A DNA stretch of 64,000 nucleotides. Source: Bdellovibrio sp. GT3. Lineage in GTDB: Bacteria; Bdellovibrionota; Bdellovibrionia; Bdellovibrionales; Bdellovibrionaceae. Below are positions 1 through 64,000 of this stretch, in pieces; position 1 is the first letter of the stretch; each line of letters begins with the position of its first letter. The notes beneath the pieces are model-generated. The model saw nothing but the letters and a program-made list of their open reading frames with translations. It was not told where the DNA came from and did no database searches. The position numbers were made by a program, and so were the translations under genes. Location: the NCBI RefSeq assembly GCF_037996765.1, contig NZ_JBBNAD010000005.1, forward strand, positions 838,001-902,000. Reading direction: 5' to 3'.

Positions 1-34
1 CTTAAGATTCTTCAATACGATCAGTGGGGGAAAG

Positions 35-547
35 ATGAAGCTAAATTTCACCGTAGCACTGTTGTGTTTGTTCATTACTATTTACACCGCAAATGCCCAA
101 GTTAAGATGTTCAAGTCGGTCGTACGACCTACGAAGGGAATTCTAGTGACCTATCCAGTCCATCAGGCAAGCATTTCAATCCGTAAAAGTGCCAGCGAAG
201 TGTATGAGTTCATGGTTCAGCCGGAAAATATGCCGCTATGGGCGCAGGGTTTAACCAAAGCCCAAATGAAAAAATCAGATGATGGGTGGATTGCAGAGTC
301 GCCGATGGGTAAGGTCAAGATCCGGTTCGTCCCCAGAAATAATCTGGGAGTTCTGGATCACGATGTGACATTGCCTTCCGGGGAGGTAAATCACAATCCG
401 CTGCGTGTTGTTCGTAACGGTGAAGGCAGCGAAGTGATATTCACACTATATCGTCTTCCCAAAATGTCAGATGAAGATTTTGAAAAGGATCAAAGAGCTG
501 TACACAAAGACCTGCAGACTTTAAAATCTATTCTGGAAAATAGATAA
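35..547 (+). CDS. exported SRPBCC-like protein
   Basis: The 170-residue product begins with a signal peptide (hydrophobic core about residues 5-16, likely cut after the Ala at 21). The body (SISIRKSASEVYEFMVQPEN, then a Trp and a run of strands) resembles the SRPBCC/START-like fold, in which a deep pocket binds a hydrophobic ligand. Periplasmic location is inferred. The ATG is preceded by a strong purine-rich ribosome site (GGGGGAAAG). The next gene follows after about 12 bases and is probably cotranscribed. The family assignment rests on overall pattern only and the ligand is unknown. Confidence 0.6.
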   Translation: MKLNFTVALLCLFITIYTANAQVKMFKSVVRPTKGILVTYPVHQASISIRKSASEVYEFMVQPENMPLWAQGLTKAQMKKSDDGWIAESPMGKVKIRFVPRNNLGVLDHDVTLPSGEVNHNPLRVVRNGEGSEVIFTLYRLPKMSDEDFEKDQRAVHKDLQTLKSILENR

Positions 548-559
548 GAGGTTGTGCGA

Positions 560-1042
560 ATGATAACGGCGTTGCTTAGAAAAATGGGTTCAAAAACTCC
601 GGGATGGGTGGTTAAGGAGCTGATTAGTATCTGGCCGCCATACTTGGGCGCCGGTATTAGAATCATGGAAATTTCCAAAGACTACCGCTACATCAAAGTT
701 TGCCTTAAGCAAACCTGGTATAATCGCAATTACGTGGGCACTCAATTTGGTGGTTCCCTTTATGCGATGACGGATCCATTTTATATGCTGATGCTGATCA
801 ATAACCTGGGACAGGATTACTATGTCTGGGATAAAGGGGCGACAATTGATTTCGTTTCCCCGGGGAAAAGCCAGGTCACTGTTGAGTTCCGAATTGATGA
901 TGAGATTATTAATAGAGTTCTAAAAGAAACTGCCTCTGGCGAGAAGTACATCTTTGATCTTCCTGTACAAGTGGTGGATATCAAGGGTGAGGTTGTCGCA
1001 ACCGTTCTTAAAAAACTCTATGTTCGCAAGAAAAAGAAATAG
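560..1042 (+). CDS. DUF4442-type hotdog-fold thioesterase-like protein
   Basis: This is a cytoplasmic protein of about 160 residues. The central stretch (WYNRNYVGTQFGGSLYAMTD, then a long helix) is typical of DUF4442, a hotdog-fold family related to acyl-CoA thioesterases. Substrate and activity are unknown. A GTG at 554 would add two residues, but AGAGG at 547-551 is spaced correctly for the ATG at 560. It lies just behind the exported SRPBCC-like gene on the same strand, so the two probably form an operon that handles a lipid-like molecule (inference). Confidence 0.65.
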   Translation: MITALLRKMGSKTPGWVVKELISIWPPYLGAGIRIMEISKDYRYIKVCLKQTWYNRNYVGTQFGGSLYAMTDPFYMLMLINNLGQDYYVWDKGATIDFVSPGKSQVTVEFRIDDEIINRVLKETASGEKYIFDLPVQVVDIKGEVVATVLKKLYVRKKKK

Positions 1043-1106
1043 TCTAAAAACTGTCAGATAAAAGTTTTTAGTTGTGCTAAGTATTCGAACTTGTCACGAT
1101 AGATTC

Positions 1107-1622
1107 ATGAAAACCAGTCAAATCGCAATCATCGTCTTTGCATTCTTCGTTTCATTGCTACATTCATCACAAGCATTTGCCGAGGGCAGCTTTGCCAAGC
1201 TGGTGTTTTCCTATTCCAGCAGATCATCTGAAGATGGTGGCACAGCATCCAGTAAATCGACCCGAATGATGTATGACCTAAGCGCCTACTATAAGTTTCA
1301 AGGCGGTGGCTGGGTATTGGGTGCCCTTTACCAAAACGATGCTCAAACGTCGGATGCAACCGTTGATAGAACTTCTTATGGGGTGAGTGGCGGGTGGATG
1401 ACACCACGTGAATCTGGTTTCTACTTGTTGGGGACGTACTTTGTATCTTCTAAGTATGGGGACTTCGATGGCGGCAATGGGTACCAGTTGGATCTGGGTT
1501 ACAAGGTGCCAACTCGCGTTCCGTTGGTTTTGCAGATGAGCTATAAGCACTACGAATACTCCAAATACGATCACTCAGATACATTGATTGATCCGTATTT
1601 GGGCTTCATGATCATGTTCTAA
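1107..1622 (+). CDS. small outer-membrane beta-barrel protein
   Basis: About 171 residues with a clear signal peptide (MKTSQIAIIVFAFF..., ending SSQAFA) followed by alternating aromatic and polar strands. It ends in a phenylalanine (IDPYLGFMIMF), the usual outer-membrane sorting signal. The pattern suggests a small barrel of roughly eight strands. A GTG at 1074 would add 11 residues ahead of the signal peptide and is less likely. The gene overlaps the convergent gene on the other strand by four bases. Function is unknown. Confidence 0.65.
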   Translation: MKTSQIAIIVFAFFVSLLHSSQAFAEGSFAKLVFSYSSRSSEDGGTASSKSTRMMYDLSAYYKFQGGGWVLGALYQNDAQTSDATVDRTSYGVSGGWMTPRESGFYLLGTYFVSSKYGDFDGGNGYQLDLGYKVPTRVPLVLQMSYKHYEYSKYDHSDTLIDPYLGFMIMF

Positions 1623-2404
1623 AAAGAAATCTGAAAACGAATATCGATATTGCTGGGCAGAGCGCCCGGTGCCGCACTGATTTTGTCAGAGGCATCGATT
1701 ATTTTATCACCGGAGTAGGTGTCGTAGGCGCCACGTAACAAACTGGCCACAACGCTGGATGCAACTCCGATCCAGTAGGCCTGCTTCTTGGTTATATTCC
1801 ATTGTTTGTAGGCCAAGGCAGCCGTTGAAACTGCAACCAGAGTGTCAGCAACCGAGTTGATGACTTTCGTGTTTCTTTCGGGATCATCAACGTCGGCGGT
1901 AGCCAGTCCCTGAACCAAAGTTCCCGCGCCCACTTCCATCAGGATGTCAGAGGGATCATCTGTTTTTATATTGGCAGGTCGGGAAATCTCGGTGGAAAAC
2001 TGCAGGAGCTGCAAATCCGCAAGCAGCAAGTGCTCATCCAATGTCACGATGAACTGAATAGTGTCGGGAATGGCATTGAAGTCATTCTTGTTGTCGCATT
2101 GAAAATCCAGAATTGTGAACTTCCCTGAACTGCTTACTTTCAAAGTTTTGGAATAGCGGTCGTTGCGGACGCTGGGAACACAGGCCTTCACAAAGAGCTT
2201 CCAGACTGCGGAGGCTTTGGAAGGCACGGAATCCCTGGTTACGATCAGGTTCCCGGAATTAAGCTGAAGAGCGCGGTCAGCATGCATGGAGTAAGTGGAA
2301 TAATTGGAAGTCTTTGACGCATAAATGGAAGAGGCGGCTAAAGATGGCAGTGATAATAAAACCGTGCTTATCAGAACAAGATTTCTTAGTAATCCCATAG
2401 CCAT
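1619..2404 (-). CDS. hypothetical exported protein
   Basis: 261 residues with an N-terminal signal peptide (MAMGLLRNLVLISTVLLS, cut near LAAS). No domain was recognised. Two cysteines (in KACVPS and FQCDNK) could form a disulphide in the periplasm. A more hydrophobic stretch sits around residues 185-220, and the chain ends in Phe after alternating residues (IDIRFQISF), so an outer-membrane strand is possible. A purine-rich AAGGGGTGGG precedes the ATG. It stands alone on this strand, convergent with the upstream barrel gene. Confidence 0.55.
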   Translation of the reverse strand: MAMGLLRNLVLISTVLLSLPSLAASSIYASKTSNYSTYSMHADRALQLNSGNLIVTRDSVPSKASAVWKLFVKACVPSVRNDRYSKTLKVSSSGKFTILDFQCDNKNDFNAIPDTIQFIVTLDEHLLLADLQLLQFSTEISRPANIKTDDPSDILMEVGAGTLVQGLATADVDDPERNTKVINSVADTLVAVSTAALAYKQWNITKKQAYWIGVASSVVASLLRGAYDTYSGDKIIDASDKISAAPGALPSNIDIRFQISF

Positions 2405-2535
2405 TTCCCACCCCTTATCGATGAGTGGGGAATAGCGAAAGCTGTGCCATACCTCAGATTAGCCAGGGCTAATTTCAGACGAGTTACCGGGTAATATGGT
2501 GAAAACGATGTCCAAAAATTGGTCAGCTTACCCGG

Positions 2536-3786
2536 TTACTTTTTCTTCCACTTGGATTTTTTGGGATTAGCAAAAATATCCTCGCTGTCCAACAACGCTT
2601 GAAGGCTTTTGTCGATATCTGACATGTCCGATGCTTGGGACGCGATGATTTTATAGTCGGCCTTGTTCACCTTGATAACTTCAATAGGTTTGCCCAGCAA
2701 AGCCTCGATTTCTGCCAGCTGCTCTTTTTCCTCTGTTGCACAGAAGGAGACGGCGATACCTTTATTGAATCCACGACCAGTACGACCGATGCGGTGAACG
2801 TAGTTTTCCGGTTTTTCCGGCAGGTCATAGTTGATGACGTGGGTAACATCAGGAATATCGATACCGCGTGCGCTGACGTCAGTGGCGATCATGATTTTGC
2901 ATTCACCTTTGCGGAAGGCGTTCATGACTTCGGCGCGGTCGGTTTGGTCTTTCTCACCGTGCAGGGTCAATGAGGAAATCTGAACTCTTTCCAGGGCTTT
3001 TGAAACACGCTCTGCACGAACGCGTGTACGAACGAATACGATGAACTTTCCTTCTGGATTCTGATTGATGTATTCAGCCAGGAAGAATCGTTTATCGTCC
3101 ATTTCCACAAACATCACAAAGTGCTGAACGTTTTTTGAAACAGGATCTTCAGGAGAAATTTCGATGCGAATGGCGCTGCTACGTACTTGGGAATACGCAA
3201 GCTTCTTGATTTCAGGATTAATAGTCGCTGAAAAGAACAATGTCTGGTGACGACGATTTAGTTTTCTTTTGATGTCTTCGATGTCCTCGATGAATCCCAG
3301 GTCCAACATTTGATCCGCTTCATCCAAAACCAAATGCTCGATGTAGTTGATATTGATAAAACCCTGAGCGATCAAATCAAACATGCGTCCTGGAGTCGCA
3401 ATCAATACATCGATTCCATCCTGAAGTTTTTTAATTTGAGCGTCCTGTTCCACGCCACCGAACAAAGCAAAGGCTTTGACTTTGGTGTGTTTGGCAAGCT
3501 TGTTGAAAACCTCGCCAATCTGTTGCGCCAGTTCGCGGGTGGGAACAAGCACCAGGCATTTGATGCCGATAGCACGCTTGCTGCTTTTTTCAGAATGAAT
3601 ATGATTGATGATTGGAATTGCGAAGGCTGCTGTTTTTCCAGTTCCCGTTTGGGCGATAGCCAGAACGTCGTCGCCTTTCAAAATTGCCGGGATGGCTTTG
3701 AACTGAATGTCAGTCGTGCGGAAGTAACCATTGTCGTTGAGATTACGAAGAAGATCTTCAGAGAGGTGGAATTTTTCAAATTTCAT
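2536..3786 (-). CDS. DEAD-box ATP-dependent RNA helicase
   Basis: The 416-residue protein carries the full helicase motif set in order: Q-motif region (F4, Q28), AQTGTGKT at 45-52, PTRELAQQ at 82-89, TPGR at 131-134, DEAD at 155-158, SAT at 186-188, ATDVSARGID at 301-310 and HRIGRTGR at 331-338. Such proteins unwind RNA duplexes in ribosome assembly, cold adaptation or mRNA turnover. The tail after the helicase core is short (about 50 residues) and ends in lysines (KKSKWKKK), which may bind RNA. It is closest in layout to RhlE-type helicases. It is monocistronic by context. Confidence 0.93.
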   Translation of the reverse strand: MKFEKFHLSEDLLRNLNDNGYFRTTDIQFKAIPAILKGDDVLAIAQTGTGKTAAFAIPIINHIHSEKSSKRAIGIKCLVLVPTRELAQQIGEVFNKLAKHTKVKAFALFGGVEQDAQIKKLQDGIDVLIATPGRMFDLIAQGFININYIEHLVLDEADQMLDLGFIEDIEDIKRKLNRRHQTLFFSATINPEIKKLAYSQVRSSAIRIEISPEDPVSKNVQHFVMFVEMDDKRFFLAEYINQNPEGKFIVFVRTRVRAERVSKALERVQISSLTLHGEKDQTDRAEVMNAFRKGECKIMIATDVSARGIDIPDVTHVINYDLPEKPENYVHRIGRTGRGFNKGIAVSFCATEEKEQLAEIEALLGKPIEVIKVNKADYKIIASQASDMSDIDKSLQALLDSEDIFANPKKSKWKKK

Positions 3787-3838
3787 GGCAGACCTTTATC
3801 ACCAAAGGTCTGCCGTGTCCAACTGCCTGAATTATTTA

Positions 3839-4231
3839 CTATTTTTTATGAAATAGCGCTTTGATTTTAGGGGCGTATGGAGGTGCGAAAAAAGACAAAT
3901 AGATCATTAGAAGACCCAGGATCAAAGCTAGAGCCAAGCCGCTTGGGGCAAGGAACGCGTGAACCAGGAAAATGTTCAAAACGATCGGTGCCAGGATGAC
4001 CAGGGCAAGTGGTACGAACCAGCCTACCAGCAGGAGCAAGCCACAAACGATTTCGGTAATTTTCAGAAGAGGGAAGAAGTAGACCGAAGCAGCCAACCCT
4101 TGGTTAAAAGTCATCAAAGCCTCTGGTAGATCTGTGGGCTGTGGAACCAAGTTAAACAGTCCAACAATGCCGGAAGCGAAAAAAACGAAGCCCAATAGGA
4201 TGCGTGCAATCAGTGGTAATTTTGCTTTCAT
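3839..4231 (-). CDS. DoxX family membrane protein
   Basis: 130 residues with about four hydrophobic segments and the DoxX-like start RILLGFVFFASGIVGLFNL. Members are inner-membrane proteins of varied and mostly uncertain role, some linked to redox stress. The gene lies on the minus strand just upstream of the DEAD-box gene, 52 bases from its start, and could be cotranscribed with it. A divergent promoter region of about 115 bases separates it from the aldo/keto reductase gene. Confidence 0.75.
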   Translation of the reverse strand: MKAKLPLIARILLGFVFFASGIVGLFNLVPQPTDLPEALMTFNQGLAASVYFFPLLKITEIVCGLLLLVGWFVPLALVILAPIVLNIFLVHAFLAPSGLALALILGLLMIYLSFFAPPYAPKIKALFHKK

Positions 4232-4346
4232 GAATACTCCTTTAATTTATTGAAAACCATGTTTGTTTTGTAAGCAATAAGTTATCGAAAAGTACCCATA
4301 TGAAGTTTGAGTCGCTAGACTGATCCAATCTAACAAAGGACTCATT

Positions 4347-5177
4347 ATGGCATTCAACTCGGTAGTGAAATTGAAAGATGGCATTTCGATGCCTCAACTG
4401 GGCTTTGGTGTTTGGCAGGTTTCGGATGATGGTGCTGAAGCAGCGGTGATGGAAGCGTTTAAAGTGGGCTATCGCTCCATCGATACGGCAGCAATCTATC
4501 GAAATGAAAATGGTGTGGGTAGAGCCATCAAAAACAGCGGGCTGGCCCGCAATGAAATGTTCATCACCACGAAATTGTGGAACGAAGATCAGGGCTATGA
4601 CAAGGCCATGAAGGCCGTTGAATCCAGTCTGAAGAAGCTGGGCTTGGAACAAGTCGATTTATACCTGGTTCATTGGCCATCGCCACATCGAGGTTTATAT
4701 ATGGAAACATGGAAAGCCATGGTGGAAATTAAAAAGCAGGGGAAGGCAAAATCAATCGGTGTGTCGAATTTTATGCCGGAGCACCTAACCAGAATTATCG
4801 ATGCAACGGGCGAAGTGCCGGTGCTGAATCAGATTGAACTACATCCGAAATTTCAACAAAAGGAACTTCGGGCATTTCACGCCAAGCATGGCATTAGAAC
4901 TGAATGCTGGAGCCCATTGGGTCAGGGGCAGATTCTTGAAGATGCACAAATCAAGGAAATCGCGGGTAAACATGGAAAGTCTGCGGCTCAGGTGATTATT
5001 CGCTGGCATTTGCAAAATGATTTCATTGTGATTCCCAAGTCAGTGACACCTTCGCGGATTAAGCAGAATTTTGAAGTGGCGGATTTCACTTTAAGTTCGG
5101 ATGAGATGGCGGTTATCGAGAAAATGGACAGCAAGACCGGACGTATTGGTCCAAATCCAATGACCGCTGAATTTTAA
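4347..5177 (+). CDS. aldo/keto reductase
   Basis: 276 residues, a typical length for the NADPH-dependent aldo/keto reductase barrel family (2,5-diketo-D-gluconate reductase type). The catalytic tetrad is visible: Asp46 and Tyr51 in RSIDTAAIYRNE, Lys76 in TTKLW, and His109 in LVHWPSP. The C-terminal cofactor motif IPKSVTPSRIKQN is present. It reduces aldehydes or ketones; the physiological substrate cannot be read from sequence. AAGGA lies upstream of the ATG. It ends one base from a convergent gene. Confidence 0.93.
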   Translation: MAFNSVVKLKDGISMPQLGFGVWQVSDDGAEAAVMEAFKVGYRSIDTAAIYRNENGVGRAIKNSGLARNEMFITTKLWNEDQGYDKAMKAVESSLKKLGLEQVDLYLVHWPSPHRGLYMETWKAMVEIKKQGKAKSIGVSNFMPEHLTRIIDATGEVPVLNQIELHPKFQQKELRAFHAKHGIRTECWSPLGQGQILEDAQIKEIAGKHGKSAAQVIIRWHLQNDFIVIPKSVTPSRIKQNFEVADFTLSSDEMAVIEKMDSKTGRIGPNPMTAEF

Positions 5178-5178
5178 G

Positions 5179-5679
5179 TTACTCGCGAAAATAATCGTAG
5201 AGTTCGTCCTGTGATACCTGACTGTAGCGAGCGGCTTGACGTCGCTCCTGCAGTCGATCAGCTATAAAGTTCCAAAAGACAATCTGGTAGATGAAGAAAA
5301 CCACAACTCCCAAAGCCATCATTAAAACAAAATGCGAATGACTTTCCCAAAGAGAAATGGCTGAAAATAGAAGCAATGGGTGAACCACAAAGAGGAGTGC
5401 ATGCAGCCACATCTCCTCAGCTGAGCAATGCTTGTGATGGACCCATTCGTCCTTGGTGATAAAGACACTCGAGAAGATCGCGAGACCATAGTAAATGTAT
5501 TCGTTGGTTTCAGTTTTAGGTGCGAATGATAGGAACAGCAGGCAGAGGATAACTGTTGCGGTATCCATGGGGTGACCGATTCTCTCCCAACGAGGCAGTC
5601 CGCGTTTGTGGTGATAGAATACCTCATCGACAAAAATCAGTAGTCCCTGAAGGATGGATAACGCCACGAACGTAATCAT
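5179..5679 (-). CDS. histidine-rich membrane protein coupled to a type III PKS
   Basis: 166 residues with four or five membrane segments and a charged tail (QERRQAARYSQ...). Two similar acidic-histidine motifs stand out: DEVFYHH at 18-24 and DEWVHHKH at 77-84, with further His at 36, 93 and 100. This arrangement recalls metal ligands of membrane di-iron hydroxylases and desaturases, but no family was recognised. Its ATG overlaps the stop of the upstream polyketide synthase gene as ATGA, so the two are translationally coupled. It probably modifies or handles the PKS product (inference). Confidence 0.6.
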   Translation of the reverse strand: MITFVALSILQGLLIFVDEVFYHHKRGLPRWERIGHPMDTATVILCLLFLSFAPKTETNEYIYYGLAIFSSVFITKDEWVHHKHCSAEEMWLHALLFVVHPLLLFSAISLWESHSHFVLMMALGVVVFFIYQIVFWNFIADRLQERRQAARYSQVSQDELYDYFRE

Positions 5680-6785
5680 AGCTTTTCCATCAACCCTGCA
5701 CAGACTGTCAGTCCCGGTCCGAAGGCGTAGCTGACGATCAAAGTTCCAGAGGGAACTTCAGGATCTTCAAGAATGGACTCCCACAAATGGGGCAAAGTAG
5801 CTGACGACATGTTTCCACGTCGGTAAAGCAGGTGGCGACTGGCATCGACTTGGGACTTTTTCAGCTCCAGTTGTTTTTCGACTTGATCGATAATTTTAGG
5901 CCCGCCAGGGTGAACTGCAAAAAGAGCTTCTTTTTGAATCTTCGCCAAATCATATCCACGGCTGGTAAGCCATCGTTGAGTGAAATCCCTAATAGCTGCG
6001 CCCACCATGGAAGGCACATCCTTGGAGAGAGTCATCTTCATGCCCCAGTCAGAGACCATCCATTCCATGGCATCAGAGCTGTCAGGAATAATTTCCTCAT
6101 AGAGGGAAAGTATTTTGAAACCCGCTGGAGGTTTTTGATGGCTCATGCGATAGGCAATGCAGCCATCAGCGAAAAGACTTTGGATGACCATCTGTTCAAG
6201 CGTCGGGTCTTCGGGATTTAAATGTAAACTGCAGAGTTCTGTGTGCACCAAATCCACCGATTGCTTGTGTCCAAGTATGGAATCGTTGGCTAAAAAACCA
6301 GAAGCCATACGCAGGGCCGGGAACGCGCCATAACAACCCATGTGATACGAATGGGTTACCGTCACAGTCTTGGGAGCACGTAAGGCAGTCAGTTGGGCGG
6401 CACTCGGTGATACATAGCCCGTGCAGCTGACGTGAATCATATCGTCCGGGAAGGATCTGGTTTCGTAAATTTCATTAAATAGTTTTTGCACGATTTCGTG
6501 ATAGAACTCATGGCGGTAGTGCATGCTCACACCGCGATTCTTGGTGGTGATGGGATATATTCTATTATCGTCCCAGTTTTTTTCACCGACATCAGGCACA
6601 AAGAAGAAGCGTTTGTTAATTTGGTTCTCTGAACAACCCACTCGATGCAGAAGCTTTAGATAGTCTTCTTGGCTGTGGGTTTGGTCCTTCTGAGCCAAAT
6701 GATGTGCGGTGGAAAGCCAATCCAGGCTTTCATTTTGCGAAACTTGATGAGGAGGCACTATTGAGTGAAAGTTTCCCAAGTACAT
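5676..6785 (-). CDS. type III polyketide synthase (chalcone/stilbene synthase family)
   Basis: 369 residues, the normal length for the family. The catalytic triad is visible: Cys151 in YHMGCYGAFPALRMA, His292 in AVHPGGPKI and Asn325 in RGNMSSAT, plus the FGPGLTV loop near 355-361. Such homodimeric enzymes extend acyl-CoA starters with malonyl-CoA to alkylpyrones, alkylresorcinols or phloroglucinols. In bacteria the products are often membrane phenolic lipids. The start matches the family N-terminus (SIVPPHQVSQ). No normal Shine-Dalgarno is seen; a perfect hairpin sits directly before the ATG. The gene is coupled to the following membrane protein. Confidence 0.9.
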   Translation of the reverse strand: MYLGNFHSIVPPHQVSQNESLDWLSTAHHLAQKDQTHSQEDYLKLLHRVGCSENQINKRFFFVPDVGEKNWDDNRIYPITTKNRGVSMHYRHEFYHEIVQKLFNEIYETRSFPDDMIHVSCTGYVSPSAAQLTALRAPKTVTVTHSYHMGCYGAFPALRMASGFLANDSILGHKQSVDLVHTELCSLHLNPEDPTLEQMVIQSLFADGCIAYRMSHQKPPAGFKILSLYEEIIPDSSDAMEWMVSDWGMKMTLSKDVPSMVGAAIRDFTQRWLTSRGYDLAKIQKEALFAVHPGGPKIIDQVEKQLELKKSQVDASRHLLYRRGNMSSATLPHLWESILEDPEVPSGTLIVSYAFGPGLTVCAGLMEKL

Positions 6786-6786
6786 T

Positions 6787-6845
6787 ACCCCACTCTAGTG
6801 GGGTGAACTTGTGCGGTGTAGATCCAGTGTGAACATACACCGCAC
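6787..6845 (-). terminator. two hairpins between the ampG-like gene and the PKS start
   Basis: On the minus strand, a 10-bp stem (positions 6811-6820 with 6836-6845) follows the AmpG-like gene. A second perfect stem (ACCCCAC with GTGGGGT, 6787-6804, four-base loop) ends one base before the PKS start codon. The first could end ampG transcription, though no long T-tract follows. The second occupies the place of the PKS ribosome site. Confidence 0.5.
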
Positions 6846-6855
6846 TCCGAAATAC

Positions 6856-8109
6856 TTACGATTCAAGACTCTGGTCGGTGTGATATTTCTTCATTCCAAT
6901 GAGCATTAGCAAACCTGGCACCGCAATCAGTGCACAGATATAAAAGAAATTCGCCCAGCCAAAATTTTTAACAATGTCTCCTGCAAATCCCGAGAAGAAT
7001 GTTCTTCCAAGGGTCGCAAAGCTGGAGAGAATTGCATATTGAGTGGCTGTGTATTTCTTGTTGGTCAAAGCCGCCATGAATGCGACAAACGCTGAAGTGG
7101 CCATCCCGGTACTGATGTCCTCAAGAATAATCACAGCCGCAAAAGGCACCAGCTGATTTCCGGTGAAGGTCAGCATTGCAAACGCTGCTGTGGAAACCGC
7201 CTGAAGAATTCCAAATATCCAAAGTGAACGATAGATGCCGATATAGTAAATCGCGATACCACCCAGGAACATGCCAATAAGTGAAGATGCAAAGCCAAAT
7301 GTTTTTGCAATAAGACCGATGTCGGCGTTGGTGAAGCCCATTTCCACATAGAATGGATTCAGTAAGGAGCCAGCAAGTGCATCACCGATTTTAAATAGTA
7401 AAACGAACAACAGGATGTAGGCGGCTCCCGGGCGCTTTAGAAATTCAGCGAAAGGATCAACGACGGCCTGTAAAAGCGTTTTGGGGGGTGGTGAATCAAG
7501 CTTAGGTTCCGGTGCGAATAAGGTGGTGATAAATCCCACCGCCATGAATCCAGCCATCAGGTAGTAAAGCTGTCCCCATGTGATGTCCCAGAAAGAGGAG
7601 CCGACAAGTCCGATACCCGCTCCACCTGAAATCAACATCGCTATTCGATAACCATAGATATTTAATGATGATCCAAGACCCAGCTCTTCATTTGATAAGA
7701 GCTCGCGACGGTAAGCATCGATAGCGATGTCCTGAGTGGCACTGAAGAAGGCGATAAGCACAGCCATCGCCGCCATCAAACCCAGATTGTTCAAAGGATT
7801 CAATGTTCCAATGAACAGCAATGAGGCCATTAAGAAAACCTGAGTAACCAGCATCCAGCTGCGACGACGTCCAGCCTTAAATAAAGTATAGCGATCCAAA
7901 AGAGGAGACCACAAGAACTTAAGCGAGTAGGCGATGCCCACCCAGCTGAAGTATCCGATGGTACTGATGTCCACCTGCTCACGGGAAAGCCAGGTTTTTA
8001 AAGTCCCGCCAGTCAATGCCAGCGGCAAGCCACTGGAAAAGCCCAACAACAGGATGATGAGCATGTTTTTGCTGAAAAGTTCTTTGAGGATGTTTTTCTT
8101 AGCTGCCAT
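6856..8109 (-). CDS. AmpG-like MFS permease (muropeptide transporter family)
   Basis: 417 residues with about 12 membrane segments. The AmpG-type signature LPLALTGGTLKTWLSR is followed by SLKFLWSPLLDRY and ATQDIAIDAYRRE, all characteristic of the AmpG branch of the major facilitator superfamily. AmpG imports GlcNAc-anhydroMurNAc peptides released from the cell wall. In a predator this could also serve uptake of prey peptidoglycan fragments (inference). The gene starts 15 bases after the stop of the adenosine-deaminase-like gene and probably shares its transcript. Confidence 0.85.
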   Translation of the reverse strand: MAAKKNILKELFSKNMLIILLLGFSSGLPLALTGGTLKTWLSREQVDISTIGYFSWVGIAYSLKFLWSPLLDRYTLFKAGRRRSWMLVTQVFLMASLLFIGTLNPLNNLGLMAAMAVLIAFFSATQDIAIDAYRRELLSNEELGLGSSLNIYGYRIAMLISGGAGIGLVGSSFWDITWGQLYYLMAGFMAVGFITTLFAPEPKLDSPPPKTLLQAVVDPFAEFLKRPGAAYILLFVLLFKIGDALAGSLLNPFYVEMGFTNADIGLIAKTFGFASSLIGMFLGGIAIYYIGIYRSLWIFGILQAVSTAAFAMLTFTGNQLVPFAAVIILEDISTGMATSAFVAFMAALTNKKYTATQYAILSSFATLGRTFFSGFAGDIVKNFGWANFFYICALIAVPGLLMLIGMKKYHTDQSLES

Positions 8110-8124
8110 TACTATGAGGTCTTT

Positions 8125-9768
8125 CTATTGCTGAGCTATTTTTTTAAGTCGTTTGCGCATTGTCCATAAAAGATGACTGATGTAGGGTCTGCGCACTTCG
8201 CCGGTCGTTACCATCAGAAGTTTGGTGATCTTCAGGTTCACCGCATCGGTATATAACAAAATCAGCATCTCGTGAATGAAGTTGGTGTTTAAGGTGACAT
8301 GGTTGTCAGTTCCCACACCCAGCTGCACGCCCTTTTTCTCCCACCAGGAGAATGGATGATCTTTGTAGTCCTCAAACTTGCCAGTGAGTTTGTTGTTCGA
8401 GGATGGGAGTGAGACCAGCGTGACGCCTTTTTGAATCATGCGATTCAAAACGTCGTGCTGATAATGCTCCACTTCGCGCGCAGTATGAAACTTTGCCTTT
8501 ACCAGCAATATTTTTTCTTCGTCACTCAGGCGTTCGCCTTTTAGAACCTTGTCCAGAACGTGACGGTTGTCGGCCCAATCCAGCTCAACCAGCTCGCGAT
8601 ACAAAGGATCTTTTTCGGTGAAGCCTTTGCCTTCTTGATTGCGCTTGATGAAATCCTGGTAAAGGCGATGGAAGTATTTGTTTGGGTTGATGCCCAGACT
8701 GATTCCGTGTTCAAGAGTATCGATGTGCCAGATATTCATGGCGTTATCGACAGCTTGAATGCCTTTTTTCAATGTATGCCAGGTTTCACCATGATGCGAA
8801 CGGATTTTGAAACCGCGATATTGCAGTTTTCGGAAGCCTGGTTGCATTTCATTGAAATGTTCTTTGCGATAAAGTTCACGCTCATCACCCACGGTGTCAG
8901 CATCCGTCATGACTTTTTGCAAATAAGGATACTTGTCCAGCATCTGCACAAGTTCATCAATCTGCGCCATGAAGTGCTCTTTGCGTGTTTTAAAGTTTTC
9001 AGCGTCAAAGTGATTGGCTTCTTTACGGAAAGACGGGGACAGGATGAATTTGAAGTCGCCATGCTCTTCCTGAAACTTTTTGAAACCATCATAAAGACCC
9101 AATACCACGTCCTCAGGAGTGACATCGTCAATTCCCGGGATCTGCTCTGAAGAGCTGGAAGTGGAGCGCGACAGGGAAAACTTCAGACGAATCGAGCCGA
9201 CGTTGAAATTGTAGTACAGATCCTTTGCCATGTGATAAGCCGCTTCGGAGTGAACTTCGCGGTTTAGGAAGATCAGTTTTGGCAAATACAGAATTTTTAA
9301 GTAGCGGGCGAAACCTTCGTTTTCCTGAAGGCGAATCAGTTTATCAACGTCCTCAACACTTCGAATCGGCAGAGCCTGGGCGCCGTAAACTTCAGTGATC
9401 TTTTCCTCGTAGATGGCTTTGTCCGGTCCTTCCAAAAGTTTTTTCAACCGTGGATAGATGAAGTCCGCTGAAAGTGCGCCGGTCAGATGAATATGCTCTT
9501 CGTGATACTTTAAAGGAAAGTTTTTGAAGAATTCAAAAAGGGCCGCTGAAATTGGATGCTTCAAAAGTGTGGAGATTGTGATTTCATTGACTTGAAATCG
9601 ATTCAACAGATTGCGGAATTCCGCAATTTTTTGAAAAGCCTCAGGATGTTTTTGATTTAAATCAGAAGACAGCAATAAATCCAAAGTGTCCGATAAGGAA
9701 ATACCATTGGTTTCACTGATTGTTGTAGTCAGAGCTGCGACCAGCTGATTGTGAATGTCCTTATTCAC
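8125..9768 (-). CDS. adenosine deaminase family metal-dependent hydrolase
   Basis: 547 residues. The zinc motif HIHLTGAL (His92, His94) is followed by HHGETWHT, LEHGISLG, SLPSSNN and GTDNHVTL, which match the metal and catalytic positions of the adenosine/AMP deaminase superfamily. Adenosine deaminases convert adenosine to inosine. At 547 residues it is much longer than the roughly 340 of bacterial Add. About 85 residues precede the first motif, and there are insertions, so the exact substrate (adenosine, AMP or another purine) is open. It is probably the first gene of an operon with the AmpG-like permease. No signal peptide is seen. Confidence 0.8.
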   Translation of the reverse strand: MNKDIHNQLVAALTTTISETNGISLSDTLDLLLSSDLNQKHPEAFQKIAEFRNLLNRFQVNEITISTLLKHPISAALFEFFKNFPLKYHEEHIHLTGALSADFIYPRLKKLLEGPDKAIYEEKITEVYGAQALPIRSVEDVDKLIRLQENEGFARYLKILYLPKLIFLNREVHSEAAYHMAKDLYYNFNVGSIRLKFSLSRSTSSSSEQIPGIDDVTPEDVVLGLYDGFKKFQEEHGDFKFILSPSFRKEANHFDAENFKTRKEHFMAQIDELVQMLDKYPYLQKVMTDADTVGDERELYRKEHFNEMQPGFRKLQYRGFKIRSHHGETWHTLKKGIQAVDNAMNIWHIDTLEHGISLGINPNKYFHRLYQDFIKRNQEGKGFTEKDPLYRELVELDWADNRHVLDKVLKGERLSDEEKILLVKAKFHTAREVEHYQHDVLNRMIQKGVTLVSLPSSNNKLTGKFEDYKDHPFSWWEKKGVQLGVGTDNHVTLNTNFIHEMLILLYTDAVNLKITKLLMVTTGEVRRPYISHLLWTMRKRLKKIAQQ

Positions 9769-9817
9769 GCAAGCCCCCTTTTATCAAGGTTAGCCGGGAA
9801 TAAGGACGATGTCACGA

Positions 9818-10351
9818 CTATCCGGTTTTTAGGACGAGGTAGGGCTGCCAGTCAGGTGGCACGTGATCGGCACTGATTTCCAGTTGTAAAGTTGGAAGCC
9901 AGTTCGGAGCGCGTGGTTCAGACAACAAAGGCATATTCGCTGTGCGTGGAGTGCGGTTCGCTTTGCGCTGATTGCAATCTCGGCAGGCAGAAACAACATT
10001 TGTCCAATTTTTAGGTCCGTTATGAGAGGCAGGTACGACGTGATCAAGAGTGAGCTGTTTGGCGTTGAGTTTATCGCCACAGTATTGGCAGGTATAATTG
10101 TCGCGGATATAAACGTTTTCTCGGCAGAATCTGACAGCATGGCTGCCCCGAGGTTTCACGTAAGTTTTCAACCTTAATACACTGGGGAGTTGAAACCTCA
10201 GTTGTACTGACCTAGCGAAGGTCGCGTGATACTCCAGTATTTCTACCTTGTCCTGAAACCACAATATCAAGGCCTTTTGCCAACTTACAACCCGCATGGG
10301 TTCGTAACTTGAATTTAGCAGTAAGGACCTCAGTGAGGCCATGTGCTGCAT
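9818..10351 (-). CDS. HNH endonuclease family protein
   Basis: About 177 residues. The C-terminal half has the HNH core: CQYCGDK, LTLDHVVPASHNGP and CRDCNQRKANRTP, with paired CxxC zinc ligands. The N-terminal part (LLLNSSYEPMRVVSWQKALI) is the usual companion of this widespread single-copy bacterial HNH family, whose role is uncertain. The ATG at 10351 has GGGGGA before it; an upstream TTG at 10384 is less likely. It is divergent from the SlyD gene and is not next to restriction genes. Confidence 0.85.
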   Translation of the reverse strand: MQHMASLRSLLLNSSYEPMRVVSWQKALILWFQDKVEILEYHATFARSVQLRFQLPSVLRLKTYVKPRGSHAVRFCRENVYIRDNYTCQYCGDKLNAKQLTLDHVVPASHNGPKNWTNVVSACRDCNQRKANRTPRTANMPLLSEPRAPNWLPTLQLEISADHVPPDWQPYLVLKTG

Positions 10352-10507
10352 GTATCCCCCGTTCTGGTGCGTTCCTAAACTCAAGTATATCTAATATTGG
10401 AACGTAAAAACAAGTTCTACCTCAATTGTGAGCCATTTGGGGGCTTTTATATTGCCAAAAGGCTAGGAAAAGTGGGATACGGACGTATCAAAATAAGGAG
10501 ACTCACT

Positions 10508-10987
10508 ATGAGACGTGTATTGGCATTTAACTACGTTCTAAAAGGCCCAGACGGCAAAATCCTAGATCAATCTGAAAAAAATCAGCCACTACCTTTCCTT
10601 GAAGGCGCTGGCCAAATCCTTCCAAAACTTGAAGAAGAAATCAAAAACATGAAAGAAGGCGACAAGAAAAACGTTAAGCTTTCTGCAGCTGATGGTTACG
10701 GCGAAGTTCGTGACAACATGTTCATGGAAGTTCCAAAAGAAGAACTTGCACATCTTCCACAACTTGAAATCGGCGCGCACCTTCGTTTGGAGTTGGGCAA
10801 CGGTCAACACATCGTTCGTGTTTCTAAAATCTCTGACTCTCACGTAACTCTGGATGGTAACCACCCATTGGCAGGAACTCCACTTGAGTTCGATATCGAA
10901 ATGGCATTGGTTCGTCCTGCAACTGAGGAAGAACTTCAGCACGGTCATCCACACGGGCTACACGGCGACGCCGGTCACCACCACTAG
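10508..10987 (+). CDS. slyD: SlyD-type FKBP peptidyl-prolyl isomerase
   Basis: About 159 residues. The order is FKBP half (VLAFNYVLKGPDGKILDQSE, then PLPFLEGAGQILPKLEEE), an insert-in-flap domain, and the second FKBP part ending in the NHPLAGTPLEFDIEM motif. The tail is histidine-rich (HGHPHGLHGDAGHHH), as in SlyD proteins that bind nickel. It acts as a prolyl isomerase and chaperone in the cytoplasm and may serve metal-enzyme assembly. AAGGAG precedes the ATG; a longer reading frame opening at 10397 is not needed. Codon choice suggests good expression. Confidence 0.9.
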   Translation: MRRVLAFNYVLKGPDGKILDQSEKNQPLPFLEGAGQILPKLEEEIKNMKEGDKKNVKLSAADGYGEVRDNMFMEVPKEELAHLPQLEIGAHLRLELGNGQHIVRVSKISDSHVTLDGNHPLAGTPLEFDIEMALVRPATEEELQHGHPHGLHGDAGHHH

Positions 10988-11151
10988 AGTTGGTGAAAAC
11001 GGCCCGATCGACTGCGTTGTCGGGCCTTCGCTTGCTCTTCGGCGTACTTTTAGTACGCCTGCGTGGCAGCGAAAACCCTCCGCCTTGCGCTCGAACCATT
11101 TTGACCAACTCTCCTTCTGCGTAGATTGGTTTTCTTTCGGAGAAATTTTTT
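10988..11151. terminator. intergenic region with two stem-loops after slyD
   Basis: A 7-bp stem (GGCCCGA at 11001-11007 with TCGGGCC at 11020-11026) lies just after the slyD stop. It is followed by an 8-bp stem with a three-base loop (GGCGTACT, TTT, AGTACGCC, 11041-11059). Neither has a clear T-tract. They probably end or stabilise the slyD transcript, and the second resembles small dispersed palindromes. Confidence 0.45.
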
Positions 11152-11643
11152 ATGCCTTCATTTGATATTGTATCAGAGTTGAATCTTCAGGAAGTTGATA
11201 ACGGAATTAATCAGGCTCGCAAAGAGGTTGAGGGTCGTTATGACTTTAAGGGTTCCAAAGCTGAAATCGGCTGGGACAAAGATAAAAAAGAAATCAGTTT
11301 GTCTGCGGAAGATGAATACAAAATCGAACAAATGGGCAGTATTTTACAAACAAAATTGCACCGACGTGGAGTCGATATTAAAGCAACTAAGTTTGATAAA
11401 ATTGAAGCCGTTGGCGGACGTATGCTCCGCCAAAAGGTCACTTTGCAGCAAGGTATTGACCGCGAAGTAGCTAAAGAAATCATAAAAGCTATTAAAGACG
11501 CTAAGTTAAAAGTTCAGCCGCAAATTAACGACGATAAAGTGAAAGTGACTGGGAAGAGCATCGACGAATTACAAGAGTGTATTGCATTGATTCGCTCAGG
11601 TTCTTACGAAGTTCCATTGCAGTTTAATAATATGAGATCCTAA
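11152..11643 (+). CDS. yajQ: YajQ family nucleotide-binding protein (UPF0234)
   Basis: 163 residues, the family's normal length, starting with the signature PSFDIVSELNLQEVDNGINQ and containing GRYDFKGSKAEI. It has two ferredoxin-like halves. Members bind nucleic acid or GTP, and some bind cyclic-di-GMP and act as transcription co-regulators. In this window c-di-GMP proteins are also present (GGDEF at 32 kb, PilZ at 43 kb), so a signalling role is possible but not shown by sequence. Confidence 0.92.
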   Translation: MPSFDIVSELNLQEVDNGINQARKEVEGRYDFKGSKAEIGWDKDKKEISLSAEDEYKIEQMGSILQTKLHRRGVDIKATKFDKIEAVGGRMLRQKVTLQQGIDREVAKEIIKAIKDAKLKVQPQINDDKVKVTGKSIDELQECIALIRSGSYEVPLQFNNMRS

Positions 11644-11645
11644 AA

Positions 11646-11741
11646 TTGGGCTTGCACAGTTTTTGGGCTATGCTAGCCTGATTCTAGTTTACCCGTGAGT
11701 GTTCTCGATTTTTAGTTGTTCGAAGGCTTCCTCGGGTTTTT
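11646..11741 (+). promoter_or_regulatory. promoter and terminator-like leader of the RRM gene
   Basis: A candidate -35 TTGGGC (11646-11651) and -10 TATGCT are separated by 17 bases, just after the yajQ stop. The transcript would then carry a hairpin from ACCCGTGAG (11691) to CTCGGGT (11731-11737), followed directly by a T-run to 11741. This looks like a terminator lying 25 bases before the RRM start codon, so it could be an attenuator of that gene, or simply the end of yajQ. Confidence 0.4.
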
Positions 11742-11765
11742 AAAATGACCATTAGGAGGTCTTTT

Positions 11766-12110
11766 GTGGCTAAGAAGTTATACGTAGGCAATTTGCCTTA
11801 CTCTGTAGACGACGAAACTCTACACAATCACTTTGCACAATTCGGTGCAGTTGACTCAGCAAAAGTTATCATGGATCGCGAAACAGGCCGTTCAAAAGGT
11901 TTTGGATTCGTTGAAATGTCTGACGACTCTGCAGCTGATGCAGCGATTGAAAAAGGCAACGGCATTGAGATCAACGGTCGTCCTTTGAATATCTCTGAAG
12001 CTCGCCCACAAGCACCTCGTGAAGGTGGCGGTGGCGGTCCTCGTCGCTTCAACAACAACAACCGCGGTGGCGGTAATGGCGGCGGTCGTCGCGATTACGG
12101 TAATCGCTAA
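11766..12110 (+). CDS. glycine-rich RRM RNA-binding protein
   Basis: 114 residues: one RNA recognition motif followed by a Gly/Arg/Asn-rich tail. RNP2 is LYVGNL at 5-10 and RNP1 is KGFGFVEM at 44-51, with the aromatic residues that stack on RNA. Bacterial members of this cold-shock-like group bind single-stranded RNA. The start is GTG at 11766, 6 bases after a perfect AGGAGG; an ATG at 11745 lies upstream of that site and is not used. A strong terminator follows. Confidence 0.9.
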   Translation: MAKKLYVGNLPYSVDDETLHNHFAQFGAVDSAKVIMDRETGRSKGFGFVEMSDDSAADAAIEKGNGIEINGRPLNISEARPQAPREGGGGGPRRFNNNNRGGGNGGGRRDYGNR

Positions 12111-12134
12111 TTAATTTTTGTTAAAACAAATTAG

Positions 12135-12164
12135 AAGCCCCAAGGATTTCCTTGGGGCTTTTTT
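12135..12164 (+). terminator. rho-independent terminator after the RRM gene
   Basis: A perfect 11-bp stem (AAGCCCCAAGG with CCTTGGGGCTT), a four-base loop and a run of six T. Confidence 0.92.
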
Positions 12165-12211
12165 CGTTCTGGCCTTGATCAAAAGTCGGTAAAGATGTCT
12201 GATGGTTCTCT

Positions 12212-12811
12212 ATGAGAACTCTATTATTCACTCTCTTGATTTTCTTCTCGTCTATTTCATTCGCACAAAAAAAACTGGTCATTCTTGGTGACTCGATCAC
12301 CGAAGGCTACGGCGTTTCCAAAGAGGCAGCTTATCCGGCCCTCTTGGAAAAGAAGCTTCATGAGGCCGGCAAAAAAGAATGGACTGTGATTAATTCCGGA
12401 GTCAGTGGTTCCACCACCGCTTCAGCGCCAGGGCGGATGAAGTGGCTATTCAAGACCAAACCAGATGTGGTGCTGTTGGCGTTGGGTGCAAATGATGGTT
12501 TGCGTGGTGTAAAGGTTGAAGAGAGTCAGAAGAATTTGGCTGCTGCCATCGAGTACGCTGAAAAAGAAAAAGTCAGAGTGATCCTGGCGGGACTGTATAT
12601 GCCGCCAAACTATGGACAGGATTATACTGCGCAATTTAAAAAGATGTTCTCGGACCTGGCCAAGAAATACAAAGTCACTTTTATTCCGTTTATTCTGGAT
12701 AAAGTCGCTGGAAATCCCAAATACAATCTGGCCGATGGAATTCATCCGAACGAAGAAGGCCACAAGATCATTGCCGACACTATTTTTAATTCCTTGAAAG
12801 GCACGTTATGA
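12212..12811 (+). CDS. tesA: TesA-like GDSL esterase/lysophospholipase
   Basis: 199 residues with a signal peptide (MRTLLFTLLIFFSSISFAQ). The SGNH hydrolase blocks are present: GDSIT with Ser28, GANDG with Asn94, and DGIHP with Asp175 and His178. TesA-type enzymes hydrolyse acyl esters, thioesters and lysophospholipids in the periplasm. Its stop overlaps the start of the ABC ATPase gene as ATGA, the same order as tesA-ybbA-ybbP of enterobacteria, so all three probably act together on envelope lipids. Confidence 0.9.
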   Translation: MRTLLFTLLIFFSSISFAQKKLVILGDSITEGYGVSKEAAYPALLEKKLHEAGKKEWTVINSGVSGSTTASAPGRMKWLFKTKPDVVLLALGANDGLRGVKVEESQKNLAAAIEYAEKEKVRVILAGLYMPPNYGQDYTAQFKKMFSDLAKKYKVTFIPFILDKVAGNPKYNLADGIHPNEEGHKIIADTIFNSLKGTL

Positions 12812-13473
12812 GTTTAACCCTGCAAGACATCCGCAAAAGCTTTCATCAAGGCGACACCGAGGTCGCTGTTCTTAAAGGTTTGAACGTCAGTATTGAGCCT
12901 GGGCAGATTGTTTCAATTGTTGGGCAGTCTGGTAGTGGTAAATCCACTTTGCTATCCATCCTTGCGGGGTTGGAGCGTGCTGATCGTGGGGAGATTCGTG
13001 TGGATAACGTGAATCTGGCACCGATGTCTGAGCAGCAACTGACTCTATTCCGCGCTCAGAATATTTCAATCGTGTTTCAGCAGTATCATTTGATTGCGCA
13101 TTTGACGGCGTTGGAAAACGTGGCTTTGGCCCTTGAAATTCTAAAAATGGAAAATCCCAAAGAGCGTGCTGAAGAGGCTTTGCGTGAGTTGGGGTTGGGA
13201 CATCGTCTGAATCACTTCCCAAGTCAGCTCAGTGGTGGAGAATGTCAGCGTGTGGCGATTGCCCGTGCTTTGGTTGTAAAGCCCAAGATTTTGCTGGCGG
13301 ATGAACCAAGCGGGAATCTGGATACCCATACCGGCGACAAAGTGATGGATGTGTTCTTTGATATCGTTCGCAAGCATAAGATCACGACTATTCTGGTTAC
13401 TCACAGTGAATCCCTGGCAAAACGTTGTCAGCGTATCCTGCGCCTTGAAGAGGGCGTCTTAAAGGATCAGTAA
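12808..13473 (+). CDS. ybbA: YbbA/LolD-like ABC transporter ATPase
   Basis: 221 residues. Walker A GQSGSGKST at 39-47, signature LSGGE at 141-145, Walker B ILLADEP at 161-167, followed by the switch His in VTHS. It belongs to the MacB/LolD/YbbA group that powers mechanotransmission-type exporters acting on periplasmic or membrane substrates rather than classic import. It is translationally coupled to the esterase gene before it and lies one base from the permease gene after it. Confidence 0.93.
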   Translation: MSLTLQDIRKSFHQGDTEVAVLKGLNVSIEPGQIVSIVGQSGSGKSTLLSILAGLERADRGEIRVDNVNLAPMSEQQLTLFRAQNISIVFQQYHLIAHLTALENVALALEILKMENPKERAEEALRELGLGHRLNHFPSQLSGGECQRVAIARALVVKPKILLADEPSGNLDTHTGDKVMDVFFDIVRKHKITTILVTHSESLAKRCQRILRLEEGVLKDQ

Positions 13474-13474
13474 G

Positions 13475-16021
13475 ATGATTTTTAAACTGGCGATTCGCGA
13501 ACTGGTGCGCAGCTGGCGCTTTGGTTTGTTCTTTATTTTCAATTTAAGTTTAGGTCTGACGGGTTTTGTTTCCCTGCAGGCTTTCAATGTGACCTTACAG
13601 GACGAGCTGCAAAAGAATGCCAAGAATATTCTTTCTGCGGATTTGTCCGTTTCAGCCAGACGTGAATTAACGGAAGCTGAGCAAGAGGCGATGAAATCGG
13701 TTCTGCCTCCGGGCACACAGACTGGTCGAATTTACGAGTTCTTTGCGATGATGAACTCTGCCAAAGGTTCAAGACTTGTCATGGTGAAAGCCATCGACGA
13801 CAGTTATCCTTTTTATGGCGCTTTGAACATGGGCAGCGGAAAAGATATCGCACCCGGCAGTGCGAAAGACATCATCAATTCCCACAAAGTCTGGATCTAT
13901 CCAGAGTTGCAACAGCAAATGAACCTGCAGGTCGGCGAGCGCATGCAGGTGGGGAAGCTGGATTTGGAGATTTCAGACATAGTTGCTCGGGATGAAACGC
14001 AAACATTCCGAATGGCTTCACTGGCTCCACGTATTTATGTCGATATGAAATTGCTCCCCGAATCCGGGTTGATTCAGTTTGGTTCAACTTACACTCAGGC
14101 GTATCAGTTTAAGTTTCCCGAAGGAACTGATGGCGACAAAGTTAAAGAGCGCATGTACGAAAAGCTGACGGATGCAGCGATATCTGTAAACACGCCGAAC
14201 TCAGCCAGTGAGGACTCCGGAAGACAGTTGGGTTATCTTTCAGACTATCTTGGCTTGGTTGCGATCATTGCTCTTTTCATGTCAGCGCTTGGTGCGGCTT
14301 ATATTTATAGAATGTTCCTGTACAGTCGAATGAAGGAGATTGCGATCCTGCGCACTCTGGGATTGCAGAGTGTTCAAGCAGTGGGAGTGTATGTGCTTCA
14401 GGCGTCTCTTTTGGGACTGCTGGCAACAATCCCTACGGTAGCGTTCAGCGAAATAGTTCTGCCAGTTTTGACAAAGGTGCTTGGTAGTTTCACGCCTTTT
14501 GACTTAAAGCCGACGGTTTCAATAGAGGCTTGGGGACTTTGTCTTTTGATGGCGGTCCTGGGAAGTTTCGTGGTCAGTCTTCCATTTTTGATGAAGATTT
14601 ATGATCTGAAAGCGGCAAAACTTTTCAGTGAGGAAAAGTTCGCAGTCAATGAAGGTAAATTCCGGGTGTGGCCTTTTATTCCTGCGATCTTGTTGTTCTA
14701 TGGGCTTTCCGTTCAGCAGGCGCATTCATGGAAAATTGGATCTGCATTCGCGGGATCCTTGGTGGCGACGATTGCCATTCTGTTGGTCACCGGATACTTC
14801 GCTTTGAAATTCGCGGGTCGCTTGCAGGGTGTTCGTTTGTGGTTCCTGAAATTCAGTTTCCTGGGGCTTTCGCGTCGTGCAGGTGCAAGTCTTGCGGTTT
14901 TTGTGGCGTTGGGTTTGGGAGCGCTGTTAATCAATATTCTGCCGCAGCTGAAGAACTCCCTGCAAAGTGATTTACAGGTTGATCAAACTACGGCCCTGCC
15001 ATCGCTATTCATGTTTGATATTCAGGATGAGCAGGTCGAGGGCATTAAACAGGTTTTGACAAGCAACCAGGTCGAGACTCTGGCGCTGTCACCGATGGTG
15101 CGGGCTCGCATTCTGAAAGTGAACGGCGTTGATTATGAAAGAAAGATCGAAGGACAAGGTTTCAAAACTCGCGAAGAAGAGCGTGAAGCCAGATTCAGAA
15201 ATCGAGGAATGAATCTTTCGTATCGCGAGAGTCTGTCTGACAGTGAAGAGATCGTCGAAGGTCGACCTATCGCCGGCACGTTCGACCCCGAGAAGCACAA
15301 GATAGCAGAGCTTTCTGTCGAGCAGCGGTTTGCGGATCGCATGAACTTTAAAATCGGTGACCGGGTGATTTTTGATGTTCAGGGTGTCGATGTCGAAGGG
15401 GAGGTTGTGAACCTGCGCAAAGTGCGTTGGACCAGCTTCCAGCCAAATTTCTTTGTATTGGTTCAAAATGGTGTTCTGAATGATGCTCCCAAAACATTTA
15501 TTTGGGCCCTGCCGACCATGAGCGCGGAAAAGCGCATGGCCTTGCAAAGTGAATTGGCGCAAAAGTTTGCCAACGTATCGGTCATTGACGTGGTTCGTAC
15601 GGTTGATGATGCCTTAAAGACAGCGGATAAGATGAGTTGGTCCCTGGAGTTGATGGCCTATCTGGCGTTGTTCACGGGATACATTGTTTTGTTCTCGATT
15701 GTGCGCAGTCAGATTAAACTGCGTCGCTGGGAAATGAATATGCTAAAAATCCTGGGCGCGAGTCACCGTGAAGTTGCAGGTTTTATCCTGACAGAGTTCG
15801 CGTTTCTGGCGTTGGTCAGCTCTTTTTTAGGGGCCTTCCTGAGTGTGGGCGTCAGCTACGGTCTTAATCGGGTGATTTTTGAAGGCGGATTTAGGTTCTC
15901 CCTGACTCAGCCTTTGCTTTCAGTGGCTATTATTACCGGTTTAAGCCTATTGATCTCTTTCCTTGCGAGCGCAGATATTGTAAAAGAAAGTGCATTGAGC
16001 ATATTGCGCGAGGAAAAATAG
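13475..16021 (+). CDS. ybbP: YbbP-like ABC transporter permease (FtsX domains)
   Basis: 848 residues. There is an N-terminal membrane helix with a large periplasmic domain, an FtsX-type block of three helices around 250-370, a second group of helices near 395-490, another periplasmic domain, and a C-terminal FtsX block (about 715-840). This 10-helix, two-domain layout matches YbbP-type permeases. The family is proposed to extract or move hydrophobic envelope compounds with YbbA; the substrate is not settled. AAAGGA precedes the ATG inside the end of ybbA. Confidence 0.9.
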   Translation: MIFKLAIRELVRSWRFGLFFIFNLSLGLTGFVSLQAFNVTLQDELQKNAKNILSADLSVSARRELTEAEQEAMKSVLPPGTQTGRIYEFFAMMNSAKGSRLVMVKAIDDSYPFYGALNMGSGKDIAPGSAKDIINSHKVWIYPELQQQMNLQVGERMQVGKLDLEISDIVARDETQTFRMASLAPRIYVDMKLLPESGLIQFGSTYTQAYQFKFPEGTDGDKVKERMYEKLTDAAISVNTPNSASEDSGRQLGYLSDYLGLVAIIALFMSALGAAYIYRMFLYSRMKEIAILRTLGLQSVQAVGVYVLQASLLGLLATIPTVAFSEIVLPVLTKVLGSFTPFDLKPTVSIEAWGLCLLMAVLGSFVVSLPFLMKIYDLKAAKLFSEEKFAVNEGKFRVWPFIPAILLFYGLSVQQAHSWKIGSAFAGSLVATIAILLVTGYFALKFAGRLQGVRLWFLKFSFLGLSRRAGASLAVFVALGLGALLINILPQLKNSLQSDLQVDQTTALPSLFMFDIQDEQVEGIKQVLTSNQVETLALSPMVRARILKVNGVDYERKIEGQGFKTREEEREARFRNRGMNLSYRESLSDSEEIVEGRPIAGTFDPEKHKIAELSVEQRFADRMNFKIGDRVIFDVQGVDVEGEVVNLRKVRWTSFQPNFFVLVQNGVLNDAPKTFIWALPTMSAEKRMALQSELAQKFANVSVIDVVRTVDDALKTADKMSWSLELMAYLALFTGYIVLFSIVRSQIKLRRWEMNMLKILGASHREVAGFILTEFAFLALVSSFLGAFLSVGVSYGLNRVIFEGGFRFSLTQPLLSVAIITGLSLLISFLASADIVKESALSILREEK

Positions 16022-16024
16022 ACG

Positions 16025-17041
16025 ATGATGTCGAGCAACGAGGCCCTGAAAAAGGCTCAGGAAATTCTGGAAGAAGGGGGAGTGATCGGACTTCCCACGG
16101 AAACCGTTTATGGCCTGGCTGCTCGTATCGATATCCCTCCGGCGATCGAAAAGATTTTCTCAGTCAAAGAACGTCCATTTTTTGATCCTTTGATCGTGCA
16201 CGTGTCTTCAATCGAGATGGCCAAAAAAGTTACGGCATATTGGGGACCCGCTTCCCAAGCCTTGGCGGAAGCCTTCTGGCCGGGTCCGTTGACGTTGATT
16301 CTGCCCAAAGACAATTCCATTAATTCGATGATCACTTCCGGGTTGGAATCAGTGGGTATTCGTATGCCCAATCACCCCCTGGCGTTGGCATTGATTCAGG
16401 AAGTGAACGTTCCGTTGGCGGCTCCAAGTGCAAATAAGTTCGGAAGAACTTCGCCAACTTCTGCCAGCCACGTGCGTGTGGAGTTCAAAAACGAAAATGT
16501 TTTCGTTTTGGACGGCGGGGATTGTCAGATCGGGATTGAATCCACGGTGTTGTTGGTTCGCCATCGCCCAGATAAAGTGGAGCTTTCGATTTTACGTCGT
16601 GGGCATATTTTGAAATCGGACCTGGAGCGAGTGCTTCAGGAAAAAGGATTTACTTTCGAATTTTTGGAAAAAGTAGATAAGCGTGAATCCCCGGGACACA
16701 TGAAGCATCACTACATGCCGCCGATTCCTCTAATTGTAAGTTTAAACGCCACTCGACCGGTCGAAGATATTTTGCGGGAAGTGAATGCCAAACTGGGCGA
16801 GCTCCCGGATGAAATTGAAAGCATCAAAATCATCAAACCCAAAGATGGCATTGCGAAAGCAGAAGTCTTGAAGCTTTCCCAAGATCCTTTATTAGCGACT
16901 CGTGAGTTCTACGGAAAACTTCGCGATAGCGCGCAAAAAGGTGCGGACTGCATCGTGTTCTATCGCGAGCCACACCAAGTCGGCGAGCGCTGGGAATCCC
17001 TTTTCGACCGTCTGAATAAAGCGGCCTCATTGATTCTTTAA
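16025..17041 (+). CDS. L-threonylcarbamoyladenylate synthase (Sua5 type)
   Basis: 338 residues. The N-terminal YrdC domain (about 5-205) has the substrate motif VKERPFFDPLIVHV, GLPTETVYGLA, and SANKFGRTSPTSA. The C-terminal Sua5 domain follows after the linker HMKHHYMPPIP. It makes threonylcarbamoyl-AMP for the t6A modification at position 37 of ANN-decoding tRNAs. The gene starts three bases after ybbP and ends the four-gene operon. A second ATG in frame at 16028 is equally possible. Confidence 0.9.
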   Translation: MMSSNEALKKAQEILEEGGVIGLPTETVYGLAARIDIPPAIEKIFSVKERPFFDPLIVHVSSIEMAKKVTAYWGPASQALAEAFWPGPLTLILPKDNSINSMITSGLESVGIRMPNHPLALALIQEVNVPLAAPSANKFGRTSPTSASHVRVEFKNENVFVLDGGDCQIGIESTVLLVRHRPDKVELSILRRGHILKSDLERVLQEKGFTFEFLEKVDKRESPGHMKHHYMPPIPLIVSLNATRPVEDILREVNAKLGELPDEIESIKIIKPKDGIAKAEVLKLSQDPLLATREFYGKLRDSAQKGADCIVFYREPHQVGERWESLFDRLNKAASLIL

Positions 17042-17143
17042 TAAGTCCGCTGACACAATCCTGATACTTCGCTGTTGTTCTTATGACAATGTTAAGGTGG
17101 GAAGTTCGCTAAGCTATTCTTGGATTCAATGGAGGAATTCAAG

Positions 17144-17971
17144 ATGTTCACAGCACTTCAATCCTTTTATCAGCTTCGCACTCATAAACTGCACAAGTTT
17201 AAATCCAAAGTTAATATTAATATCGAGGTCGGACCCTTTGTTCTGAAGACAGTCGATAACACCGAAGACCTTCGGGAGGCCCTGAGTCTTCGTTGGCAGG
17301 TTTTTCATGCGGAAATGCTGGGTAAAAAGCCAGGTCGTCTGGATATCGATGCCTATGATTTTGATTGTGACCATCTTGTTATCAAAGAAAAGCGTTCTGG
17401 AAAAATTGTGGGAACATATCGTATTCGCTGTTCACTTCATACCAACAGTTTTTACTCTGCCAACGAGTTCAATATAAACACCCTGTTGCAACAACCGGGT
17501 GTGAAAATTGAACTGGGCCGCGCATGCATTGAAAAGGAGTATCGCCGGGGGGCGGTGATTTCGATGCTTTGGCGTGGAATTGCAGAATATATGAATGCAA
17601 CGGATGCGAAGATCCTTTTTGGATGCGCGACCGTGACAACTGAAAACCCGGAGGAGGCCGCATTGTTGCAGGCTTACTTTGAAGGCGAAGGACGTGTTGC
17701 CGAGGTTTTCCAGGTTCGCCCGACGGCGGACTATTCAATGCCGACAATAAGAGAGGCTAAGGCTCAGTACCAGGACTCCCTCACGGAAGCTCAAAAGGAG
17801 CAGGCCGAAGCTTTGATGCCACCGTTGTGTCGCGCTTATTTGAAAATTGGCGCCTACATTGGTGGTGAGCCTGCTTGGGACCGTGACTATCGTTGTGTGG
17901 ACTTCCTGACGATTCTACAGCGCGAAGACTTGAATAGTGCGCTTTGGAAGCGTTTTAAAATGGGATCTTAA
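17144..17971 (+). CDS. OlsB-like GNAT acyltransferase
   Basis: About 275 residues. The region about 40-180 (LREALSLRWQVFHAEM, then DYDCDH-like DFDCDHLVI and GTYRIR, ELGRACIEKEYR) matches the hemolysin/OlsB group of GNAT acyltransferases. OlsB moves a 3-hydroxyacyl chain from acyl-ACP to ornithine, the first step of ornithine-lipid synthesis. The start at 17144 is set by GGAGG at 17131-17135; ATG 17129 and TTG 17120 are poorer. The next gene is an OlsA-like acyltransferase, which supports the role. A FeeM-type N-acyl amino acid synthase is an alternative. Confidence 0.75.
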   Translation: MFTALQSFYQLRTHKLHKFKSKVNINIEVGPFVLKTVDNTEDLREALSLRWQVFHAEMLGKKPGRLDIDAYDFDCDHLVIKEKRSGKIVGTYRIRCSLHTNSFYSANEFNINTLLQQPGVKIELGRACIEKEYRRGAVISMLWRGIAEYMNATDAKILFGCATVTTENPEEAALLQAYFEGEGRVAEVFQVRPTADYSMPTIREAKAQYQDSLTEAQKEQAEALMPPLCRAYLKIGAYIGGEPAWDRDYRCVDFLTILQREDLNSALWKRFKMGS

Positions 17972-18023
17972 CCAACTTTAGTTTAGCTGGGTAAGTGAGA
18001 TTTACTGCGATATGAAACCTGAC

Positions 18024-18054
18024 TTGACGATTTTGCCGTCCAGCACTTTATAAT
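18024..18054 (+). promoter_or_regulatory. sigma70-type promoter of the olsA-like gene
   Basis: TTGACG at 18024-18029 and a perfect TATAAT at 18049-18054, 19 bases apart. Transcription would start at about 18061, that is at the GTG start codon itself, giving a leaderless mRNA. Confidence 0.55.
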
Positions 18055-18061
18055 AGTCTTT

Positions 18062-18907
18062 GTGAAAGCATTAACATCGACTTTTCGTGGTCTTCTAAAA
18101 GCATTTATATTCCTGTTCTATTTGATCGTTTATATGATCACCTCTGCTTCTATTGCCATGGTGGTGCGTGATCGCAACAAACGTCGTCGTAAATTTTCTG
18201 CCAATGCCAGTCGTTACTGCGGATTGATCGCGCGTAATGCCCTGTGGATCAACCTGAAGGTCATTAACAAACCAGCGAAAAAACACGCCGGCAGTTTGCT
18301 AGTCGCAAATCATATGGGCTTTGTGGATATTTTGATGCTCGCTGGAATTGAGCCGATGTCTTTTGTGACTTCGGTTGAGATGCGTGAAACCCCAGTGTTG
18401 GGACCTGTTACCGAGCTTGCGGGCTGTTTCTACGTCGAGCGCCGCAGTCGCACTAAAATTCTAAACGAGATGAAGCGTCTGGCGGATTCGCTAAAAGATG
18501 GTTTGAACATTGTCTTGTATCCTGAAGCGACCTCCACGAATGGCGATAAAGTTTTGCCATTCAAGAAAACGCTAATGATGGCAGCGGCCGAGGCGGGTGT
18601 GCCAGTGCAGCCTGTGGTCATTAACTTTAGAAAGCTGGATGGTCAGGAATTCAATACCGAGAATCGCGATGCGGTTTGCTGGTATGGCGACACGGGGTTT
18701 GTGGAATACTTCTGGAAAACGCTTCGTCTTAAGTCCGTTGATGCTGAAATCGAGTACTTGGATATCATTTATCCGAATCCGGAGGAAGACCGCGGAGTGG
18801 TGGCAGAGAAGGCTCACGCCATGATTTCTGCGAAGTTCGTCGGTGCCAAGCAAGTCAGCTCTGTCGCAGAGCAGATCATGCCGGACCTAGAGACAGACCC
18901 TACTTGA
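18062..18907 (+). CDS. OlsA/PlsC-like 1-acyl-sn-glycerol-3-phosphate acyltransferase
   Basis: 281 residues with an N-terminal membrane helix (about 10-33). Acyltransferase block I is NHMGFVD (HxxxxD), followed by FYVERRS and the block III motif YPEATSTNG. The family transfers a fatty acyl chain to lysophosphatidate, or, as OlsA, to lyso-ornithine lipid. Location 91 bases after the OlsB-like gene favours the latter. The GTG start has no Shine-Dalgarno and lies 7 bases after a TATAAT, which fits a leaderless transcript. Confidence 0.8.
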   Translation: MKALTSTFRGLLKAFIFLFYLIVYMITSASIAMVVRDRNKRRRKFSANASRYCGLIARNALWINLKVINKPAKKHAGSLLVANHMGFVDILMLAGIEPMSFVTSVEMRETPVLGPVTELAGCFYVERRSRTKILNEMKRLADSLKDGLNIVLYPEATSTNGDKVLPFKKTLMMAAAEAGVPVQPVVINFRKLDGQEFNTENRDAVCWYGDTGFVEYFWKTLRLKSVDAEIEYLDIIYPNPEEDRGVVAEKAHAMISAKFVGAKQVSSVAEQIMPDLETDPT

Positions 18908-18939
18908 CCGATACCCCCTGATATGTAAATAATGTGTAA
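18904..18939 (+). promoter_or_regulatory. dinB promoter with 18-bp direct-repeat motif
   Basis: Candidate -35 TTGACC (18904-18909) and -10 AATAAT (18928-18933), spacing 18. The 18-mer TATGTAAATAATGTGTAA (18922-18939) covers the -10 and touches the ATG at 18940. It holds the direct repeat TGTAA-N6-TGTAA (11-bp period). The same 18-mer occurs at the imuA promoter (53246-53263). Confidence 0.6.
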
Positions 18940-20010
18940 ATGAAGAAGATTATCCACGTGGATATGGACTGCTTTTACGCAGCGGTTGAGGTCAAACACA
19001 ACCCGCAACTTAAGGGGAAGCCTTTGGGGATTGGCGGTCCACCCAACTCACGCAGTGTTTTATGTACGGCAAGCTATGAGGCCCGCAAATTCGGTGTCCG
19101 TTCCGCGATGCCATCTTCTCAAGCGGTACGATTGTGCCCACAGCTCATTCTAATCCCTCCGCATTTTGATCTTTATAAAGAGGAAAGTCGAAAGGTTCGC
19201 GAAATCTTCGAACGTTTTACCAAAAAGATTGAGCCACTTTCGTTGGATGAGGCTTATCTGGATGTCTCTGACTGTACCGAGTTCGGTGGCAGTGCCACCT
19301 TGATAGCACAGGAAATCCGGCGCCTGATCTACACCGAATTAAATTTGACCGCTTCTGCGGGAATCGCCCCCAATAAATTCCTGGCTAAGATCGCCAGTGA
19401 CTGGAAAAAGCCCAACGGACAGTTCGTCGTGCGCCCTCAGGATGTCGAAGCCTTTGTGAAGGAGCTTCCGGTGGAAAAGATTTTTGGTGTCGGCAAGGTG
19501 ACGGCGCAAAAGATGCACGACGTGGGTTTGCACACTTTGGGAGATATTCAGAAGTACACGGTGCCCGAGCTTCATCGTTGGTTTGGTTCCCGGGCCCAGG
19601 ATCTTTTTGATTATGCGCGGGGAGTTGATCACCGCGAAGTCATCACGGAGTGGGAAAGAAAGTCCCTGACTGTCGAAGAGACCTATAACAAGGATCTGAT
19701 GACTCTTGAGGAGTGCCGGTCTCGCATTCCGGGGCTCTATGAGGATTTCATCGGAAGACTGGAGCGAGGCCAGTATCAGGAAAGAATCAAAGGCATGGTG
19801 GTGAAGCTTAAGTTCTTTGATTTTAAATCCACCACTCATGAAGAGGTTGTCCAAGGCATTCCTACGGCAGAGGACTTTGAGCGTCTGTTGGAGAAAGCGT
19901 GGCATCGACGGGCTGTTGCAGTTCGATTGATTGGTTTGGGTGTGCGCTTGGGACAAGAGAAGAAAAAGGACGAGCCTAACGACTCATCCCAGCTGAAGTT
20001 CGCCATCTAG
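18940..20010 (+). CDS. dinB: DNA polymerase IV (Y family)
   Basis: 356 residues. The catalytic acids are in place: Asp8 in HVDMDCFYA and Asp103-Glu104 in SLDEAYLDVS. Palm, fingers, thumb and little-finger regions are complete, and the tail SSQLKF resembles a sliding-clamp contact. It copies past DNA lesions. The ATG has no Shine-Dalgarno and is 7 bases after a -10-like element, so the mRNA may be leaderless. The promoter shares an 18-bp sequence with the LexA-controlled imuA promoter, suggesting joint damage control. Confidence 0.95.
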   Translation: MKKIIHVDMDCFYAAVEVKHNPQLKGKPLGIGGPPNSRSVLCTASYEARKFGVRSAMPSSQAVRLCPQLILIPPHFDLYKEESRKVREIFERFTKKIEPLSLDEAYLDVSDCTEFGGSATLIAQEIRRLIYTELNLTASAGIAPNKFLAKIASDWKKPNGQFVVRPQDVEAFVKELPVEKIFGVGKVTAQKMHDVGLHTLGDIQKYTVPELHRWFGSRAQDLFDYARGVDHREVITEWERKSLTVEETYNKDLMTLEECRSRIPGLYEDFIGRLERGQYQERIKGMVVKLKFFDFKSTTHEEVVQGIPTAEDFERLLEKAWHRRAVAVRLIGLGVRLGQEKKKDEPNDSSQLKFAI

Positions 20011-20023
20011 CTAAATAATTTCA

Positions 20024-20239
20024 TCAGACAACAGGCCCTGGTGTAGAGGGTTTTGGTTTCTGTTGTTGCCGTTGATGCTGGTGCCGGTGCTGTTTTCGTA
20101 CGTGTTGGTTTGATTGGAATTTTTTAGAATCACTTCGATATTTTCGATCAAGCGATTCACCTTTATTAAATTTGATTATCATCCAAAGTGCGCCCAACAC
20201 GATAACCATTGTGATGATGACAACTGAGAGGCTGATCAT
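20024..20239 (-). CDS. small single-pass membrane protein with basic tail
   Basis: 71 residues. One N-terminal membrane helix (ISLSVVIITMVIVLGALWMI) is followed by a basic segment and a tail dominated by His, Gln, Arg and Lys (QHVRKQHRHQHQRQQQK), ending in Pro-rich residues. The start is set by a strong AGGAGG at 5 bases from the ATG; a TTG/ATG further up would put that site inside the gene. No family was recognised. The basic tail would face the cytoplasm if the helix inserts N-out and could bind nucleic acid or metal. Confidence 0.65.
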   Translation of the reverse strand: MISLSVVIITMVIVLGALWMIIKFNKGESLDRKYRSDSKKFQSNQHVRKQHRHQHQRQQQKPKPSTPGPVV

Positions 20240-20339
20240 AAAAACCTCCTCTTTCAAATTAATTATGGCACAGGTATTTGCGAAGAAATTCGCTTAGGGA
20301 TCTAGGGCCAGCTCTTTGTGAGTGGGCTCAGGTAACAGT

Positions 20340-20374
20340 TCCCTTTTTGTCATGCACAGCAGTTCAAAAAGGGA
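20340..20374. terminator. stem-loop after the arsC-like gene
   Basis: A 10-bp stem (TCCCTTTTTG at 20340-20349 with CAAAAAGGGA at 20365-20374) with a 15-base loop, downstream of the minus-strand gene. No T-tract follows on the minus strand, so its action as a terminator is uncertain. Confidence 0.4.
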
Positions 20375-20384
20375 GCCGATATTA

Positions 20385-20744
20385 CTAGAAGGATTTTTTC
20401 CACTCGTCTTCTTTGAAACCCACCAAGGCCACATCGTCGCTCAGGACAAAGGGGCGTTTAACAAGCTTTCCGTTTTCAGAAAGTAGTTTGATGGCTTCGG
20501 ATTCTGACATTGTCGGAAGCTTTTCGCTCATCTTCATTTCTTTGTACATCACGCCGGAGGTGTTGAACAAATTGCGGATAGAGCCACCGCGCTCTTTCAG
20601 CGCAGTCAGCATTTTCTTAAGCTCCGTCTGGGACGGAGCTTTGTCGACGATCGGAAGTTTTTGGTAAGTGACTTTTTTGGAGTCCAAAAACTTAAGTGCC
20701 TTCACGCAAGTTGAACACTTGGCGTATTCGTAGACTTTAAGCAT
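20385..20744 (-). CDS. ArsC/Spx-family thioredoxin-fold protein
   Basis: 119 residues, the family's normal size. The redox motif is CSTC at residues 10-13 (EYAKCSTCVKALKFLD), followed by the family features SGVMYKE, SEKLPTMSE and KRPFVL. Members include arsenate reductase ArsC, YffB and Spx. Without arsenic-resistance neighbours, YffB-like or general thiol function is more likely. The start codon lies inside the last codons of the agmatinase gene (8-base overlap), indicating coupling. Confidence 0.85.
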   Translation of the reverse strand: MLKVYEYAKCSTCVKALKFLDSKKVTYQKLPIVDKAPSQTELKKMLTALKERGGSIRNLFNTSGVMYKEMKMSEKLPTMSESEAIKLLSENGKLVKRPFVLSDDVALVGFKEDEWKKSF

Positions 20745-21804
20745 TTGATTTCACCAGCCAGCCGCACATTTTATAAAGAATGCGCGCGCCCACATTGCCA
20801 TCCCACTCAACTTCATGGGGTTCCAAACCGCCCGTGGAAACTTCATTCAAGTCGAAAGCGATCAGCTTGCGACCGGAGTTGTGGATCTCACGGAACAAGA
20901 AGAAGATTTGATCCACTGTCATGCCGCCTGGAACCGGAGTTCCTGTGTGTGGGCAATAAACTGGATCAAGGCCATCGATATCAAACGAAATATAAACGTT
21001 TTGCGGAAGCTCTTTCAGAATGTCTTTGCAAACCTGCTCCCAAGTTTCGCCTTTCAACAGGCGGCGCTTAAGTTCAAGGTCATAGAAAGTTTTGATGTCT
21101 TCGCGGGATTCAGAAAAGTCGTACTCTTCCTCGCAGAAGTCACGGATTCCGACCTGTACCAGTTTTTTAGGTTTTTTCGGGTCCATCATCACGTTGTACA
21201 TGATGGAGGCGTGGGATTGTTTGAAGCCTTGATAAGCCACGCGCAAATCTGCGTGAGCATCAATGTGCAACACACCAAAGTCGCCTTTGAACTTGTCGCT
21301 GACAGCGCGGATAGCACCCAGCGGAGTGGAGTGGTCGCCGCCGACCATGCCCAGAAGTTTGCCTTTATTCAAGACATCCGAACATTGATCGTAAACCCAT
21401 TGTGACATTTTTTCGCAAGCAGCGTTAACATCTGCTGCCAGCTTGTCCATTTTTGCTGTGTCATCGCTCATGCTGGTGCGCATTCCGATTAATTCTTGGG
21501 CAACGGCTTTGTATTTGTCGTTCATTTTTAACAAATCGTCCGACAATTCACGCATGTGATAGCCCGCTTCATAGGCTTTGCCGACTTCGATGTCGAAAAG
21601 ATCGATCTGTTCGCTGGCATCACGGATGATCTGAGGGCCGCGGGAGGCTCCTTCGCCATAGGACGTCGTGACTTCCCAGGGAACTGGGACCAAAACCACT
21701 TTGGATTCTTCCTCAGTCATTGGGATTCCGAAGATCCCAAATTCTGCAGAGATGGTTGTCGTTGGATCAAATTTTGGTGCAGTTTTTTCTGTCTTTTCAG
21801 ACAT
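20737..21804 (-). CDS. agmatinase/arginase family ureohydrolase
   Basis: 355 residues. The binuclear manganese ligands are visible in GGDHSTPLGA, HIDAHADLR and SFDIDGLDP, with the later motif FDLNEVS. The enzyme hydrolyses agmatine (or arginine) to putrescine (or ornithine) and urea. A biosynthetic arginine decarboxylase gene lies 6 kb away on the same strand, which favours agmatinase and a putrescine route. An insertion of about 50 residues (residues 75-125) makes it longer than SpeB of E. coli (306). It is coupled to the ArsC-like gene. Confidence 0.88.
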   Translation of the reverse strand: MSEKTEKTAPKFDPTTTISAEFGIFGIPMTEEESKVVLVPVPWEVTTSYGEGASRGPQIIRDASEQIDLFDIEVGKAYEAGYHMRELSDDLLKMNDKYKAVAQELIGMRTSMSDDTAKMDKLAADVNAACEKMSQWVYDQCSDVLNKGKLLGMVGGDHSTPLGAIRAVSDKFKGDFGVLHIDAHADLRVAYQGFKQSHASIMYNVMMDPKKPKKLVQVGIRDFCEEEYDFSESREDIKTFYDLELKRRLLKGETWEQVCKDILKELPQNVYISFDIDGLDPVYCPHTGTPVPGGMTVDQIFFLFREIHNSGRKLIAFDLNEVSTGGLEPHEVEWDGNVGARILYKMCGWLVKSNA

Positions 21805-21953
21805 TGCTTATCTCCTTGAAAATGCGCTAGAATCTATAGCATTTAAACAACGTGTCAATCGAGCAATAACTTGATTATTTTTGGCGCATAACCCATTTTA
21901 AGCCCACTTTGGGAACTATTCAATTCCCAGCGAAATTCTTTGGAGGAAACACA

Positions 21954-23573
21954 ATGAATATGAAGGCTCTTCTGCTACTCATTTTGAGTTCAGCTTTGAC
22001 CGCTCCCGCTTTCGCAACTGCACCGAATGCATCTGCACCACAAGGCGGAAATTTCGTTATCAATCTTGGCGGTGAGCCACCTACAGTTCACCCAATCACA
22101 AGCACAGATACATACGCATCAGCTGTTCAGGCTTATGTTTGTGAAGGTTTGTTGACTCGTGATTCTGACACATATGAGTGGAAAGCTCGTTTGGCAGAAA
22201 AATGGGAAGTTTCCAAAGACAATAAAGTATTCACATTCCATTTGAATAAAAACGCGGTTTTCCATGACGGCAAACCAGTGACTGCAGAAGACGTTAAATT
22301 TTCTTTCGACGCGATCTTCAATCCAACATATGAAGCAGCTCATCTTCGTCCATATTATGAGGGTTTGGCTAAAGTTGAAATCGTGGATCCCCACACTGTT
22401 AAATTCTACGCAAAAGATTCTTACTTCAAAAATTTCGAATCTGCTGCTGGTTTGACTATCATTCCTAAACACATTTACTCAGACGTAGCTAAATCAAAAA
22501 GAATGAACCGCGAGCTAGTATGCTCTGGTCCATACAAAATGATGAAATTTGACCGTGGTCAAATGATCCAGCTTAAGAAGTTTGATAAATGGCACAGCAA
22601 TGCTGCTCCAGCTTACAAAGGCACTTACAACTTCGACACTATCACAATGCGCTTCTTCAAAGACGAAAACGCTACGTTGGTAAGAGCTGAAAAAGGTGAG
22701 TTGGATTACATCGATCTTCGTATCGAATCCTTCATGAAGAAAACGACTGGCCCGGCTTGGGGCAAAGTTATCATCAAACATAAAGTTGCGAACGATGCTC
22801 CGAAATCCTTTGGTTTCGTGGGTTGGAATCAACGTAAAGAGCTATTCCAGGACAAAAATGTTCGTTTTGCTCTTGCTCACTTGTTGAACCGCGACGAAAT
22901 GAACAAAAAATTCCGCTATGGCATGTCTGATCTTGCCAACGGCGCTGTGTACATCAGATCTGAGTACAATCCGGGTAACAAAGTGGTTGAATACAACCCT
23001 AAGAAAGCTCAAGAGCTTTTGACGAAATCCGGCTGGGCTGATGCTGATAAAAACGGTGTTCTTGAAAAAACTGTTAACGGCAAAAAAATGGAATTCAAGT
23101 TCTCTCTTATCTACGCAAATAAAGACGTGGAGAAGTACTGGACTATGTACCGCGAAGATTTGAAAAAAGCCGGTATCGACATGGAATTGAAGTACCTAGA
23201 GTGGAACTCATTCCTGAAATTGGTTGATGACGGTAACTTCGATGCTGTGACAATGGGTTGGGGCGGTGGCTCCGTAGATCCAGATCCTAAGCAAATCTGG
23301 CATTCTTCCAGCGCGATCCCAGGCGGATCCAACTTCATCGCTTACAAAAATCCTGAAGTTGACAAGCTGATCGAAGATGCTCGCGTTGAGCCAAACAAAG
23401 CTAAACGTGTTGCGATGCTGAAAAAAGTATACGCAAAGATCGCTGAAGACGCTCCCTACGCGTTCCTTTTCAACGATAAGTATGAATTTTATGCAAATTC
23501 ATCCCGCATGGGCATGCCTGCAGAGACATTCAAATACGAAGTTGGTAAAGACTACTGGTGGGTTAAACCTTAA
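21954..23573 (+). CDS. peptide ABC transporter substrate-binding protein (family 5)
   Basis: About 539 residues with a signal peptide (MNMKALLLLILSSALTAPAF). The SBP family 5 pattern is clear: GEPPTVHPITSTDTYASAV, FHLNKNAVFHDGKPVTAEDV, and DAVTMGWGGGSVDPDPKQIW. It binds oligopeptides in the periplasm and passes them to the two permeases behind it. The ATG is set by GGAGG. Codon use is biased towards frequent codons, suggesting high expression. In a predator it would collect prey-derived peptides (inference). Confidence 0.93.
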   Translation: MNMKALLLLILSSALTAPAFATAPNASAPQGGNFVINLGGEPPTVHPITSTDTYASAVQAYVCEGLLTRDSDTYEWKARLAEKWEVSKDNKVFTFHLNKNAVFHDGKPVTAEDVKFSFDAIFNPTYEAAHLRPYYEGLAKVEIVDPHTVKFYAKDSYFKNFESAAGLTIIPKHIYSDVAKSKRMNRELVCSGPYKMMKFDRGQMIQLKKFDKWHSNAAPAYKGTYNFDTITMRFFKDENATLVRAEKGELDYIDLRIESFMKKTTGPAWGKVIIKHKVANDAPKSFGFVGWNQRKELFQDKNVRFALAHLLNRDEMNKKFRYGMSDLANGAVYIRSEYNPGNKVVEYNPKKAQELLTKSGWADADKNGVLEKTVNGKKMEFKFSLIYANKDVEKYWTMYREDLKKAGIDMELKYLEWNSFLKLVDDGNFDAVTMGWGGGSVDPDPKQIWHSSSAIPGGSNFIAYKNPEVDKLIEDARVEPNKAKRVAMLKKVYAKIAEDAPYAFLFNDKYEFYANSSRMGMPAETFKYEVGKDYWWVKP

Positions 23574-23597
23574 TAGTTAAATCTCGGGAGTAGAACC

Positions 23598-24629
23598 TTG
23601 TTCGTATACCTGATCCGTCGATTAATGCTAATGATCCCGACTTTTTTCGGGATCACGATTGTAACTTTTGTGCTCATCAATTTGGCTCCAGGGAGCCCTA
23701 TTGAACAAAAGCTTCAAGCCATCCGCTTTGGTGCGGGTGCTGCTGGGGGCGGCGGCGGAGCATCCAGCGTTGGCGGCCGTGGCGACACGGCTGTAAACGA
23801 GGAAGTTATTGAGGCTTTGAAGAAACAATATGGTTTCGATAAGCCAATGCACGTTCGTTATGTTATTTGGCTAAAAAATATCTCGCGCCTGGATTTCGGT
23901 GAAAGCTTCACCTATCAAGAGCCGGTTATTGATGTCATTAAAAGCAAACTGCCGGTTTCTTTGACCTTTGGTTTGTTCACTCTATTTATCACTTACATGG
24001 TCTGTATCCCTCTAGGGGTTCGCAAAGCCATCAAGGCAGGCGAGGGCTTCGATAAAGCAACGACGTTGTTGTTGAACTTTACCTACGCTATTCCGCCATT
24101 GATCCTGGGTATTGCGTTGATCTATTTCGCCGGGAGAACAAATTGGTTCCCGCTGGGTGGATTGCAATCCGACGATTACGAATCCATGTCTTCATGGGGT
24201 CGTTTCCTGGATCGCGCGCATCACATGATCCTTCCTTTGATCTGTTATACAATCGGTGGTTTCACAGAGCTTTCCACGCTTATGAGAAACTCCATGTTGG
24301 ATATCATCAAGTCTGATTTCGTTCGTACAGCTCGTGCGAAAGGTCTTGCTGAGAAGGTTGTGGTTTACAAACATGCTCTTAGAAACGCTTTGATCCCAAT
24401 CGCTACTGGTTTGGGTGGTTTCCTGGGTGTGTTCCTTGCTGGTTCATTGATTATTGAGCAGATGTTCAACCTTGATGGTATGGGTTTGCTTGGTTACCAA
24501 TCGGTATTGGCTCGTGACTACAATGTTATCATGGGTATTACGTTTATTTCTGCGATGTTGATGATGGTTGGTCGTATCTTGAGCGACGTTATCTACGTGC
24601 TTATCGACCCAAGGATTGATTTCAAATGA
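23598..24629 (+). CDS. peptide ABC transporter permease (DppB/YejB type)
   Basis: 343 residues with about six membrane helices and the permease signature region (VRTARAKGLAEKVVVYKHAL). The periplasmic loop after helix 1 has a glycine-rich insertion (FGAGAAGGGGGASSVGGRGD). The start is TTG at 23598, 7 bases after GGGAG. Its stop overlaps the next permease start as ATGA. Together with that gene it forms the membrane channel of a peptide importer. Confidence 0.92.
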   Translation: MFVYLIRRLMLMIPTFFGITIVTFVLINLAPGSPIEQKLQAIRFGAGAAGGGGGASSVGGRGDTAVNEEVIEALKKQYGFDKPMHVRYVIWLKNISRLDFGESFTYQEPVIDVIKSKLPVSLTFGLFTLFITYMVCIPLGVRKAIKAGEGFDKATTLLLNFTYAIPPLILGIALIYFAGRTNWFPLGGLQSDDYESMSSWGRFLDRAHHMILPLICYTIGGFTELSTLMRNSMLDIIKSDFVRTARAKGLAEKVVVYKHALRNALIPIATGLGGFLGVFLAGSLIIEQMFNLDGMGLLGYQSVLARDYNVIMGITFISAMLMMVGRILSDVIYVLIDPRIDFK

Positions 24630-25654
24630 TAGATCCAATTGAAAAACACCTTATTAAGAATGAGCTAACGCTTAAACGTTATAAACGCTTTAAGCGCGAT
24701 CGCATTGCCGTTATCTCCGTTTGGGTTTTACTTGCAATGTTCTTCTTCAGTTTCACTGCAGAGCTATGGGCGAACAATCGTCCGCATATCCTGCACTACA
24801 ACGGTCAAACTTATTTCCCGTTGTTCAAAGACTACCATCCGTCTGAATTGGGTCGCACCGATATTTACGTGATGGACTATCGTTCTTTGGAAATGAAAGA
24901 GGGCGACTGGTCAGTATGGCCGGTGATCCAATGGGATCCCTACGAAAGCAATAAAGCAGTTGAAACATATCCATCTGCTCCAACCAAACAAAACTGGTTG
25001 GGTACTGATGAAAGTGGTCGTGACGTAACGACTCGTCTTCTTTACGGTTTCCGCTACACAATGATCTTCGCTATCGGTGCGTGGTTCTTCACTTATGCCA
25101 TTGGTATCACAATTGGTTCTGTGATGGGTTACATGGGTGGTCGCGTGGACTTGGTTGGTCAACGTGTGGTTGAGGTTGTTGAATCTGTACCATATCTATT
25201 TGTATTGATCACAATCATCTCCATCTTCACTCCAAATATCGTGTTGCTGGCAGCATTGAGTGCGATTTTGGGTTGGACAGGGATTGCAGCTTACATGCGT
25301 GCCCAGTTCCTTTCATTGCGTAAACGTGAATACGTGGAAGCAGCGAAGGCCATTGGTGCCACTCACTCGCGCATTATCGCAGGTCATATCCTGCCGAATG
25401 CCCTGACTCCGATTATCACATTTGCTCCGTTCGCAATCTCTGCAAACGTGTATGCACTTTCCATGTTGGACTATTTGGGTCTGGGACTTGTTCCGCCAAC
25501 TCCATCATGGGGTGAGATGATGGCTCAAGCTCAGAAGTGGGCAACCATCGCGGGTTGGTTGGTATGGGGACCATTGGTTGCAATGGTTGTAACTCTGACT
25601 CTACTGAATAATATCGGTAAGGCAGTTCGAGACGCCTTCGACGCAAAAATGTAA
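24626..25654 (+). CDS. peptide ABC transporter permease (YejE type)
   Basis: 342 residues. After helix 1 there is a periplasmic stretch of about 90 residues (HYNGQTYFPLFKDYHPSELG ... QNWLGTDESGRDV) that is typical of YejE, the permease of the Yej oligopeptide/microcin C importer, rather than DppC. The permease EAA-like loop (EAAKAIGATHSRIIAGHILP) is present. A strong terminator follows directly and no ATPase gene is found, so the energising subunits must be encoded elsewhere. Confidence 0.92.
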   Translation: MIDPIEKHLIKNELTLKRYKRFKRDRIAVISVWVLLAMFFFSFTAELWANNRPHILHYNGQTYFPLFKDYHPSELGRTDIYVMDYRSLEMKEGDWSVWPVIQWDPYESNKAVETYPSAPTKQNWLGTDESGRDVTTRLLYGFRYTMIFAIGAWFFTYAIGITIGSVMGYMGGRVDLVGQRVVEVVESVPYLFVLITIISIFTPNIVLLAALSAILGWTGIAAYMRAQFLSLRKREYVEAAKAIGATHSRIIAGHILPNALTPIITFAPFAISANVYALSMLDYLGLGLVPPTPSWGEMMAQAQKWATIAGWLVWGPLVAMVVTLTLLNNIGKAVRDAFDAKM

Positions 25655-25657
25655 TTC

Positions 25658-25688
25658 AAAAAAAGGGCAACGAAAGTTGCCCTTTTTC
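25658..25688 (+). terminator. rho-independent terminator of the peptide importer operon
   Basis: The stem AAAGGGCAAC (25662-25671) pairs with GTTGCCCTTT (25676-25685) around a GAAA tetraloop, and T residues follow. Confidence 0.9.
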
Positions 25689-25708
25689 ATTTGGTCTTCG
25701 AGCCGCAA

Positions 25709-26395
25709 TTACGGGCGACGTCCAAATGTTCTTCTTCCGCCGAAGCGGGCTTCGGCATCCGAATTTCTGTGAACCTTTAAGTTATTATTTACGTCAATCA
25801 CGCCAAAGCAATTGATGGAGATGTCCTCGGCAAGATACCGCATTCGTCTTTCCGGAACAAATCCCGACAGAGTGACAATCCCGTCAATCACTTCAACTTC
25901 GATATCCCGACCGTCAATTCCCCTGTGTCGGGCAATGACATGGGCCAACTCATCCTGAATTCTGGAATCGTTGCGATGATAGTCTTTTTGCGCCGGATGG
26001 AAATCATGATCCGACCAATCCTTTTCCGCCATGTCATGTATTCGCAGTTCTTCTTCGTAATTTGAACTTGCGACGAAGTCCCGGGGGAGCGGGCGGTTGG
26101 CATCGTGCCCATAGCCTGAATTGAAATCCGGAGAGGCATACCGTTCATGTCTGCGATTTTCATCGTAGTCATAGAACCGCGATTGTGTTTCGTCCTCGCG
26201 AGTATCCCGGCGATGGTACTCCCTTTCGTTGCGGGCTTTCTTTTCGAATCGGTGTCTGGCTTCGGCGCGATTCTGCAGGATTTCCTCTCTCCGAGCTCTG
26301 TCTTCGGGAGAGAATTCCAGTACTCTTCGCTCTCTTTGAATGGATCGATTTTCTGAATCACGACGTCGTTGGGGATGGTAGTTTGAACTTTGCAT
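25709..26395 (-). CDS. arginine-rich protein with C-terminal BON domain
   Basis: 228 residues. Residues 1-140 are highly charged and low in complexity, rich in Arg, Glu, Asp, His and Tyr (ERRVLEFSPEDRARREEIL). Residues about 144-208 form a BON domain (VEVIDGIVTLSGFVPERRMR). BON domains usually lie in exported proteins such as OsmY and bind membranes or phospholipid, but here there is no signal peptide. The N-terminal part is probably disordered and may bind nucleic acid or acidic lipid. The role is unknown. Confidence 0.7.
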   Translation of the reverse strand: MQSSNYHPQRRRDSENRSIQRERRVLEFSPEDRARREEILQNRAEARHRFEKKARNEREYHRRDTREDETQSRFYDYDENRRHERYASPDFNSGYGHDANRPLPRDFVASSNYEEELRIHDMAEKDWSDHDFHPAQKDYHRNDSRIQDELAHVIARHRGIDGRDIEVEVIDGIVTLSGFVPERRMRYLAEDISINCFGVIDVNNNLKVHRNSDAEARFGGRRTFGRRP

Positions 26396-26535
26396 CTTAA
26401 ACTCCTCGCCTTGATGAGTTCAGGATGACATACTTTCCAGGGAAGTCCCTCATGGGGACTTCGGAATATTTCAGAAAACACGCCCGACATTGATCCAAGT
26501 CGGGCTGAAATAAGACGATGGTTTTAGACGATTGA

Positions 26536-27102
26536 TTAGTGACGATTCATTTTGCAAAAGACAGCAGCAGCAACGTTGCCGCTTTTGTCTGACGTACTGC
26601 CAATGACGAATAAATTTCTTTTGGTCGTATCGCTGCGATACCAGTAACGAATGTCGATTTCATCATAGATGTGGGCCAGCTGCACGTCGTTTGCAGTTTC
26701 CATTCCCGGGCTAAGATTGCCACCGGATTGAACAAAGCCGTCTTTCATTTCCTGAGCAGTCATTCCTGAGTAGGGGTCTTCCTCGTAGAAGAAATTAAAT
26801 CTGCCGGCAATTCCAACGGGTGCTTGGGATTTGTCGAAAATGAAGCCACCGTGATGGGCTTTGTCGGCGTTGTAGTGGGGGCTTAGGTGAAAGCATTTCC
26901 CGGAATAGCCAGTCAGGGATTCGTCAGCAAAGCCACCTTGGCCATCGCGAAAACCGTCGACGATATTTATCATCGGCTCAGAGCAAACTTCACCATTGCA
27001 GATTGATGTTGGATCAACAACGGGGCCGGGTGTGGGTTCAGCATGCGCTGATCCGGTAATTGAACTTAAAAGAATAACCAAGGATGAAAATAGAAATTTC
27101 AT
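26536..27102 (-). CDS. hypothetical exported protein
   Basis: About 188 residues starting with a signal peptide (MKFLFSSLVILLSSITGSAH, cut near AHA). Four cysteines (SICNGEVC, GKCFH, FCKMNRH) could form two disulphides. The end (RNLFVIGSTSDKSGNVAAAV) looks like a strand-rich domain. An in-frame TTG/GTG region upstream to 27165 would hide the signal peptide and is rejected. No family was recognised, and the position is isolated. Confidence 0.5.
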   Translation of the reverse strand: MKFLFSSLVILLSSITGSAHAEPTPGPVVDPTSICNGEVCSEPMINIVDGFRDGQGGFADESLTGYSGKCFHLSPHYNADKAHHGGFIFDKSQAPVGIAGRFNFFYEEDPYSGMTAQEMKDGFVQSGGNLSPGMETANDVQLAHIYDEIDIRYWYRSDTTKRNLFVIGSTSDKSGNVAAAVFCKMNRH

Positions 27103-27310
27103 AGAGAGTGCGCCCCACAGATGTTTGTCTTTTAAAAGCTTTTCAATCGGGGCTTTAACGGTCAAAAGGTGAAATCAAACAGGATGGCGAATTGGTATAT
27201 GGTCCTGTGGGATGACTGGCTCTAGGGAGGGAATTGCCGGCAGGACTGCGCGAATTGCTTATGTATAGGCAAAAAGAATTTAATAAGTCTAGTTGAGCAG
27301 AGAGATATAA

Positions 27311-27343
27311 AAAAAGCCGATTCAGTTGATGAATCGGCTTTTT
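27311..27343 (-). terminator. rho-independent terminator of speA
   Basis: The stem AAAAAGCCGATTC pairs with GAATCGGCTTTTT across a 7-base loop just after the speA stop. It has A- and T-runs on both sides, so it could work in both directions. Confidence 0.9.
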
Positions 27344-27353
27344 ATTTTTCAGC

Positions 27354-29261
27354 TTATTCAGCTTCTTCTAAGTAAGTGTAACCGGAAAGGCCTTCTTCGT
27401 AGTGTTTGATCAGAAGTTTTGCTTCCTGCTTCGTGATCGAACCTTTTTGGATGGATTCTTCCGTTGCTTGACGAACGCTGTCGACCATTTCAGAGCGGCC
27501 GTACTGAACGTAGGACAATACCTCAGTCACAGTGTCACCCGGAACGTAGTGGTCAATTGTATAGCCCACGCCGTTTAGGGAAATATGAACCGCATCAGTA
27601 TCGCCGAACAAGTTATGAAGGTCGCCCAGGATCTCTTGGTATGCGCCAGTCAGGAACACACCCAGGTAGTATTGTTCGCCATCAGTGAATTTGTGCAGAC
27701 GGATAGTTTCTGCAGGCTCGCCAGATTCAGTATCGATGAATTTTTCAATCACACCGTCAGAGTCACAAGTCAAATCCGCCAAAGTTGCTTCGCGCACTGG
27801 TTCTTCGCCTAAGCGATGGATTGGCAATACCGGGAACAACTGACCCACGGCCCAGGAATCCGGAAGGGATTGGAACAATGAGAAGTTTGAATAGTAGGTA
27901 TCGCACAATTCTTTTTTAAGTGCCGCGATGATGTCTTCTGTGTCAGGAACTGTTTTTGCCAGTTTCACCATCTTAGTCGCGATAGTGAAGTACATGGATT
28001 CACACCACGCACGTTGTTCCAGTGAAAGAACGCCGTAAGTGAAAAGCTGCAAAGTTTCATTCTTGGATTGCTCAAGGTCATTGAAGCACTCGTTGATATT
28101 GTCTTTGTTCACTTTTTCAAAGATGTACTGCATGTCTTGCATGATCGATGGATCAGATTTAGTCGCAGGACGAGGTGGTTCATGGCGGTGAAGATCATTC
28201 ACACCCATAACGTTAAATACCAAGACGGAGTGATGGGCTACCAGGAAGCGGCCAGATTCGGTCACGATATTTGGATGTGGGATGGATTTTTCATCGCAAA
28301 GAGTTTGCACAACGGAAACGATGTCGTTGGCGTATTCTTGCTCAGAGTAGTTTACAGAGCTGTCAGAGTGGCCGGAACCGTCGTAGTCAATACCAAGACC
28401 GCCGCCAACATCCAGGAATTTTAGGCCAGTTGCGCCCATTTTATAAAGCTCTGTATAGAAACGCGCGCCTTCTTTAAGGGAAGACTTGATCGATTGGATC
28501 GCTGGAACTTGGGAGCCGATATGGTAATGCATCAGTTCCAAGCACTCTAGCATGCCTTCAGCTTTCAAGTATTCTACGCCGTCCACGATCTCAGTTGCAG
28601 TCAAACCGAACTTAGAGCGCGCACCAGACGAGTCAACCCATTTACCGGCACCTTGAGTGTTCAATTTGGCGCGGAAACCGATTTTTGGACGAGTGTTGAA
28701 TTTCTTCGCCACGTCCACGATCATTTTTAGTTCTTCTTTACGGTCGACAACGATGATGGTGTTGCGACCTAGTTTTTGAGAAAGAATAGCTGTCTCGATG
28801 TACTCAGCATCTTTGAAGCCATTGCAGATGATCAGCGCGTTTTCTGTGTTCATCAGTGCAAGAACCACCAGAAGTTCTGGTTTGGAACCGCACTCAAGAC
28901 CCATGCTGTAGTCTTTGCCGTATTTTACCAATTCTTGAACCAAGTGACGTTGTTGATTCACTTTGATCGGGTAGACGCCGTTGTAGTTACCTTTGTAACC
29001 ATGATCAGCAAAAGCTTTTTTAAAGCAGCCGTTCAAAAGCTCAACGCGAGATTTGATGATGTCTGGAAATCTGATCATGATAGGAACGCGGATACCGCGG
29101 TCCAAAAGATCTTGAGTCAATTCGTGAAGGTCCACAGCAGGACCGCTTGCACCCATCGGAGTAACTGAAATAGTTCCCGTTGAGTTAATTCTGAAATAAC
29201 CGTTGCCCCAGTTGTTGATACCGTAAAGCGCCGCGCTTTTTTCAGGACTCCAATTTGACAT
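27354..29261 (-). CDS. speA: biosynthetic arginine decarboxylase
   Basis: 635 residues, the size of SpeA. The PLP lysine is Lys100 in GVYPIKVNQQRHLV. HIGSQVPAIQSI, LDVGGGLGIDYDG and ESGRFLVAHHSV are the usual fold III decarboxylase blocks. It converts arginine to agmatine, which the ureohydrolase encoded at 20.7 kb can turn into putrescine. The gene follows leuS on the same strand by 46 bases, and its ribosome site lies inside a perfect hairpin. Confidence 0.95.
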   Translation of the reverse strand: MSNWSPEKSAALYGINNWGNGYFRINSTGTISVTPMGASGPAVDLHELTQDLLDRGIRVPIMIRFPDIIKSRVELLNGCFKKAFADHGYKGNYNGVYPIKVNQQRHLVQELVKYGKDYSMGLECGSKPELLVVLALMNTENALIICNGFKDAEYIETAILSQKLGRNTIIVVDRKEELKMIVDVAKKFNTRPKIGFRAKLNTQGAGKWVDSSGARSKFGLTATEIVDGVEYLKAEGMLECLELMHYHIGSQVPAIQSIKSSLKEGARFYTELYKMGATGLKFLDVGGGLGIDYDGSGHSDSSVNYSEQEYANDIVSVVQTLCDEKSIPHPNIVTESGRFLVAHHSVLVFNVMGVNDLHRHEPPRPATKSDPSIMQDMQYIFEKVNKDNINECFNDLEQSKNETLQLFTYGVLSLEQRAWCESMYFTIATKMVKLAKTVPDTEDIIAALKKELCDTYYSNFSLFQSLPDSWAVGQLFPVLPIHRLGEEPVREATLADLTCDSDGVIEKFIDTESGEPAETIRLHKFTDGEQYYLGVFLTGAYQEILGDLHNLFGDTDAVHISLNGVGYTIDHYVPGDTVTEVLSYVQYGRSEMVDSVRQATEESIQKGSITKQEAKLLIKHYEEGLSGYTYLEEAE

Positions 29262-29265
29262 TTCC

Positions 29266-29297
29266 GTTGGCCCTCACCTTGTTTAGCCAGGGCCAAC
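29266..29297 (-). promoter_or_regulatory. hairpin enclosing the speA ribosome-binding region
   Basis: A perfect 9-bp stem (GTTGGCCCT with AGGGCCAAC on the minus strand) encloses a 14-base loop and ends 4 bases before the speA ATG. The purine-rich AAGGTGAGGG that would bind the ribosome is partly in the loop and partly in the stem. Translational control is inferred. Confidence 0.55.
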
Positions 29298-29307
29298 CAT
29301 TTCGGCC

Positions 29308-31713
29308 CTATGCTTTGATAATAAGATTCAAAATCTTCCCAGCTTTGTAGATCACTTTATCAGGATCTTTGCCGGAAAGTGCAGAATTAACACCAGGCAC
29401 GGCTTTCGCCGCAGTCAGTGCTTCCACTTCAGAAGCAGCAACTCCAATTTCGATCGTGCCGCGCATTTTGCCATTTACCTGCACGCCGATTGTCACAGTG
29501 TCATCAGCGCAAAGGTTACTATCATAACTTGGCCACGGAGCCAAAGAGCAAAGTCCTTGGCCACCCATTTTTTCCCACAATTCTTCAGCCAAATGCGGAG
29601 CAAAAGGCGCCAGGATCTGAGCTAGCGGTTTTAGAGCCAGTTCAGAGCGGCAGTTTTCTTTGTAAAGGTCATTTACCAGGATCATCATCGCCGCAATCGC
29701 TGTGTTAAAGCTCATGGATTCAATGTCGTCAGTGACCTTTTTGATTGTTTTATGAAGTAATTTCTCGATTGCTGGCGGCAAAGCTTCTTTGGTCGCAACA
29801 TAATTGCCGTCGTCAGAAACAACCAGGCGGCTTACGCGATCCAAGAAGCGCTTAACTCCGTCGATCCCTGTTGGAGACCAAGGTTTGTCGGCGTTCAAAG
29901 GTCCCATGAAGCTGATAAACGTTCTAAGCGAGTCAGCTCCGTGGGTCTTCGCCACGTCTTCCGGTGAAATCACGTTTCCGCGGGATTTTGACATTTTTTG
30001 GTTGTCTGGTCCCAGGATCATACCTTGGTGAGCCAGCTTTTTGAACGGCTCATCGTGCGTGACCAAGCCACAGTCGAATAGAACCTTCATCCAAAAACGT
30101 GAATACAATAAGTGACCCACAGTGTGCTCAGGTCCACCTACGTAAAGATCCACTGGCATCCAGTATTTTTCAGCTTTCGCATCGAATGGTGCCACGTCAT
30201 TGTTAGGATCAATGTAACGCAGGAAGTACCAAGAAGAACCTGCGGCTCCTGGCATCGTGTCTGTTTCGCGACGACCGGTCTCGCCGTTTTTGCCTTTGTA
30301 AGTGACCCATTCCTGAATTTTGGCAAGGGGAGCCTCACCAGTTTCAGATGGTTCATAGTCTGCGACTTCAGGAAGCACCACTGGAAGTTCGTTGTATGGA
30401 ACTCCCATTTGTTTCCCGCCTTCAAGATTTACGATCGGGAATGGCTCACCCCAGTAACGCTGACGGGAGAACAACCAGTCGCGCAGTTTGTACTGAACTT
30501 CGCGCGTGCCCATTTTGCCGTTTTCAAGGTGTGCAATCATTTTGCTGATCGCCTCAGACTTGGTAAGGCCATTTAGGAAACCAGAATTTACAAGTTTGCC
30601 TTCGCCTTCGAACGGCAAAGTATCGCCGCCTTCCAGTACGCGAACAATAGGAAGATGGAATTTGGTTGCGAACTCATGATCGCGGGCATCGTGACCAGGA
30701 ACTGCCATGATGGCGCCTGTTCCGTAATCTGTAAGAACGTAGTCGGCGATCCAGATCTCAATTTTTTCGCCATTGATTGGGTTGATGGCGTGGGCCCCAG
30801 TGAATACGCCCGTTTTTTCTGTCGTGGCTTTGCGCTCAACTTCAGACTTGCGAGAAGTTGCAAGGACATAGTCCTCAACCGAAGAAGCCTGAGGTTGAGT
30901 CGTGATTCTTTTAACCAGCGGATGTTCTGGTGCCATGACCATAAAAGTCACACCAAACAATGTGTCGGGGCGGGTCGTGAAGACTTCAAAGGAGATGTCT
31001 GTTTCGTCTTTTACTTTGAAAGTTACGCGCGCACCTTCGGATTTTCCAATCCAGTTGCGTTGTGCTTCTTTAGTGCGTTCAGGCCAGTCAACTTTATCCA
31101 GGTCATTCAATAGACGTTCAGCGTAGTCTGTGATCTTAAGCATCCACTGTTTCATTGGAACGCGGATCACCGGATGACCGCCACGCTCGGATTTACCGTC
31201 GATGACCTCGTCATTTGCCAAAACTGTTTTAAGCTCCGGGCACCAGTTCACAGGAACTTCTTTTTGATAAGCCAAGCCACGCTCATAAAGTTTCAGGAAA
31301 ATGAATTGTGTCCACTTGTAGTATTTTGGTTCTGCCGTGGAGATTTCGCGGCTCCAGTCAAAGCTGAAACCAAAAGACTGAAGAGTCTTGCGGAAGCTTT
31401 CGATAGCTTTTTCAGTCGTGATAGCAGGGTGAATGCCAGTTTGAATTGCGTATTGCTCTGCCGGCAAACCAAACGCATCGTAACCCATCGGGTGAAGAAC
31501 GTTGAAGCCTTTGGAGCGTTTATAACGGGAAACGATGTCGCCCGGAGTGTAAGAAGCCATGTGCCCGATATGCAAACCAGAACCAGATGGATAAGGGAAC
31601 ATATCCAATGCATAGTATTTCGGTTTTGAGGAAGTCGCCTCGGCTTTAAAGGCCTCCGCATCCGCCCACTTTTTCTGCCATTTCTTCTCAATCTCAGTAA
31701 AATTCAAACTCAT
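29308..31713 (-). CDS. leuS: leucyl-tRNA synthetase
   Basis: About 801 residues. The class I signatures are HIGH (GSGLHIGHMASY, about residue 45) and KMSKS (DNQKMSKSRGN). The editing domain (TTRPDTLFGVTFMV) and the C-terminal anticodon-binding part are present. It charges tRNA-Leu and hydrolyses mischarged products. The start MSLNFTEIEKKW is preferred over a GTG/ATG five codons upstream. speA follows 46 bases later, so leuS and speA may share a transcript. Confidence 0.96.
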   Translation of the reverse strand: MSLNFTEIEKKWQKKWADAEAFKAEATSSKPKYYALDMFPYPSGSGLHIGHMASYTPGDIVSRYKRSKGFNVLHPMGYDAFGLPAEQYAIQTGIHPAITTEKAIESFRKTLQSFGFSFDWSREISTAEPKYYKWTQFIFLKLYERGLAYQKEVPVNWCPELKTVLANDEVIDGKSERGGHPVIRVPMKQWMLKITDYAERLLNDLDKVDWPERTKEAQRNWIGKSEGARVTFKVKDETDISFEVFTTRPDTLFGVTFMVMAPEHPLVKRITTQPQASSVEDYVLATSRKSEVERKATTEKTGVFTGAHAINPINGEKIEIWIADYVLTDYGTGAIMAVPGHDARDHEFATKFHLPIVRVLEGGDTLPFEGEGKLVNSGFLNGLTKSEAISKMIAHLENGKMGTREVQYKLRDWLFSRQRYWGEPFPIVNLEGGKQMGVPYNELPVVLPEVADYEPSETGEAPLAKIQEWVTYKGKNGETGRRETDTMPGAAGSSWYFLRYIDPNNDVAPFDAKAEKYWMPVDLYVGGPEHTVGHLLYSRFWMKVLFDCGLVTHDEPFKKLAHQGMILGPDNQKMSKSRGNVISPEDVAKTHGADSLRTFISFMGPLNADKPWSPTGIDGVKRFLDRVSRLVVSDDGNYVATKEALPPAIEKLLHKTIKKVTDDIESMSFNTAIAAMMILVNDLYKENCRSELALKPLAQILAPFAPHLAEELWEKMGGQGLCSLAPWPSYDSNLCADDTVTIGVQVNGKMRGTIEIGVAASEVEALTAAKAVPGVNSALSGKDPDKVIYKAGKILNLIIKA

Positions 31714-31749
31714 AAAAAAACACCCCAAAAAAGAACCCGTTCAGATCCA

Positions 31750-32168
31750 ACATAACTATCGAAAAACCCTCAACAATTCAACCGGAAACCAGCTCCCTGA
31801 CCGATACCCCGACGTCCCACAAAATCCCCGAAAAAACCTCGGGCATCTCCAACCGCATTTCTCTTCAAATTTTTAGCCCCATTTGAATCCAATTGAGTCT
31901 AATAACCAGGTAACATCCCCTCCCAATGCTTCGTGGAGTCTGGGGTGGGAAAGGGAGTGCGAGTTTCAAGTTCCGCAGCGAGCCAAAAGTCAGTCCTGAA
32001 AACCCTGAGTAAAGTCGAGCGAGGACTGTCCGAAGAAAATCGCACTCCCTTTCCCACCCCAGGCGACCCCACGAAAGCCCAGTGGAACGGGGCAAATTTA
32101 ACCCAGTACATAAGACTGAATTTTGGACTCAACTAGAGCCAGAACTAAACCGAAGAGAACGTCAAAGT
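31750..32168. repeat. large imperfect palindromic element upstream of the GGDEF gene
   Basis: This stretch of over 400 bases has no convincing gene. Its core is a perfect 21-base inverted repeat (31942-31962 with 32040-32060, starting GGGGTGGGAAAGGGAGTG). Inside is a second stem, CAGTCCT (31991-31997) with AGGACTG (32022-32028). Looser symmetry extends outward to roughly 31885 and 32140. Short reading frames on both strands share the same peptide motifs because of the palindrome. It looks like a dispersed palindromic repeat or a large structured RNA. Confidence 0.6.
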
Positions 32169-32174
32169 TATACT
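32169..32174 (+). promoter_or_regulatory. -10-like element of the GGDEF gene
   Basis: TATACT ends 9 bases before the ATG, so the mRNA leader would be nearly absent. No good -35 was found 16-19 bases upstream. Confidence 0.35.
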
Positions 32175-32183
32175 GGTGTGTAG

Positions 32184-33185
32184 ATGAGTGGTTTTGAAAC
32201 TGGTAACAAAAATCCTAAAAGTCGCCGTATTCTAGTAATCGACGACGATCCAGACAGCTTGGAAATCTTGCTGGAGCCTCTCCGTTGGGAGGGCTACGAT
32301 GCCCGTGGTGTCACGACTGAAAGTGAAGCTCACAAGCTGATCGAGTCGTGGATCCCTCATGTGGTCATTTTGGATTGGATGGCGCAGTCGATGGCGGGCC
32401 TTCGTGTTCTACGCACGATCCGCGAACGTTTGTCGCATGTTTCCTGCGTTTTCGTCTCTGAGAACTCTCATACCGAAGCGATCATTGAGGCCCTGGATTC
32501 AGGTGCTGATGACTATATCGTAAAGCCATTTGTACCTCTTGAATTGCTGGCGCGAATCCGCTCGCAACTTCGTATCCGTGATCTTCATGAACAATTGCTT
32601 TTTGCGAATGAAAAACTAAAAGAAATGGTGGATACGGACGATTTGACCAGTCTGTACAACATGCGTTCCTTGTACCAGCGCCTTGATTTCGAGATGGAGC
32701 GTGCGAAGCGCTTTGGTCGTGATGTTTGCGTGGTGATGATGGACATGGACTATTTCAAAACCGTGAATGACGGACATGACCATTTGTTCGGAAGTTTCGT
32801 GCTTTCGGAAGTGGGGAAAATCATCCGTGCCTGCACTCGGAACATTGATATTCCGGCGCGCTACGGTGGTGACGAATTCCTTGTGGTATTGACCGAGACA
32901 AATCACGAAGGTGCGATGCATTTCTGCGAACGCCTGCGTGAAAATATCGAGAAAACGACATTTAAAACGGGTGAAGACTCCATCAAACTGACGGCCTCTT
33001 TGGGATTTGCAATCACAGTTCCAGGGGAAAGCATCAGTGCCAAGGAGCTGGTTCGTCGCGCCGATCATGCTCTTTACGATGCAAAACGCCGCGGACGCAA
33101 TCAAGTTTGCCACTATCATCCCGAAGAAAACAAAGTTGTCGAAATTCTGCCTCCAGCGCAGAATCGTAAAAAAACAGCCAGCTAA
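32184..33185 (+). CDS. REC-GGDEF diguanylate cyclase response regulator
   Basis: 333 residues. The N-terminal receiver domain (about 14-130) has acidic residues at 20-22, phospho-acceptor Asp64 and Lys114. The GGDEF domain follows (about 150-315) with an intact GGDEF at 228-232 and the inhibitory I-site RNID at 219-222, exactly five residues before it. It should make cyclic-di-GMP from GTP when phosphorylated, with product inhibition. In Bdellovibrio such enzymes control predation and gliding; which paralogue this is was not determined. No partner kinase is adjacent. Confidence 0.94.
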   Translation: MSGFETGNKNPKSRRILVIDDDPDSLEILLEPLRWEGYDARGVTTESEAHKLIESWIPHVVILDWMAQSMAGLRVLRTIRERLSHVSCVFVSENSHTEAIIEALDSGADDYIVKPFVPLELLARIRSQLRIRDLHEQLLFANEKLKEMVDTDDLTSLYNMRSLYQRLDFEMERAKRFGRDVCVVMMDMDYFKTVNDGHDHLFGSFVLSEVGKIIRACTRNIDIPARYGGDEFLVVLTETNHEGAMHFCERLRENIEKTTFKTGEDSIKLTASLGFAITVPGESISAKELVRRADHALYDAKRRGRNQVCHYHPEENKVVEILPPAQNRKKTAS

Positions 33186-33241
33186 TTTTGCCAAAATATT
33201 AAATCGTTGACTCAAGAGAGGGGATTTACGAAAACCCTCTT

Positions 33242-34243
33242 ATGGTGACTCAATCTATTACAGTATCAGACAAGATTCGCAATCGCGCAGCGTGGATTTC
33301 CGCACTGGCAAGTATTGCGATTTTTTCCCTGAAAGTTGCGGCTTACCGTATGACGGGATCTGCGGCGGTACTGTCAGATGCATTGGAAAGCATCGTGAAT
33401 GTGGTTGCCTCCCTGGTGGCATTGTATGTGATCCGTATCTCCGCGCAACCAGCGGACCGGGAACATCCCTACGGGCATGGAAAGGCCGAGTATTTTTCCG
33501 CCACTTTTGAAGGTGGATTGGTGCTCTCTGCTTCGATTCTGATTATTTATGAATCTGTAAAGTCCCTGATATTCCCGGCTCCACCGCAAAAGTTGGAAAT
33601 CGGTATGGCCATAGTTTCTGTGGCGGCATTGCTGAACTTGTTGCTGGGATTGTATTTGAAGCATGTGGGCTCGACCCATCAGTCTGACGCCCTCAAAGCC
33701 AGTGGTGTGCACGTGCTGTCTGACGTGATCACGACGGCAGGTGTGATCGTTGGATTGGGCTTGGTTTTACTGACGGATATTCAGTGGATTGACCCGGTGA
33801 TCGCCATTTTGATTGGTTTGCACCTGGCTTGGTCGGGATACAATATCGTTCGCGAGTCCATGGGTGGCTTGATGGATGAAATCAGCGAGTCCTCCTTGCA
33901 GGATTTGTGTGAGGCTTTAGAGAAAAATCGCCAGCCTGGAATCATCAACATTCATCAATTGCGCATTATGCGAAACGGCCGATTTCATCACGTGGATGCC
34001 CATCTGGTGGTGCCTGAATACTGGGACATCAGTAAGGCTCACGGGGAGACGCTGGAGTTCGAAAAGTCCGTGGTTAAGGACTACGTTTTTGATGGAGAGC
34101 TCGCTTTCCATTTGGACCCTTGTAAAAAATCCTACTGCCCTGAGTGTGATATGCCTGATTGCCCGATTCGTTTGCAGCCATATCAGAGCCGTAGCCCCTT
34201 CACGGTGAAAAGCTTGACCGCTGAGGTTCCAGAGTCTAACTAG
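33242..34243 (+). CDS. cation diffusion facilitator (CDF) transporter
   Basis: 333 residues: six membrane helices, then a C-terminal cytoplasmic domain. Metal-site regions include AVLSDALESIVNV in helix 2, HPYGHGKAEYFSA in the following loop and HVLSDVITTAG in helix 5. The tail has an extra cysteine cluster, CKKSYCPECDMPDC, which may bind a metal. The family exports Zn, Fe, Mn or Cd ions in exchange for protons. The TrmB gene starts 6 bases later, so they share a transcript. Confidence 0.92.
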   Translation: MVTQSITVSDKIRNRAAWISALASIAIFSLKVAAYRMTGSAAVLSDALESIVNVVASLVALYVIRISAQPADREHPYGHGKAEYFSATFEGGLVLSASILIIYESVKSLIFPAPPQKLEIGMAIVSVAALLNLLLGLYLKHVGSTHQSDALKASGVHVLSDVITTAGVIVGLGLVLLTDIQWIDPVIAILIGLHLAWSGYNIVRESMGGLMDEISESSLQDLCEALEKNRQPGIINIHQLRIMRNGRFHHVDAHLVVPEYWDISKAHGETLEFEKSVVKDYVFDGELAFHLDPCKKSYCPECDMPDCPIRLQPYQSRSPFTVKSLTAEVPESN

Positions 34244-34249
34244 TGGGGC

Positions 34250-34960
34250 ATGACAGAATCTCCAATTTCCACGAAACGCAGAATTAATGTTACCGCAGAC
34301 CTTCCTCACCAAACGGACTATACGTTGGCTTTGAATGGGGAGTACTCGCATATTGCGTTTGATGAGATTCGTGTTTTGGCGAACAAAGGTAAATGGCGTT
34401 CCAATGTTTTTAAAACAGCTGCGGCTGTGCCCATGGATCTTGAAGTTGGTACTGGTAACGGCACTCACTTTGCCCACTATGCGCATAAAAATCCGAACCG
34501 CACAGTTGTCGGTTTGGAACTTAAATACAAACCTTTGATCCAAACGATTCGCAGGGCAGACAAAGCCGGTTGCAAAAATGCAGCGGTGGCGCGTTTTCAT
34601 GCTTTCAATCTGACAGATATTTTTGAGCCGGGCGAAATTGATAACGTGTTCATTCACTTCCCGGATCCTTGGACTTCCCCGAAGAAACCTAAGAACCGTT
34701 TCGTACAGAAGCTGAATCTGGATTTGTTGTTTGATCTGCAAAAACCAGGTTCAATTATCGAATTTAAAACTGATTCCCTGGTTTATTTTGACTGGGCGAT
34801 GGATGAGATTCGTCTTTCAAAATACAACATTCTTTTTGAGACCCGTGATCTGCACAACTCACCGATCAAGGCTGAAAACTTTGAAACGGCTTTCGAAAAG
34901 ATCTTTTTGCGCGAAGGTATCAAAATCAACTTCGTGCGTTTACAAAAACCTCACCAGTAG
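34250..34960 (+). CDS. trmB: tRNA (guanine-N7-)-methyltransferase
   Basis: 236 residues. The SAM-binding region has LEVGTGNGTHFAHYA, and the TrmB signature HFPDPWTSPKKPKNRFVQ is complete, followed by the C-terminal IEFKTDS and SPIKAENFETAFEKIF. It makes m7G46 in the variable loop of tRNAs. It follows the CDF gene by 6 bases with GGGG as ribosome site. Its 3' end overlaps the convergent ferredoxin gene by 10 bases. Confidence 0.93.
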   Translation: MTESPISTKRRINVTADLPHQTDYTLALNGEYSHIAFDEIRVLANKGKWRSNVFKTAAAVPMDLEVGTGNGTHFAHYAHKNPNRTVVGLELKYKPLIQTIRRADKAGCKNAAVARFHAFNLTDIFEPGEIDNVFIHFPDPWTSPKKPKNRFVQKLNLDLLFDLQKPGSIIEFKTDSLVYFDWAMDEIRLSKYNILFETRDLHNSPIKAENFETAFEKIFLREGIKINFVRLQKPHQ

Positions 34961-35238
34961 GTTGCGTCCACAGTCACGTCGCCCAAGACTTCAACCTGAC
35001 AGCTAACGCGGTTGTCAGGGGCGACCTTCTTTGTTTCTCGCAAAAATTTTTCCGTTTCATTTTCACTGCTTAGATTTTCGGCTCCAGAGACTATCTGGAT
35101 GCGGCATTTTGCGCAAACGCCGTCCCCAGAGCAGCTGGACGCTACGGGAAGCCCGCCTTTAAGCAGGGCTTCCATGAGGTTCACTCCCTTTTCAACGGTG
35201 ATGGGAGTTCGGTTTTTCTTAAAAGAAATCACAGGCAT
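34951..35238 (-). CDS. 2Fe-2S ferredoxin
   Basis: 95 residues of the adrenodoxin/plant-type fold. The cluster ligands are in CSGDGVCAKC and VSCQ, giving the Cx5Cx2C...C pattern expected for a [2Fe-2S] centre. It carries single electrons; the partner is unknown. It is convergent with trmB and divergent from thioredoxin reductase, about 100 bases away. Confidence 0.9.
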   Translation of the reverse strand: MPVISFKKNRTPITVEKGVNLMEALLKGGLPVASSCSGDGVCAKCRIQIVSGAENLSSENETEKFLRETKKVAPDNRVSCQVEVLGDVTVDATYW

Positions 35239-35338
35239 GTCCTATTGTAGCTGACGCGGTCCAAAACAAGCAAAGAAGTAATGAAATGGGTCCTAATTGT
35301 GATACGCTTTAGGCGTTCTTTTCCAAGAGGGTATTAGT

Positions 35339-36283
35339 ATGTCTCAAGATCAAAAAGTAGAAAATGTCATTATCATCGGCTCAGGACCTGCGGGTCTGAC
35401 TTCGGCTATTTACACTGGCCGTGCAAATTTGGAACCTCTAATGATCGAGGGTGAAGAAGCTGGTGGTCAGTTGATGATCACGACTGAAGTTGAAAACTAT
35501 CCTGGTTTTGATCACGGCATCACAGGTCCGGATTTGATTTCTGTTATGAGAAAACAAGCGGAACGTTTCGGTACGCGCTTTATCACTCGCAACGTGACCA
35601 AAGTGGATTTTTCGGCTCGTCCATTCAAAGTTTGGATTGGTGAAAAACTACATTTGGCAAAATCGATCATCATTTCCACTGGTGCCAGTGCGAAGTACTT
35701 GGGATTGCCATCTGAAAAAACTTACATGAACCGTGGTGTGTCTGCTTGTGCAACTTGTGACGGTGCATTTTTCCGCAATCAGGAAATCATCGTTGTTGGC
35801 GGCGGTGATACAGCAATGGAAGAGGCACAGTTCCTGACTCGTTTTGCCACAAAAGTTTACGTGGTACACAGACGAGATCATTTCCGTGCTTCTAAAATCA
35901 TGGCTGAAAGAACCATGAAGCATCCGAAGATCCAGGTGATCTGGGATTCTGAAGTTACAGAAGTTTTGGGTGACGGCAAATCCATGACCGGTGCCAAAGT
36001 AAAAAACCTTAAAACAGGTGAAGTTCAGGAAATGAACGTAACTGGACTTTTCATTGCTATCGGTCACAAACCGACGACGGATTTGTTCAAAGGTATCCTG
36101 GATATGAATGAAACAGGCTACTTGGTTACACAACCAAACACGACCTATACAAATATTCCTGGTGTCTTTGCAGCCGGAGACGTGCAAGATCATGTGTATC
36201 GCCAGGCGATCACTGCTGCAGGTACGGGCTGTATGGCGGCTATCGATGCTGAACGTTGGTTGGAAGCTCAAGCGCATCATTAA
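35339..36283 (+). CDS. trxB: thioredoxin reductase
   Basis: 314 residues. FAD motif IIGSGPAGLTSAIYTGRAN near the start, redox-active CATC (SACATCDGAFF, about 134-137), NADPH motif VVGGGDTAMEEA, and the C-terminal FAD motif VFAAGDVQD. It reduces thioredoxin with NADPH. AGAGGG precedes the ATG. The receiver-domain gene follows 15 bases after the stop and is probably cotranscribed. Confidence 0.95.
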   Translation: MSQDQKVENVIIIGSGPAGLTSAIYTGRANLEPLMIEGEEAGGQLMITTEVENYPGFDHGITGPDLISVMRKQAERFGTRFITRNVTKVDFSARPFKVWIGEKLHLAKSIIISTGASAKYLGLPSEKTYMNRGVSACATCDGAFFRNQEIIVVGGGDTAMEEAQFLTRFATKVYVVHRRDHFRASKIMAERTMKHPKIQVIWDSEVTEVLGDGKSMTGAKVKNLKTGEVQEMNVTGLFIAIGHKPTTDLFKGILDMNETGYLVTQPNTTYTNIPGVFAAGDVQDHVYRQAITAAGTGCMAAIDAERWLEAQAHH

Positions 36284-36297
36284 TTTTTGAGGAATCT

Positions 36298-36795
36298 ATG
36301 AAGGATAAACGCATTAATACCAAGGATTTGGTTAATAAGATTGAGAAGATCACAAAGGCTCGTATTGCAAGCCAGGATGTGGTTGATTTGGATCAATTTC
36401 GTGAAGCAAAAAAGAAATTGGATCCAAAGATCATTCTCGTCATAGAAGATGACGAGACGATGCGTTCTGCGATGAAGAGAATCCTTGAAAGCGAAGGTTA
36501 CGTGACGAAGCTTGCTGCTGATGCCACGGAACTTTCAACCGTTTTGGATGATCATCCGGTGGATTTGATTTTGCTGGACGTAGGTCTTCCATGGGTGAAT
36601 GGTTTTGAACTAGCCCAGTTGTTAAAAGAACACAAAGATCTGAAAAAGATCCCATTGGTTTTTGTATCCGGTAAGGCATCAGAGGAAGACATGAAAAAGG
36701 CTTTCGAACTGGGCGCTGATGATTACATTAAGAAACCGTTTGATGTGGATAAATTGAAGAAGACGGTTGAGACGCTTTTAAAGTTGAACCCGTAA
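36298..36795 (+). CDS. single-domain response regulator with N-terminal extension
   Basis: 165 residues. About 44 charged residues precede a complete receiver domain with Glu-Asp-Asp at 50-52, phospho-acceptor Asp94 (LILLDVGLPWVNG) and Lys146 (YIKKPF). There is no output domain, so it acts by protein contact. The extension (DLVNKIEKITKARIASQDVV) could form a helix or coiled coil. GAGG sets the ATG at 36298. It is cotranscribed with trxB by spacing, and a terminator follows. Confidence 0.88.
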   Translation: MKDKRINTKDLVNKIEKITKARIASQDVVDLDQFREAKKKLDPKIILVIEDDETMRSAMKRILESEGYVTKLAADATELSTVLDDHPVDLILLDVGLPWVNGFELAQLLKEHKDLKKIPLVFVSGKASEEDMKKAFELGADDYIKKPFDVDKLKKTVETLLKLNP

Positions 36796-36821
36796 AATAA
36801 GAATGAAAATTGAATGAAGAA

Positions 36822-36845
36822 GGCCGACGATGAGTCGGCTTTTTT
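36822..36845 (+). terminator. rho-independent terminator after the receiver gene
   Basis: GCCGAC (36823-36828) pairs with GTCGGC (36834-36839) over a short loop, followed by a run of six T. Confidence 0.85.
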
Positions 36846-36941
36846 CGTTTTGTGCACGTATTGTTTCTAGTCCAGATCTGATCTTCACGACCTACCGTTT
36901 TAATGCCGAAAAACATAACCTTGTTATATCAAGGAGAAAAC

Positions 36942-38222
36942 ATGAATAGAATTTTTGGCAGTGTTTTGGCATTGGCAATGGTAGTGGGTTGCGCGCATAA
37001 AGAAGTATCTTCTTTGGATGCTATTCAATCGCACAATCCCGGCATTATTTATCTTAAGGCGGGCGATCGTGCGCCAGCGGGTGCGCCTCAACTTGAGTGG
37101 ACTCGTGGTACTGTGTCTTTCTATGTTACTGGTGCGGCCCCTGAGGGCGAGGTAACTCAAGAGGTAAAAGTAAATCAGGAAATGATTTGGACTGAAACTG
37201 AATACTTCACGGATTCCCGCTCTGAGTATCAGGAATTTGTGGTTCCAGGAACTTGCTCTGATTTCAAATGTTCTGCGGGCGCTGGCAAGAGTGAACTATG
37301 GGATGCATTCTATTCAGCTACCGGAGAGAGAAAAGCGGCGGCTCTTGATGCGGCGATTTCCGGTATCGGAATTGTTTCAGCTAAAAATCTTGTGGCTAAA
37401 GGCTATTTCAAGTCAAAACCAAGATCATGGGATGAGTTCACTCGTGAGATCAATACAGCGGCAAGCCGTGACGTAATCAAGAAGAGTGTCGCGACGTTGG
37501 TTATCGAAAACAATCGTTATGAAAACATCACGAAGCTTGGTTATGGCACAAACTCCTGCCAGGAAGTAAAAAGAACTTGTGATCTTTACATCACGAAACT
37601 GGTTCAAGTTCCTTTCCAAAATTCCCGTGAAGTTCAAAAGCGTCGCATTGTTGAAACAAAAATTTTCAAAGTTACAGTGAAAGTATCTGGTTCAATGCTG
37701 TTGCCTGATGAAAAAGACACCATTTCTGTGAAGATTGATCAAACTGGCAAAGTTGTAGATGCTGATTCAAGCGGTAACAACACTTACGCAAAGGTTAGTG
37801 AATCCGTTGAAGGGCAAAACGTAACAGTTGAGTTGAAAGCGACGAATCGTATCTTGCGCGCTCTTTCAAACAACACGATTCGTCAGGAATCTTATACGTT
37901 AGTTGGTGGCAAGCCAAACTTCATCTTGGATGTGGATCCTGCAATGATTCCTGGTAAAGAAGATCCAAATGCACAACTGGTCATTGATTATACAGTTGAG
38001 ATTTGCGAATACGGTTGGACTGGTACTTGTGGATGGTCTGATTGGAAAAAAACGAAAATGGCCAGCGCGGTCATCACTGCGGCTCGTACAATTATCCCGG
38101 TGGACGTGCCTCGTAAGAACAAGTCACAAATTCTTTATCGTGTAACTCGTAAAAACTCTATCTACTTCGATAGCAAAGGTTTGAACGAGCGCGAAACTGA
38201 TGAAATCAAAATGCCGAAGTAA
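36942..38222 (+). CDS. hypothetical lipoprotein
   Basis: About 426 residues with a lipoprotein signal (MNRIFGSVLALAMVVGCAHK, lipidated Cys17). Two later cysteine pairs (TCSDFKC, SCQEVKRTC) and a final one (CEYGWTGTC) suggest disulphides in the periplasm. The C-terminal part is strand-rich. AAGGAG precedes the ATG; a longer frame opening at 36903 is rejected. No family was recognised. A bidirectional terminator lies behind it. Confidence 0.65.
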   Translation: MNRIFGSVLALAMVVGCAHKEVSSLDAIQSHNPGIIYLKAGDRAPAGAPQLEWTRGTVSFYVTGAAPEGEVTQEVKVNQEMIWTETEYFTDSRSEYQEFVVPGTCSDFKCSAGAGKSELWDAFYSATGERKAAALDAAISGIGIVSAKNLVAKGYFKSKPRSWDEFTREINTAASRDVIKKSVATLVIENNRYENITKLGYGTNSCQEVKRTCDLYITKLVQVPFQNSREVQKRRIVETKIFKVTVKVSGSMLLPDEKDTISVKIDQTGKVVDADSSGNNTYAKVSESVEGQNVTVELKATNRILRALSNNTIRQESYTLVGGKPNFILDVDPAMIPGKEDPNAQLVIDYTVEICEYGWTGTCGWSDWKKTKMASAVITAARTIIPVDVPRKNKSQILYRVTRKNSIYFDSKGLNERETDEIKMPK

Positions 38223-38240
38223 TTCTGTAAACTGCAGAAT

Positions 38241-38270
38241 AAAAAAAGCCCGGGTCACCCCGGGCTTTTT
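38241..38270. terminator. bidirectional rho-independent terminator
   Basis: The stem GCCCGGG (38248-38254) pairs with CCCGGGC (38259-38265), flanked by seven A and five T. It lies between convergent genes and would stop both transcripts. Confidence 0.92.
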
Positions 38271-38275
38271 GCTTT

Positions 38276-41200
38276 TTAAAGTTCGACTTCTTTGGTTCTT
38301 TCAAGTGGCGACAGCATCAGATACAGCGCCGGAACCACGAACAAGGTTAAAAGTGTTGAAACAATGGTTCCCCCGATAATCGTCAAACCCATCGGCAGGC
38401 GGGTTTCAGCGCCAATTCCAGATCCAAATACCAAGGGCGTTGCCGCAGCGACTGTTGCAACTGAGGTCATTAGAATCGGTCGTAAGCGAACCGGGCAGGC
38501 TTCAACCAAGGCTTTTACCACATTCTTTCGGTCTTCTTTGTTTTTATGGCGAACTTGGTTTGTGAACTCCACCAGCAGGATCGAATTCTTTTTCGCGATA
38601 CCCATCAATACAATCAAACCGATAAAGCTGAACAGATTCAAGGATACATCAAACATCCACAAAGCAATCAAAGCTCCGCTCACGCTGAATGGCAAAGCCA
38701 CCAATACCGAGATCGGATGGATGAAGGAGTTAAACTGCACCGCCAGGATCAGGTACGCCACTAAAATACCGATCGCAAGAGCGGAGTAGAGACTTTGGAA
38801 TGACTGCGCGAAACCTGCCGAAGCACCTTCCAGGGCATAAGAGTAACCCTGCGGCAGAATCTCTTTGGCAATGGCAGCAGTACGTTGCAGAACGGCCGCC
38901 TGAGATTGTCCAGGATACAAGTTACCAAAAACCGAGATGGCTCTTTGGCGATTCACACGGCTGATACTTTGAATAGCGCCTGATTCCTTGATGTTCACCA
39001 GTTGTGACATCGGAATCAGATTTCCGAAGTTGTTGCGAACATAGAGCTTTCTAAAGTCTTCAGGCTTTTGGATCTGGTTTTCCTGAATTTTGAAGCGCAC
39101 GTCATAACGGCGGCCATCGGCAGTGTAGCGACCCTGACGAAGTCCACCGATACCAGCTTGTAAAAGTTGACCAACGGTTTCGATTGAAACTCCGCGATCC
39201 GCCATAGCCTTACGATTCGGAGTCAGGATCAGTTCAGGAATTCCCGAGCGGAAGTCACTGTCCAAATCCACAGCCAGCTTCTCAGCCGACAAGCGCTCCA
39301 TTAGCTCTTCGGACTTTTTCTGAAGCACTTCTAGATCAGAGCCGCGCAAATTGATCGCCAAGGGATTCTGACGTCCTGACGACAGATTTCGGGCAGAAAC
39401 ATCCCGCATGGATATACGCACACCCTTGATTGCCTTAAACTGGCCACGAAGTTCATTCATCACCTGAACGTGACCGACGGAGCGCTCTTTACGGGGCTTA
39501 AGAGTAACGGGCATAAAGAATTGATTTACGTTCGCAGAGCCACCGCCGCCACCGATGGAAGTGACAAATCCTTGAACGGCCGGATTCTTGTGAAGGATCT
39601 CTTCAACCTGTCTGGCGATTTTATCTGTTGCCTCAAGGGAGGTTCCTGGCGCTGCCTGACCGTTGATGATAATAAAGTTTTGATCTTGGGCTGGAACGAA
39701 TTCCTGGCGAACGTGGGAAATCAAAACCAACGAGATCGCAAAGAGTACCAGCGAAACCAGTACAATCGGGTACTTCCACTTTAAGGTCTTCTGTAGAATT
39801 TTCTGATAAAAGTGGGCGAAGTTTTCAAAGATCACATCCAGTTTGTGCTCGAACTTGGTAACTTTCGGCTCGCTACTTAGGAAAGCGGCCGCGCGCATCG
39901 GGGTGATCGTGACTGCTTCCAAAAGTGAAAGAAGTACGGCGGCACACATCGTGACCCCGAATTGGAAAAAGAATTTTCCAATAATGCCGTCCATGAAAAC
40001 GACAGGCAGGAATACGGCAACCACGGCAAGTGTTGCTGCGATGGCTGCGGGCAGAACTTCTTTAGAACCGTCAGAGGCCGCTTTGGCTGAGCTTTTGCCC
40101 ATGCGGTAGTGTCGGATGATGTTTTCCAAAAGCATGATGGCATCATCGACGACGATGGAAATCGAAAGAGTCAACGCAAGCAAAGTGAACAGATTTAAAG
40201 TGAAGCCAGAGAAATATAGAATCGTAAAAGTCCCGACAATCGAGGTCGGAATCGAGAACAGAATATTAATCGCAGCTGGAATGCTGCCCAGGAACAGGAA
40301 GCAAATCACAATGGTGATTAGGGCTGCGACCCACAATTTTTCAAGTGTCAGGTGAACAGTGGCTTCGGTGGAGCGGGTATAATCGACGTTAATGCGATAA
40401 TCGTAGCCCTTTGGAAAACTGTCTTTGATTTCTGCAAGTTTAGCCAAGACTGCGTTCGCAACTTCAACTTCATTGGTGCCGCGTTGTTTGCGAATTTGCA
40501 TTGCGACGGCCTGACGTCCATCAAAACGTGCAATACGACGAATATCTGACAAACCATCCTCGACTCGGGCTACGTCGCGAATGTAGATGGCTTTTTCCTG
40601 AATACGCTGACCGCCACGATTTAGAATCTGAATGTCGCCGACTTCCTTGACGTTAGTGGCTTCGCCCAGCCAACGAACGCGCAGTTCGCGGTCTTTCTCA
40701 GTGAATTGACCAGCGGCACTTTCGATATGCTGACTGGCTAAGGCCGCGACCACGTCATTCACGGTCAAATAGTTTTGTTCAAGCTTTCGGATGTCCAACC
40801 AGATACGCAGATTTCTAACGCTGAATCCGCCGATGCTGACCTCACCAATGCCCGGAAGAAAACGCAATTGATCCAGAAGGTAGTTGTTGGTCCAATTCAG
40901 CATGTCCTTTAAGGTCGCGTCACCATAAACGGAGACGATCATGATTGGATCTTCTTCGGGATTTTGCTTTCTGACGACAGCAGGGTCGACGCCTTGAGGA
41001 AGTCTTAGTTGGGAAAGTGCAGTTTGCACCTCTTGCAGAACGACATCCACATTGCGATTGATATCGAATTCCAATGTGACAACACCCGTGCCTTGGCGCG
41101 CGGATGAACGCATCTCTTTGATGCCTTCAATGGCAAGGAGACGTTCTTCGATAGGGTCGACAAGCTCGGCTTCGACGATTTCCGGTGCGGCACCTTCATA

Positions 41201-41350
41201 AGTCACAGAAACGCTGACTACCGGGAAGTCGACATCGGGCAGTTGACTGATTCCCATGCGGTTCATACAGATGGCACCGAACACGATGAGAGCAAACATG
41301 ATGACCCAGGCAAAAACGGGCCGGCGAATGGATAGATCAATCAATCCCAT
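38276..41350 (-). CDS. RND family multidrug efflux pump (HAE1/AcrB type)
   Basis: About 1024 residues, the normal RND length. It begins with the amphipathic helix MGLIDLSIRRPVFAWVIMFA. The TM4 proton-relay motif is visible as SISIVVDDAIMLLEN, with two adjacent Asp. PVVFMDGIIGKFFFQF and the second-half repeat LMGIAKKNSILLVEF also match. It is a proton-driven trimeric exporter in the inner membrane. The start at 41350 is set by GGAGG. No membrane-fusion protein or TolC gene is adjacent. Confidence 0.94.
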   Translation of the reverse strand: MGLIDLSIRRPVFAWVIMFALIVFGAICMNRMGISQLPDVDFPVVSVSVTYEGAAPEIVEAELVDPIEERLLAIEGIKEMRSSARQGTGVVTLEFDINRNVDVVLQEVQTALSQLRLPQGVDPAVVRKQNPEEDPIMIVSVYGDATLKDMLNWTNNYLLDQLRFLPGIGEVSIGGFSVRNLRIWLDIRKLEQNYLTVNDVVAALASQHIESAAGQFTEKDRELRVRWLGEATNVKEVGDIQILNRGGQRIQEKAIYIRDVARVEDGLSDIRRIARFDGRQAVAMQIRKQRGTNEVEVANAVLAKLAEIKDSFPKGYDYRINVDYTRSTEATVHLTLEKLWVAALITIVICFLFLGSIPAAINILFSIPTSIVGTFTILYFSGFTLNLFTLLALTLSISIVVDDAIMLLENIIRHYRMGKSSAKAASDGSKEVLPAAIAATLAVVAVFLPVVFMDGIIGKFFFQFGVTMCAAVLLSLLEAVTITPMRAAAFLSSEPKVTKFEHKLDVIFENFAHFYQKILQKTLKWKYPIVLVSLVLFAISLVLISHVRQEFVPAQDQNFIIINGQAAPGTSLEATDKIARQVEEILHKNPAVQGFVTSIGGGGGSANVNQFFMPVTLKPRKERSVGHVQVMNELRGQFKAIKGVRISMRDVSARNLSSGRQNPLAINLRGSDLEVLQKKSEELMERLSAEKLAVDLDSDFRSGIPELILTPNRKAMADRGVSIETVGQLLQAGIGGLRQGRYTADGRRYDVRFKIQENQIQKPEDFRKLYVRNNFGNLIPMSQLVNIKESGAIQSISRVNRQRAISVFGNLYPGQSQAAVLQRTAAIAKEILPQGYSYALEGASAGFAQSFQSLYSALAIGILVAYLILAVQFNSFIHPISVLVALPFSVSGALIALWMFDVSLNLFSFIGLIVLMGIAKKNSILLVEFTNQVRHKNKEDRKNVVKALVEACPVRLRPILMTSVATVAAATPLVFGSGIGAETRLPMGLTIIGGTIVSTLLTLFVVPALYLMLSPLERTKEVEL

Positions 41351-41460
41351 AGGACCTCCGGAAGTCCTTAGCATCCCCCAGTGAAATTGGTGGATCAACA
41401 AGTTTTGTCTTAATAAAACTTAGGCGGGCATATTGCATTGAATGACGGTGGGAGTACGAG

Positions 41461-42243
41461 ATGAAAATTAGGCATATTTGGCTTTCAATTAGGATAGCAC
41501 TAATTGTCGTTGTCGCTTTGTTAGACAGCGGGCATGCCTATTCCCAGACTGAAAATCAACCTTCACAAATGGAAATCTCACTTCTTCAAGATCAGGAATT
41601 TCAACCCTGGAAATGGCAGGAATCAGTGTGTGATGACTGTCAGATCATGCTGATTCCCACCGCTGAGATCGTGGATACGATCAAAGTACGTCGCTTTATT
41701 CAAGCCCTGGCAGTCAATAAACCTGAGCTGCAGAAGATATATAAAATCAGTGGCGCTGAGTATACTTTACTGGCTCAGATATCTGTCGGGATATTGGGAA
41801 GAGAATCCCTGTTCGGTGAAAGTTCCAGGTATAAAATTAAAGAATCAATGCCATGGTTGGTTAAAGCGGCCAAAGTCACCAAAGCAGTTGCAACCGGCTC
41901 CAGCGTGTCTCCGAACAGTCGCGGGTTGACGCAGATTAAATTTCTGCCGACACAAGTATCAGAGAGATTTGGTATCACACCAGAAAATTTGGATATTCCT
42001 GAGAACGCAGCCATCGCGACAATGGGTTACTTGATCGAGGCGTTGGGCCAATTGAAGAATCGTATTAGGATCTATCGTCTGGAGCATATTACTCCTGACA
42101 GATACGCGGATTATCTTCCATATATTTATTTTGGTCGCAGTCGGGCGATAATCGATAAAACTGCACGTCCGGAACAGAACGCCTACGTGCAAGCTTTAAA
42201 AAAGTATATGAATTTGATCGAGGTCTTTGAGCGGCAGCCTTAG
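41461..42243 (+). CDS. putative divergent lytic transglycosylase-like exported protein
   Basis: 260 residues with a signal peptide (cut near HAYSQ at 25-29). The middle resembles the SLT lysozyme fold: the candidate catalytic Glu115 in ISVGILGRESLFGE, the block SRGLTQIKFLP at 153-163 (compare SxGLMQxMP of transglycosylases), and NAAIATMGYLI. If active it would cleave peptidoglycan in the periplasm. The match is to pattern only, and spacing differs from classic SLT proteins. It overlaps the convergent lipoprotein gene by 4 bases. Confidence 0.5.
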   Translation: MKIRHIWLSIRIALIVVVALLDSGHAYSQTENQPSQMEISLLQDQEFQPWKWQESVCDDCQIMLIPTAEIVDTIKVRRFIQALAVNKPELQKIYKISGAEYTLLAQISVGILGRESLFGESSRYKIKESMPWLVKAAKVTKAVATGSSVSPNSRGLTQIKFLPTQVSERFGITPENLDIPENAAIATMGYLIEALGQLKNRIRIYRLEHITPDRYADYLPYIYFGRSRAIIDKTARPEQNAYVQALKKYMNLIEVFERQP

Positions 42244-43325
42244 TCGGCCACCGTCATCCCTGAAATACATTTTGTATAAAGACTGGTTCCAGAGAAAGGC
42301 ACGCTTCCAGAGCGAGTCAGTGTCTTTGTAGTGGGATCGAATGTGAATTTTTCGATACTGTTGGCAAGTGCTGTTGAACCATTTGCGACGTATACCGCAC
42401 CCGCTTGAGAGTCGTATGTCATAGCGGACATTCCTCTTGCAACAGATGTGTTTTCGTAAGCTTTGGTGGCACCCGAAATCGTGCCGGAAGTTTCATTCAC
42501 GTCATAAGCGTATATATAGTCCTGAGCGGCTGTACTGCTGGAGTATGAAACCAGCAAGTAACCGGTGTTCGGAGTCGACGTTGACGGAATATAAGCCATT
42601 GCGGTCGGGAATGTTGTCGTCGCTGGAGCACTGACGGCAGACGTACAATCCGCATTTGTGGTGTATCCATTCACATTGTTCATGAATACAACGCGGTTGT
42701 TTGGATTGGTGGATGCATGCGCAAAAATGTATTTTGAGTTAGGCAAAGCAACCACGGCAGAAATCAAAGTATTGTTGGCAGTTCCGCAGGAGCCACCAGC
42801 AGGTGCATTAATAAATGGATTGGCTCCAACCGTAACGCGGCCTTTGCTGGAACTGACTTTTTCAGAAGCCACACTTTTAGAAATCAACAAACCACCATCA
42901 GCAGTGCGGACCATGTTGCGAACGACATGCACGTTGGTTGTAGATAGAATCGTTGAGTCAGCCAAGTAAGTGGAGAACTGATTGTCACCCTTCATCTTGA
43001 CCAGGTCGATGCGACGGGCATAGCTCGTACCGTTTTCAACCAAAACCAAAAGGTTGCCATCATCAGATTTAAGAACGCTTTGAGGGCGATCGGTCGCGTT
43101 GACTGTGTTGTAGTCCATAAGAACTTCATCGACCACACCGGTATCCAGATCAATGGCGCTGACCGTGCGGGATGGGGTTTCACTGGTCAAGCCACTGCCG
43201 ACATAGCAGGAGCCTGATGTCATATAAAGTCTGCGACCTGTACTCGCAGAATCGACTTGTTGCTCACAGGCACCAAGACCAAGGGATAGGACTGCAATAA
43301 AAACTATTGAACGCAGATTCATCAT
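42240..43325 (-). CDS. hypothetical lipoprotein
   Basis: 361 residues with a lipoprotein signal (NLRSIVFIAVLSLGLGACEQ, lipidated Cys20). The rest is rich in Ser, Thr, Gly and Asn with recurring short strands (SAIDLDTGVVDEVLMDYNTV), as in a beta-propeller-like surface protein. GAGG lies 7 bases before the ATG at 43325. No family was recognised and the function is unknown. Confidence 0.6.
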   Translation of the reverse strand: MMNLRSIVFIAVLSLGLGACEQQVDSASTGRRLYMTSGSCYVGSGLTSETPSRTVSAIDLDTGVVDEVLMDYNTVNATDRPQSVLKSDDGNLLVLVENGTSYARRIDLVKMKGDNQFSTYLADSTILSTTNVHVVRNMVRTADGGLLISKSVASEKVSSSKGRVTVGANPFINAPAGGSCGTANNTLISAVVALPNSKYIFAHASTNPNNRVVFMNNVNGYTTNADCTSAVSAPATTTFPTAMAYIPSTSTPNTGYLLVSYSSSTAAQDYIYAYDVNETSGTISGATKAYENTSVARGMSAMTYDSQAGAVYVANGSTALANSIEKFTFDPTTKTLTRSGSVPFSGTSLYTKCISGMTVAD

Positions 43326-43418
43326 GAACTCACCTCAACGTGCTTCACATTGAGATCGGTGAGTTGTTAAGAAATCTTTAATTAAGATTATTAAATATTT
43401 CGGAAAGACCAGGAAAGG

Positions 43419-44252
43419 CTACTTATTCTCGCTGCTTTGTCCTTTGATGTAGGACTTAAGTAGTGAATCCAGCTTGCGAGTCATATCCTCATCTTGTTCG
43501 ATGAACATCAAACGTCTTGGATCGGTCATGTCACCCACTATTTTTGCTCTGAAAAGCAAACGCCCTCGAGTCGTGTTCTTCTCGTAGGGATTCACGATGA
43601 TCAAATCAAAGGGCACATTCAGAAAATCGCGCGGGATTTCCTTTTCCAGCTGTGTACCGCTGATGGAAATGTCCTTCGAGAAAGTACGGAAAGATTTTGT
43701 TTTTGAAACCAGGATGATTTCGATTTTGAAGTTGTGACGTGTATCTTTACGACGGTCAGAATCTTCATTGCTGGATTCGGCTTCCTCGTAAATTTTCACC
43801 TTGTCAGGTGGAGCCACCTTATTGATCTTGGAAAGATCCAGATCGTCACCGTTGAAGTCATGGTGGTAGTAGCCATAATCGACGGTGGATTTTTTCTTGG
43901 CAGGTTCTCCGGCGCTGACCTTGGTAAACAGTCCGGACATGGTGATCATGGTGCCTGATTTGGTTTTATCAGTATCATTTACTTCGATGACCGCCGTGTT
44001 CTCGTCGTCTTCCTGAGAAGGTGTTTCCTTGGGTTGCGGCGGTTTGGTCATGACAAAGTAGTTCTGGCTGGAAGTCAGGAATTCTTTAATGGAAGTCCAA
44101 TCCGGCCATCCGGGTGTCCAGATAAAATATTTGGAATGGTCTGATTTTTTCAGAGACAGCAGGAAGACCTGTGCTTGCACAACGGACATTGGCTTTGATT
44201 GAGTTTTATTTTCGGCGTCGTAGAACAGCCAAACTTTTCCTTGGGTCTTCAT
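43419..44252 (-). CDS. PilZ-domain protein with GYF_2-like N-terminus
   Basis: 277 residues. The N-terminal part (about 6-60; VWLFYDAENKTQSKPMSVVQ then WTPGWPDWTSI) resembles the GYF_2 domain. A charged linker of about 100 residues follows. The C-terminal PilZ domain (about 165-270) has both c-di-GMP contacts: R167-R168...R172 (DRRKDTRHNF) and DISISG at 194-199. It should bind cyclic-di-GMP and act as an effector, possibly for motility or prey invasion (inference). Confidence 0.85.
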   Translation of the reverse strand: MKTQGKVWLFYDAENKTQSKPMSVVQAQVFLLSLKKSDHSKYFIWTPGWPDWTSIKEFLTSSQNYFVMTKPPQPKETPSQEDDENTAVIEVNDTDKTKSGTMITMSGLFTKVSAGEPAKKKSTVDYGYYHHDFNGDDLDLSKINKVAPPDKVKIYEEAESSNEDSDRRKDTRHNFKIEIILVSKTKSFRTFSKDISISGTQLEKEIPRDFLNVPFDLIIVNPYEKNTTRGRLLFRAKIVGDMTDPRRLMFIEQDEDMTRKLDSLLKSYIKGQSSENK

Positions 44253-44426
44253 ATTAAAATTATCGGATTATGGGAAACGTACTTAAGTTGCCTGGACCCA
44301 ATAAATTGAATCCAAGGTGTTCCGTGAACACATTATTCGAAATGCCTCATAGTGAGAATTGAAAGGCAATGACGTCGATTTGGGCCCTTCTGGTGGAATG
44401 GAATTTGATCGATTTTTTATCGAACT

Positions 44427-45089
44427 TTAGTTGGCTGAGAATACTTCACTTATCAGGCGAGGCAGATCCGCATAGCTTTTTAAAAATGCGCGGGGTTCGT
44501 GCATCTTTAAAATTTCCGGAGCGGAGTAACCAAATTCAATTGCCAACGCTGCGACACCGGCTCTTTGTGCAGAGACCATGTCAGGGATGCCGTCACCGAT
44601 CATCAGTGTGTTATGAGGTTCGTGACCTGCGAGTTTCATCATCGTTTGTAGGGGCAGAGGACTGGGCTTTCTTTCGCTTAACGTATCGGCGCCAAAGATA
44701 TTCACCCAGGGATATTGATTCATTCCCAGGTGCTCAATGATGCGTCTGGCGGGTTGCTCGTTTTTATTGGTGATGATTGCCATGGGGCCGTCGTAACTAT
44801 GCAGAAAGTTTTCAACGCCAGGATAGATGCTGGTTTTATTCAGCATTTCCTCTTCATAGATTCTTAGAAACTCCATTTCAAGATTGATGACATCAGAGGG
44901 TTTCAGATTATCTCCGGAAAAAAGGTCAGCCATGAGTTTCTTAATGCCTTCGCCAATATGTGCGATAATCACCTGATCGCTCAGTTGTGTCTTACCGTGA
45001 TTTTTCAGGGTACGATTAACGGCCACGATAATGTCGGGTGCTGAATCTATTAAAGTTCCATCCAGATCAAATACAAGCAAAGGTTTCAT
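44427..45089 (-). CDS. gph: HAD-family phosphoglycolate phosphatase-like protein
   Basis: 220 residues. Motif I is VFDLDGTLIDSAPDI with Asp8 and Asp10; motif II is AIITNKN; motifs III/IV are KPSPLP and MIGDGIPDM. Size and the cap region match Gph, which hydrolyses 2-phosphoglycolate formed during repair of oxidised DNA ends. Other small phosphate esters are possible substrates. The intergenic stretch towards the PilZ gene (44253-44426) shows no clear signal. Confidence 0.87.
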   Translation of the reverse strand: MKPLLVFDLDGTLIDSAPDIIVAVNRTLKNHGKTQLSDQVIIAHIGEGIKKLMADLFSGDNLKPSDVINLEMEFLRIYEEEMLNKTSIYPGVENFLHSYDGPMAIITNKNEQPARRIIEHLGMNQYPWVNIFGADTLSERKPSPLPLQTMMKLAGHEPHNTLMIGDGIPDMVSAQRAGVAALAIEFGYSAPEILKMHEPRAFLKSYADLPRLISEVFSAN

Positions 45090-45115
45090 GGGAATAAAAG
45101 TATCCCGAATTCACC

Positions 45116-45664
45116 TTATCGTACAATCTCAAAGTCGACCCGACGGTCAGCAGCTGCTTGTATATTGGTCCCCGGAATAACCGTGTTCACGGGCCCGACA
45201 CCGATTGCTTCAAGTTTTTCAGCTGGAACTCCTTTGGATATCAAATAGGCCCGCACATTATCAGCTCGTAGCTGGGAAAGGCGCATGTTTCTTGAATCAT
45301 CACCGCTAGAGTCCGTGACTCCGCTAATGCGAATTTTCTGAAATGAATTCAGTGAGCCATTGATCTCCGTGGCAATCGAGTTCAGGGCATTCTTGGAAGA
45401 CGGAGTCAGTTCAGCACTGGCATATTCAAATCTGACATTTTTCGAAAGAGCAGTATAACGAACACTGTTGCGAAGGTCATTGCCAGCATACTCATGCAGA
45501 CTTGATTCCGGTGGGGTGGAGGGACTGGCTTTTACGGGGCGTAAGACGTATTCCTCTTCCCGGTTTGATTTGGAGGCGCACGAAGCGGTGGCGCCGGCCA
45601 GTGCAAGAGTCATTAGGAAATGAATGGCCAGTTGAGTGCGCTGTTGAGAAATGCCAGTTATCAT
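45116..45664 (-). CDS. OmpA-family lipoprotein (Pal-like)
   Basis: About 182 residues. A signal sequence ends in a lipobox (GATASC, Cys about 31). The C-terminal OmpA domain (FEYASAELTPSSKNALNSIA, ISGVTDSSG, LSQLRADNVRAYLISKG, ADRRVDFEI) binds peptidoglycan. The likely role is to tie the outer membrane to the cell wall. The peptidoglycan contact motif reads TDSSG rather than the usual TDxxG/D. GGAGG sets the ATG at 45664. Confidence 0.85.
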   Translation of the reverse strand: MITGISQQRTQLAIHFLMTLALAGATASCASKSNREEEYVLRPVKASPSTPPESSLHEYAGNDLRNSVRYTALSKNVRFEYASAELTPSSKNALNSIATEINGSLNSFQKIRISGVTDSSGDDSRNMRLSQLRADNVRAYLISKGVPAEKLEAIGVGPVNTVIPGTNIQAAADRRVDFEIVR

Positions 45665-45777
45665 ATGATCCTCCATGATCAAGTGAATGCTGCCTTTTAC
45701 AAGGGTATTCGCGGCCCAAGGGGTGAGCAAATTAACTTCCTGTTAACTTCTGGACCAAACCATGAGACAGTGGATGG

Positions 45778-46437
45778 ATGCGTGAATCAGTACTTTCAAA
45801 CAGAGAAGAATATCTTGGATCTCTTTTCGATAAAGAGAACGACAATAAGAAGCTATCCCGCCAAAACGCCGAGGAGCTAGGGCTTGCCCGCATCAGTATC
45901 TCCCCTGCCGAAGCGCAGTTGGCGCAGGTTTTGGTAAAAATGCATAATTGCCGTAAGTTTGTCGAGATTGGCACTCTGACAGGATTGTCAGCGCAGTATT
46001 TTTTTGAAGCTTTGCCAGCAGGCGGGGAATTGTGGACTTTGGAAAAAGATCCGGAGCATGCTCGCAGATCTTCTGAAGTTTTCGCGAAGCTTGATCAGAC
46101 GTCAAAGAAGATCCATCTGGTGGTGGGTGATGCACGCGAGGAACTTTTGAAAATTGAAGTGCATGGCCCTTTCGATGGTGTCTTTATTGATGGGAACAAA
46201 GCAGCGTATTTGGACTATCTTTTGTGGGCTGAAAAAAATCTGCGCAAAGGTGGATTGGTACTGGCTGATAATATCTTTCTAAGTGGAGCTGTGTGGGGCG
46301 AGGCGACCACGCAAAAGTTTTCAGAAAAGCAAATTCGCATCATGCGTGAGTTTAACGAGCGATTGGCGAATCCGGATTTATATGAGGCGGCCATCGCGCC
46401 TACGTATGAAGGGCTATTTGTAGCTATTAAAAAGTAG
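45778..46437 (+). CDS. class I SAM-dependent O-methyltransferase
   Basis: 219 residues of the caffeoyl-CoA/catechol O-methyltransferase type. KFVEIGTLTGLSAQYF is the SAM loop, then WTLEKDPEHARRS. The metal ligands are in FDGVFIDGNKAAYLDYL and ADNIFLSGAVWG. It methylates hydroxyls on small aromatic or unknown acceptors with a divalent metal. A link to type III PKS phenolics elsewhere in the genome is possible but there is no positional support. Confidence 0.88.
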   Translation: MRESVLSNREEYLGSLFDKENDNKKLSRQNAEELGLARISISPAEAQLAQVLVKMHNCRKFVEIGTLTGLSAQYFFEALPAGGELWTLEKDPEHARRSSEVFAKLDQTSKKIHLVVGDAREELLKIEVHGPFDGVFIDGNKAAYLDYLLWAEKNLRKGGLVLADNIFLSGAVWGEATTQKFSEKQIRIMREFNERLANPDLYEAAIAPTYEGLFVAIKK

Positions 46438-46465
46438 AAACGTTTAATGTCGGAGCAGGTGAGTG

Positions 46466-47200
46466 ATGAAGGGTCTCTTGGCGTTGTTTGTGACATTCTT
46501 TTTTCAAACAGGATTTGCAAAAGTCCTGGTGGGTTCAGATCCCTATCCTCCGTTTATTTACACGGAAAATGGTAAAACGGCAGGCCGTATGGTTGAGTTT
46601 CTGCCATTGATAATGGAAGTTCAGCCAAAGGACATTGTATATCGTATTCTCCCTTGGAAAAGAGTTCTGGCCGATGCTGAAAAGGGGCAATTGGATTTCA
46701 TTGGCCCTCTGCTGGAAACGGAAGAGCGGAAGAAGTATTTGGTATTTACGGAGCCTATTTTCAAAGGCAATATTTCATTGTGGGTTTACCGTAAGAATCC
46801 CAGAATCAAGCATCTTTTAAGTGAAACCTTTGATGGAAGCAAATCTTCCAAATTCGATCATTTGATTTTTGGTCAAATATTGGGTTACTCGTTCAATGAC
46901 AGTCAGGAAAGTCCTTACAATCATAACAAAGTAAGAAAAGTGGAAGTGTTGACCGTTGAGCAGGGGGTAAAGATGCTTGCTACCGGTCGCATCGACATCT
47001 TCCTGGCGTTTGATCCTGTGATAGAGCACTTCATCAGCGAACTAAAGTTACAGAAGGGTGATTTCGCTTCGCTTGCTGGGGTTTCTCAGGAAGTTAATTA
47101 CGTCATGGGCATTTCAAAAAAATCACCATGGGCTCAGAAGGTTGGACAGATTAACTTCAGAATCGCTGAAGTTTCCAAGAAAAAGAAGAGAGTGAAGTAG
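46466..47200 (+). CDS. periplasmic substrate-binding protein (SBP family 3)
   Basis: About 244 residues with a signal peptide (MKGLLALFVTFFFQTGFAK). The family 3 pattern is visible: LVGSDPYPPFIYTENGKTAG, MVEFLPLIMEV, and GQLDFIGPLLETEERKKYLV. It binds amino acids or related small molecules. It has no permease or ATPase nearby, so it may serve a distant transporter or a sensor. It ends directly against a convergent gene. Confidence 0.82.
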   Translation: MKGLLALFVTFFFQTGFAKVLVGSDPYPPFIYTENGKTAGRMVEFLPLIMEVQPKDIVYRILPWKRVLADAEKGQLDFIGPLLETEERKKYLVFTEPIFKGNISLWVYRKNPRIKHLLSETFDGSKSSKFDHLIFGQILGYSFNDSQESPYNHNKVRKVEVLTVEQGVKMLATGRIDIFLAFDPVIEHFISELKLQKGDFASLAGVSQEVNYVMGISKKSPWAQKVGQINFRIAEVSKKKKRVK

Positions 47201-47995
47201 TTAGCCTCTGTAGGCTTCGATTTTCATTTCGATGGAATAGTCTTTTGAAGCCTCTTTCAATGGTGCCAGCATCCAGTACCATTCTTTCAGCTTTTGATAT
47301 CCTTCAAAGTTTACAGGATATTGACCTGTGTAGATCACTTCGTTGTTTTTGTCGCGGTAGATGACTTCGCGATCGGAATAAATCAGTTTGGTTCCGGTAC
47401 AGCTTTTAAGATTCTTCAAATGAGTTTCCGCAAATTGGGTGCAGATAATGTCTTTTTCAGGTAGCTCCAAAGGACGTTTAATTTTCTTTTCGACCGCATC
47501 CAATGGCAACAGGGCCAGTTGGGAGAGCAGGTTCGCAGACACAATCAGGTCAGCATCAAAATGGAAAAGTTGTTCGTTCGCCATTTTTTGTGCCAGGGAA
47601 TTCAGGTCATCAAGACTATTTAGATCCTGAATCTTATCCAAAGCATTGGTTAGATCCATGGTTACAAGTTTTAGACGAGAATATCTTTTCGCCTGAAGAT
47701 GATGTTTCAGGGGATGAATGACATCCACCAAGGTCACTTGCTGAAAATTATCCATCAGTAAGTGCAATGGAATTTCGTGCAGGTGCGCGCTGCCCATGAC
47801 GACCACGCTTTTTCTTTGTGGAAGTGATTGGGCTGTTTCCAGGAAAATATCCTGGCAGTTTTTCAGATGAGGCAGCCAGTTTTTCTTTTGACGGTGATAG
47901 CGATGGCGCAGCGAGATGGATGAATAGAGGAATCCATACTTGCGGGCGATGGGGCTGGTCGGTGTTAAAAGAAATTCCAGAGACTCTAAAAGCAT
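47201..47995 (-). CDS. hypothetical protein, possible SAM-methyltransferase fold
   Basis: 264 residues with no signal peptide. The middle has a Rossmann-like pattern (SVVVMGSAHLHEIPLHLL, then QVTLVDVIHPLKHHLQ, then RLKLVTMDLTN and FDADLIVSANLLSQL), consistent with a class I methyltransferase fold. The glycine loop is atypical (MGSAHLHE in place of GxGxG), so activity is uncertain. It lies 32 bases downstream of dnaE2 and could be a fourth cistron of the SOS cassette. Confidence 0.5.
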   Translation of the reverse strand: MLLESLEFLLTPTSPIARKYGFLYSSISLRHRYHRQKKNWLPHLKNCQDIFLETAQSLPQRKSVVVMGSAHLHEIPLHLLMDNFQQVTLVDVIHPLKHHLQAKRYSRLKLVTMDLTNALDKIQDLNSLDDLNSLAQKMANEQLFHFDADLIVSANLLSQLALLPLDAVEKKIKRPLELPEKDIICTQFAETHLKNLKSCTGTKLIYSDREVIYRDKNNEVIYTGQYPVNFEGYQKLKEWYWMLAPLKEASKDYSIEMKIEAYRG

Positions 47996-48027
47996 GTTCT
48001 GAAGCTAGCTTGAAATTAGGGGGATGT

Positions 48028-51000
48028 CTAGCCCAGTGGCAGAACGTTGATGGCGCGTATATTGGTGATGTTGCCCACCTTTTCCACTTGTCCCTGAATT
48101 TCAAGCAAGGATCGTCCGTAGATCACCTCGCGATCTTTTTGATAGACGTCGGGATGGATAACGATATTCATAAATCCAAACTCGTCTTCCAAGGTGATAA
48201 AGCACATTCCTTTGGCCGTGGGTGGGCGTTGGGTGACAGAGACCAGTCCCGCCACTCGCACTTTGCGCTTGTGAGTGATTCTTTCCAGATCAGCTGATGT
48301 TGCATATGGAACATACCGCTGCTCGATCAGGGAATGATTCTTCGCCGTCAGATAAGAGCGCAGCACCGACAATGGATGCGAATCCACGGAAAACCCCTTG
48401 GTGTCATACTCGCGGCGCATGCGATCCCAGTTGGATTCAAACGGCAGGCTTTCGTTATTCTCATCTTCATCATCAAAAGAACCTTGAGTCAGGATTTCCT
48501 TCGGCTGTCCCCAAAGAAAGCTGTTTTGATCCAGGCTTAAAGCTTCGATATGCCAGATCAGTTCCCGTGCGTTTTGCTGGAAGCACTCCATGGCGCCTGC
48601 GGCAGCAAGCTTTATCAAAACACTGCGGGGCAGGCGCGTGCGATGGATGAAGTCTTTCAGATCCTTGAAGGGGCCATTGAGTTTTCTTTCATCCTCAATA
48701 GTGCGGGCCATTTCCTCGGGGAGGCCATACAGGGATCTTAAACCCACACGCAATTTGTGAATGCTGGCGCCTGAGGGAGTATAGGCATTCACTGCGCAGG
48801 GTTCTTCCAGGGTGTAATCATAGTCCGAGCGTTGAATGGATAAAGGCAGAACTTCAACGCCATTTCTTTGCGCTTCGGAAATCAAAGTGCGGGGAGCATA
48901 AAACCCCATGGGCTGACTGTTTAAAAGGCCACAGACAAAAACATCGGGATGATTGCACTTTAAATAGCAGCTCGCGTAAGTAAGCAAAACAAAGCTTGCG
49001 GCGTGGCTTTCTGGAAAACCATAGTTCGCAAAGCCCTCGATGGTGGAGTAAATCTGCTCGGCATATTCCTGGGAAATGCCGTGATTCTTAAACCCTAAAA
49101 GAATGCGGTCACGTATGGCACTCATTGTGCTTTTCTTGCGCCAGGCTGAAGACATGATTCGACGAAGCTCGTCGGCTTCGCCCGGCGAGAATCCTGCTGC
49201 AACGATCACGATCTTCATCACCTGCTCCTGAAAAATAGGAACACCGTGAGTGCGCATTAGAATCGGTCGTAAATCAGGATGCGCATAGGAAACCGCTTCC
49301 AGTCCCTGGCGTCGGCGCAAGTACGGATGAACCATGCCTCCTTGCAAAGGGCCGGGTCTGACCAAAGCCACCTCGACGACTAAATCATAAAAATTCCGGG
49401 GCATCATGCGCGGTAAAGTCTGCATTTGCGCGCGGGACTCGATTTGAAAAACGCCAACCGTATCCGCGCGACAAATCATGTCGTAAGTGGCTCTGTCGTC
49501 GCCGGGCAGTGACGCCAGATTAAAGTTAATGCCTTTGTGATTTTTTAAAAGATCAAAACACTTTCTTATACAAGTCAGCATTCCCAGACTTAAAACGTCG
49601 ATCTTCATCAGTTTTAGAACGGCGACATCGTCTTTATTCCACTGAATGACATAGCGGCCATTCATGGTGGCTTTTTCAACCGGCACCATCTCAGTGATAG
49701 GATCCTGAGTGATCAGGAATCCGCCGGTGTGAATTCCCAAGTGACGGGGGAAGCCATGCAGTTGCCCGGCCATTTTTAAAAATAGCATCCACATCTCGGG
49801 GCTTTCGACGCCGAAGCGTTTGTGAATGGTCGGATCTTCAAGCAAGCGGCGCATGCCATCGCGGCCCATGAACTTTACCATCTCATTAATTTTCGCCAAA
49901 GAGATACCAAAGGCTTTTGCGGTTTCCCGAATCGCCATGCGCGAGCGATAGCGTACCACTGTGCAGACCATGGCGGCGTGGCGTTCGTTATATTTTTCGT
50001 AAATATACTGAATCACTTCCTCACGGCGGCTGTGTTCAAAGTCGATATCGATATCCGGTGGTTCACGGCGCTCGCGGGAAATGAAGCGCTCAAATAATAC
50101 GTCGATCTCTTTGGGATTCACCGAAGTCAGACCGATGCAATAACAGACGATAGAGTTCGCCGCTGAACCACGTCCTTGATACAAAATTCCCTGGCGATCG
50201 GCGAATTCACAAATTTCACGTAATGTAAGAAAGTAGTCCTCGTACTCCAGTTCTTTGATCATTTCCAGTTCATGTTCAATGGTCTTAAGAACCTTGGGGG
50301 AAGCGCCTTCGGGGAATCTCCACTTGATTCCTTCTTCAACCAGGAAGCGCAAATATTCTGTCGGAGTCTTACCAAGCGGTAAGCTTGAGCGTGGATAGCG
50401 GTAGCGAATCTCATCCAAAGTGAAGTTCACACGTGCCGCGATTTCCACAGTTTTTTCCACAAGGTCGACGCGATCGGCCCATCTGGAGCTGATTTCCGGG
50501 AGGGATCTGAGTGAACGTTCAGCATTTTGGATCAATTTGTCGCGCGCTTCTTCCAAAGTCGTGTGATGAAGAACGCAAGTCACAACATCGAACAAAGGTT
50601 TTCTTTCGCGTGAATGCATGAATGGACGCTGACTAACGAACAGTTGGGCGCCACATTTTTGTTCAAGTTCCAATGCTTGTTTGTAGAATTCCTGCGATTC
50701 CCAGGTCAGATCCCGCCATACTGGAATGTACAGGCGATCCTTAAAAATCTTTTCTAAACTGTCATAGCGTTTTTCATCAATGGGCGGCAAAGCTAAGCAA
50801 AGTAAATCCTGATTGTACTTTTCGATCTGCTCCAAACGCAGGGAAGAAAATCCCTTGGCGGCCTGACGCTTGCCTAAAGTTAAAAGCTCGCACAGATGGG
50901 TGTAGCCATTCTTGTTCATGGGAATCAGGGTGATCGTACTTTCATCCGTCAAAGTCAGTTCGGATCCCACAATATAACGGAATCCATCCTTGGCCTTGGA

Positions 51001-51240
51001 GGAGGCGGTGAACATCGAAGGAGTATTGGCGGTTTGAAATCCCCGGGCAACACCGTAAAGACCATTTAGATCACACATCGCGATGCCATCATAATTATGA
51101 TGAATTGCAGCTTCGACCATTTCTTCAGGCGAAGAGGCTCCGCGCAGAAACGAAAAATTACTGCGCCCCAAAAGCTCGACGAACCCTTTGGCTGTGCGAA
51201 CAACAGATTGTGACTGACGAATTTGAACAGATTTATTCAT
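48028..51240 (-). CDS. dnaE2: error-prone DNA polymerase DnaE2 (ImuC)
   Basis: 1070 residues. The N-terminal PHP region starts at LLGRSNFSFLRGASSPEEMV and is followed by the C-family palm with PPDIDIDFEHSRREEVIQY (catalytic Asp residues in DIDIDF), fingers, and a C-terminal OB-fold (RKVRVAGLVSVTQRPPTAKG). DnaE2 lacks the replicase tail region that binds tau and works with ImuA and ImuB in mutagenic lesion bypass. Here it is the third gene of that operon. The first PHP metal-ligand pair is not conserved, as usual for DnaE2. Confidence 0.95.
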   Translation of the reverse strand: MNKSVQIRQSQSVVRTAKGFVELLGRSNFSFLRGASSPEEMVEAAIHHNYDGIAMCDLNGLYGVARGFQTANTPSMFTASSKAKDGFRYIVGSELTLTDESTITLIPMNKNGYTHLCELLTLGKRQAAKGFSSLRLEQIEKYNQDLLCLALPPIDEKRYDSLEKIFKDRLYIPVWRDLTWESQEFYKQALELEQKCGAQLFVSQRPFMHSRERKPLFDVVTCVLHHTTLEEARDKLIQNAERSLRSLPEISSRWADRVDLVEKTVEIAARVNFTLDEIRYRYPRSSLPLGKTPTEYLRFLVEEGIKWRFPEGASPKVLKTIEHELEMIKELEYEDYFLTLREICEFADRQGILYQGRGSAANSIVCYCIGLTSVNPKEIDVLFERFISRERREPPDIDIDFEHSRREEVIQYIYEKYNERHAAMVCTVVRYRSRMAIRETAKAFGISLAKINEMVKFMGRDGMRRLLEDPTIHKRFGVESPEMWMLFLKMAGQLHGFPRHLGIHTGGFLITQDPITEMVPVEKATMNGRYVIQWNKDDVAVLKLMKIDVLSLGMLTCIRKCFDLLKNHKGINFNLASLPGDDRATYDMICRADTVGVFQIESRAQMQTLPRMMPRNFYDLVVEVALVRPGPLQGGMVHPYLRRRQGLEAVSYAHPDLRPILMRTHGVPIFQEQVMKIVIVAAGFSPGEADELRRIMSSAWRKKSTMSAIRDRILLGFKNHGISQEYAEQIYSTIEGFANYGFPESHAASFVLLTYASCYLKCNHPDVFVCGLLNSQPMGFYAPRTLISEAQRNGVEVLPLSIQRSDYDYTLEEPCAVNAYTPSGASIHKLRVGLRSLYGLPEEMARTIEDERKLNGPFKDLKDFIHRTRLPRSVLIKLAAAGAMECFQQNARELIWHIEALSLDQNSFLWGQPKEILTQGSFDDEDENNESLPFESNWDRMRREYDTKGFSVDSHPLSVLRSYLTAKNHSLIEQRYVPYATSADLERITHKRKVRVAGLVSVTQRPPTAKGMCFITLEDEFGFMNIVIHPDVYQKDREVIYGRSLLEIQGQVEKVGNITNIRAINVLPLG

Positions 51241-51256
51241 AGTTGCTTCAGCCTTT

Positions 51257-51289
51257 GCCCCTGCCGGGGCGTCGGCACTGCGCCTGCCG
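51257..51289 (-). promoter_or_regulatory. two GC-rich hairpins between imuB and dnaE2
   Basis: In the 50-base gap, CGGCA/TGCCG (51273-51289, 7-base loop) is followed on the minus strand by GCCCC/GGGGC (51257-51270, 4-base loop). There is no T-run. They may stabilise mRNA or set the dnaE2 expression level relative to imuB. Confidence 0.4.
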
Positions 51290-51290
51290 G

Positions 51291-52613
51291 CTAATCAAAA
51301 TATCCGTGCAGGTAGTACTGCGAGCTGACCTTATCCTGAAAAATCCAAATCAACTGTCCCTGTTGAGAAAGAGCAAAATAGTAATCCCGGTGTTTTAGTT
51401 CCTGCGATGAAATCTGCCACCACGAAGATTCAATTCTTTCGCTGGGCATAGAGGAAACAAAACGTAATTTCTGAACTTCATGGGCATTCAGTGCCTGGGG
51501 TTTTTCCAAAAGCAGGGAGGGGCGAGGGCTTTCTTTTAAACCTTTGGCATAAACTGTTTTTACCTGCAGGGCATTGTCCTGTCTTTCAACCAAGTCCTCG
51601 GATTTAAAATCCTCGGGCCACTCGGTGACCAGTTGAAAACTTTTTTCCGGAAAGTGACTGGCTTCGACTTGTAAAAAACCCATCTCGCAGTTGGCCTGTT
51701 TGGCAAAACTGATCAGGCGGCGCCAGCGGTCCTCGGAATTATCACGGGGCTCGAAAAAATCCAGTTGTTGGATTTTCTCGGGCACGTCGTAAACGGCGAC
51801 CTCGAATTCCCGGATGGGATTGCTGAGTTCGGTCTTCTCCATTTTCTTATAAAGAAGATCCTCGAACAATTCCTGATCACGGCTGGCGCTGATGGGTTCA
51901 ATCGAAAGCAGATAACGTTTGTCAGAGTATTCACAGTGCAGGATCACTTCCATTTTGTGCGCATATCGGGAGAGGCCATTCAGGCGCGCAAACAAAGTGT
52001 CGAGCACGGGTTTGATCCGGTTAAAAAGCAAAGGCACGGCGCCTAAGGGATCATCCAGGTAGCCATACCCCACAAGAGGGTCGCGAGGCACAAGAGGTGA
52101 AATGACCTGAGAGTCTTGAGAATGCAAACGATTCCAAAGTAAAACACCGAAATCCCCCCACCGCTCGCGTAGTGAAACCAAACGGAAATTATAAACTTCT
52201 TCCAGGGTGCAAACACCCAGAGTGCGGGCAAACGAGATCACGTGCTCAATCAGGCGCTTTTGTGACCAAGGATTCATGCCCTCAAGATCCTTTAGCGCAT
52301 CAAGACCGAGACCTGAAAACTCACGATGTTCAGCACCACGAGGAGCCACAGTGAAAGGTTTCCACTTGGCCAGCATTTGCGCGACAGGTGCAGTGTCGGC
52401 AATGGCAGCGCTTGCGTCCGCGCTGAACTTACGAGCGATCTCGATGGCTTTCTGTAAAACTCCATTGTCTCCTCCTAGAAGGTGAGCAGTTGATTCAATG
52501 TCGACAAAAATAAAATGCGGAAAGCGAAACTGAACGCGCGGGCTGAGTAAAAGAAAAGCCTCAGCTGAGGAGCTTTCTTGCTGTGTTTTTAAATTGATGC
52601 ACAAAGTTCGCAT
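51291..52613 (-). CDS. imuB: ImuB-like inactive Y-family polymerase
   Basis: 440 residues. Residues from about 35 (HFIFVDIESTAHLLGGDN) follow the ImuB plan, but the N-terminal 70-80 residues of usual ImuB (finger/palm start) are missing, and the catalytic acids of Y polymerases are absent. A sliding-clamp motif QLDFF sits at 283-287. ImuB is the scaffold that brings ImuA and DnaE2 to the clamp. The gene overlaps imuA by 53 bases. Confidence 0.88.
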   Translation of the reverse strand: MRTLCINLKTQQESSSAEAFLLLSPRVQFRFPHFIFVDIESTAHLLGGDNGVLQKAIEIARKFSADASAAIADTAPVAQMLAKWKPFTVAPRGAEHREFSGLGLDALKDLEGMNPWSQKRLIEHVISFARTLGVCTLEEVYNFRLVSLRERWGDFGVLLWNRLHSQDSQVISPLVPRDPLVGYGYLDDPLGAVPLLFNRIKPVLDTLFARLNGLSRYAHKMEVILHCEYSDKRYLLSIEPISASRDQELFEDLLYKKMEKTELSNPIREFEVAVYDVPEKIQQLDFFEPRDNSEDRWRRLISFAKQANCEMGFLQVEASHFPEKSFQLVTEWPEDFKSEDLVERQDNALQVKTVYAKGLKESPRPSLLLEKPQALNAHEVQKLRFVSSMPSERIESSWWQISSQELKHRDYYFALSQQGQLIWIFQDKVSSQYYLHGYFD

Positions 52614-53217
52614 AAATCATACTCCCTGCGACAGTAAACGGTGTGGGGCGGTGAAGAGCTCGTTGAATGGTTATGAAATCTCTTTGGAACTGAATGATCA
52701 GACTGAAGAGAGGGTTCACGAACTTGCTCGCCTTGTGACAGACAAAAATCAAAGCCACCTTATGAAAGCGACAAAGTTTTTTTAGTTTTTGCAGTTGGTG
52801 ATTCTTGAAAAACATCTCTTTCAATTCACAACCAATCACTTCAAACAAGGAACTCGTCACCAGTTCCTGCAATACCCAGAAAAGTTGTTCAGCTTCCTTG
52901 GGTTCCTTTACGACGAGCAACTTTTTCAAGTTGATCTTGCGACTCATCAGGTGCGCGGGAAGCAGTTGTGTCCCGCCATTCACCCACGCGACCCATTTGT
53001 TATCCTCGTGTGCTTTTTGAGTCATGCTGACCCATAAAGAGGTGGCACCGGTTCCGGGACTTCCTTGAAAGAGACTGAGATCTCCTTTGGGGATTCCCTT
53101 CCATAAAAGGAAGTCATCCAGGGTGCTCACTCCCGTGGGCACCCCGGGAGGAGGTTGCAGTTGATCTGCGGAAACAAACTGAATGTCAGACAAAGCGGGA
53201 AGGGCGACGGCACTCAC
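52561..53217 (-). CDS. imuA: ImuA-like RecA-related mutasome protein
   Basis: 218 residues with a RecA-like core. The phosphate-loop region reads FQGSPGTGATSLW, with Ala where Walker A needs Lys, so ATP hydrolysis is unlikely at this site. ImuA proteins bind ImuB and RecA in the SOS mutasome. The start is GTG at 53217 with GGAGG 6 bases upstream. It is the first gene of the cassette, directly behind a LexA box. Confidence 0.88.
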   Translation of the reverse strand: MSAVALPALSDIQFVSADQLQPPPGVPTGVSTLDDFLLWKGIPKGDLSLFQGSPGTGATSLWVSMTQKAHEDNKWVAWVNGGTQLLPAHLMSRKINLKKLLVVKEPKEAEQLFWVLQELVTSSLFEVIGCELKEMFFKNHQLQKLKKLCRFHKVALIFVCHKASKFVNPLFSLIIQFQRDFITIQRALHRPTPFTVAGSMIYANFVHQFKNTARKLLS

Positions 53218-53234
53218 AAGTAACCTCCATTTAC

Positions 53235-53263
53235 ATATTAGTTACTATGTAAATAATGTGTAA
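53235..53263 (-). promoter_or_regulatory. imuA promoter with LexA box and shared 18-mer
   Basis: On the minus strand, -35 TTACAC (53263-53258) and -10 TAATAT (53240-53235) are 17 bases apart. The palindrome TTACTATGTAA (53242-53252) in the spacer is an exact match to the TTAC-N3-GTAA LexA site published for Bdellovibrio bacteriovorus. The plus-strand sequence TATGTAAATAATGTGTAA (53246-53263) is identical to that at the dinB promoter. Confidence 0.75.
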
Positions 53264-53298
53264 GTCAAAGGCAGATTTTATGAACTAGACCAGGTTCC

Positions 53299-53360
53299 AA
53301 AAGGTACGGACTTACCTGCAATGGTAAGTCCGTACCTTTGCAGGTAAGTCCGTACCTTTT
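53299..53360. repeat. triple repeat able to form two exclusive hairpins
   Basis: Three copies of a roughly 17-base unit (GGTAAGTCCGTACCTTT) lie here, the first inverted. Arms 53299-53319 and 53340-53360 are a perfect 21-bp inverted repeat. The first arm also pairs for 17 bp with the middle copy (53323-53339) around a 6-base loop. It lies in the noncoding stretch 53218-53473 between divergent genes. Confidence 0.8.
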
Positions 53361-53473
53361 GCTGTGATTTCAGGTGGTTGAGTTATATGCGGTGTTCCGT
53401 TTGTTTGGTTTTCAATTATGGGGTGAATGTGAAAATCATTGATATATGACAGCCCAAATAGGATGTTTCGCCC

Positions 53474-54610
53474 ATGAAACATACTGCGCTCGTTTTGCTG
53501 ACTTTTTTGTTTGCCGGATTTACCCATGCCGCCTGGGATTTGAATGACGTTTCTTATGTGATGCCGTTGCAAAAGCAAACTGACGGGCAGGTGAACACAC
53601 TTCCACTAAAAGGACTGATTCCGGAAAATATTTTTGAGCGTATTTCTCCGGTCGCTATGGACATGGATCCACGCGACAACGCGCGCGCCATGCGAGTGGT
53701 GGCAATGCGAATCGATCCGTGTTTTCCATTACCGACTCCGCTGGCCTGCCAAAAACAAATGCGTCTGGTGTGGCAACCATTGTTGGAGTGGGAAGAGGAT
53801 GGTTCCATTGAAGCCATCGATGCAGCTCTTCACTCTTTCTATGTGCTGACTGATGCTGAATTCGATGCCCTATTGATGGAATTGCAAATCTGGAAAGCGA
53901 AGACCGGTGTTGAAACACGTGGTCTGCCTTTGGGGCCTCATCCTGCGTGGAGTTCGAATCGTGGAGTTGCAGCACTTAAGGACTTAAACCGCATTATCCT
54001 AAAGTATGCCGGTGAAAAAAATCTTTCGCGTGTGACAGCGATGTTCCTTCGCGGTGGCGGGGCGATGTGGCTCTTTGGTTCTTTTGAATTTAAAAATGGG
54101 GAGCTGGTGTCCATGACTTTGCCAAGGCTGGGTAAAAACACCGCACAGTCCTTCGTGAATGTGGTTACCTCCGGCGAAGTCTTTTCGGGTGGAGGCATCG
54201 CTGGTGCCCGCGCCAATGGTGAAGACACGCTGACAAATATCGTGGCGGAATCACAAAGAATGCGTAAGGGAAATGAAGACCTGATTCGTGCAGAGTTGAA
54301 ATCTGCCTATAGAATTGAAAATCCCAAGGACTTCAATCCCGAGAATATGGACTGCGTAAGTTGTCACGTTGCCCAGACGGCGCGTTTGTGGGTGGATCGC
54401 AAGCGCACTGATATTGCGACTCAGGATATCGCCAATCAGTTCGGATATAAAAATGCGGCGTACAATATGACCAATGTGAGTGAGGAGCCTTGGCACACGC
54501 AGCAACTGCGTGCGCTGGGATATCATAATAAGAAAATCTCGATTGCTCAGCGGGCAATCAATGAATCGGCAGAGGTTGCCGACGCCATCAATCGCTATCT
54601 GGCAAAATAA
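53474..54610 (+). CDS. exported protein with one CxxCH haem motif
   Basis: 378 residues with a signal peptide (MKHTALVLLTFLFAGFTHAA). A single c-type haem motif CVSCH lies at 294-298 (MDCVSCHVAQTARL), late in the chain. The first 280 residues match no family I recognise. Two other cysteines (83 and 92) may form a disulphide. It may be an unusual periplasmic cytochrome or haem-linked enzyme. It is divergent from the SOS cassette; the terminator after it lies within the 3' end of ogt. Confidence 0.6.
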   Translation: MKHTALVLLTFLFAGFTHAAWDLNDVSYVMPLQKQTDGQVNTLPLKGLIPENIFERISPVAMDMDPRDNARAMRVVAMRIDPCFPLPTPLACQKQMRLVWQPLLEWEEDGSIEAIDAALHSFYVLTDAEFDALLMELQIWKAKTGVETRGLPLGPHPAWSSNRGVAALKDLNRIILKYAGEKNLSRVTAMFLRGGGAMWLFGSFEFKNGELVSMTLPRLGKNTAQSFVNVVTSGEVFSGGGIAGARANGEDTLTNIVAESQRMRKGNEDLIRAELKSAYRIENPKDFNPENMDCVSCHVAQTARLWVDRKRTDIATQDIANQFGYKNAAYNMTNVSEEPWHTQQLRALGYHNKKISIAQRAINESAEVADAINRYLAK

Positions 54611-54617
54611 ATACAAA

Positions 54618-55121
54618 CTATTTAAGTTCAAAAACGCCTTCTGTAACCAGAAGGTGTTTTTTTGTGTCTGAACCCCAACGGTATTTGAAGTTGTTGGAAG
54701 CTTTGCCGATCACGCGATGGCAAGGGATCCAATAGCAGATTGGGTTTTGCCCGATAGCTGTACCCACCGCACGGACTGCAGATGGTCTTTTGATTTTCTT
54801 TGCGATGTCCGTGTAAGTTGTCGTTTCACCGTAAGGGATGTTCAAAAGCTCCAACCAAACTTTGACCTGGAACTCAGTCCCTTGAAGTTTAATTTTATGT
54901 TTGGTTTTCCAGAAGTTTCCTTTGGTCCATTTTGCAGGAGTGAACTTTCCAACTTTGAAGTTGTAGTGAGTTTCAAAGAATTTAGCCAAGTCGCTTTCAA
55001 CTTGTTTTTTGCCGGCGCCGTAGCCACCCAAAAAGATCAATTCTTTACCTTCAAAAGCTGCGAGCCAGTCGCCACAATCGGAAGGAACGTTATAAATGAA
55101 AAATTCCAAATCTGCTGCCAT
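54618..55121 (-). CDS. ogt: methylated-DNA--protein-cysteine methyltransferase
   Basis: 167 residues. The active-site motif PCHRVIG (ICYWIPCHRVIGKASNNFKY) and the upstream IPYGETTTYTDIAKKIKRPS and VRAVGTAIGQNP match the Ogt/AGT fold. It removes alkyl groups from O6 of guanine onto its own cysteine, once only. There is no Ada N-terminal domain. GAGG sets the ATG. Repair genes cluster here (imuA-imuB-dnaE2 upstream), but ogt has its own transcription unit. Confidence 0.93.
   Translation of the reverse strand: MAADLEFFIYNVPSDCGDWLAAFEGKELIFLGGYGAGKKQVESDLAKFFETHYNFKVGKFTPAKWTKGNFWKTKHKIKLQGTEFQVKVWLELLNIPYGETTTYTDIAKKIKRPSAVRAVGTAIGQNPICYWIPCHRVIGKASNNFKYRWGSDTKKHLLVTEGVFELK
54634..54663 (+). 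terminator. terminator of the CxxCH gene inside the ogt 3' end
   Basis: ACGCCTTCTG (54634-54643) pairs with CAGAAGGTGT (54648-54657), with a TAAC loop and then a T-run. The stem codes for the last residues of ogt on the other strand. Confidence 0.75.
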
Positions 55122-55179
55122 GTCAAACCTCGTCTTGATGGGGCAGACATAGCGCAGATCGGTTTAAGAGTCATGGAGT

Positions 55180-55620
55180 TTAGCTGGGATGATGTCCCGG
55201 TGGTGTAAGTTCTTCGTTATAAAGAGGATCCACGTAACGAATACCGTGACCGCCATTAAGAACCATCAGTTCCGCGACAGTATACTTTTCTTCCTCGTTT
55301 TTGGTGGCAACAGACAGAAGCAGGTGACCTTTGCGAAGTTCCTGGTCGGCTTCCTCAACCAAGTCCCATTCGCCGGTGCCAAGGAACTTTTGCACCCAGC
55401 GGCCCCAAGCTTCTTTCAAGGTATGACGGCTTCCGTCGGCATCAACGGCATCCACGCCATAAGGTCCTTCAAAAACATGCAAATCGCCTTCAAGCCAGCC
55501 TTCGCGAACGATAGCTTGAGCGGCGTTACGAGCTTGTTCCTGACTGGTGAAGAATCCCAAAGTCCGATGGGTTGGATATTTCAGATAATCCGGGTGGGGC
55601 AATCTTTCAATCTGAACCAT
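55180..55620 (-). CDS. conserved hypothetical cytoplasmic protein
   Basis: 146 residues with no signal or membrane segment. The order RTLGFFTSQEQARNAAQAIV, GDLHVFEGPYGVDAVDADG, WGRWVQKFLGTGEWD suggests an alpha-beta plait related to small stress proteins, but no family was securely recognised. It lies 58 bases upstream of ogt on the same strand and may be cotranscribed with it. It ends in a Pro/His-rich tail. Confidence 0.55.
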   Translation of the reverse strand: MVQIERLPHPDYLKYPTHRTLGFFTSQEQARNAAQAIVREGWLEGDLHVFEGPYGVDAVDADGSRHTLKEAWGRWVQKFLGTGEWDLVEEADQELRKGHLLLSVATKNEEEKYTVAELMVLNGGHGIRYVDPLYNEELTPPGHHPS

Positions 55621-55660
55621 ATTGAACCTCCTTGTTCAGGTACGGATTTACTAATCGATG

Positions 55661-56641
55661 TTATTCAAACATTCCATCCATTGTGATGTTGGCTGCATTT
55701 CTCGCAGTCATTCTCAGCTGCTGATAGAAAGTTTTTTGGCACTGGCCTCTGACCAATGCATCCATGCCGCCGATCATGGCAGTATAGACTTCTTCAACAG
55801 TCAGAACCTGTGTCGACGTGATAACGCCGGAGTTCGGTGCTGTTGAACGCAACTTGCTCATAAAGTGATCGCGGGAATCACAGGACATCATGCCGATGAC
55901 ATCTGCCTGACGACTGCGGTTGTTAAGTGACTCAAGCATTTTATTAAAGCCCGGTCGGTACTTTTTGTAGTAACCCGCGTAGTTCACTTTATTGGTGCCA
56001 GGAACAAATTTAGGTGGCGCAAAATCAGGTCCACCGCCATTGCGGGAGTGGCCGAAATAGAAAGCTGCATCGGCATCCTGCAAAGCACGGTTGTAGAAGC
56101 CTTCCATGAAAGCTGTACGTTGTGCCTGTGTGGAAGAGCTGACATTGTTGTCCAGGTACTCAGATGCGGAAGCAAATTGAATTTCAACGCGCGCTCGCAC
56201 TTGGCGGCCATGAACATTTAGCTCTTTAACAAATACGTATGGATTGTTGGAGGTTTCCTGTCTGAAGCGGCACAGTCCAAAGTTTCCTCTGCAGCGCCCA
56301 GTGATCAACTCACGAAGTGCGTAGTAAGCGCCGATATCAATCGATGGGCTGTAGCCGTAATTGCGGGCTCCGCTACGAACAGTTTTACCTGTTGTCCAGT
56401 CCAAGTAGCCCATCGCCACGCGAATATCGATAAGGCCATCATTCAGAATGCGACCGTAACGTTGTTCGCAGGCAGCGCGCTTGTCTGCTGGTAGGTTAGA
56501 GAGTCTGTCGTTGCCAAGGTTCGCAAGATTTTTCGCGTAGCTTTCGCCATAGGCTTCAAACGAGCTTTGATAAATATATCCACGTCGTGCTTCAGCCGCT
56601 AACGGCAAAAGCATTAGAAATATAATAAAGATTTTCTTCAT
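55661..56641 (-). CDS. putative exported clan CD (caspase-like) cysteine peptidase
   Basis: 326 residues with a signal peptide (MKKIFIIFLMLLPLAAEA). Two blocks match the clan CD dyad: a hydrophobic strand then His198 (DAAFYFGHSRNGGG), and a hydrophobic strand then Cys254 (ADVIGMMSCDSRDHF), 56 residues apart. The order His then Cys is as in caspases and gingipains. This would make it a periplasmic or secreted protease. Several other cysteines (58, 117, 124, 301) may form disulphides. The assignment is by motif and has not been tested. Confidence 0.5.
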   Translation of the reverse strand: MKKIFIIFLMLLPLAAEARRGYIYQSSFEAYGESYAKNLANLGNDRLSNLPADKRAACEQRYGRILNDGLIDIRVAMGYLDWTTGKTVRSGARNYGYSPSIDIGAYYALRELITGRCRGNFGLCRFRQETSNNPYVFVKELNVHGRQVRARVEIQFASASEYLDNNVSSSTQAQRTAFMEGFYNRALQDADAAFYFGHSRNGGGPDFAPPKFVPGTNKVNYAGYYKKYRPGFNKMLESLNNRSRQADVIGMMSCDSRDHFMSKLRSTAPNSGVITSTQVLTVEEVYTAMIGGMDALVRGQCQKTFYQQLRMTARNAANITMDGMFE

Positions 56642-56693
56642 GTAACTTTCCCCTCATTAAAAAGTCTATGAGGGGACTATCATGAAGCGCCAA

Positions 56694-57500
56694 TTAAATG
56701 GATTTAATAATTGGTGTGGCCACGCGCTTCAGAAACGCCTCGACACTGGGCGCATACTCGCTGCGACAATCGCGCAGTCCAGTTAGATGCTCTGCTTCAG
56801 GGAGGTTTAGCTTCGTCCAGTTTAGGTTGTGATGGGGTTCGAATACTTCGTCGATGTGCTGAGGAGGAATTAGTTTGTCCTTCCAGCCGCGAATCGACAA
56901 TAACGGAAAATTCTCAGGAAATTTTTCGAGTTGAGAGTGAATGTCTTTGTGAAAATGCAGGGACCAAAACACGCTGAGCGCCGCAGTAGCGGGAACTTTT
57001 AGTCCACTAAATAAAACTGGAAACTTGTAGTTGCGCACAAGCTTCCATACAGAAGGCAGAAATTGCGCCGTAGGTCCACTGTCACAAATCATCGCGATCG
57101 TATCGAAACAATGGCGTTTGGCCATCGCTTCAATCGCGGAGGCCGAGGGATTCGAGAAACTAAAAATGATTTTGTCGCCAGGGATCTCATTTAATAACTT
57201 TTCAATTTGAGCGGCGTAAACGTGCTTCACGCCCAAAGCTCCATCAGCAGTGATCGGCAGGCGTGTGATAAGATCCTTTGCTGTGCCATTCAGTTGAAAG
57301 GCAAAGGCATCAAAACCCAGGTCATTGACAAGCTTAATGTGGCGAAGAAGCTCGCGCTTCGATCCTTCGTAAAAGTGCACGAAGAAGATCAGTTCATTGT
57401 AACGTTTATTCTTGGAAAGATAGAATTCTCCCTCAAATGGGAACTCTGACTTCGCCAGCTCTGTATAGTCCATTTTTAAAGCATGGCAGACTTGATTCAT
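56694..57500 (-). CDS. alpha/beta hydrolase-like protein
   Basis: About 268 residues, depending on the start (57500 or 57473; neither has a clear ribosome site, and the frame further upstream crosses a terminator). The early block ELIFFVHFYEGSKRELLRHI resembles the oxyanion strand of alpha/beta hydrolases. A possible nucleophile Ser lies in MICDSGPTAQFL, an acid in SIRGWKDKLIPPQHI and a His in LPEAEHLTGL. The nucleophile elbow is not the standard GxSxG, so the enzyme may be divergent. Confidence 0.55.
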   Translation of the reverse strand: MNQVCHALKMDYTELAKSEFPFEGEFYLSKNKRYNELIFFVHFYEGSKRELLRHIKLVNDLGFDAFAFQLNGTAKDLITRLPITADGALGVKHVYAAQIEKLLNEIPGDKIIFSFSNPSASAIEAMAKRHCFDTIAMICDSGPTAQFLPSVWKLVRNYKFPVLFSGLKVPATAALSVFWSLHFHKDIHSQLEKFPENFPLLSIRGWKDKLIPPQHIDEVFEPHHNLNWTKLNLPEAEHLTGLRDCRSEYAPSVEAFLKRVATPIIKSI

Positions 57501-57528
57501 TTTGTGAATGATAAGTTGAGTGCAAAAA

Positions 57529-57560
57529 AAAAGGGCTCCCTCGTCAGGAGCCCTTTTTAA
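57529..57560 (-). terminator. rho-independent terminator of the aceE-like gene
   Basis: AAAAGGGCTCC pairs with GGAGCCCTTTTT across a short loop, flanked by A- and T-runs. It lies 21 bases after the stop of the minus-strand gene. Confidence 0.9.
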
Positions 57561-57580
57561 GTTTTTGATCAATTCAGTTC

Positions 57581-60418
57581 TTAGTGTTTATGAACTGGAT
57601 TCTTTGAAGGCCAAAGATCTGTCCAGTGAGCTGTACGACCTTCTGCCTGGTGAGTTTCACCCAAAGCATTTTCAGAAACGATGACTTTCTCAAGTGCTGT
57701 CTCTGCCAATACTTTACCGCAAGCCTCAACTACTGCATCAGCGTCGATGTGGTGGTAAGCGTAGATCTCTGATGGACGACCGCACTTGGAGTGCTTGATT
57801 ACGCCCAAAGCTTCCTGACGAACACCGATGATAGAACCGATGTTATCAAGCATACCGATCTCACCGTCAGCAACTGATACGACTGGAACACGTTTACCAG
57901 CAACAGTGATCAAATCACCAGTGGATACGTCTTCTGATCTTCTTAGGAACAAGTTCGAGTTAATGCCCAAACCGTTTTTCAAGTATTCGTAATCATTTTC
58001 GTGACCCAAGATACCGCACAACAAATCCTGTGAAGTCACAGCGATCACGTTTGCGTAGATACCGCGAGCAAGCAAAGCTTCAGAAGCTTTGATACCTTCA
58101 GTAACCATTGTGCCCAATGCGAAGATGTTCACAACGTTGTCACCTGGCTCGTAACCAGCGTAACCACGGTAGTCGATCAGGTAGTAAGCGCCTTGCAATA
58201 CTTCTTCACGAAGAGTTTGCAGGATAGAAGCGTCATCCATGGTCGCCACTTCTTCTTCATTGATGCCACCAGCAACTGGGAATTCCGCGCGAGCCAGTTG
58301 TCCTTCAAGACCTTGTTTGAAGCGAGCTTGAGTTTTCAAGTACTTCAAAAGATCTTTTTGTTCCACGCCGCGAGTTACCAGACGAAGCAATGTGCCCGTA
58401 CGGCCTGCATTGTCGTTCATCACGTGACGCTTGATAGTGTCACACATGATCCAGTCAAGCTCGATGCAAGAGAACGGCTCCCAAGTGATTTGGTTCGGGA
58501 TTTGGATGTCAGACTTCCAACCGTGCTGAGCGCCTTCTGGAGAAAGAGAAACACCTGATGGAGTGCCCACGCAGATGAATGAAGATTTCCAGTACAAGTT
58601 ATAGAAGTATTGATCCAATGCACGTTTGATGAAGAAGTCGTACACAGTCATCAATGGGATGATAGGTACACCTACGATGTCGCGCATTTTACCAAATGCA
58701 CCCACGCAAGACATAACGTTACCTTCGGCGATTTCGAAACGAAGGAAGCGATCTGATTCTTCTTCGCCAGGAACCAAGTCAGGAAGTTTGTGGTCTTTAA
58801 CGCCCAAGTCAGTTTCGTGGTCGACAACAACTGGAGCACCAAAGATTTTACCGTCCATCGCAGGATTCAAATTCGTTGAAGTACCAACGTCCGGAGCCAT
58901 GGAGATGAACAACTCGCCCGGAAGTTTGAATGGTTTTTCATTCGCAGTCAGGGCTTTTTGATTCTCTTTCAATTGAGACTCATCAAGCGATGTATTTGAA
59001 ATACGAGTCAATTTGGCAGTCAACTGACCAAGCATCCATTGTGTATGAGGGTAGCTTGTCATTTTCGTGTTGATGTCCAAAGCTTGCGGGATTTCGCCGA
59101 ACTCAGTTAGCTTTTTCAAGAAGTAATCTTGGTTCTTGGCTTTCAACGCGTACTGCGCTTTCATCTCGCCCATGATTTTTTCAGAACGAGCAGCCAGGAA
59201 TTTACCAGCAGCAGAGTTTGCATCCAAGCGTTGGTACAAAGTATCGCCAGTGATGCCTTGACCCGCTTTAAGCGCGTTCACTTCGTCTTCTTGTGGAAGA
59301 GAGCTGTGATTGCCTGGTTGAGCAGCGGCTTTCAAGCCCCAGCCTTTAAGCGTATGCGCGATGATGATTGTTGGGCGACGAGTGGAAAGTTTGGATTGCT
59401 CCATCGCTTCTGCAAGGGCGATCATATCATGACCACCGAAGTCGCGAAGAGCATCGTAAAGTTCTTGGTCAGAAACACTGTCCAGGAATTTCTTCATGTC
59501 CGGGTGTTCTTTAGCGATGCCTTTTTTCAAAGCCTTCATGTCTTGAACAAGAAGCAATGATTGAAGTTCGTAGTCTTCCAATTTTTGCTCAAGGAATGTT
59601 TTGAAAGTTTCGCCGTCTTTTTTAGCGAACAAAGCTTTACGTTTGGAACCGTGGCGTACTTGGATAACTTCCCAGCCGTTCGCAGCCATTGTGCGCTCAA
59701 CACGGTCAGCATCAGTACCATTCATGATTTCTTTGTTTGTGATACGGTGACCATCAAGTGATTGACGGTTGTAATCCAGGATCCAAGTCAATGAACCGAT
59801 TTCGCGTTCAGCAAAGTCAGGAACAGCTTCGTACATGGAGCCTTCACGGAATTCAGAGTCACCGCAAACAGCCCAGAAGTGTGCATCGGGAACTTCATAA
59901 CCGTGCTCGCGAGCGTAACGGTAAGCAAGTGCCATGTAGCCAGCTTCAACAGGTGGAATACCCACTGTACCGGATGGGAAGAAGTTGTGGTGATCCGGAT
60001 CGTAAGCAGAGTGGTAAGATTGGAAAACGAACTCTGAGCCATCAGTGAATTTACGAAGACCATTCATTGCCTGGTCAGCTTGCTCTTGAGAAAGTTTTGT
60101 CATGTCACCTTTTAGCAAAAGATCCAAAAGGTAGTTGTAAGAGTGATCCACCGGGGAAGCATGTGGTTTGTTCGCGATATGGTCGAAACCAGTTTTCGCC
60201 ATTAAGTGCAAAGCACCCATGATGTGAAGTGAGCTTGCGCAAGCAGCCGGGTGACCACCGATTTTTGGATCGCCTTTTTCTTTGTCAGAACGATGATTGG
60301 CTTGCCAGATCATTTGCGTTGAAAGGTAAAGCGCACGGCGTGCGATCACGTCTAAAACTTCAGGATTAGCACCCTTCAAGTTTTCAGACTTCGCAGTTTT
60401 ATTTTTAGAGTCTGCCAC
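57581..60418 (-). CDS. AceE-like thiamine-dependent 2-oxoacid dehydrogenase E1 / transketolase family
   Basis: 945 residues, near the size of homodimeric pyruvate dehydrogenase E1 (AceE, 887). GGHPAACASSLHIMGALHLM, FFPSGTVGIPPVEAGYMALA and the thiamine-site region AVCGDSEFREGSMY ... DYNRQSLDGH (Asp187, Asn217) follow the AceE plan; the third residue of the GDG motif is Ser188. The C-terminal transketolase-like half is complete. Pyruvate is the likely substrate. No E2 or E3 gene is adjacent. The GTG start has AAGGAG upstream. Codon use suggests high expression. Confidence 0.82.
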   Translation of the reverse strand: MADSKNKTAKSENLKGANPEVLDVIARRALYLSTQMIWQANHRSDKEKGDPKIGGHPAACASSLHIMGALHLMAKTGFDHIANKPHASPVDHSYNYLLDLLLKGDMTKLSQEQADQAMNGLRKFTDGSEFVFQSYHSAYDPDHHNFFPSGTVGIPPVEAGYMALAYRYAREHGYEVPDAHFWAVCGDSEFREGSMYEAVPDFAEREIGSLTWILDYNRQSLDGHRITNKEIMNGTDADRVERTMAANGWEVIQVRHGSKRKALFAKKDGETFKTFLEQKLEDYELQSLLLVQDMKALKKGIAKEHPDMKKFLDSVSDQELYDALRDFGGHDMIALAEAMEQSKLSTRRPTIIIAHTLKGWGLKAAAQPGNHSSLPQEDEVNALKAGQGITGDTLYQRLDANSAAGKFLAARSEKIMGEMKAQYALKAKNQDYFLKKLTEFGEIPQALDINTKMTSYPHTQWMLGQLTAKLTRISNTSLDESQLKENQKALTANEKPFKLPGELFISMAPDVGTSTNLNPAMDGKIFGAPVVVDHETDLGVKDHKLPDLVPGEEESDRFLRFEIAEGNVMSCVGAFGKMRDIVGVPIIPLMTVYDFFIKRALDQYFYNLYWKSSFICVGTPSGVSLSPEGAQHGWKSDIQIPNQITWEPFSCIELDWIMCDTIKRHVMNDNAGRTGTLLRLVTRGVEQKDLLKYLKTQARFKQGLEGQLARAEFPVAGGINEEEVATMDDASILQTLREEVLQGAYYLIDYRGYAGYEPGDNVVNIFALGTMVTEGIKASEALLARGIYANVIAVTSQDLLCGILGHENDYEYLKNGLGINSNLFLRRSEDVSTGDLITVAGKRVPVVSVADGEIGMLDNIGSIIGVRQEALGVIKHSKCGRPSEIYAYHHIDADAVVEACGKVLAETALEKVIVSENALGETHQAEGRTAHWTDLWPSKNPVHKH

Positions 60419-60761
60419 GATGGTCTCCTTGAGTAATAACTCGGTATCAAATTAACGGTGCGAAACTAGCATTCTTGAGAGGGAGACACAAGATTTAAGG
60501 CCTTGAAAACGGGGCCTTTTTCCCTCTATTGACGCACTGAAAAACCAACACCGTTAGCCCCGAGTTTACACCCCGGAATCGGGTGGATCACGCTTGGTTC
60601 TCACAATGGTTCTACTTAGGTCTAAAATACGAGGGTCTTAAGGGGAAATTCTGGATTTTGGGAGGGGGTAATTTAGGTCCCTTAGGGGAAAGGGACCGAG
60701 TTGAAAGGGTAAATGCGGTTTTTTGGTCACAGTTTTTTTGGGGGGTCCCCTGGCAGCGGTG
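60419..60761. other. noncoding stretch upstream of the aceE-like gene
   Basis: About 340 bases without a gene. It holds an 8-bp perfect stem (GGTCCCTT, AGGGGA loop, AAGGGACC; 60676-60697) and G-rich runs near 60655-60670 and 60741-60750. It must contain the promoter of the aceE-like gene and the end of the barrel gene transcript; no confident promoter was assigned. Confidence 0.5.
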
Positions 60762-61346
60762 TTAAAAGGTGGCGTTCAGGCCGACTTCGAAACCGGATTC
60801 TTTAATATCAATTCTGGTAAGGTCGGATGTGCGCGATTGAGCCATCTCGGTGTAGTTCAGATCAATCCCAAAATTCTTGGTGATCTGGAAGCCAAAGCCA
60901 CCTTGAAAACCAATTCCTGGATCGTATTCATTGCTGTTACTTCCGGTTATCTTGGAGATGTTCAAACCACCCTTGAGGTTGATAATTTCAGTGAAAGCAA
61001 AGGCGAAGTTGCCATCAATTCTGGCGATTCCCGCAGAGGAGCCTTGGTTCTGAATGTCGATGTATGTTGCATTCACAGTCCAACCCAATTCCTGAACAGG
61101 GAGACTTGCGTATCCTACAGAGAGTCCCAATGTTTGATCAAGGTCGTCGCTGAAATGGTAGGACTCACCGTTGACGGTGGCTTTTGTCGAAGCTCGCAAC
61201 ATGGGTTTCGCGATTCCCACACGGAAGCCATTGCTGGAAATCGCATTGTTTTTTTCGACTTTGGCAGTTTGTTTGTTTTGTGCAGAAGCTGTGGACGTCA
61301 TTAAAGCCAAAGTAAGCAGGACCATAAATTTCGTAACTAGTTTCAT
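60762..61346 (-). CDS. outer-membrane beta-barrel protein
   Basis: 194 residues with a signal peptide (MKLVTKFMVLLTLALMTSTA, cut after SAQ) and a strand pattern of an eight-strand OmpX/OmpA-like barrel. It ends in FEVGLNATF, with the terminal Phe needed for outer-membrane insertion. The function is unknown; it may be an abundant structural porin-like protein. It is divergent from the TIGR02147 gene, with a palindrome in the shared upstream region. Confidence 0.75.
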   Translation of the reverse strand: MKLVTKFMVLLTLALMTSTASAQNKQTAKVEKNNAISSNGFRVGIAKPMLRASTKATVNGESYHFSDDLDQTLGLSVGYASLPVQELGWTVNATYIDIQNQGSSAGIARIDGNFAFAFTEIINLKGGLNISKITGSNSNEYDPGIGFQGGFGFQITKNFGIDLNYTEMAQSRTSDLTRIDIKESGFEVGLNATF

Positions 61347-61436
61347 AAAACATTCTCCGTTTCAAATGGTTATGCCTTCTTATACAGGTGAGTTGTTCTG
61401 CTCTATAGATCTGTTTGGCAAATAGTTGATGAAAGA

Positions 61437-61454
61437 ATTAACCAAACGGTTAAT
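61437..61454. promoter_or_regulatory. palindromic operator candidate ATTAACC-N4-GGTTAAT
   Basis: A perfect 7-bp inverted repeat with a 4-base spacer lies 9 bases before the TIGR02147 start codon, overlapping a -10-like TAATAT (61451-61456). It is in the divergent region shared with the barrel gene. Confidence 0.55.
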
Positions 61455-61462
61455 ATAGATCC

Positions 61463-62269
61463 ATGTCAGTCACGATCTATCACTTTCAGGATTACAAAGA
61501 GTTCTATAACGCCTGGGTTGCGAACCAGCCTCGCGAAGGTTTCGGGGAGTACCGTCGTTTAGCGCAGGCCTTGAATGTTTCGACGACGATGGTGAGTCAG
61601 GTGTTCAAGGGCGATAAGCACTTAAGCTTAGAGCTTGCGACAGAGATGTGTGACTACCTTCGTCTGATCGAGGACGAGATTGAATATTTCCTTTTGCTTG
61701 TCGATTACAATCGAGCGGGAAGTTTCAAGCTGCAAAAGCATTTTTTAAGGCAGATCAAGAATCGCCAGGAAAAATCCAAAAAACTTGAAACCCGAGTGAA
61801 GGCAAGTGAGCTCAGTGGTGAGGCCAAGAACACCTTTTATTCCAGTTGGGTGTATTCAGGTGTGCGGATGCTGGTGGATACGGGTAAATACAACGACGCT
61901 GAAACTTTGTCGCATCATTTAAGTTTGCCAAGAAACCACGTGCAAAAAGTTTTGGATTTTCTGTTGGATAATAACTTACTGGTGGAAACCAAAGGTAAGT
62001 TAAAGATGGGGGCGGCGCGGACACATCTTGGAAGCTCTTCTTCATTGGTGACTCGTCATCATATGAACTGGCGAATTCAAAGTATGGCAAAGCTTCAACA
62101 AAATCGGGACGAAGACTTTTTCTACACGGGTCCGATGGTTTTATCCGAGGAAGTGGCGAACTGGATTCGTCAGGAGCTGCCAAGCTTTGTCGAGTCAATG
62201 AATGCGAAACTGATTCCCTCGCCGTCGGAAACAGTTCGCTGTCTGAATATTGATTTCTTTGAGTATTAG
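61463..62269 (+). CDS. TIGR02147/DUF4423 family regulator
   Basis: 268 residues. The N-terminal part (about 8-80; YHFQDYKEFYNAWV, RRLAQALNVSTTMVSQVFKG) has a helix-turn-helix like that of Cro-type repressors. The rest follows the TIGR02147 pattern (FYSSWVYSGVRMLVD, LSLPRNHVQKVLDFLLDNNL), a family expanded in Bdellovibrio and Fibrobacter with no proven function. There is no Shine-Dalgarno, and the mRNA may be leaderless. It may act on its own palindrome and on the divergent barrel gene (inference). Confidence 0.85.
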   Translation: MSVTIYHFQDYKEFYNAWVANQPREGFGEYRRLAQALNVSTTMVSQVFKGDKHLSLELATEMCDYLRLIEDEIEYFLLLVDYNRAGSFKLQKHFLRQIKNRQEKSKKLETRVKASELSGEAKNTFYSSWVYSGVRMLVDTGKYNDAETLSHHLSLPRNHVQKVLDFLLDNNLLVETKGKLKMGAARTHLGSSSSLVTRHHMNWRIQSMAKLQQNRDEDFFYTGPMVLSEEVANWIRQELPSFVESMNAKLIPSPSETVRCLNIDFFEY

Positions 62270-63222
62270 TAAGTACGGAAATCGTTAATTTTAATCCACG
62301 CATTCAATTCGGCTGCAGAGATGTCGCCGTTGCGGTTCCATAGATGAACACCCAGTTCGCGAATGCCGTCATAATCATGATTCGTCAGTTCCAAATCCGG
62401 ATTCTGCCCCGGAACAACTGCGAATGCATCCTTTCTGCCGAACATATACGTCGTTGCACATTCCTCGCGGCCTTTTTGGTAGGCTTTGATTTTGGTAGTG
62501 TCTAACTTCAGCAATGCAATAGACGAGTAACAGTTGTCGACTTCGCTTTTCAATTTCATTAGGCGCACGCCCATCAGGATTTCGTGAAGGATAAGACGGC
62601 CTTTTGATTCAGGGGACTCGAAGGCATTATAGTATTTGGTGTTGATCCAAATCGAGCGAAGATTTTGCAATGCAAATTGTTGTACTGATTCGTCGGCGAA
62701 CTTCAATCCAATTTGCGATGCTCTTAGTGCCTTCAGTTCAACAGGAACCATGTACCAGGTTCTTTCGTTGGCAATATGAATCATGTCAGAGGCGAAGCGC
62801 GGGTGAGTTTCAGCCAGCTTAGTGATGATTGGCAGAACGAACTGCAAGTAGTTCGCTTCTTTTTGAATGTTTACTGCATAGTCTTCAATGTTGCGGCCTT
62901 GAACCCCGTTGTCACCACCGCTGTCGGTGCCGCCGACGTCACGACCCACAGGGTTTGACGGAGGGATGCCGCGCTTTGGAGGGTTTTTTGGTGGTGTCGT
63001 TGGCGAACCATCCGCAGACTTATCGCGTGGGTCAATTCCTTCTTCAGTTTCAGCTGTTTCCGATTGCTCGGGAGCCGGAGAGGAATTGCTATCTGGAGGA
63101 GGCAATTCCTTTTCCTTTTGACTGTCTGAGCGCGGTGGTGCCTCTTGAATAATGACTGTCTTGTCCTGGCAGGCAGCAAGTGTGCCGATCACCAAAATCA
63201 TCAGAAGTAATTTTGTTTTCAC
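62266..63222 (-). CDS. hypothetical lipoprotein
   Basis: 318 residues with a lipoprotein signal (MKTKLLLMILVIGTLAACQD, Cys18). A Pro/Ser/Glu/Asp-rich linker (about 30-110, with PPKNPPKRGIPPSNP and a Gly-Gly stretch) is followed by a helical domain of about 200 residues. No family was recognised. The start overlaps the stop of the preceding 121-residue gene as ATGA, so both are coupled. The linker suggests a domain held away from the membrane. Confidence 0.6.
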   Translation of the reverse strand: MKTKLLLMILVIGTLAACQDKTVIIQEAPPRSDSQKEKELPPPDSNSSPAPEQSETAETEEGIDPRDKSADGSPTTPPKNPPKRGIPPSNPVGRDVGGTDSGGDNGVQGRNIEDYAVNIQKEANYLQFVLPIITKLAETHPRFASDMIHIANERTWYMVPVELKALRASQIGLKFADESVQQFALQNLRSIWINTKYYNAFESPESKGRLILHEILMGVRLMKLKSEVDNCYSSIALLKLDTTKIKAYQKGREECATTYMFGRKDAFAVVPGQNPDLELTNHDYDGIRELGVHLWNRNGDISAAELNAWIKINDFRTY

Positions 63223-63584
63223 AAATTACCTCCTGATCGCGTGGTCACTTCCAAAGTGGAAAGATTGATTGCAGTTTCCTGTAGTGCGCCATGATTGCGA
63301 TTGAATAGTACCAGTTGATTTTCGTCGATATCGACATATCCGGAGTCACCTTTAAGGAAGATCACTTTGCCTTCGCTAGTGATTGTGACTGCAGGATTTT
63401 TTAAGGAATGAAGCATTTTGATCTGACTGCCTTGAGTTTTGTCAGCGGTCACAACGGCGCAAGAGTTTTTGCCGTTGCAAGTTGTAAGTTTAAAGCCGCT
63501 GATGGATGATTCAACGCCCGCCGCAGAGGCCAGAGCCCCTGCGAGTACCATTCCTAAATTTAGAAGTAGGTTGAGCGTTTTCAT
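63219..63584 (-). CDS. small exported protein
   Basis: 121 residues with a signal peptide (MKTLNLLLNLGMVLAGALAS, cut after SAAG) and a mainly strand-rich body with one cysteine pair (TTCNGKNSC). No family was recognised. It lies between the partial gene (20-base gap) and the lipoprotein gene (4-base overlap), forming an operon of exported proteins. Confidence 0.6.
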   Translation of the reverse strand: MKTLNLLLNLGMVLAGALASAAGVESSISGFKLTTCNGKNSCAVVTADKTQGSQIKMLHSLKNPAVTITSEGKVIFLKGDSGYVDIDENQLVLFNRNHGALQETAINLSTLEVTTRSGGNL

Positions 63585-63604
63585 TCGTAGTTATTCCAAA
63601 AAAT

Positions 63605-64000
63605 TTATTTTGTTTTCAATACTTGATCAGCGTCGCCGTTGACTAGAATTCCGCCCATAGTTTTGTCGCGGAAAGATTCGATTTTTTGGCCATCAGCACT
63701 CCAAGTCGCCGGAGCAAGTTCTTTCAAAGAGGCAACTGGATTATTGAACAAAGCCAGCGCATTTACCGATGTCGTCGTGCTATTGCCTAAATCCACAGTG
63801 ATTGCGCCATTGATAGCTTGTTCCGCTTGAGTCATGTTTTTTTGGAATTCAACATTAGCAGTAAAGCAGAAGGCGTCGCCGTTTTCGATCAGGTGATTCT
63901 TTCTGTTTTGGTTGCATAGTTTGTCGCTGTATTTTTGAACCCATTTAACTGCGACCAACATGTCGGTTGCGATAGATTTAATGGATTTCAAACCTTCTTT
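63605..64000 (-). CDS. partial hypothetical protein, cut by the window end
   Basis: At least 131 residues; the frame stays open to the window edge, so the start is missing. The in-frame TTG at 63991 is probably internal. The seen part has two cysteines (KLCNQN, AFCFTA), a helix (MTQAEQAINGAITVDLG) and a C-terminal strand region. No family was recognised. Its operon partners are exported, so it is probably exported too. Confidence 0.5.
   Translation of the reverse strand, partial: KEGLKSIKSIATDMLVAVKWVQKYSDKLCNQNRKNHLIENGDAFCFTANVEFQKNMTQAEQAINGAITVDLGNSTTTSVNALALFNNPVASLKELAPATWSADGQKIESFRDKTMGGILVNGDADQVLKTK

Follow-up and report, generated by a model that had tools for sequence, protein, structure and literature searches.

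A direct-repeat element shared by the dinB, imuA and lexA promoters of Bdellovibrio as a predicted LexA operator arm

The window, a stretch of 64,000 nucleotides from Bdellovibrio sp. GT3, contains the 18-bp sequence TATGTAAATAATGTGTAA in front of dinB and again at imuA. We consider it highly likely that this 18-mer constitutes one arm of a LexA operator, at which LexA would repress dinB and from which DNA damage would free dinB together with lexA and the imuA-imuB-dnaE2 cassette. As is characteristic of an SOS box, the arm is present at the lexA promoter, is common to DNA-damage genes while being rare elsewhere in the genome, and overlaps the core promoter at dinB, where the predicted -10 hexamer lies within it.

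Occurrence and specificity of the 18-bp element

The preliminary description of this DNA had pointed to an identical 18-mer at two sites, one of them touching the dinB start codon, and had read it as a direct repeat TGTAA-N6-TGTAA with an 11-bp period. All of this is borne out: the copies lie at 18922-18939 (+) and 53246-53263, the first directly abuts the ATG at 18940, and the repeat and its period are as described. Relative to its own gene, the imuA copy has the opposite orientation to the dinB copy. Many further copies elsewhere, which the same description had named as evidence against its reading, are not found, as a search of the 3.58-Mb genome yields exactly two exact copies, those at dinB and imuA. 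With up to three mismatches, the window holds no match beyond these two (shuffle expectation 0.03), and the genome contains three more, all at three mismatches, compared with none for the reversed control. One of the three, AGTGTAAATAATATGTAA (C5:222653-222670), is located ~20 bp upstream of lexA.

The proposed genome search for the bare TGTAA-N6-TGTAA gave a divided answer. This form is not enriched, with six genome matches compared to eight for the control, and was rejected as a motif; nevertheless, three of the six are dinB, imuA and lexA, which indicates that the inner bases count too. The arm core TTACAYATWWTTTACA occurs without mismatch in the GT3 genome solely at lexA, dinB and imuA. 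Within the window, AT-rich arms of the GTAA-N7-GTAA form are confined to exactly three places, namely dinB and the two arms of the imuA operator. Weaker arms with one or two mismatches, including a site near a BrnT-like gene (C6:14146), remain at control level in the GT3 genome and were not retained.

Predicted operators at imuA and lexA

The imuA copy of the 18-mer forms one half of a 33-bp symmetric operator (TTACATATTAGTTACTATGTAAATAATGTGTAA on the + strand; spacers 7, 3 and 7) and overlaps its inner palindrome (Table 1). This operator is the sole perfect match in the genome to the four-half-site pattern, with 0 mismatches, followed by lexA with one mismatch. Further candidates for full operators in the GT3 genome, a two-mismatch site at C4:16505 and the three-mismatch sites, were set aside as being at control level. 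No -35 or -10 element of imuA could be fixed with confidence on its own strand; the scan matched the other strand only. Upstream of imuA, positions 53300-53360 carry repeats of AAGGTACGGACTTACC and its complement, and hairpin-like repeats of other sequences are likewise found upstream of imuA in sister species. Another TTAC-N3-GTAA palindrome, TTACCGGGTAA, is present at window positions 2484-2494; it has no arms and looks like a chance match.

Table 1 Features of the dinB and imuA regions in the window.
Feature	Position	Strand	Description
Predicted dinB -35 hexamer	18904..18909	+	TTGACC; sigma-70-type scan; shares bases with the stop codon of the acyltransferase-like gene upstream
18-mer at dinB	18922..18939	+	Single arm GTAA-N7-GTAA; half-sites 18925-18928 and 18936-18939; - strand reads TTACACATTATTTACATA
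Predicted dinB -10 hexamer	18928..18933	+	AATAAT, inside the arm; sigma-70-type scan
dinB	18940..20010	+	DNA polymerase IV; NCBIfam NF002677, 489 bits; Pfam IMS
dnaE2	48028..51240	-	Error-prone DNA polymerase; NF004225, 1177 bits, cut-off 939
imuB	51291..52613	-	Y-family-like accessory protein; named by position; no NCBIfam/Pfam match
imuA	52561..53217	-	NF033429 ImuA, 48 bits (curated cut-off 150, not reached); lies ahead of imuB and dnaE2
Full imuA operator	53231..53263	-	TTAC-N7-TTAC-N3-GTAA-N7-GTAA; half-sites 53231-53234, 53242-53245, 53249-53252 and 53260-53263
Inner palindrome of imuA operator	53242..53252		TTAC-TAT-GTAA, TTACTATGTAA; matches the published Bdellovibrio LexA box

The lexA operator of GT3 has a last spacer of 7 and one changed base in the third half-site. 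Across the genus, most lexA promoters have a last spacer of 8 rather than 7, resulting in an operator of 34 bp. Apart from LexA (TIGR00498, 180 bits, cut-off 111; Pfam LexA_DNA_bind and Peptidase_S24), the genome encodes no S24-peptidase protein. Near the presumed recA (C5:988015, RecA-like second match), no arm match was found.

Conservation within the genus

The pattern TTACAYATWWTTTAC has 96 matches in the 24 genomes of the genus, compared with two for the reversed control pattern. Assigned by coordinate, 69 of the 96 are located at lexA, imuA and dinB (23 genomes each) and 27 elsewhere, and most genomes hold only about 3 to 5 such sites, clustered on SOS genes. The looser pattern TTACAYA-N4-TTACAYA, consisting of two 7-bp half-sites, gives the same picture with one control match, and the half-site is therefore better written as TTACAYA.

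The single arm at dinB

The absence of a TTAC-N3-GTAA palindrome at dinB, as previously described, is confirmed in the window and extends to the aligned dinB promoters. The sigma-70-type scan predicts a promoter of the form TTGACC-18-AATAAT (10/12 matches) with a transcription start at ~18940, at the ATG itself. As no Shine-Dalgarno-like or other ribosome-binding sequence precedes this ATG, the dinB mRNA is probably leaderless. The TTGA of the -35 hexamer overlaps the stop codon of the preceding gene, but TTG is also kept at this distance in species whose upstream DNA differs.

Among 22 aligned dinB loci of the genus, of which 19 were chosen by protein alone and three were picked up via the motif itself, all eight half-site bases of the arm are invariant. 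The spacer is conserved to at least 95% at six of its seven positions, while conservation drops to 36-77% between the -35 hexamer and the arm; part of the spacer conservation is expected from the -10 hexamer alone. The dinB block could accordingly be seen as merely a strong leaderless promoter with its start-codon context, its identity with the imuA site being incidental, and the good -10 hexamer 18 bp after TTGACC as well as the contact with the ATG would fit such an account. However, the GTAA on both sides of the -10 hexamer is invariant, is unneeded by a promoter and survives reversal of the element in related genera. Furthermore, the same sequence is differently placed at imuA and lexA, in opposite orientation relative to the gene, and the few sites per genome cluster on SOS genes. 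We regard a promoter without an operator as very improbable here.

Arm orientation and lexA promoters beyond the genus

The dinB orthologues of related genera keep the arm, which is reversed in some of them. This genus, g3 and four g6 genomes have the GTAA-N7-GTAA form, and the TTAC-N7-TTAC form is found in g2, g7, g8, g12, g19, g20 and a single g6 genome, in two cases with one base changed. Mapped onto the DinB tree, arm orientation needs three changes, at least two of which are forced by well-supported branches; the long branches of this tree make the exact number unsure. In four g6 genomes (G005, G030, G036 and G039), the dinB reading frame begins further upstream.

Of 45 genomes, 41 have an exact direct repeat at lexA, and 37 have TTAC-N3-GTAA there (with one end base free). 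Two species of a related genus (G004 and G023) possess only a GTAA-N7-GTAA arm before the ATG of lexA, with no TTAC-N3-GTAA, and in G060 both lexA and imuA have the arm only. Judged by these sequences, it is the arm rather than the palindrome that the promoters have in common. Several related genera have lexA immediately ahead of imuA (L154, L155, L156, L157 and L158, with the matching imuA loci), so that a single operator may serve both.

Proposed recognition of the arm by LexA

A damage-response operator with two half-sites on the same face of the DNA, as suggested by the preliminary description, is supported as a predicted site. That description had left the choice between a second operator distinct from the LexA site and an extended form of it. 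The LexA-site form is favoured over a distinct operator, since 23 of the 24 genomes of the genus carry the arm at lexA, since the known LexA box incorporates it at both lexA and imuA, and since two species of a related genus have a lexA promoter with the direct repeat only. Both the placement, which is of the autoregulation type, and the embedded LexA box point to LexA as the binding protein.

In sequence, the arm consists of two TTACAYA half-sites arranged as a direct repeat 11 bp apart, and we postulate that one LexA dimer would span this repeat. At lexA and imuA, two arms are set face to face, sharing the inner TTAC-N3-GTAA. At dinB, LexA bound to the single arm would cover the -10 hexamer and the predicted start, thus excluding RNA polymerase; as the half-sites here have no palindromic partner, affinity may be lower than at lexA. 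DNA damage would lead LexA to cleave itself, stimulated by RecA, and so to release dinB, lexA and imuA-imuB-dnaE2 together; dinB is very probably damage-induced through LexA. Structurally, the DNA-binding domain of LexA comprises residues 9-76 and the peptidase domain starts at ~109, leaving an interdomain segment of roughly 33 residues. This segment is long compared to solved LexAs, and in the Thermotoga LexA it consists of a few residues only. Such a longer tether could allow a tandem orientation of the two domains, but a long linker is no proof of direct-repeat binding.

An alternative mode of binding would place two cooperative LexA dimers on the arm, each on one TTAC with a degenerate partner (TTAC-N3-NTAN). 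The inner TTAC-N3-GTAA has been described in the literature and occurs at the majority of lexA and imuA sites, and some N7 variants (AYATTAT) still match the missing partner weakly at TA, in keeping with this arrangement. The partner positions, however, are unconserved, with N7 ending in TTAT, TAAT, TATT, TAAA or TTTC depending on the locus, and the flank of the second dinB half-site varies; we consider the two-dimer arrangement unlikely, though worth keeping in mind.

The direct repeat could also be bound by a second, LexA-independent damage regulator, for instance of the XRE type like Myxococcus DdiA, with LexA restricted to the palindrome. For Myxococcus, a LexA co-regulator of this kind is reported (PMC12288472), and dinB and the radical SAM genes described below have the arm without the palindrome. 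Against this, nearly all genomes have the arm at lexA, where in G004 and G023 it is the sole site, and no dedicated partner regulator gene was found beside the sites in the GT3 genome, which renders a separate regulator improbable compared with LexA itself.

Whether the arm is also the basic operator unit throughout the Bdellovibrionaceae, with TTAC-N3-GTAA being a mere junction of two facing TTAC-N7-TTAC units, is a proposal to which we assign even chances. If true, the family would join inverted-repeat and alphaproteobacterial direct-repeat LexA recognition in one repressor and one regulon.

Comparison with known LexA systems

The binding motif of LexA changes more than that of most repressors, and in many bacteria imuA-imuB-dnaE2 and dinB are among the usual translesion genes under LexA control. 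The LexA regulon of B. bacteriovorus was reportedly found by Campoy et al. in 2005 to comprise only lexA and an imuA-type cassette. Compared to SOS regulation elsewhere, the core regulon predicted in the GT3 genome is very small, consisting of three transcription units without a recA site. What appears to be new is the proposed direct-repeat form of the LexA operator, along with a predicted widening of the SOS regulon by dinB and, in some species, by other repair genes. With dinB predicted to join what had been taken for a two-unit regulon, these findings bear on mutagenesis in a predatory bacterium.

For B. bacteriovorus, PMC8565304 cites TTAC-N3-GTAA as the LexA motif. It has the same TTAC/GTAA half-site, and both the lexA and the imuA operator described here are built around it. 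It differs in that dinB and several repair genes carry a direct repeat with no palindrome, and that outer half-sites flank the palindrome at lexA and imuA (33 bp, or 34 bp at most lexA promoters). A palindrome-based search would miss dinB. The alphaproteobacterial LexA box is a direct repeat, GTTC-N7-GTTC (PMC8565304; Caulobacter, PMC9578287), and resembles the arm in its 4-bp half-sites, direct-repeat arrangement, 7-bp spacer and 11-bp period. In contrast, the half-site of the arm is GTAA instead of GTTC, its spacer is AT-rich, and at lexA and imuA an inverted repeat is present alongside the direct one. These genomes bear on how LexA passes from inverted to direct repeats or back, as they contain operators that combine the two repeat types, single arms that point either way and lexA promoters that have the direct repeat only. 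Such mixed arrangements mean that a single protein and a handful of DNA fragments would suffice to test the transition.

Further arm-bearing loci in the genus

A putative DNA modification/repair radical SAM gene (rSAM_link_UDG, TIGR03916) with its TIGR03915 partner bears the arm in six species when the looser pattern is included (L223, L227, L235, L240, L294 and L295). Here, the arm lies 4-5 nt ahead of the ATG, as at dinB. With this leaderless, arm-over-start layout, the gene is a candidate SOS gene; the GT3 genome has no such site. In G056, the arm precedes a radical SAM gene of the PA0069 family and, after it, a helicase-like gene, and G050 has a second operator ahead of imuB.

A pair encoding MobMystA (an XRE regulator) and MobMystB (a Fic protein) is associated with the arm in seven species (L222, L224, L225, L232, L233, L234 and L242); G037 carries the arm at this pair as well as at dinB, imuA and lexA. 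The pair lies ~200 bp downstream of a single arm, which is followed by TTGAC, and it is possibly a damage-controlled, toxin-antitoxin-like cassette. Small proteins of ~43-75 amino acids starting with MGA or MSA (M[GS]A[FIM]xE) are encoded just downstream of arms at L231, L239, L246 and L293, in L246 followed by mutM. They have no significant Pfam match and could represent SOS-induced small regulators. TTAC-N3-GTAA is absent from the arm at every radical SAM, Fic and small-protein site that was inspected. A family of ~200-amino-acid proteins adjoins the arm in three species (L228, L239 and L296), and the two members tested have no Pfam match. At L236 and L293, two arms face each other with N17 rather than N3 between the inner half-sites (a 21-bp instead of a 7-bp register), suggesting that each arm is a unit in its own right.
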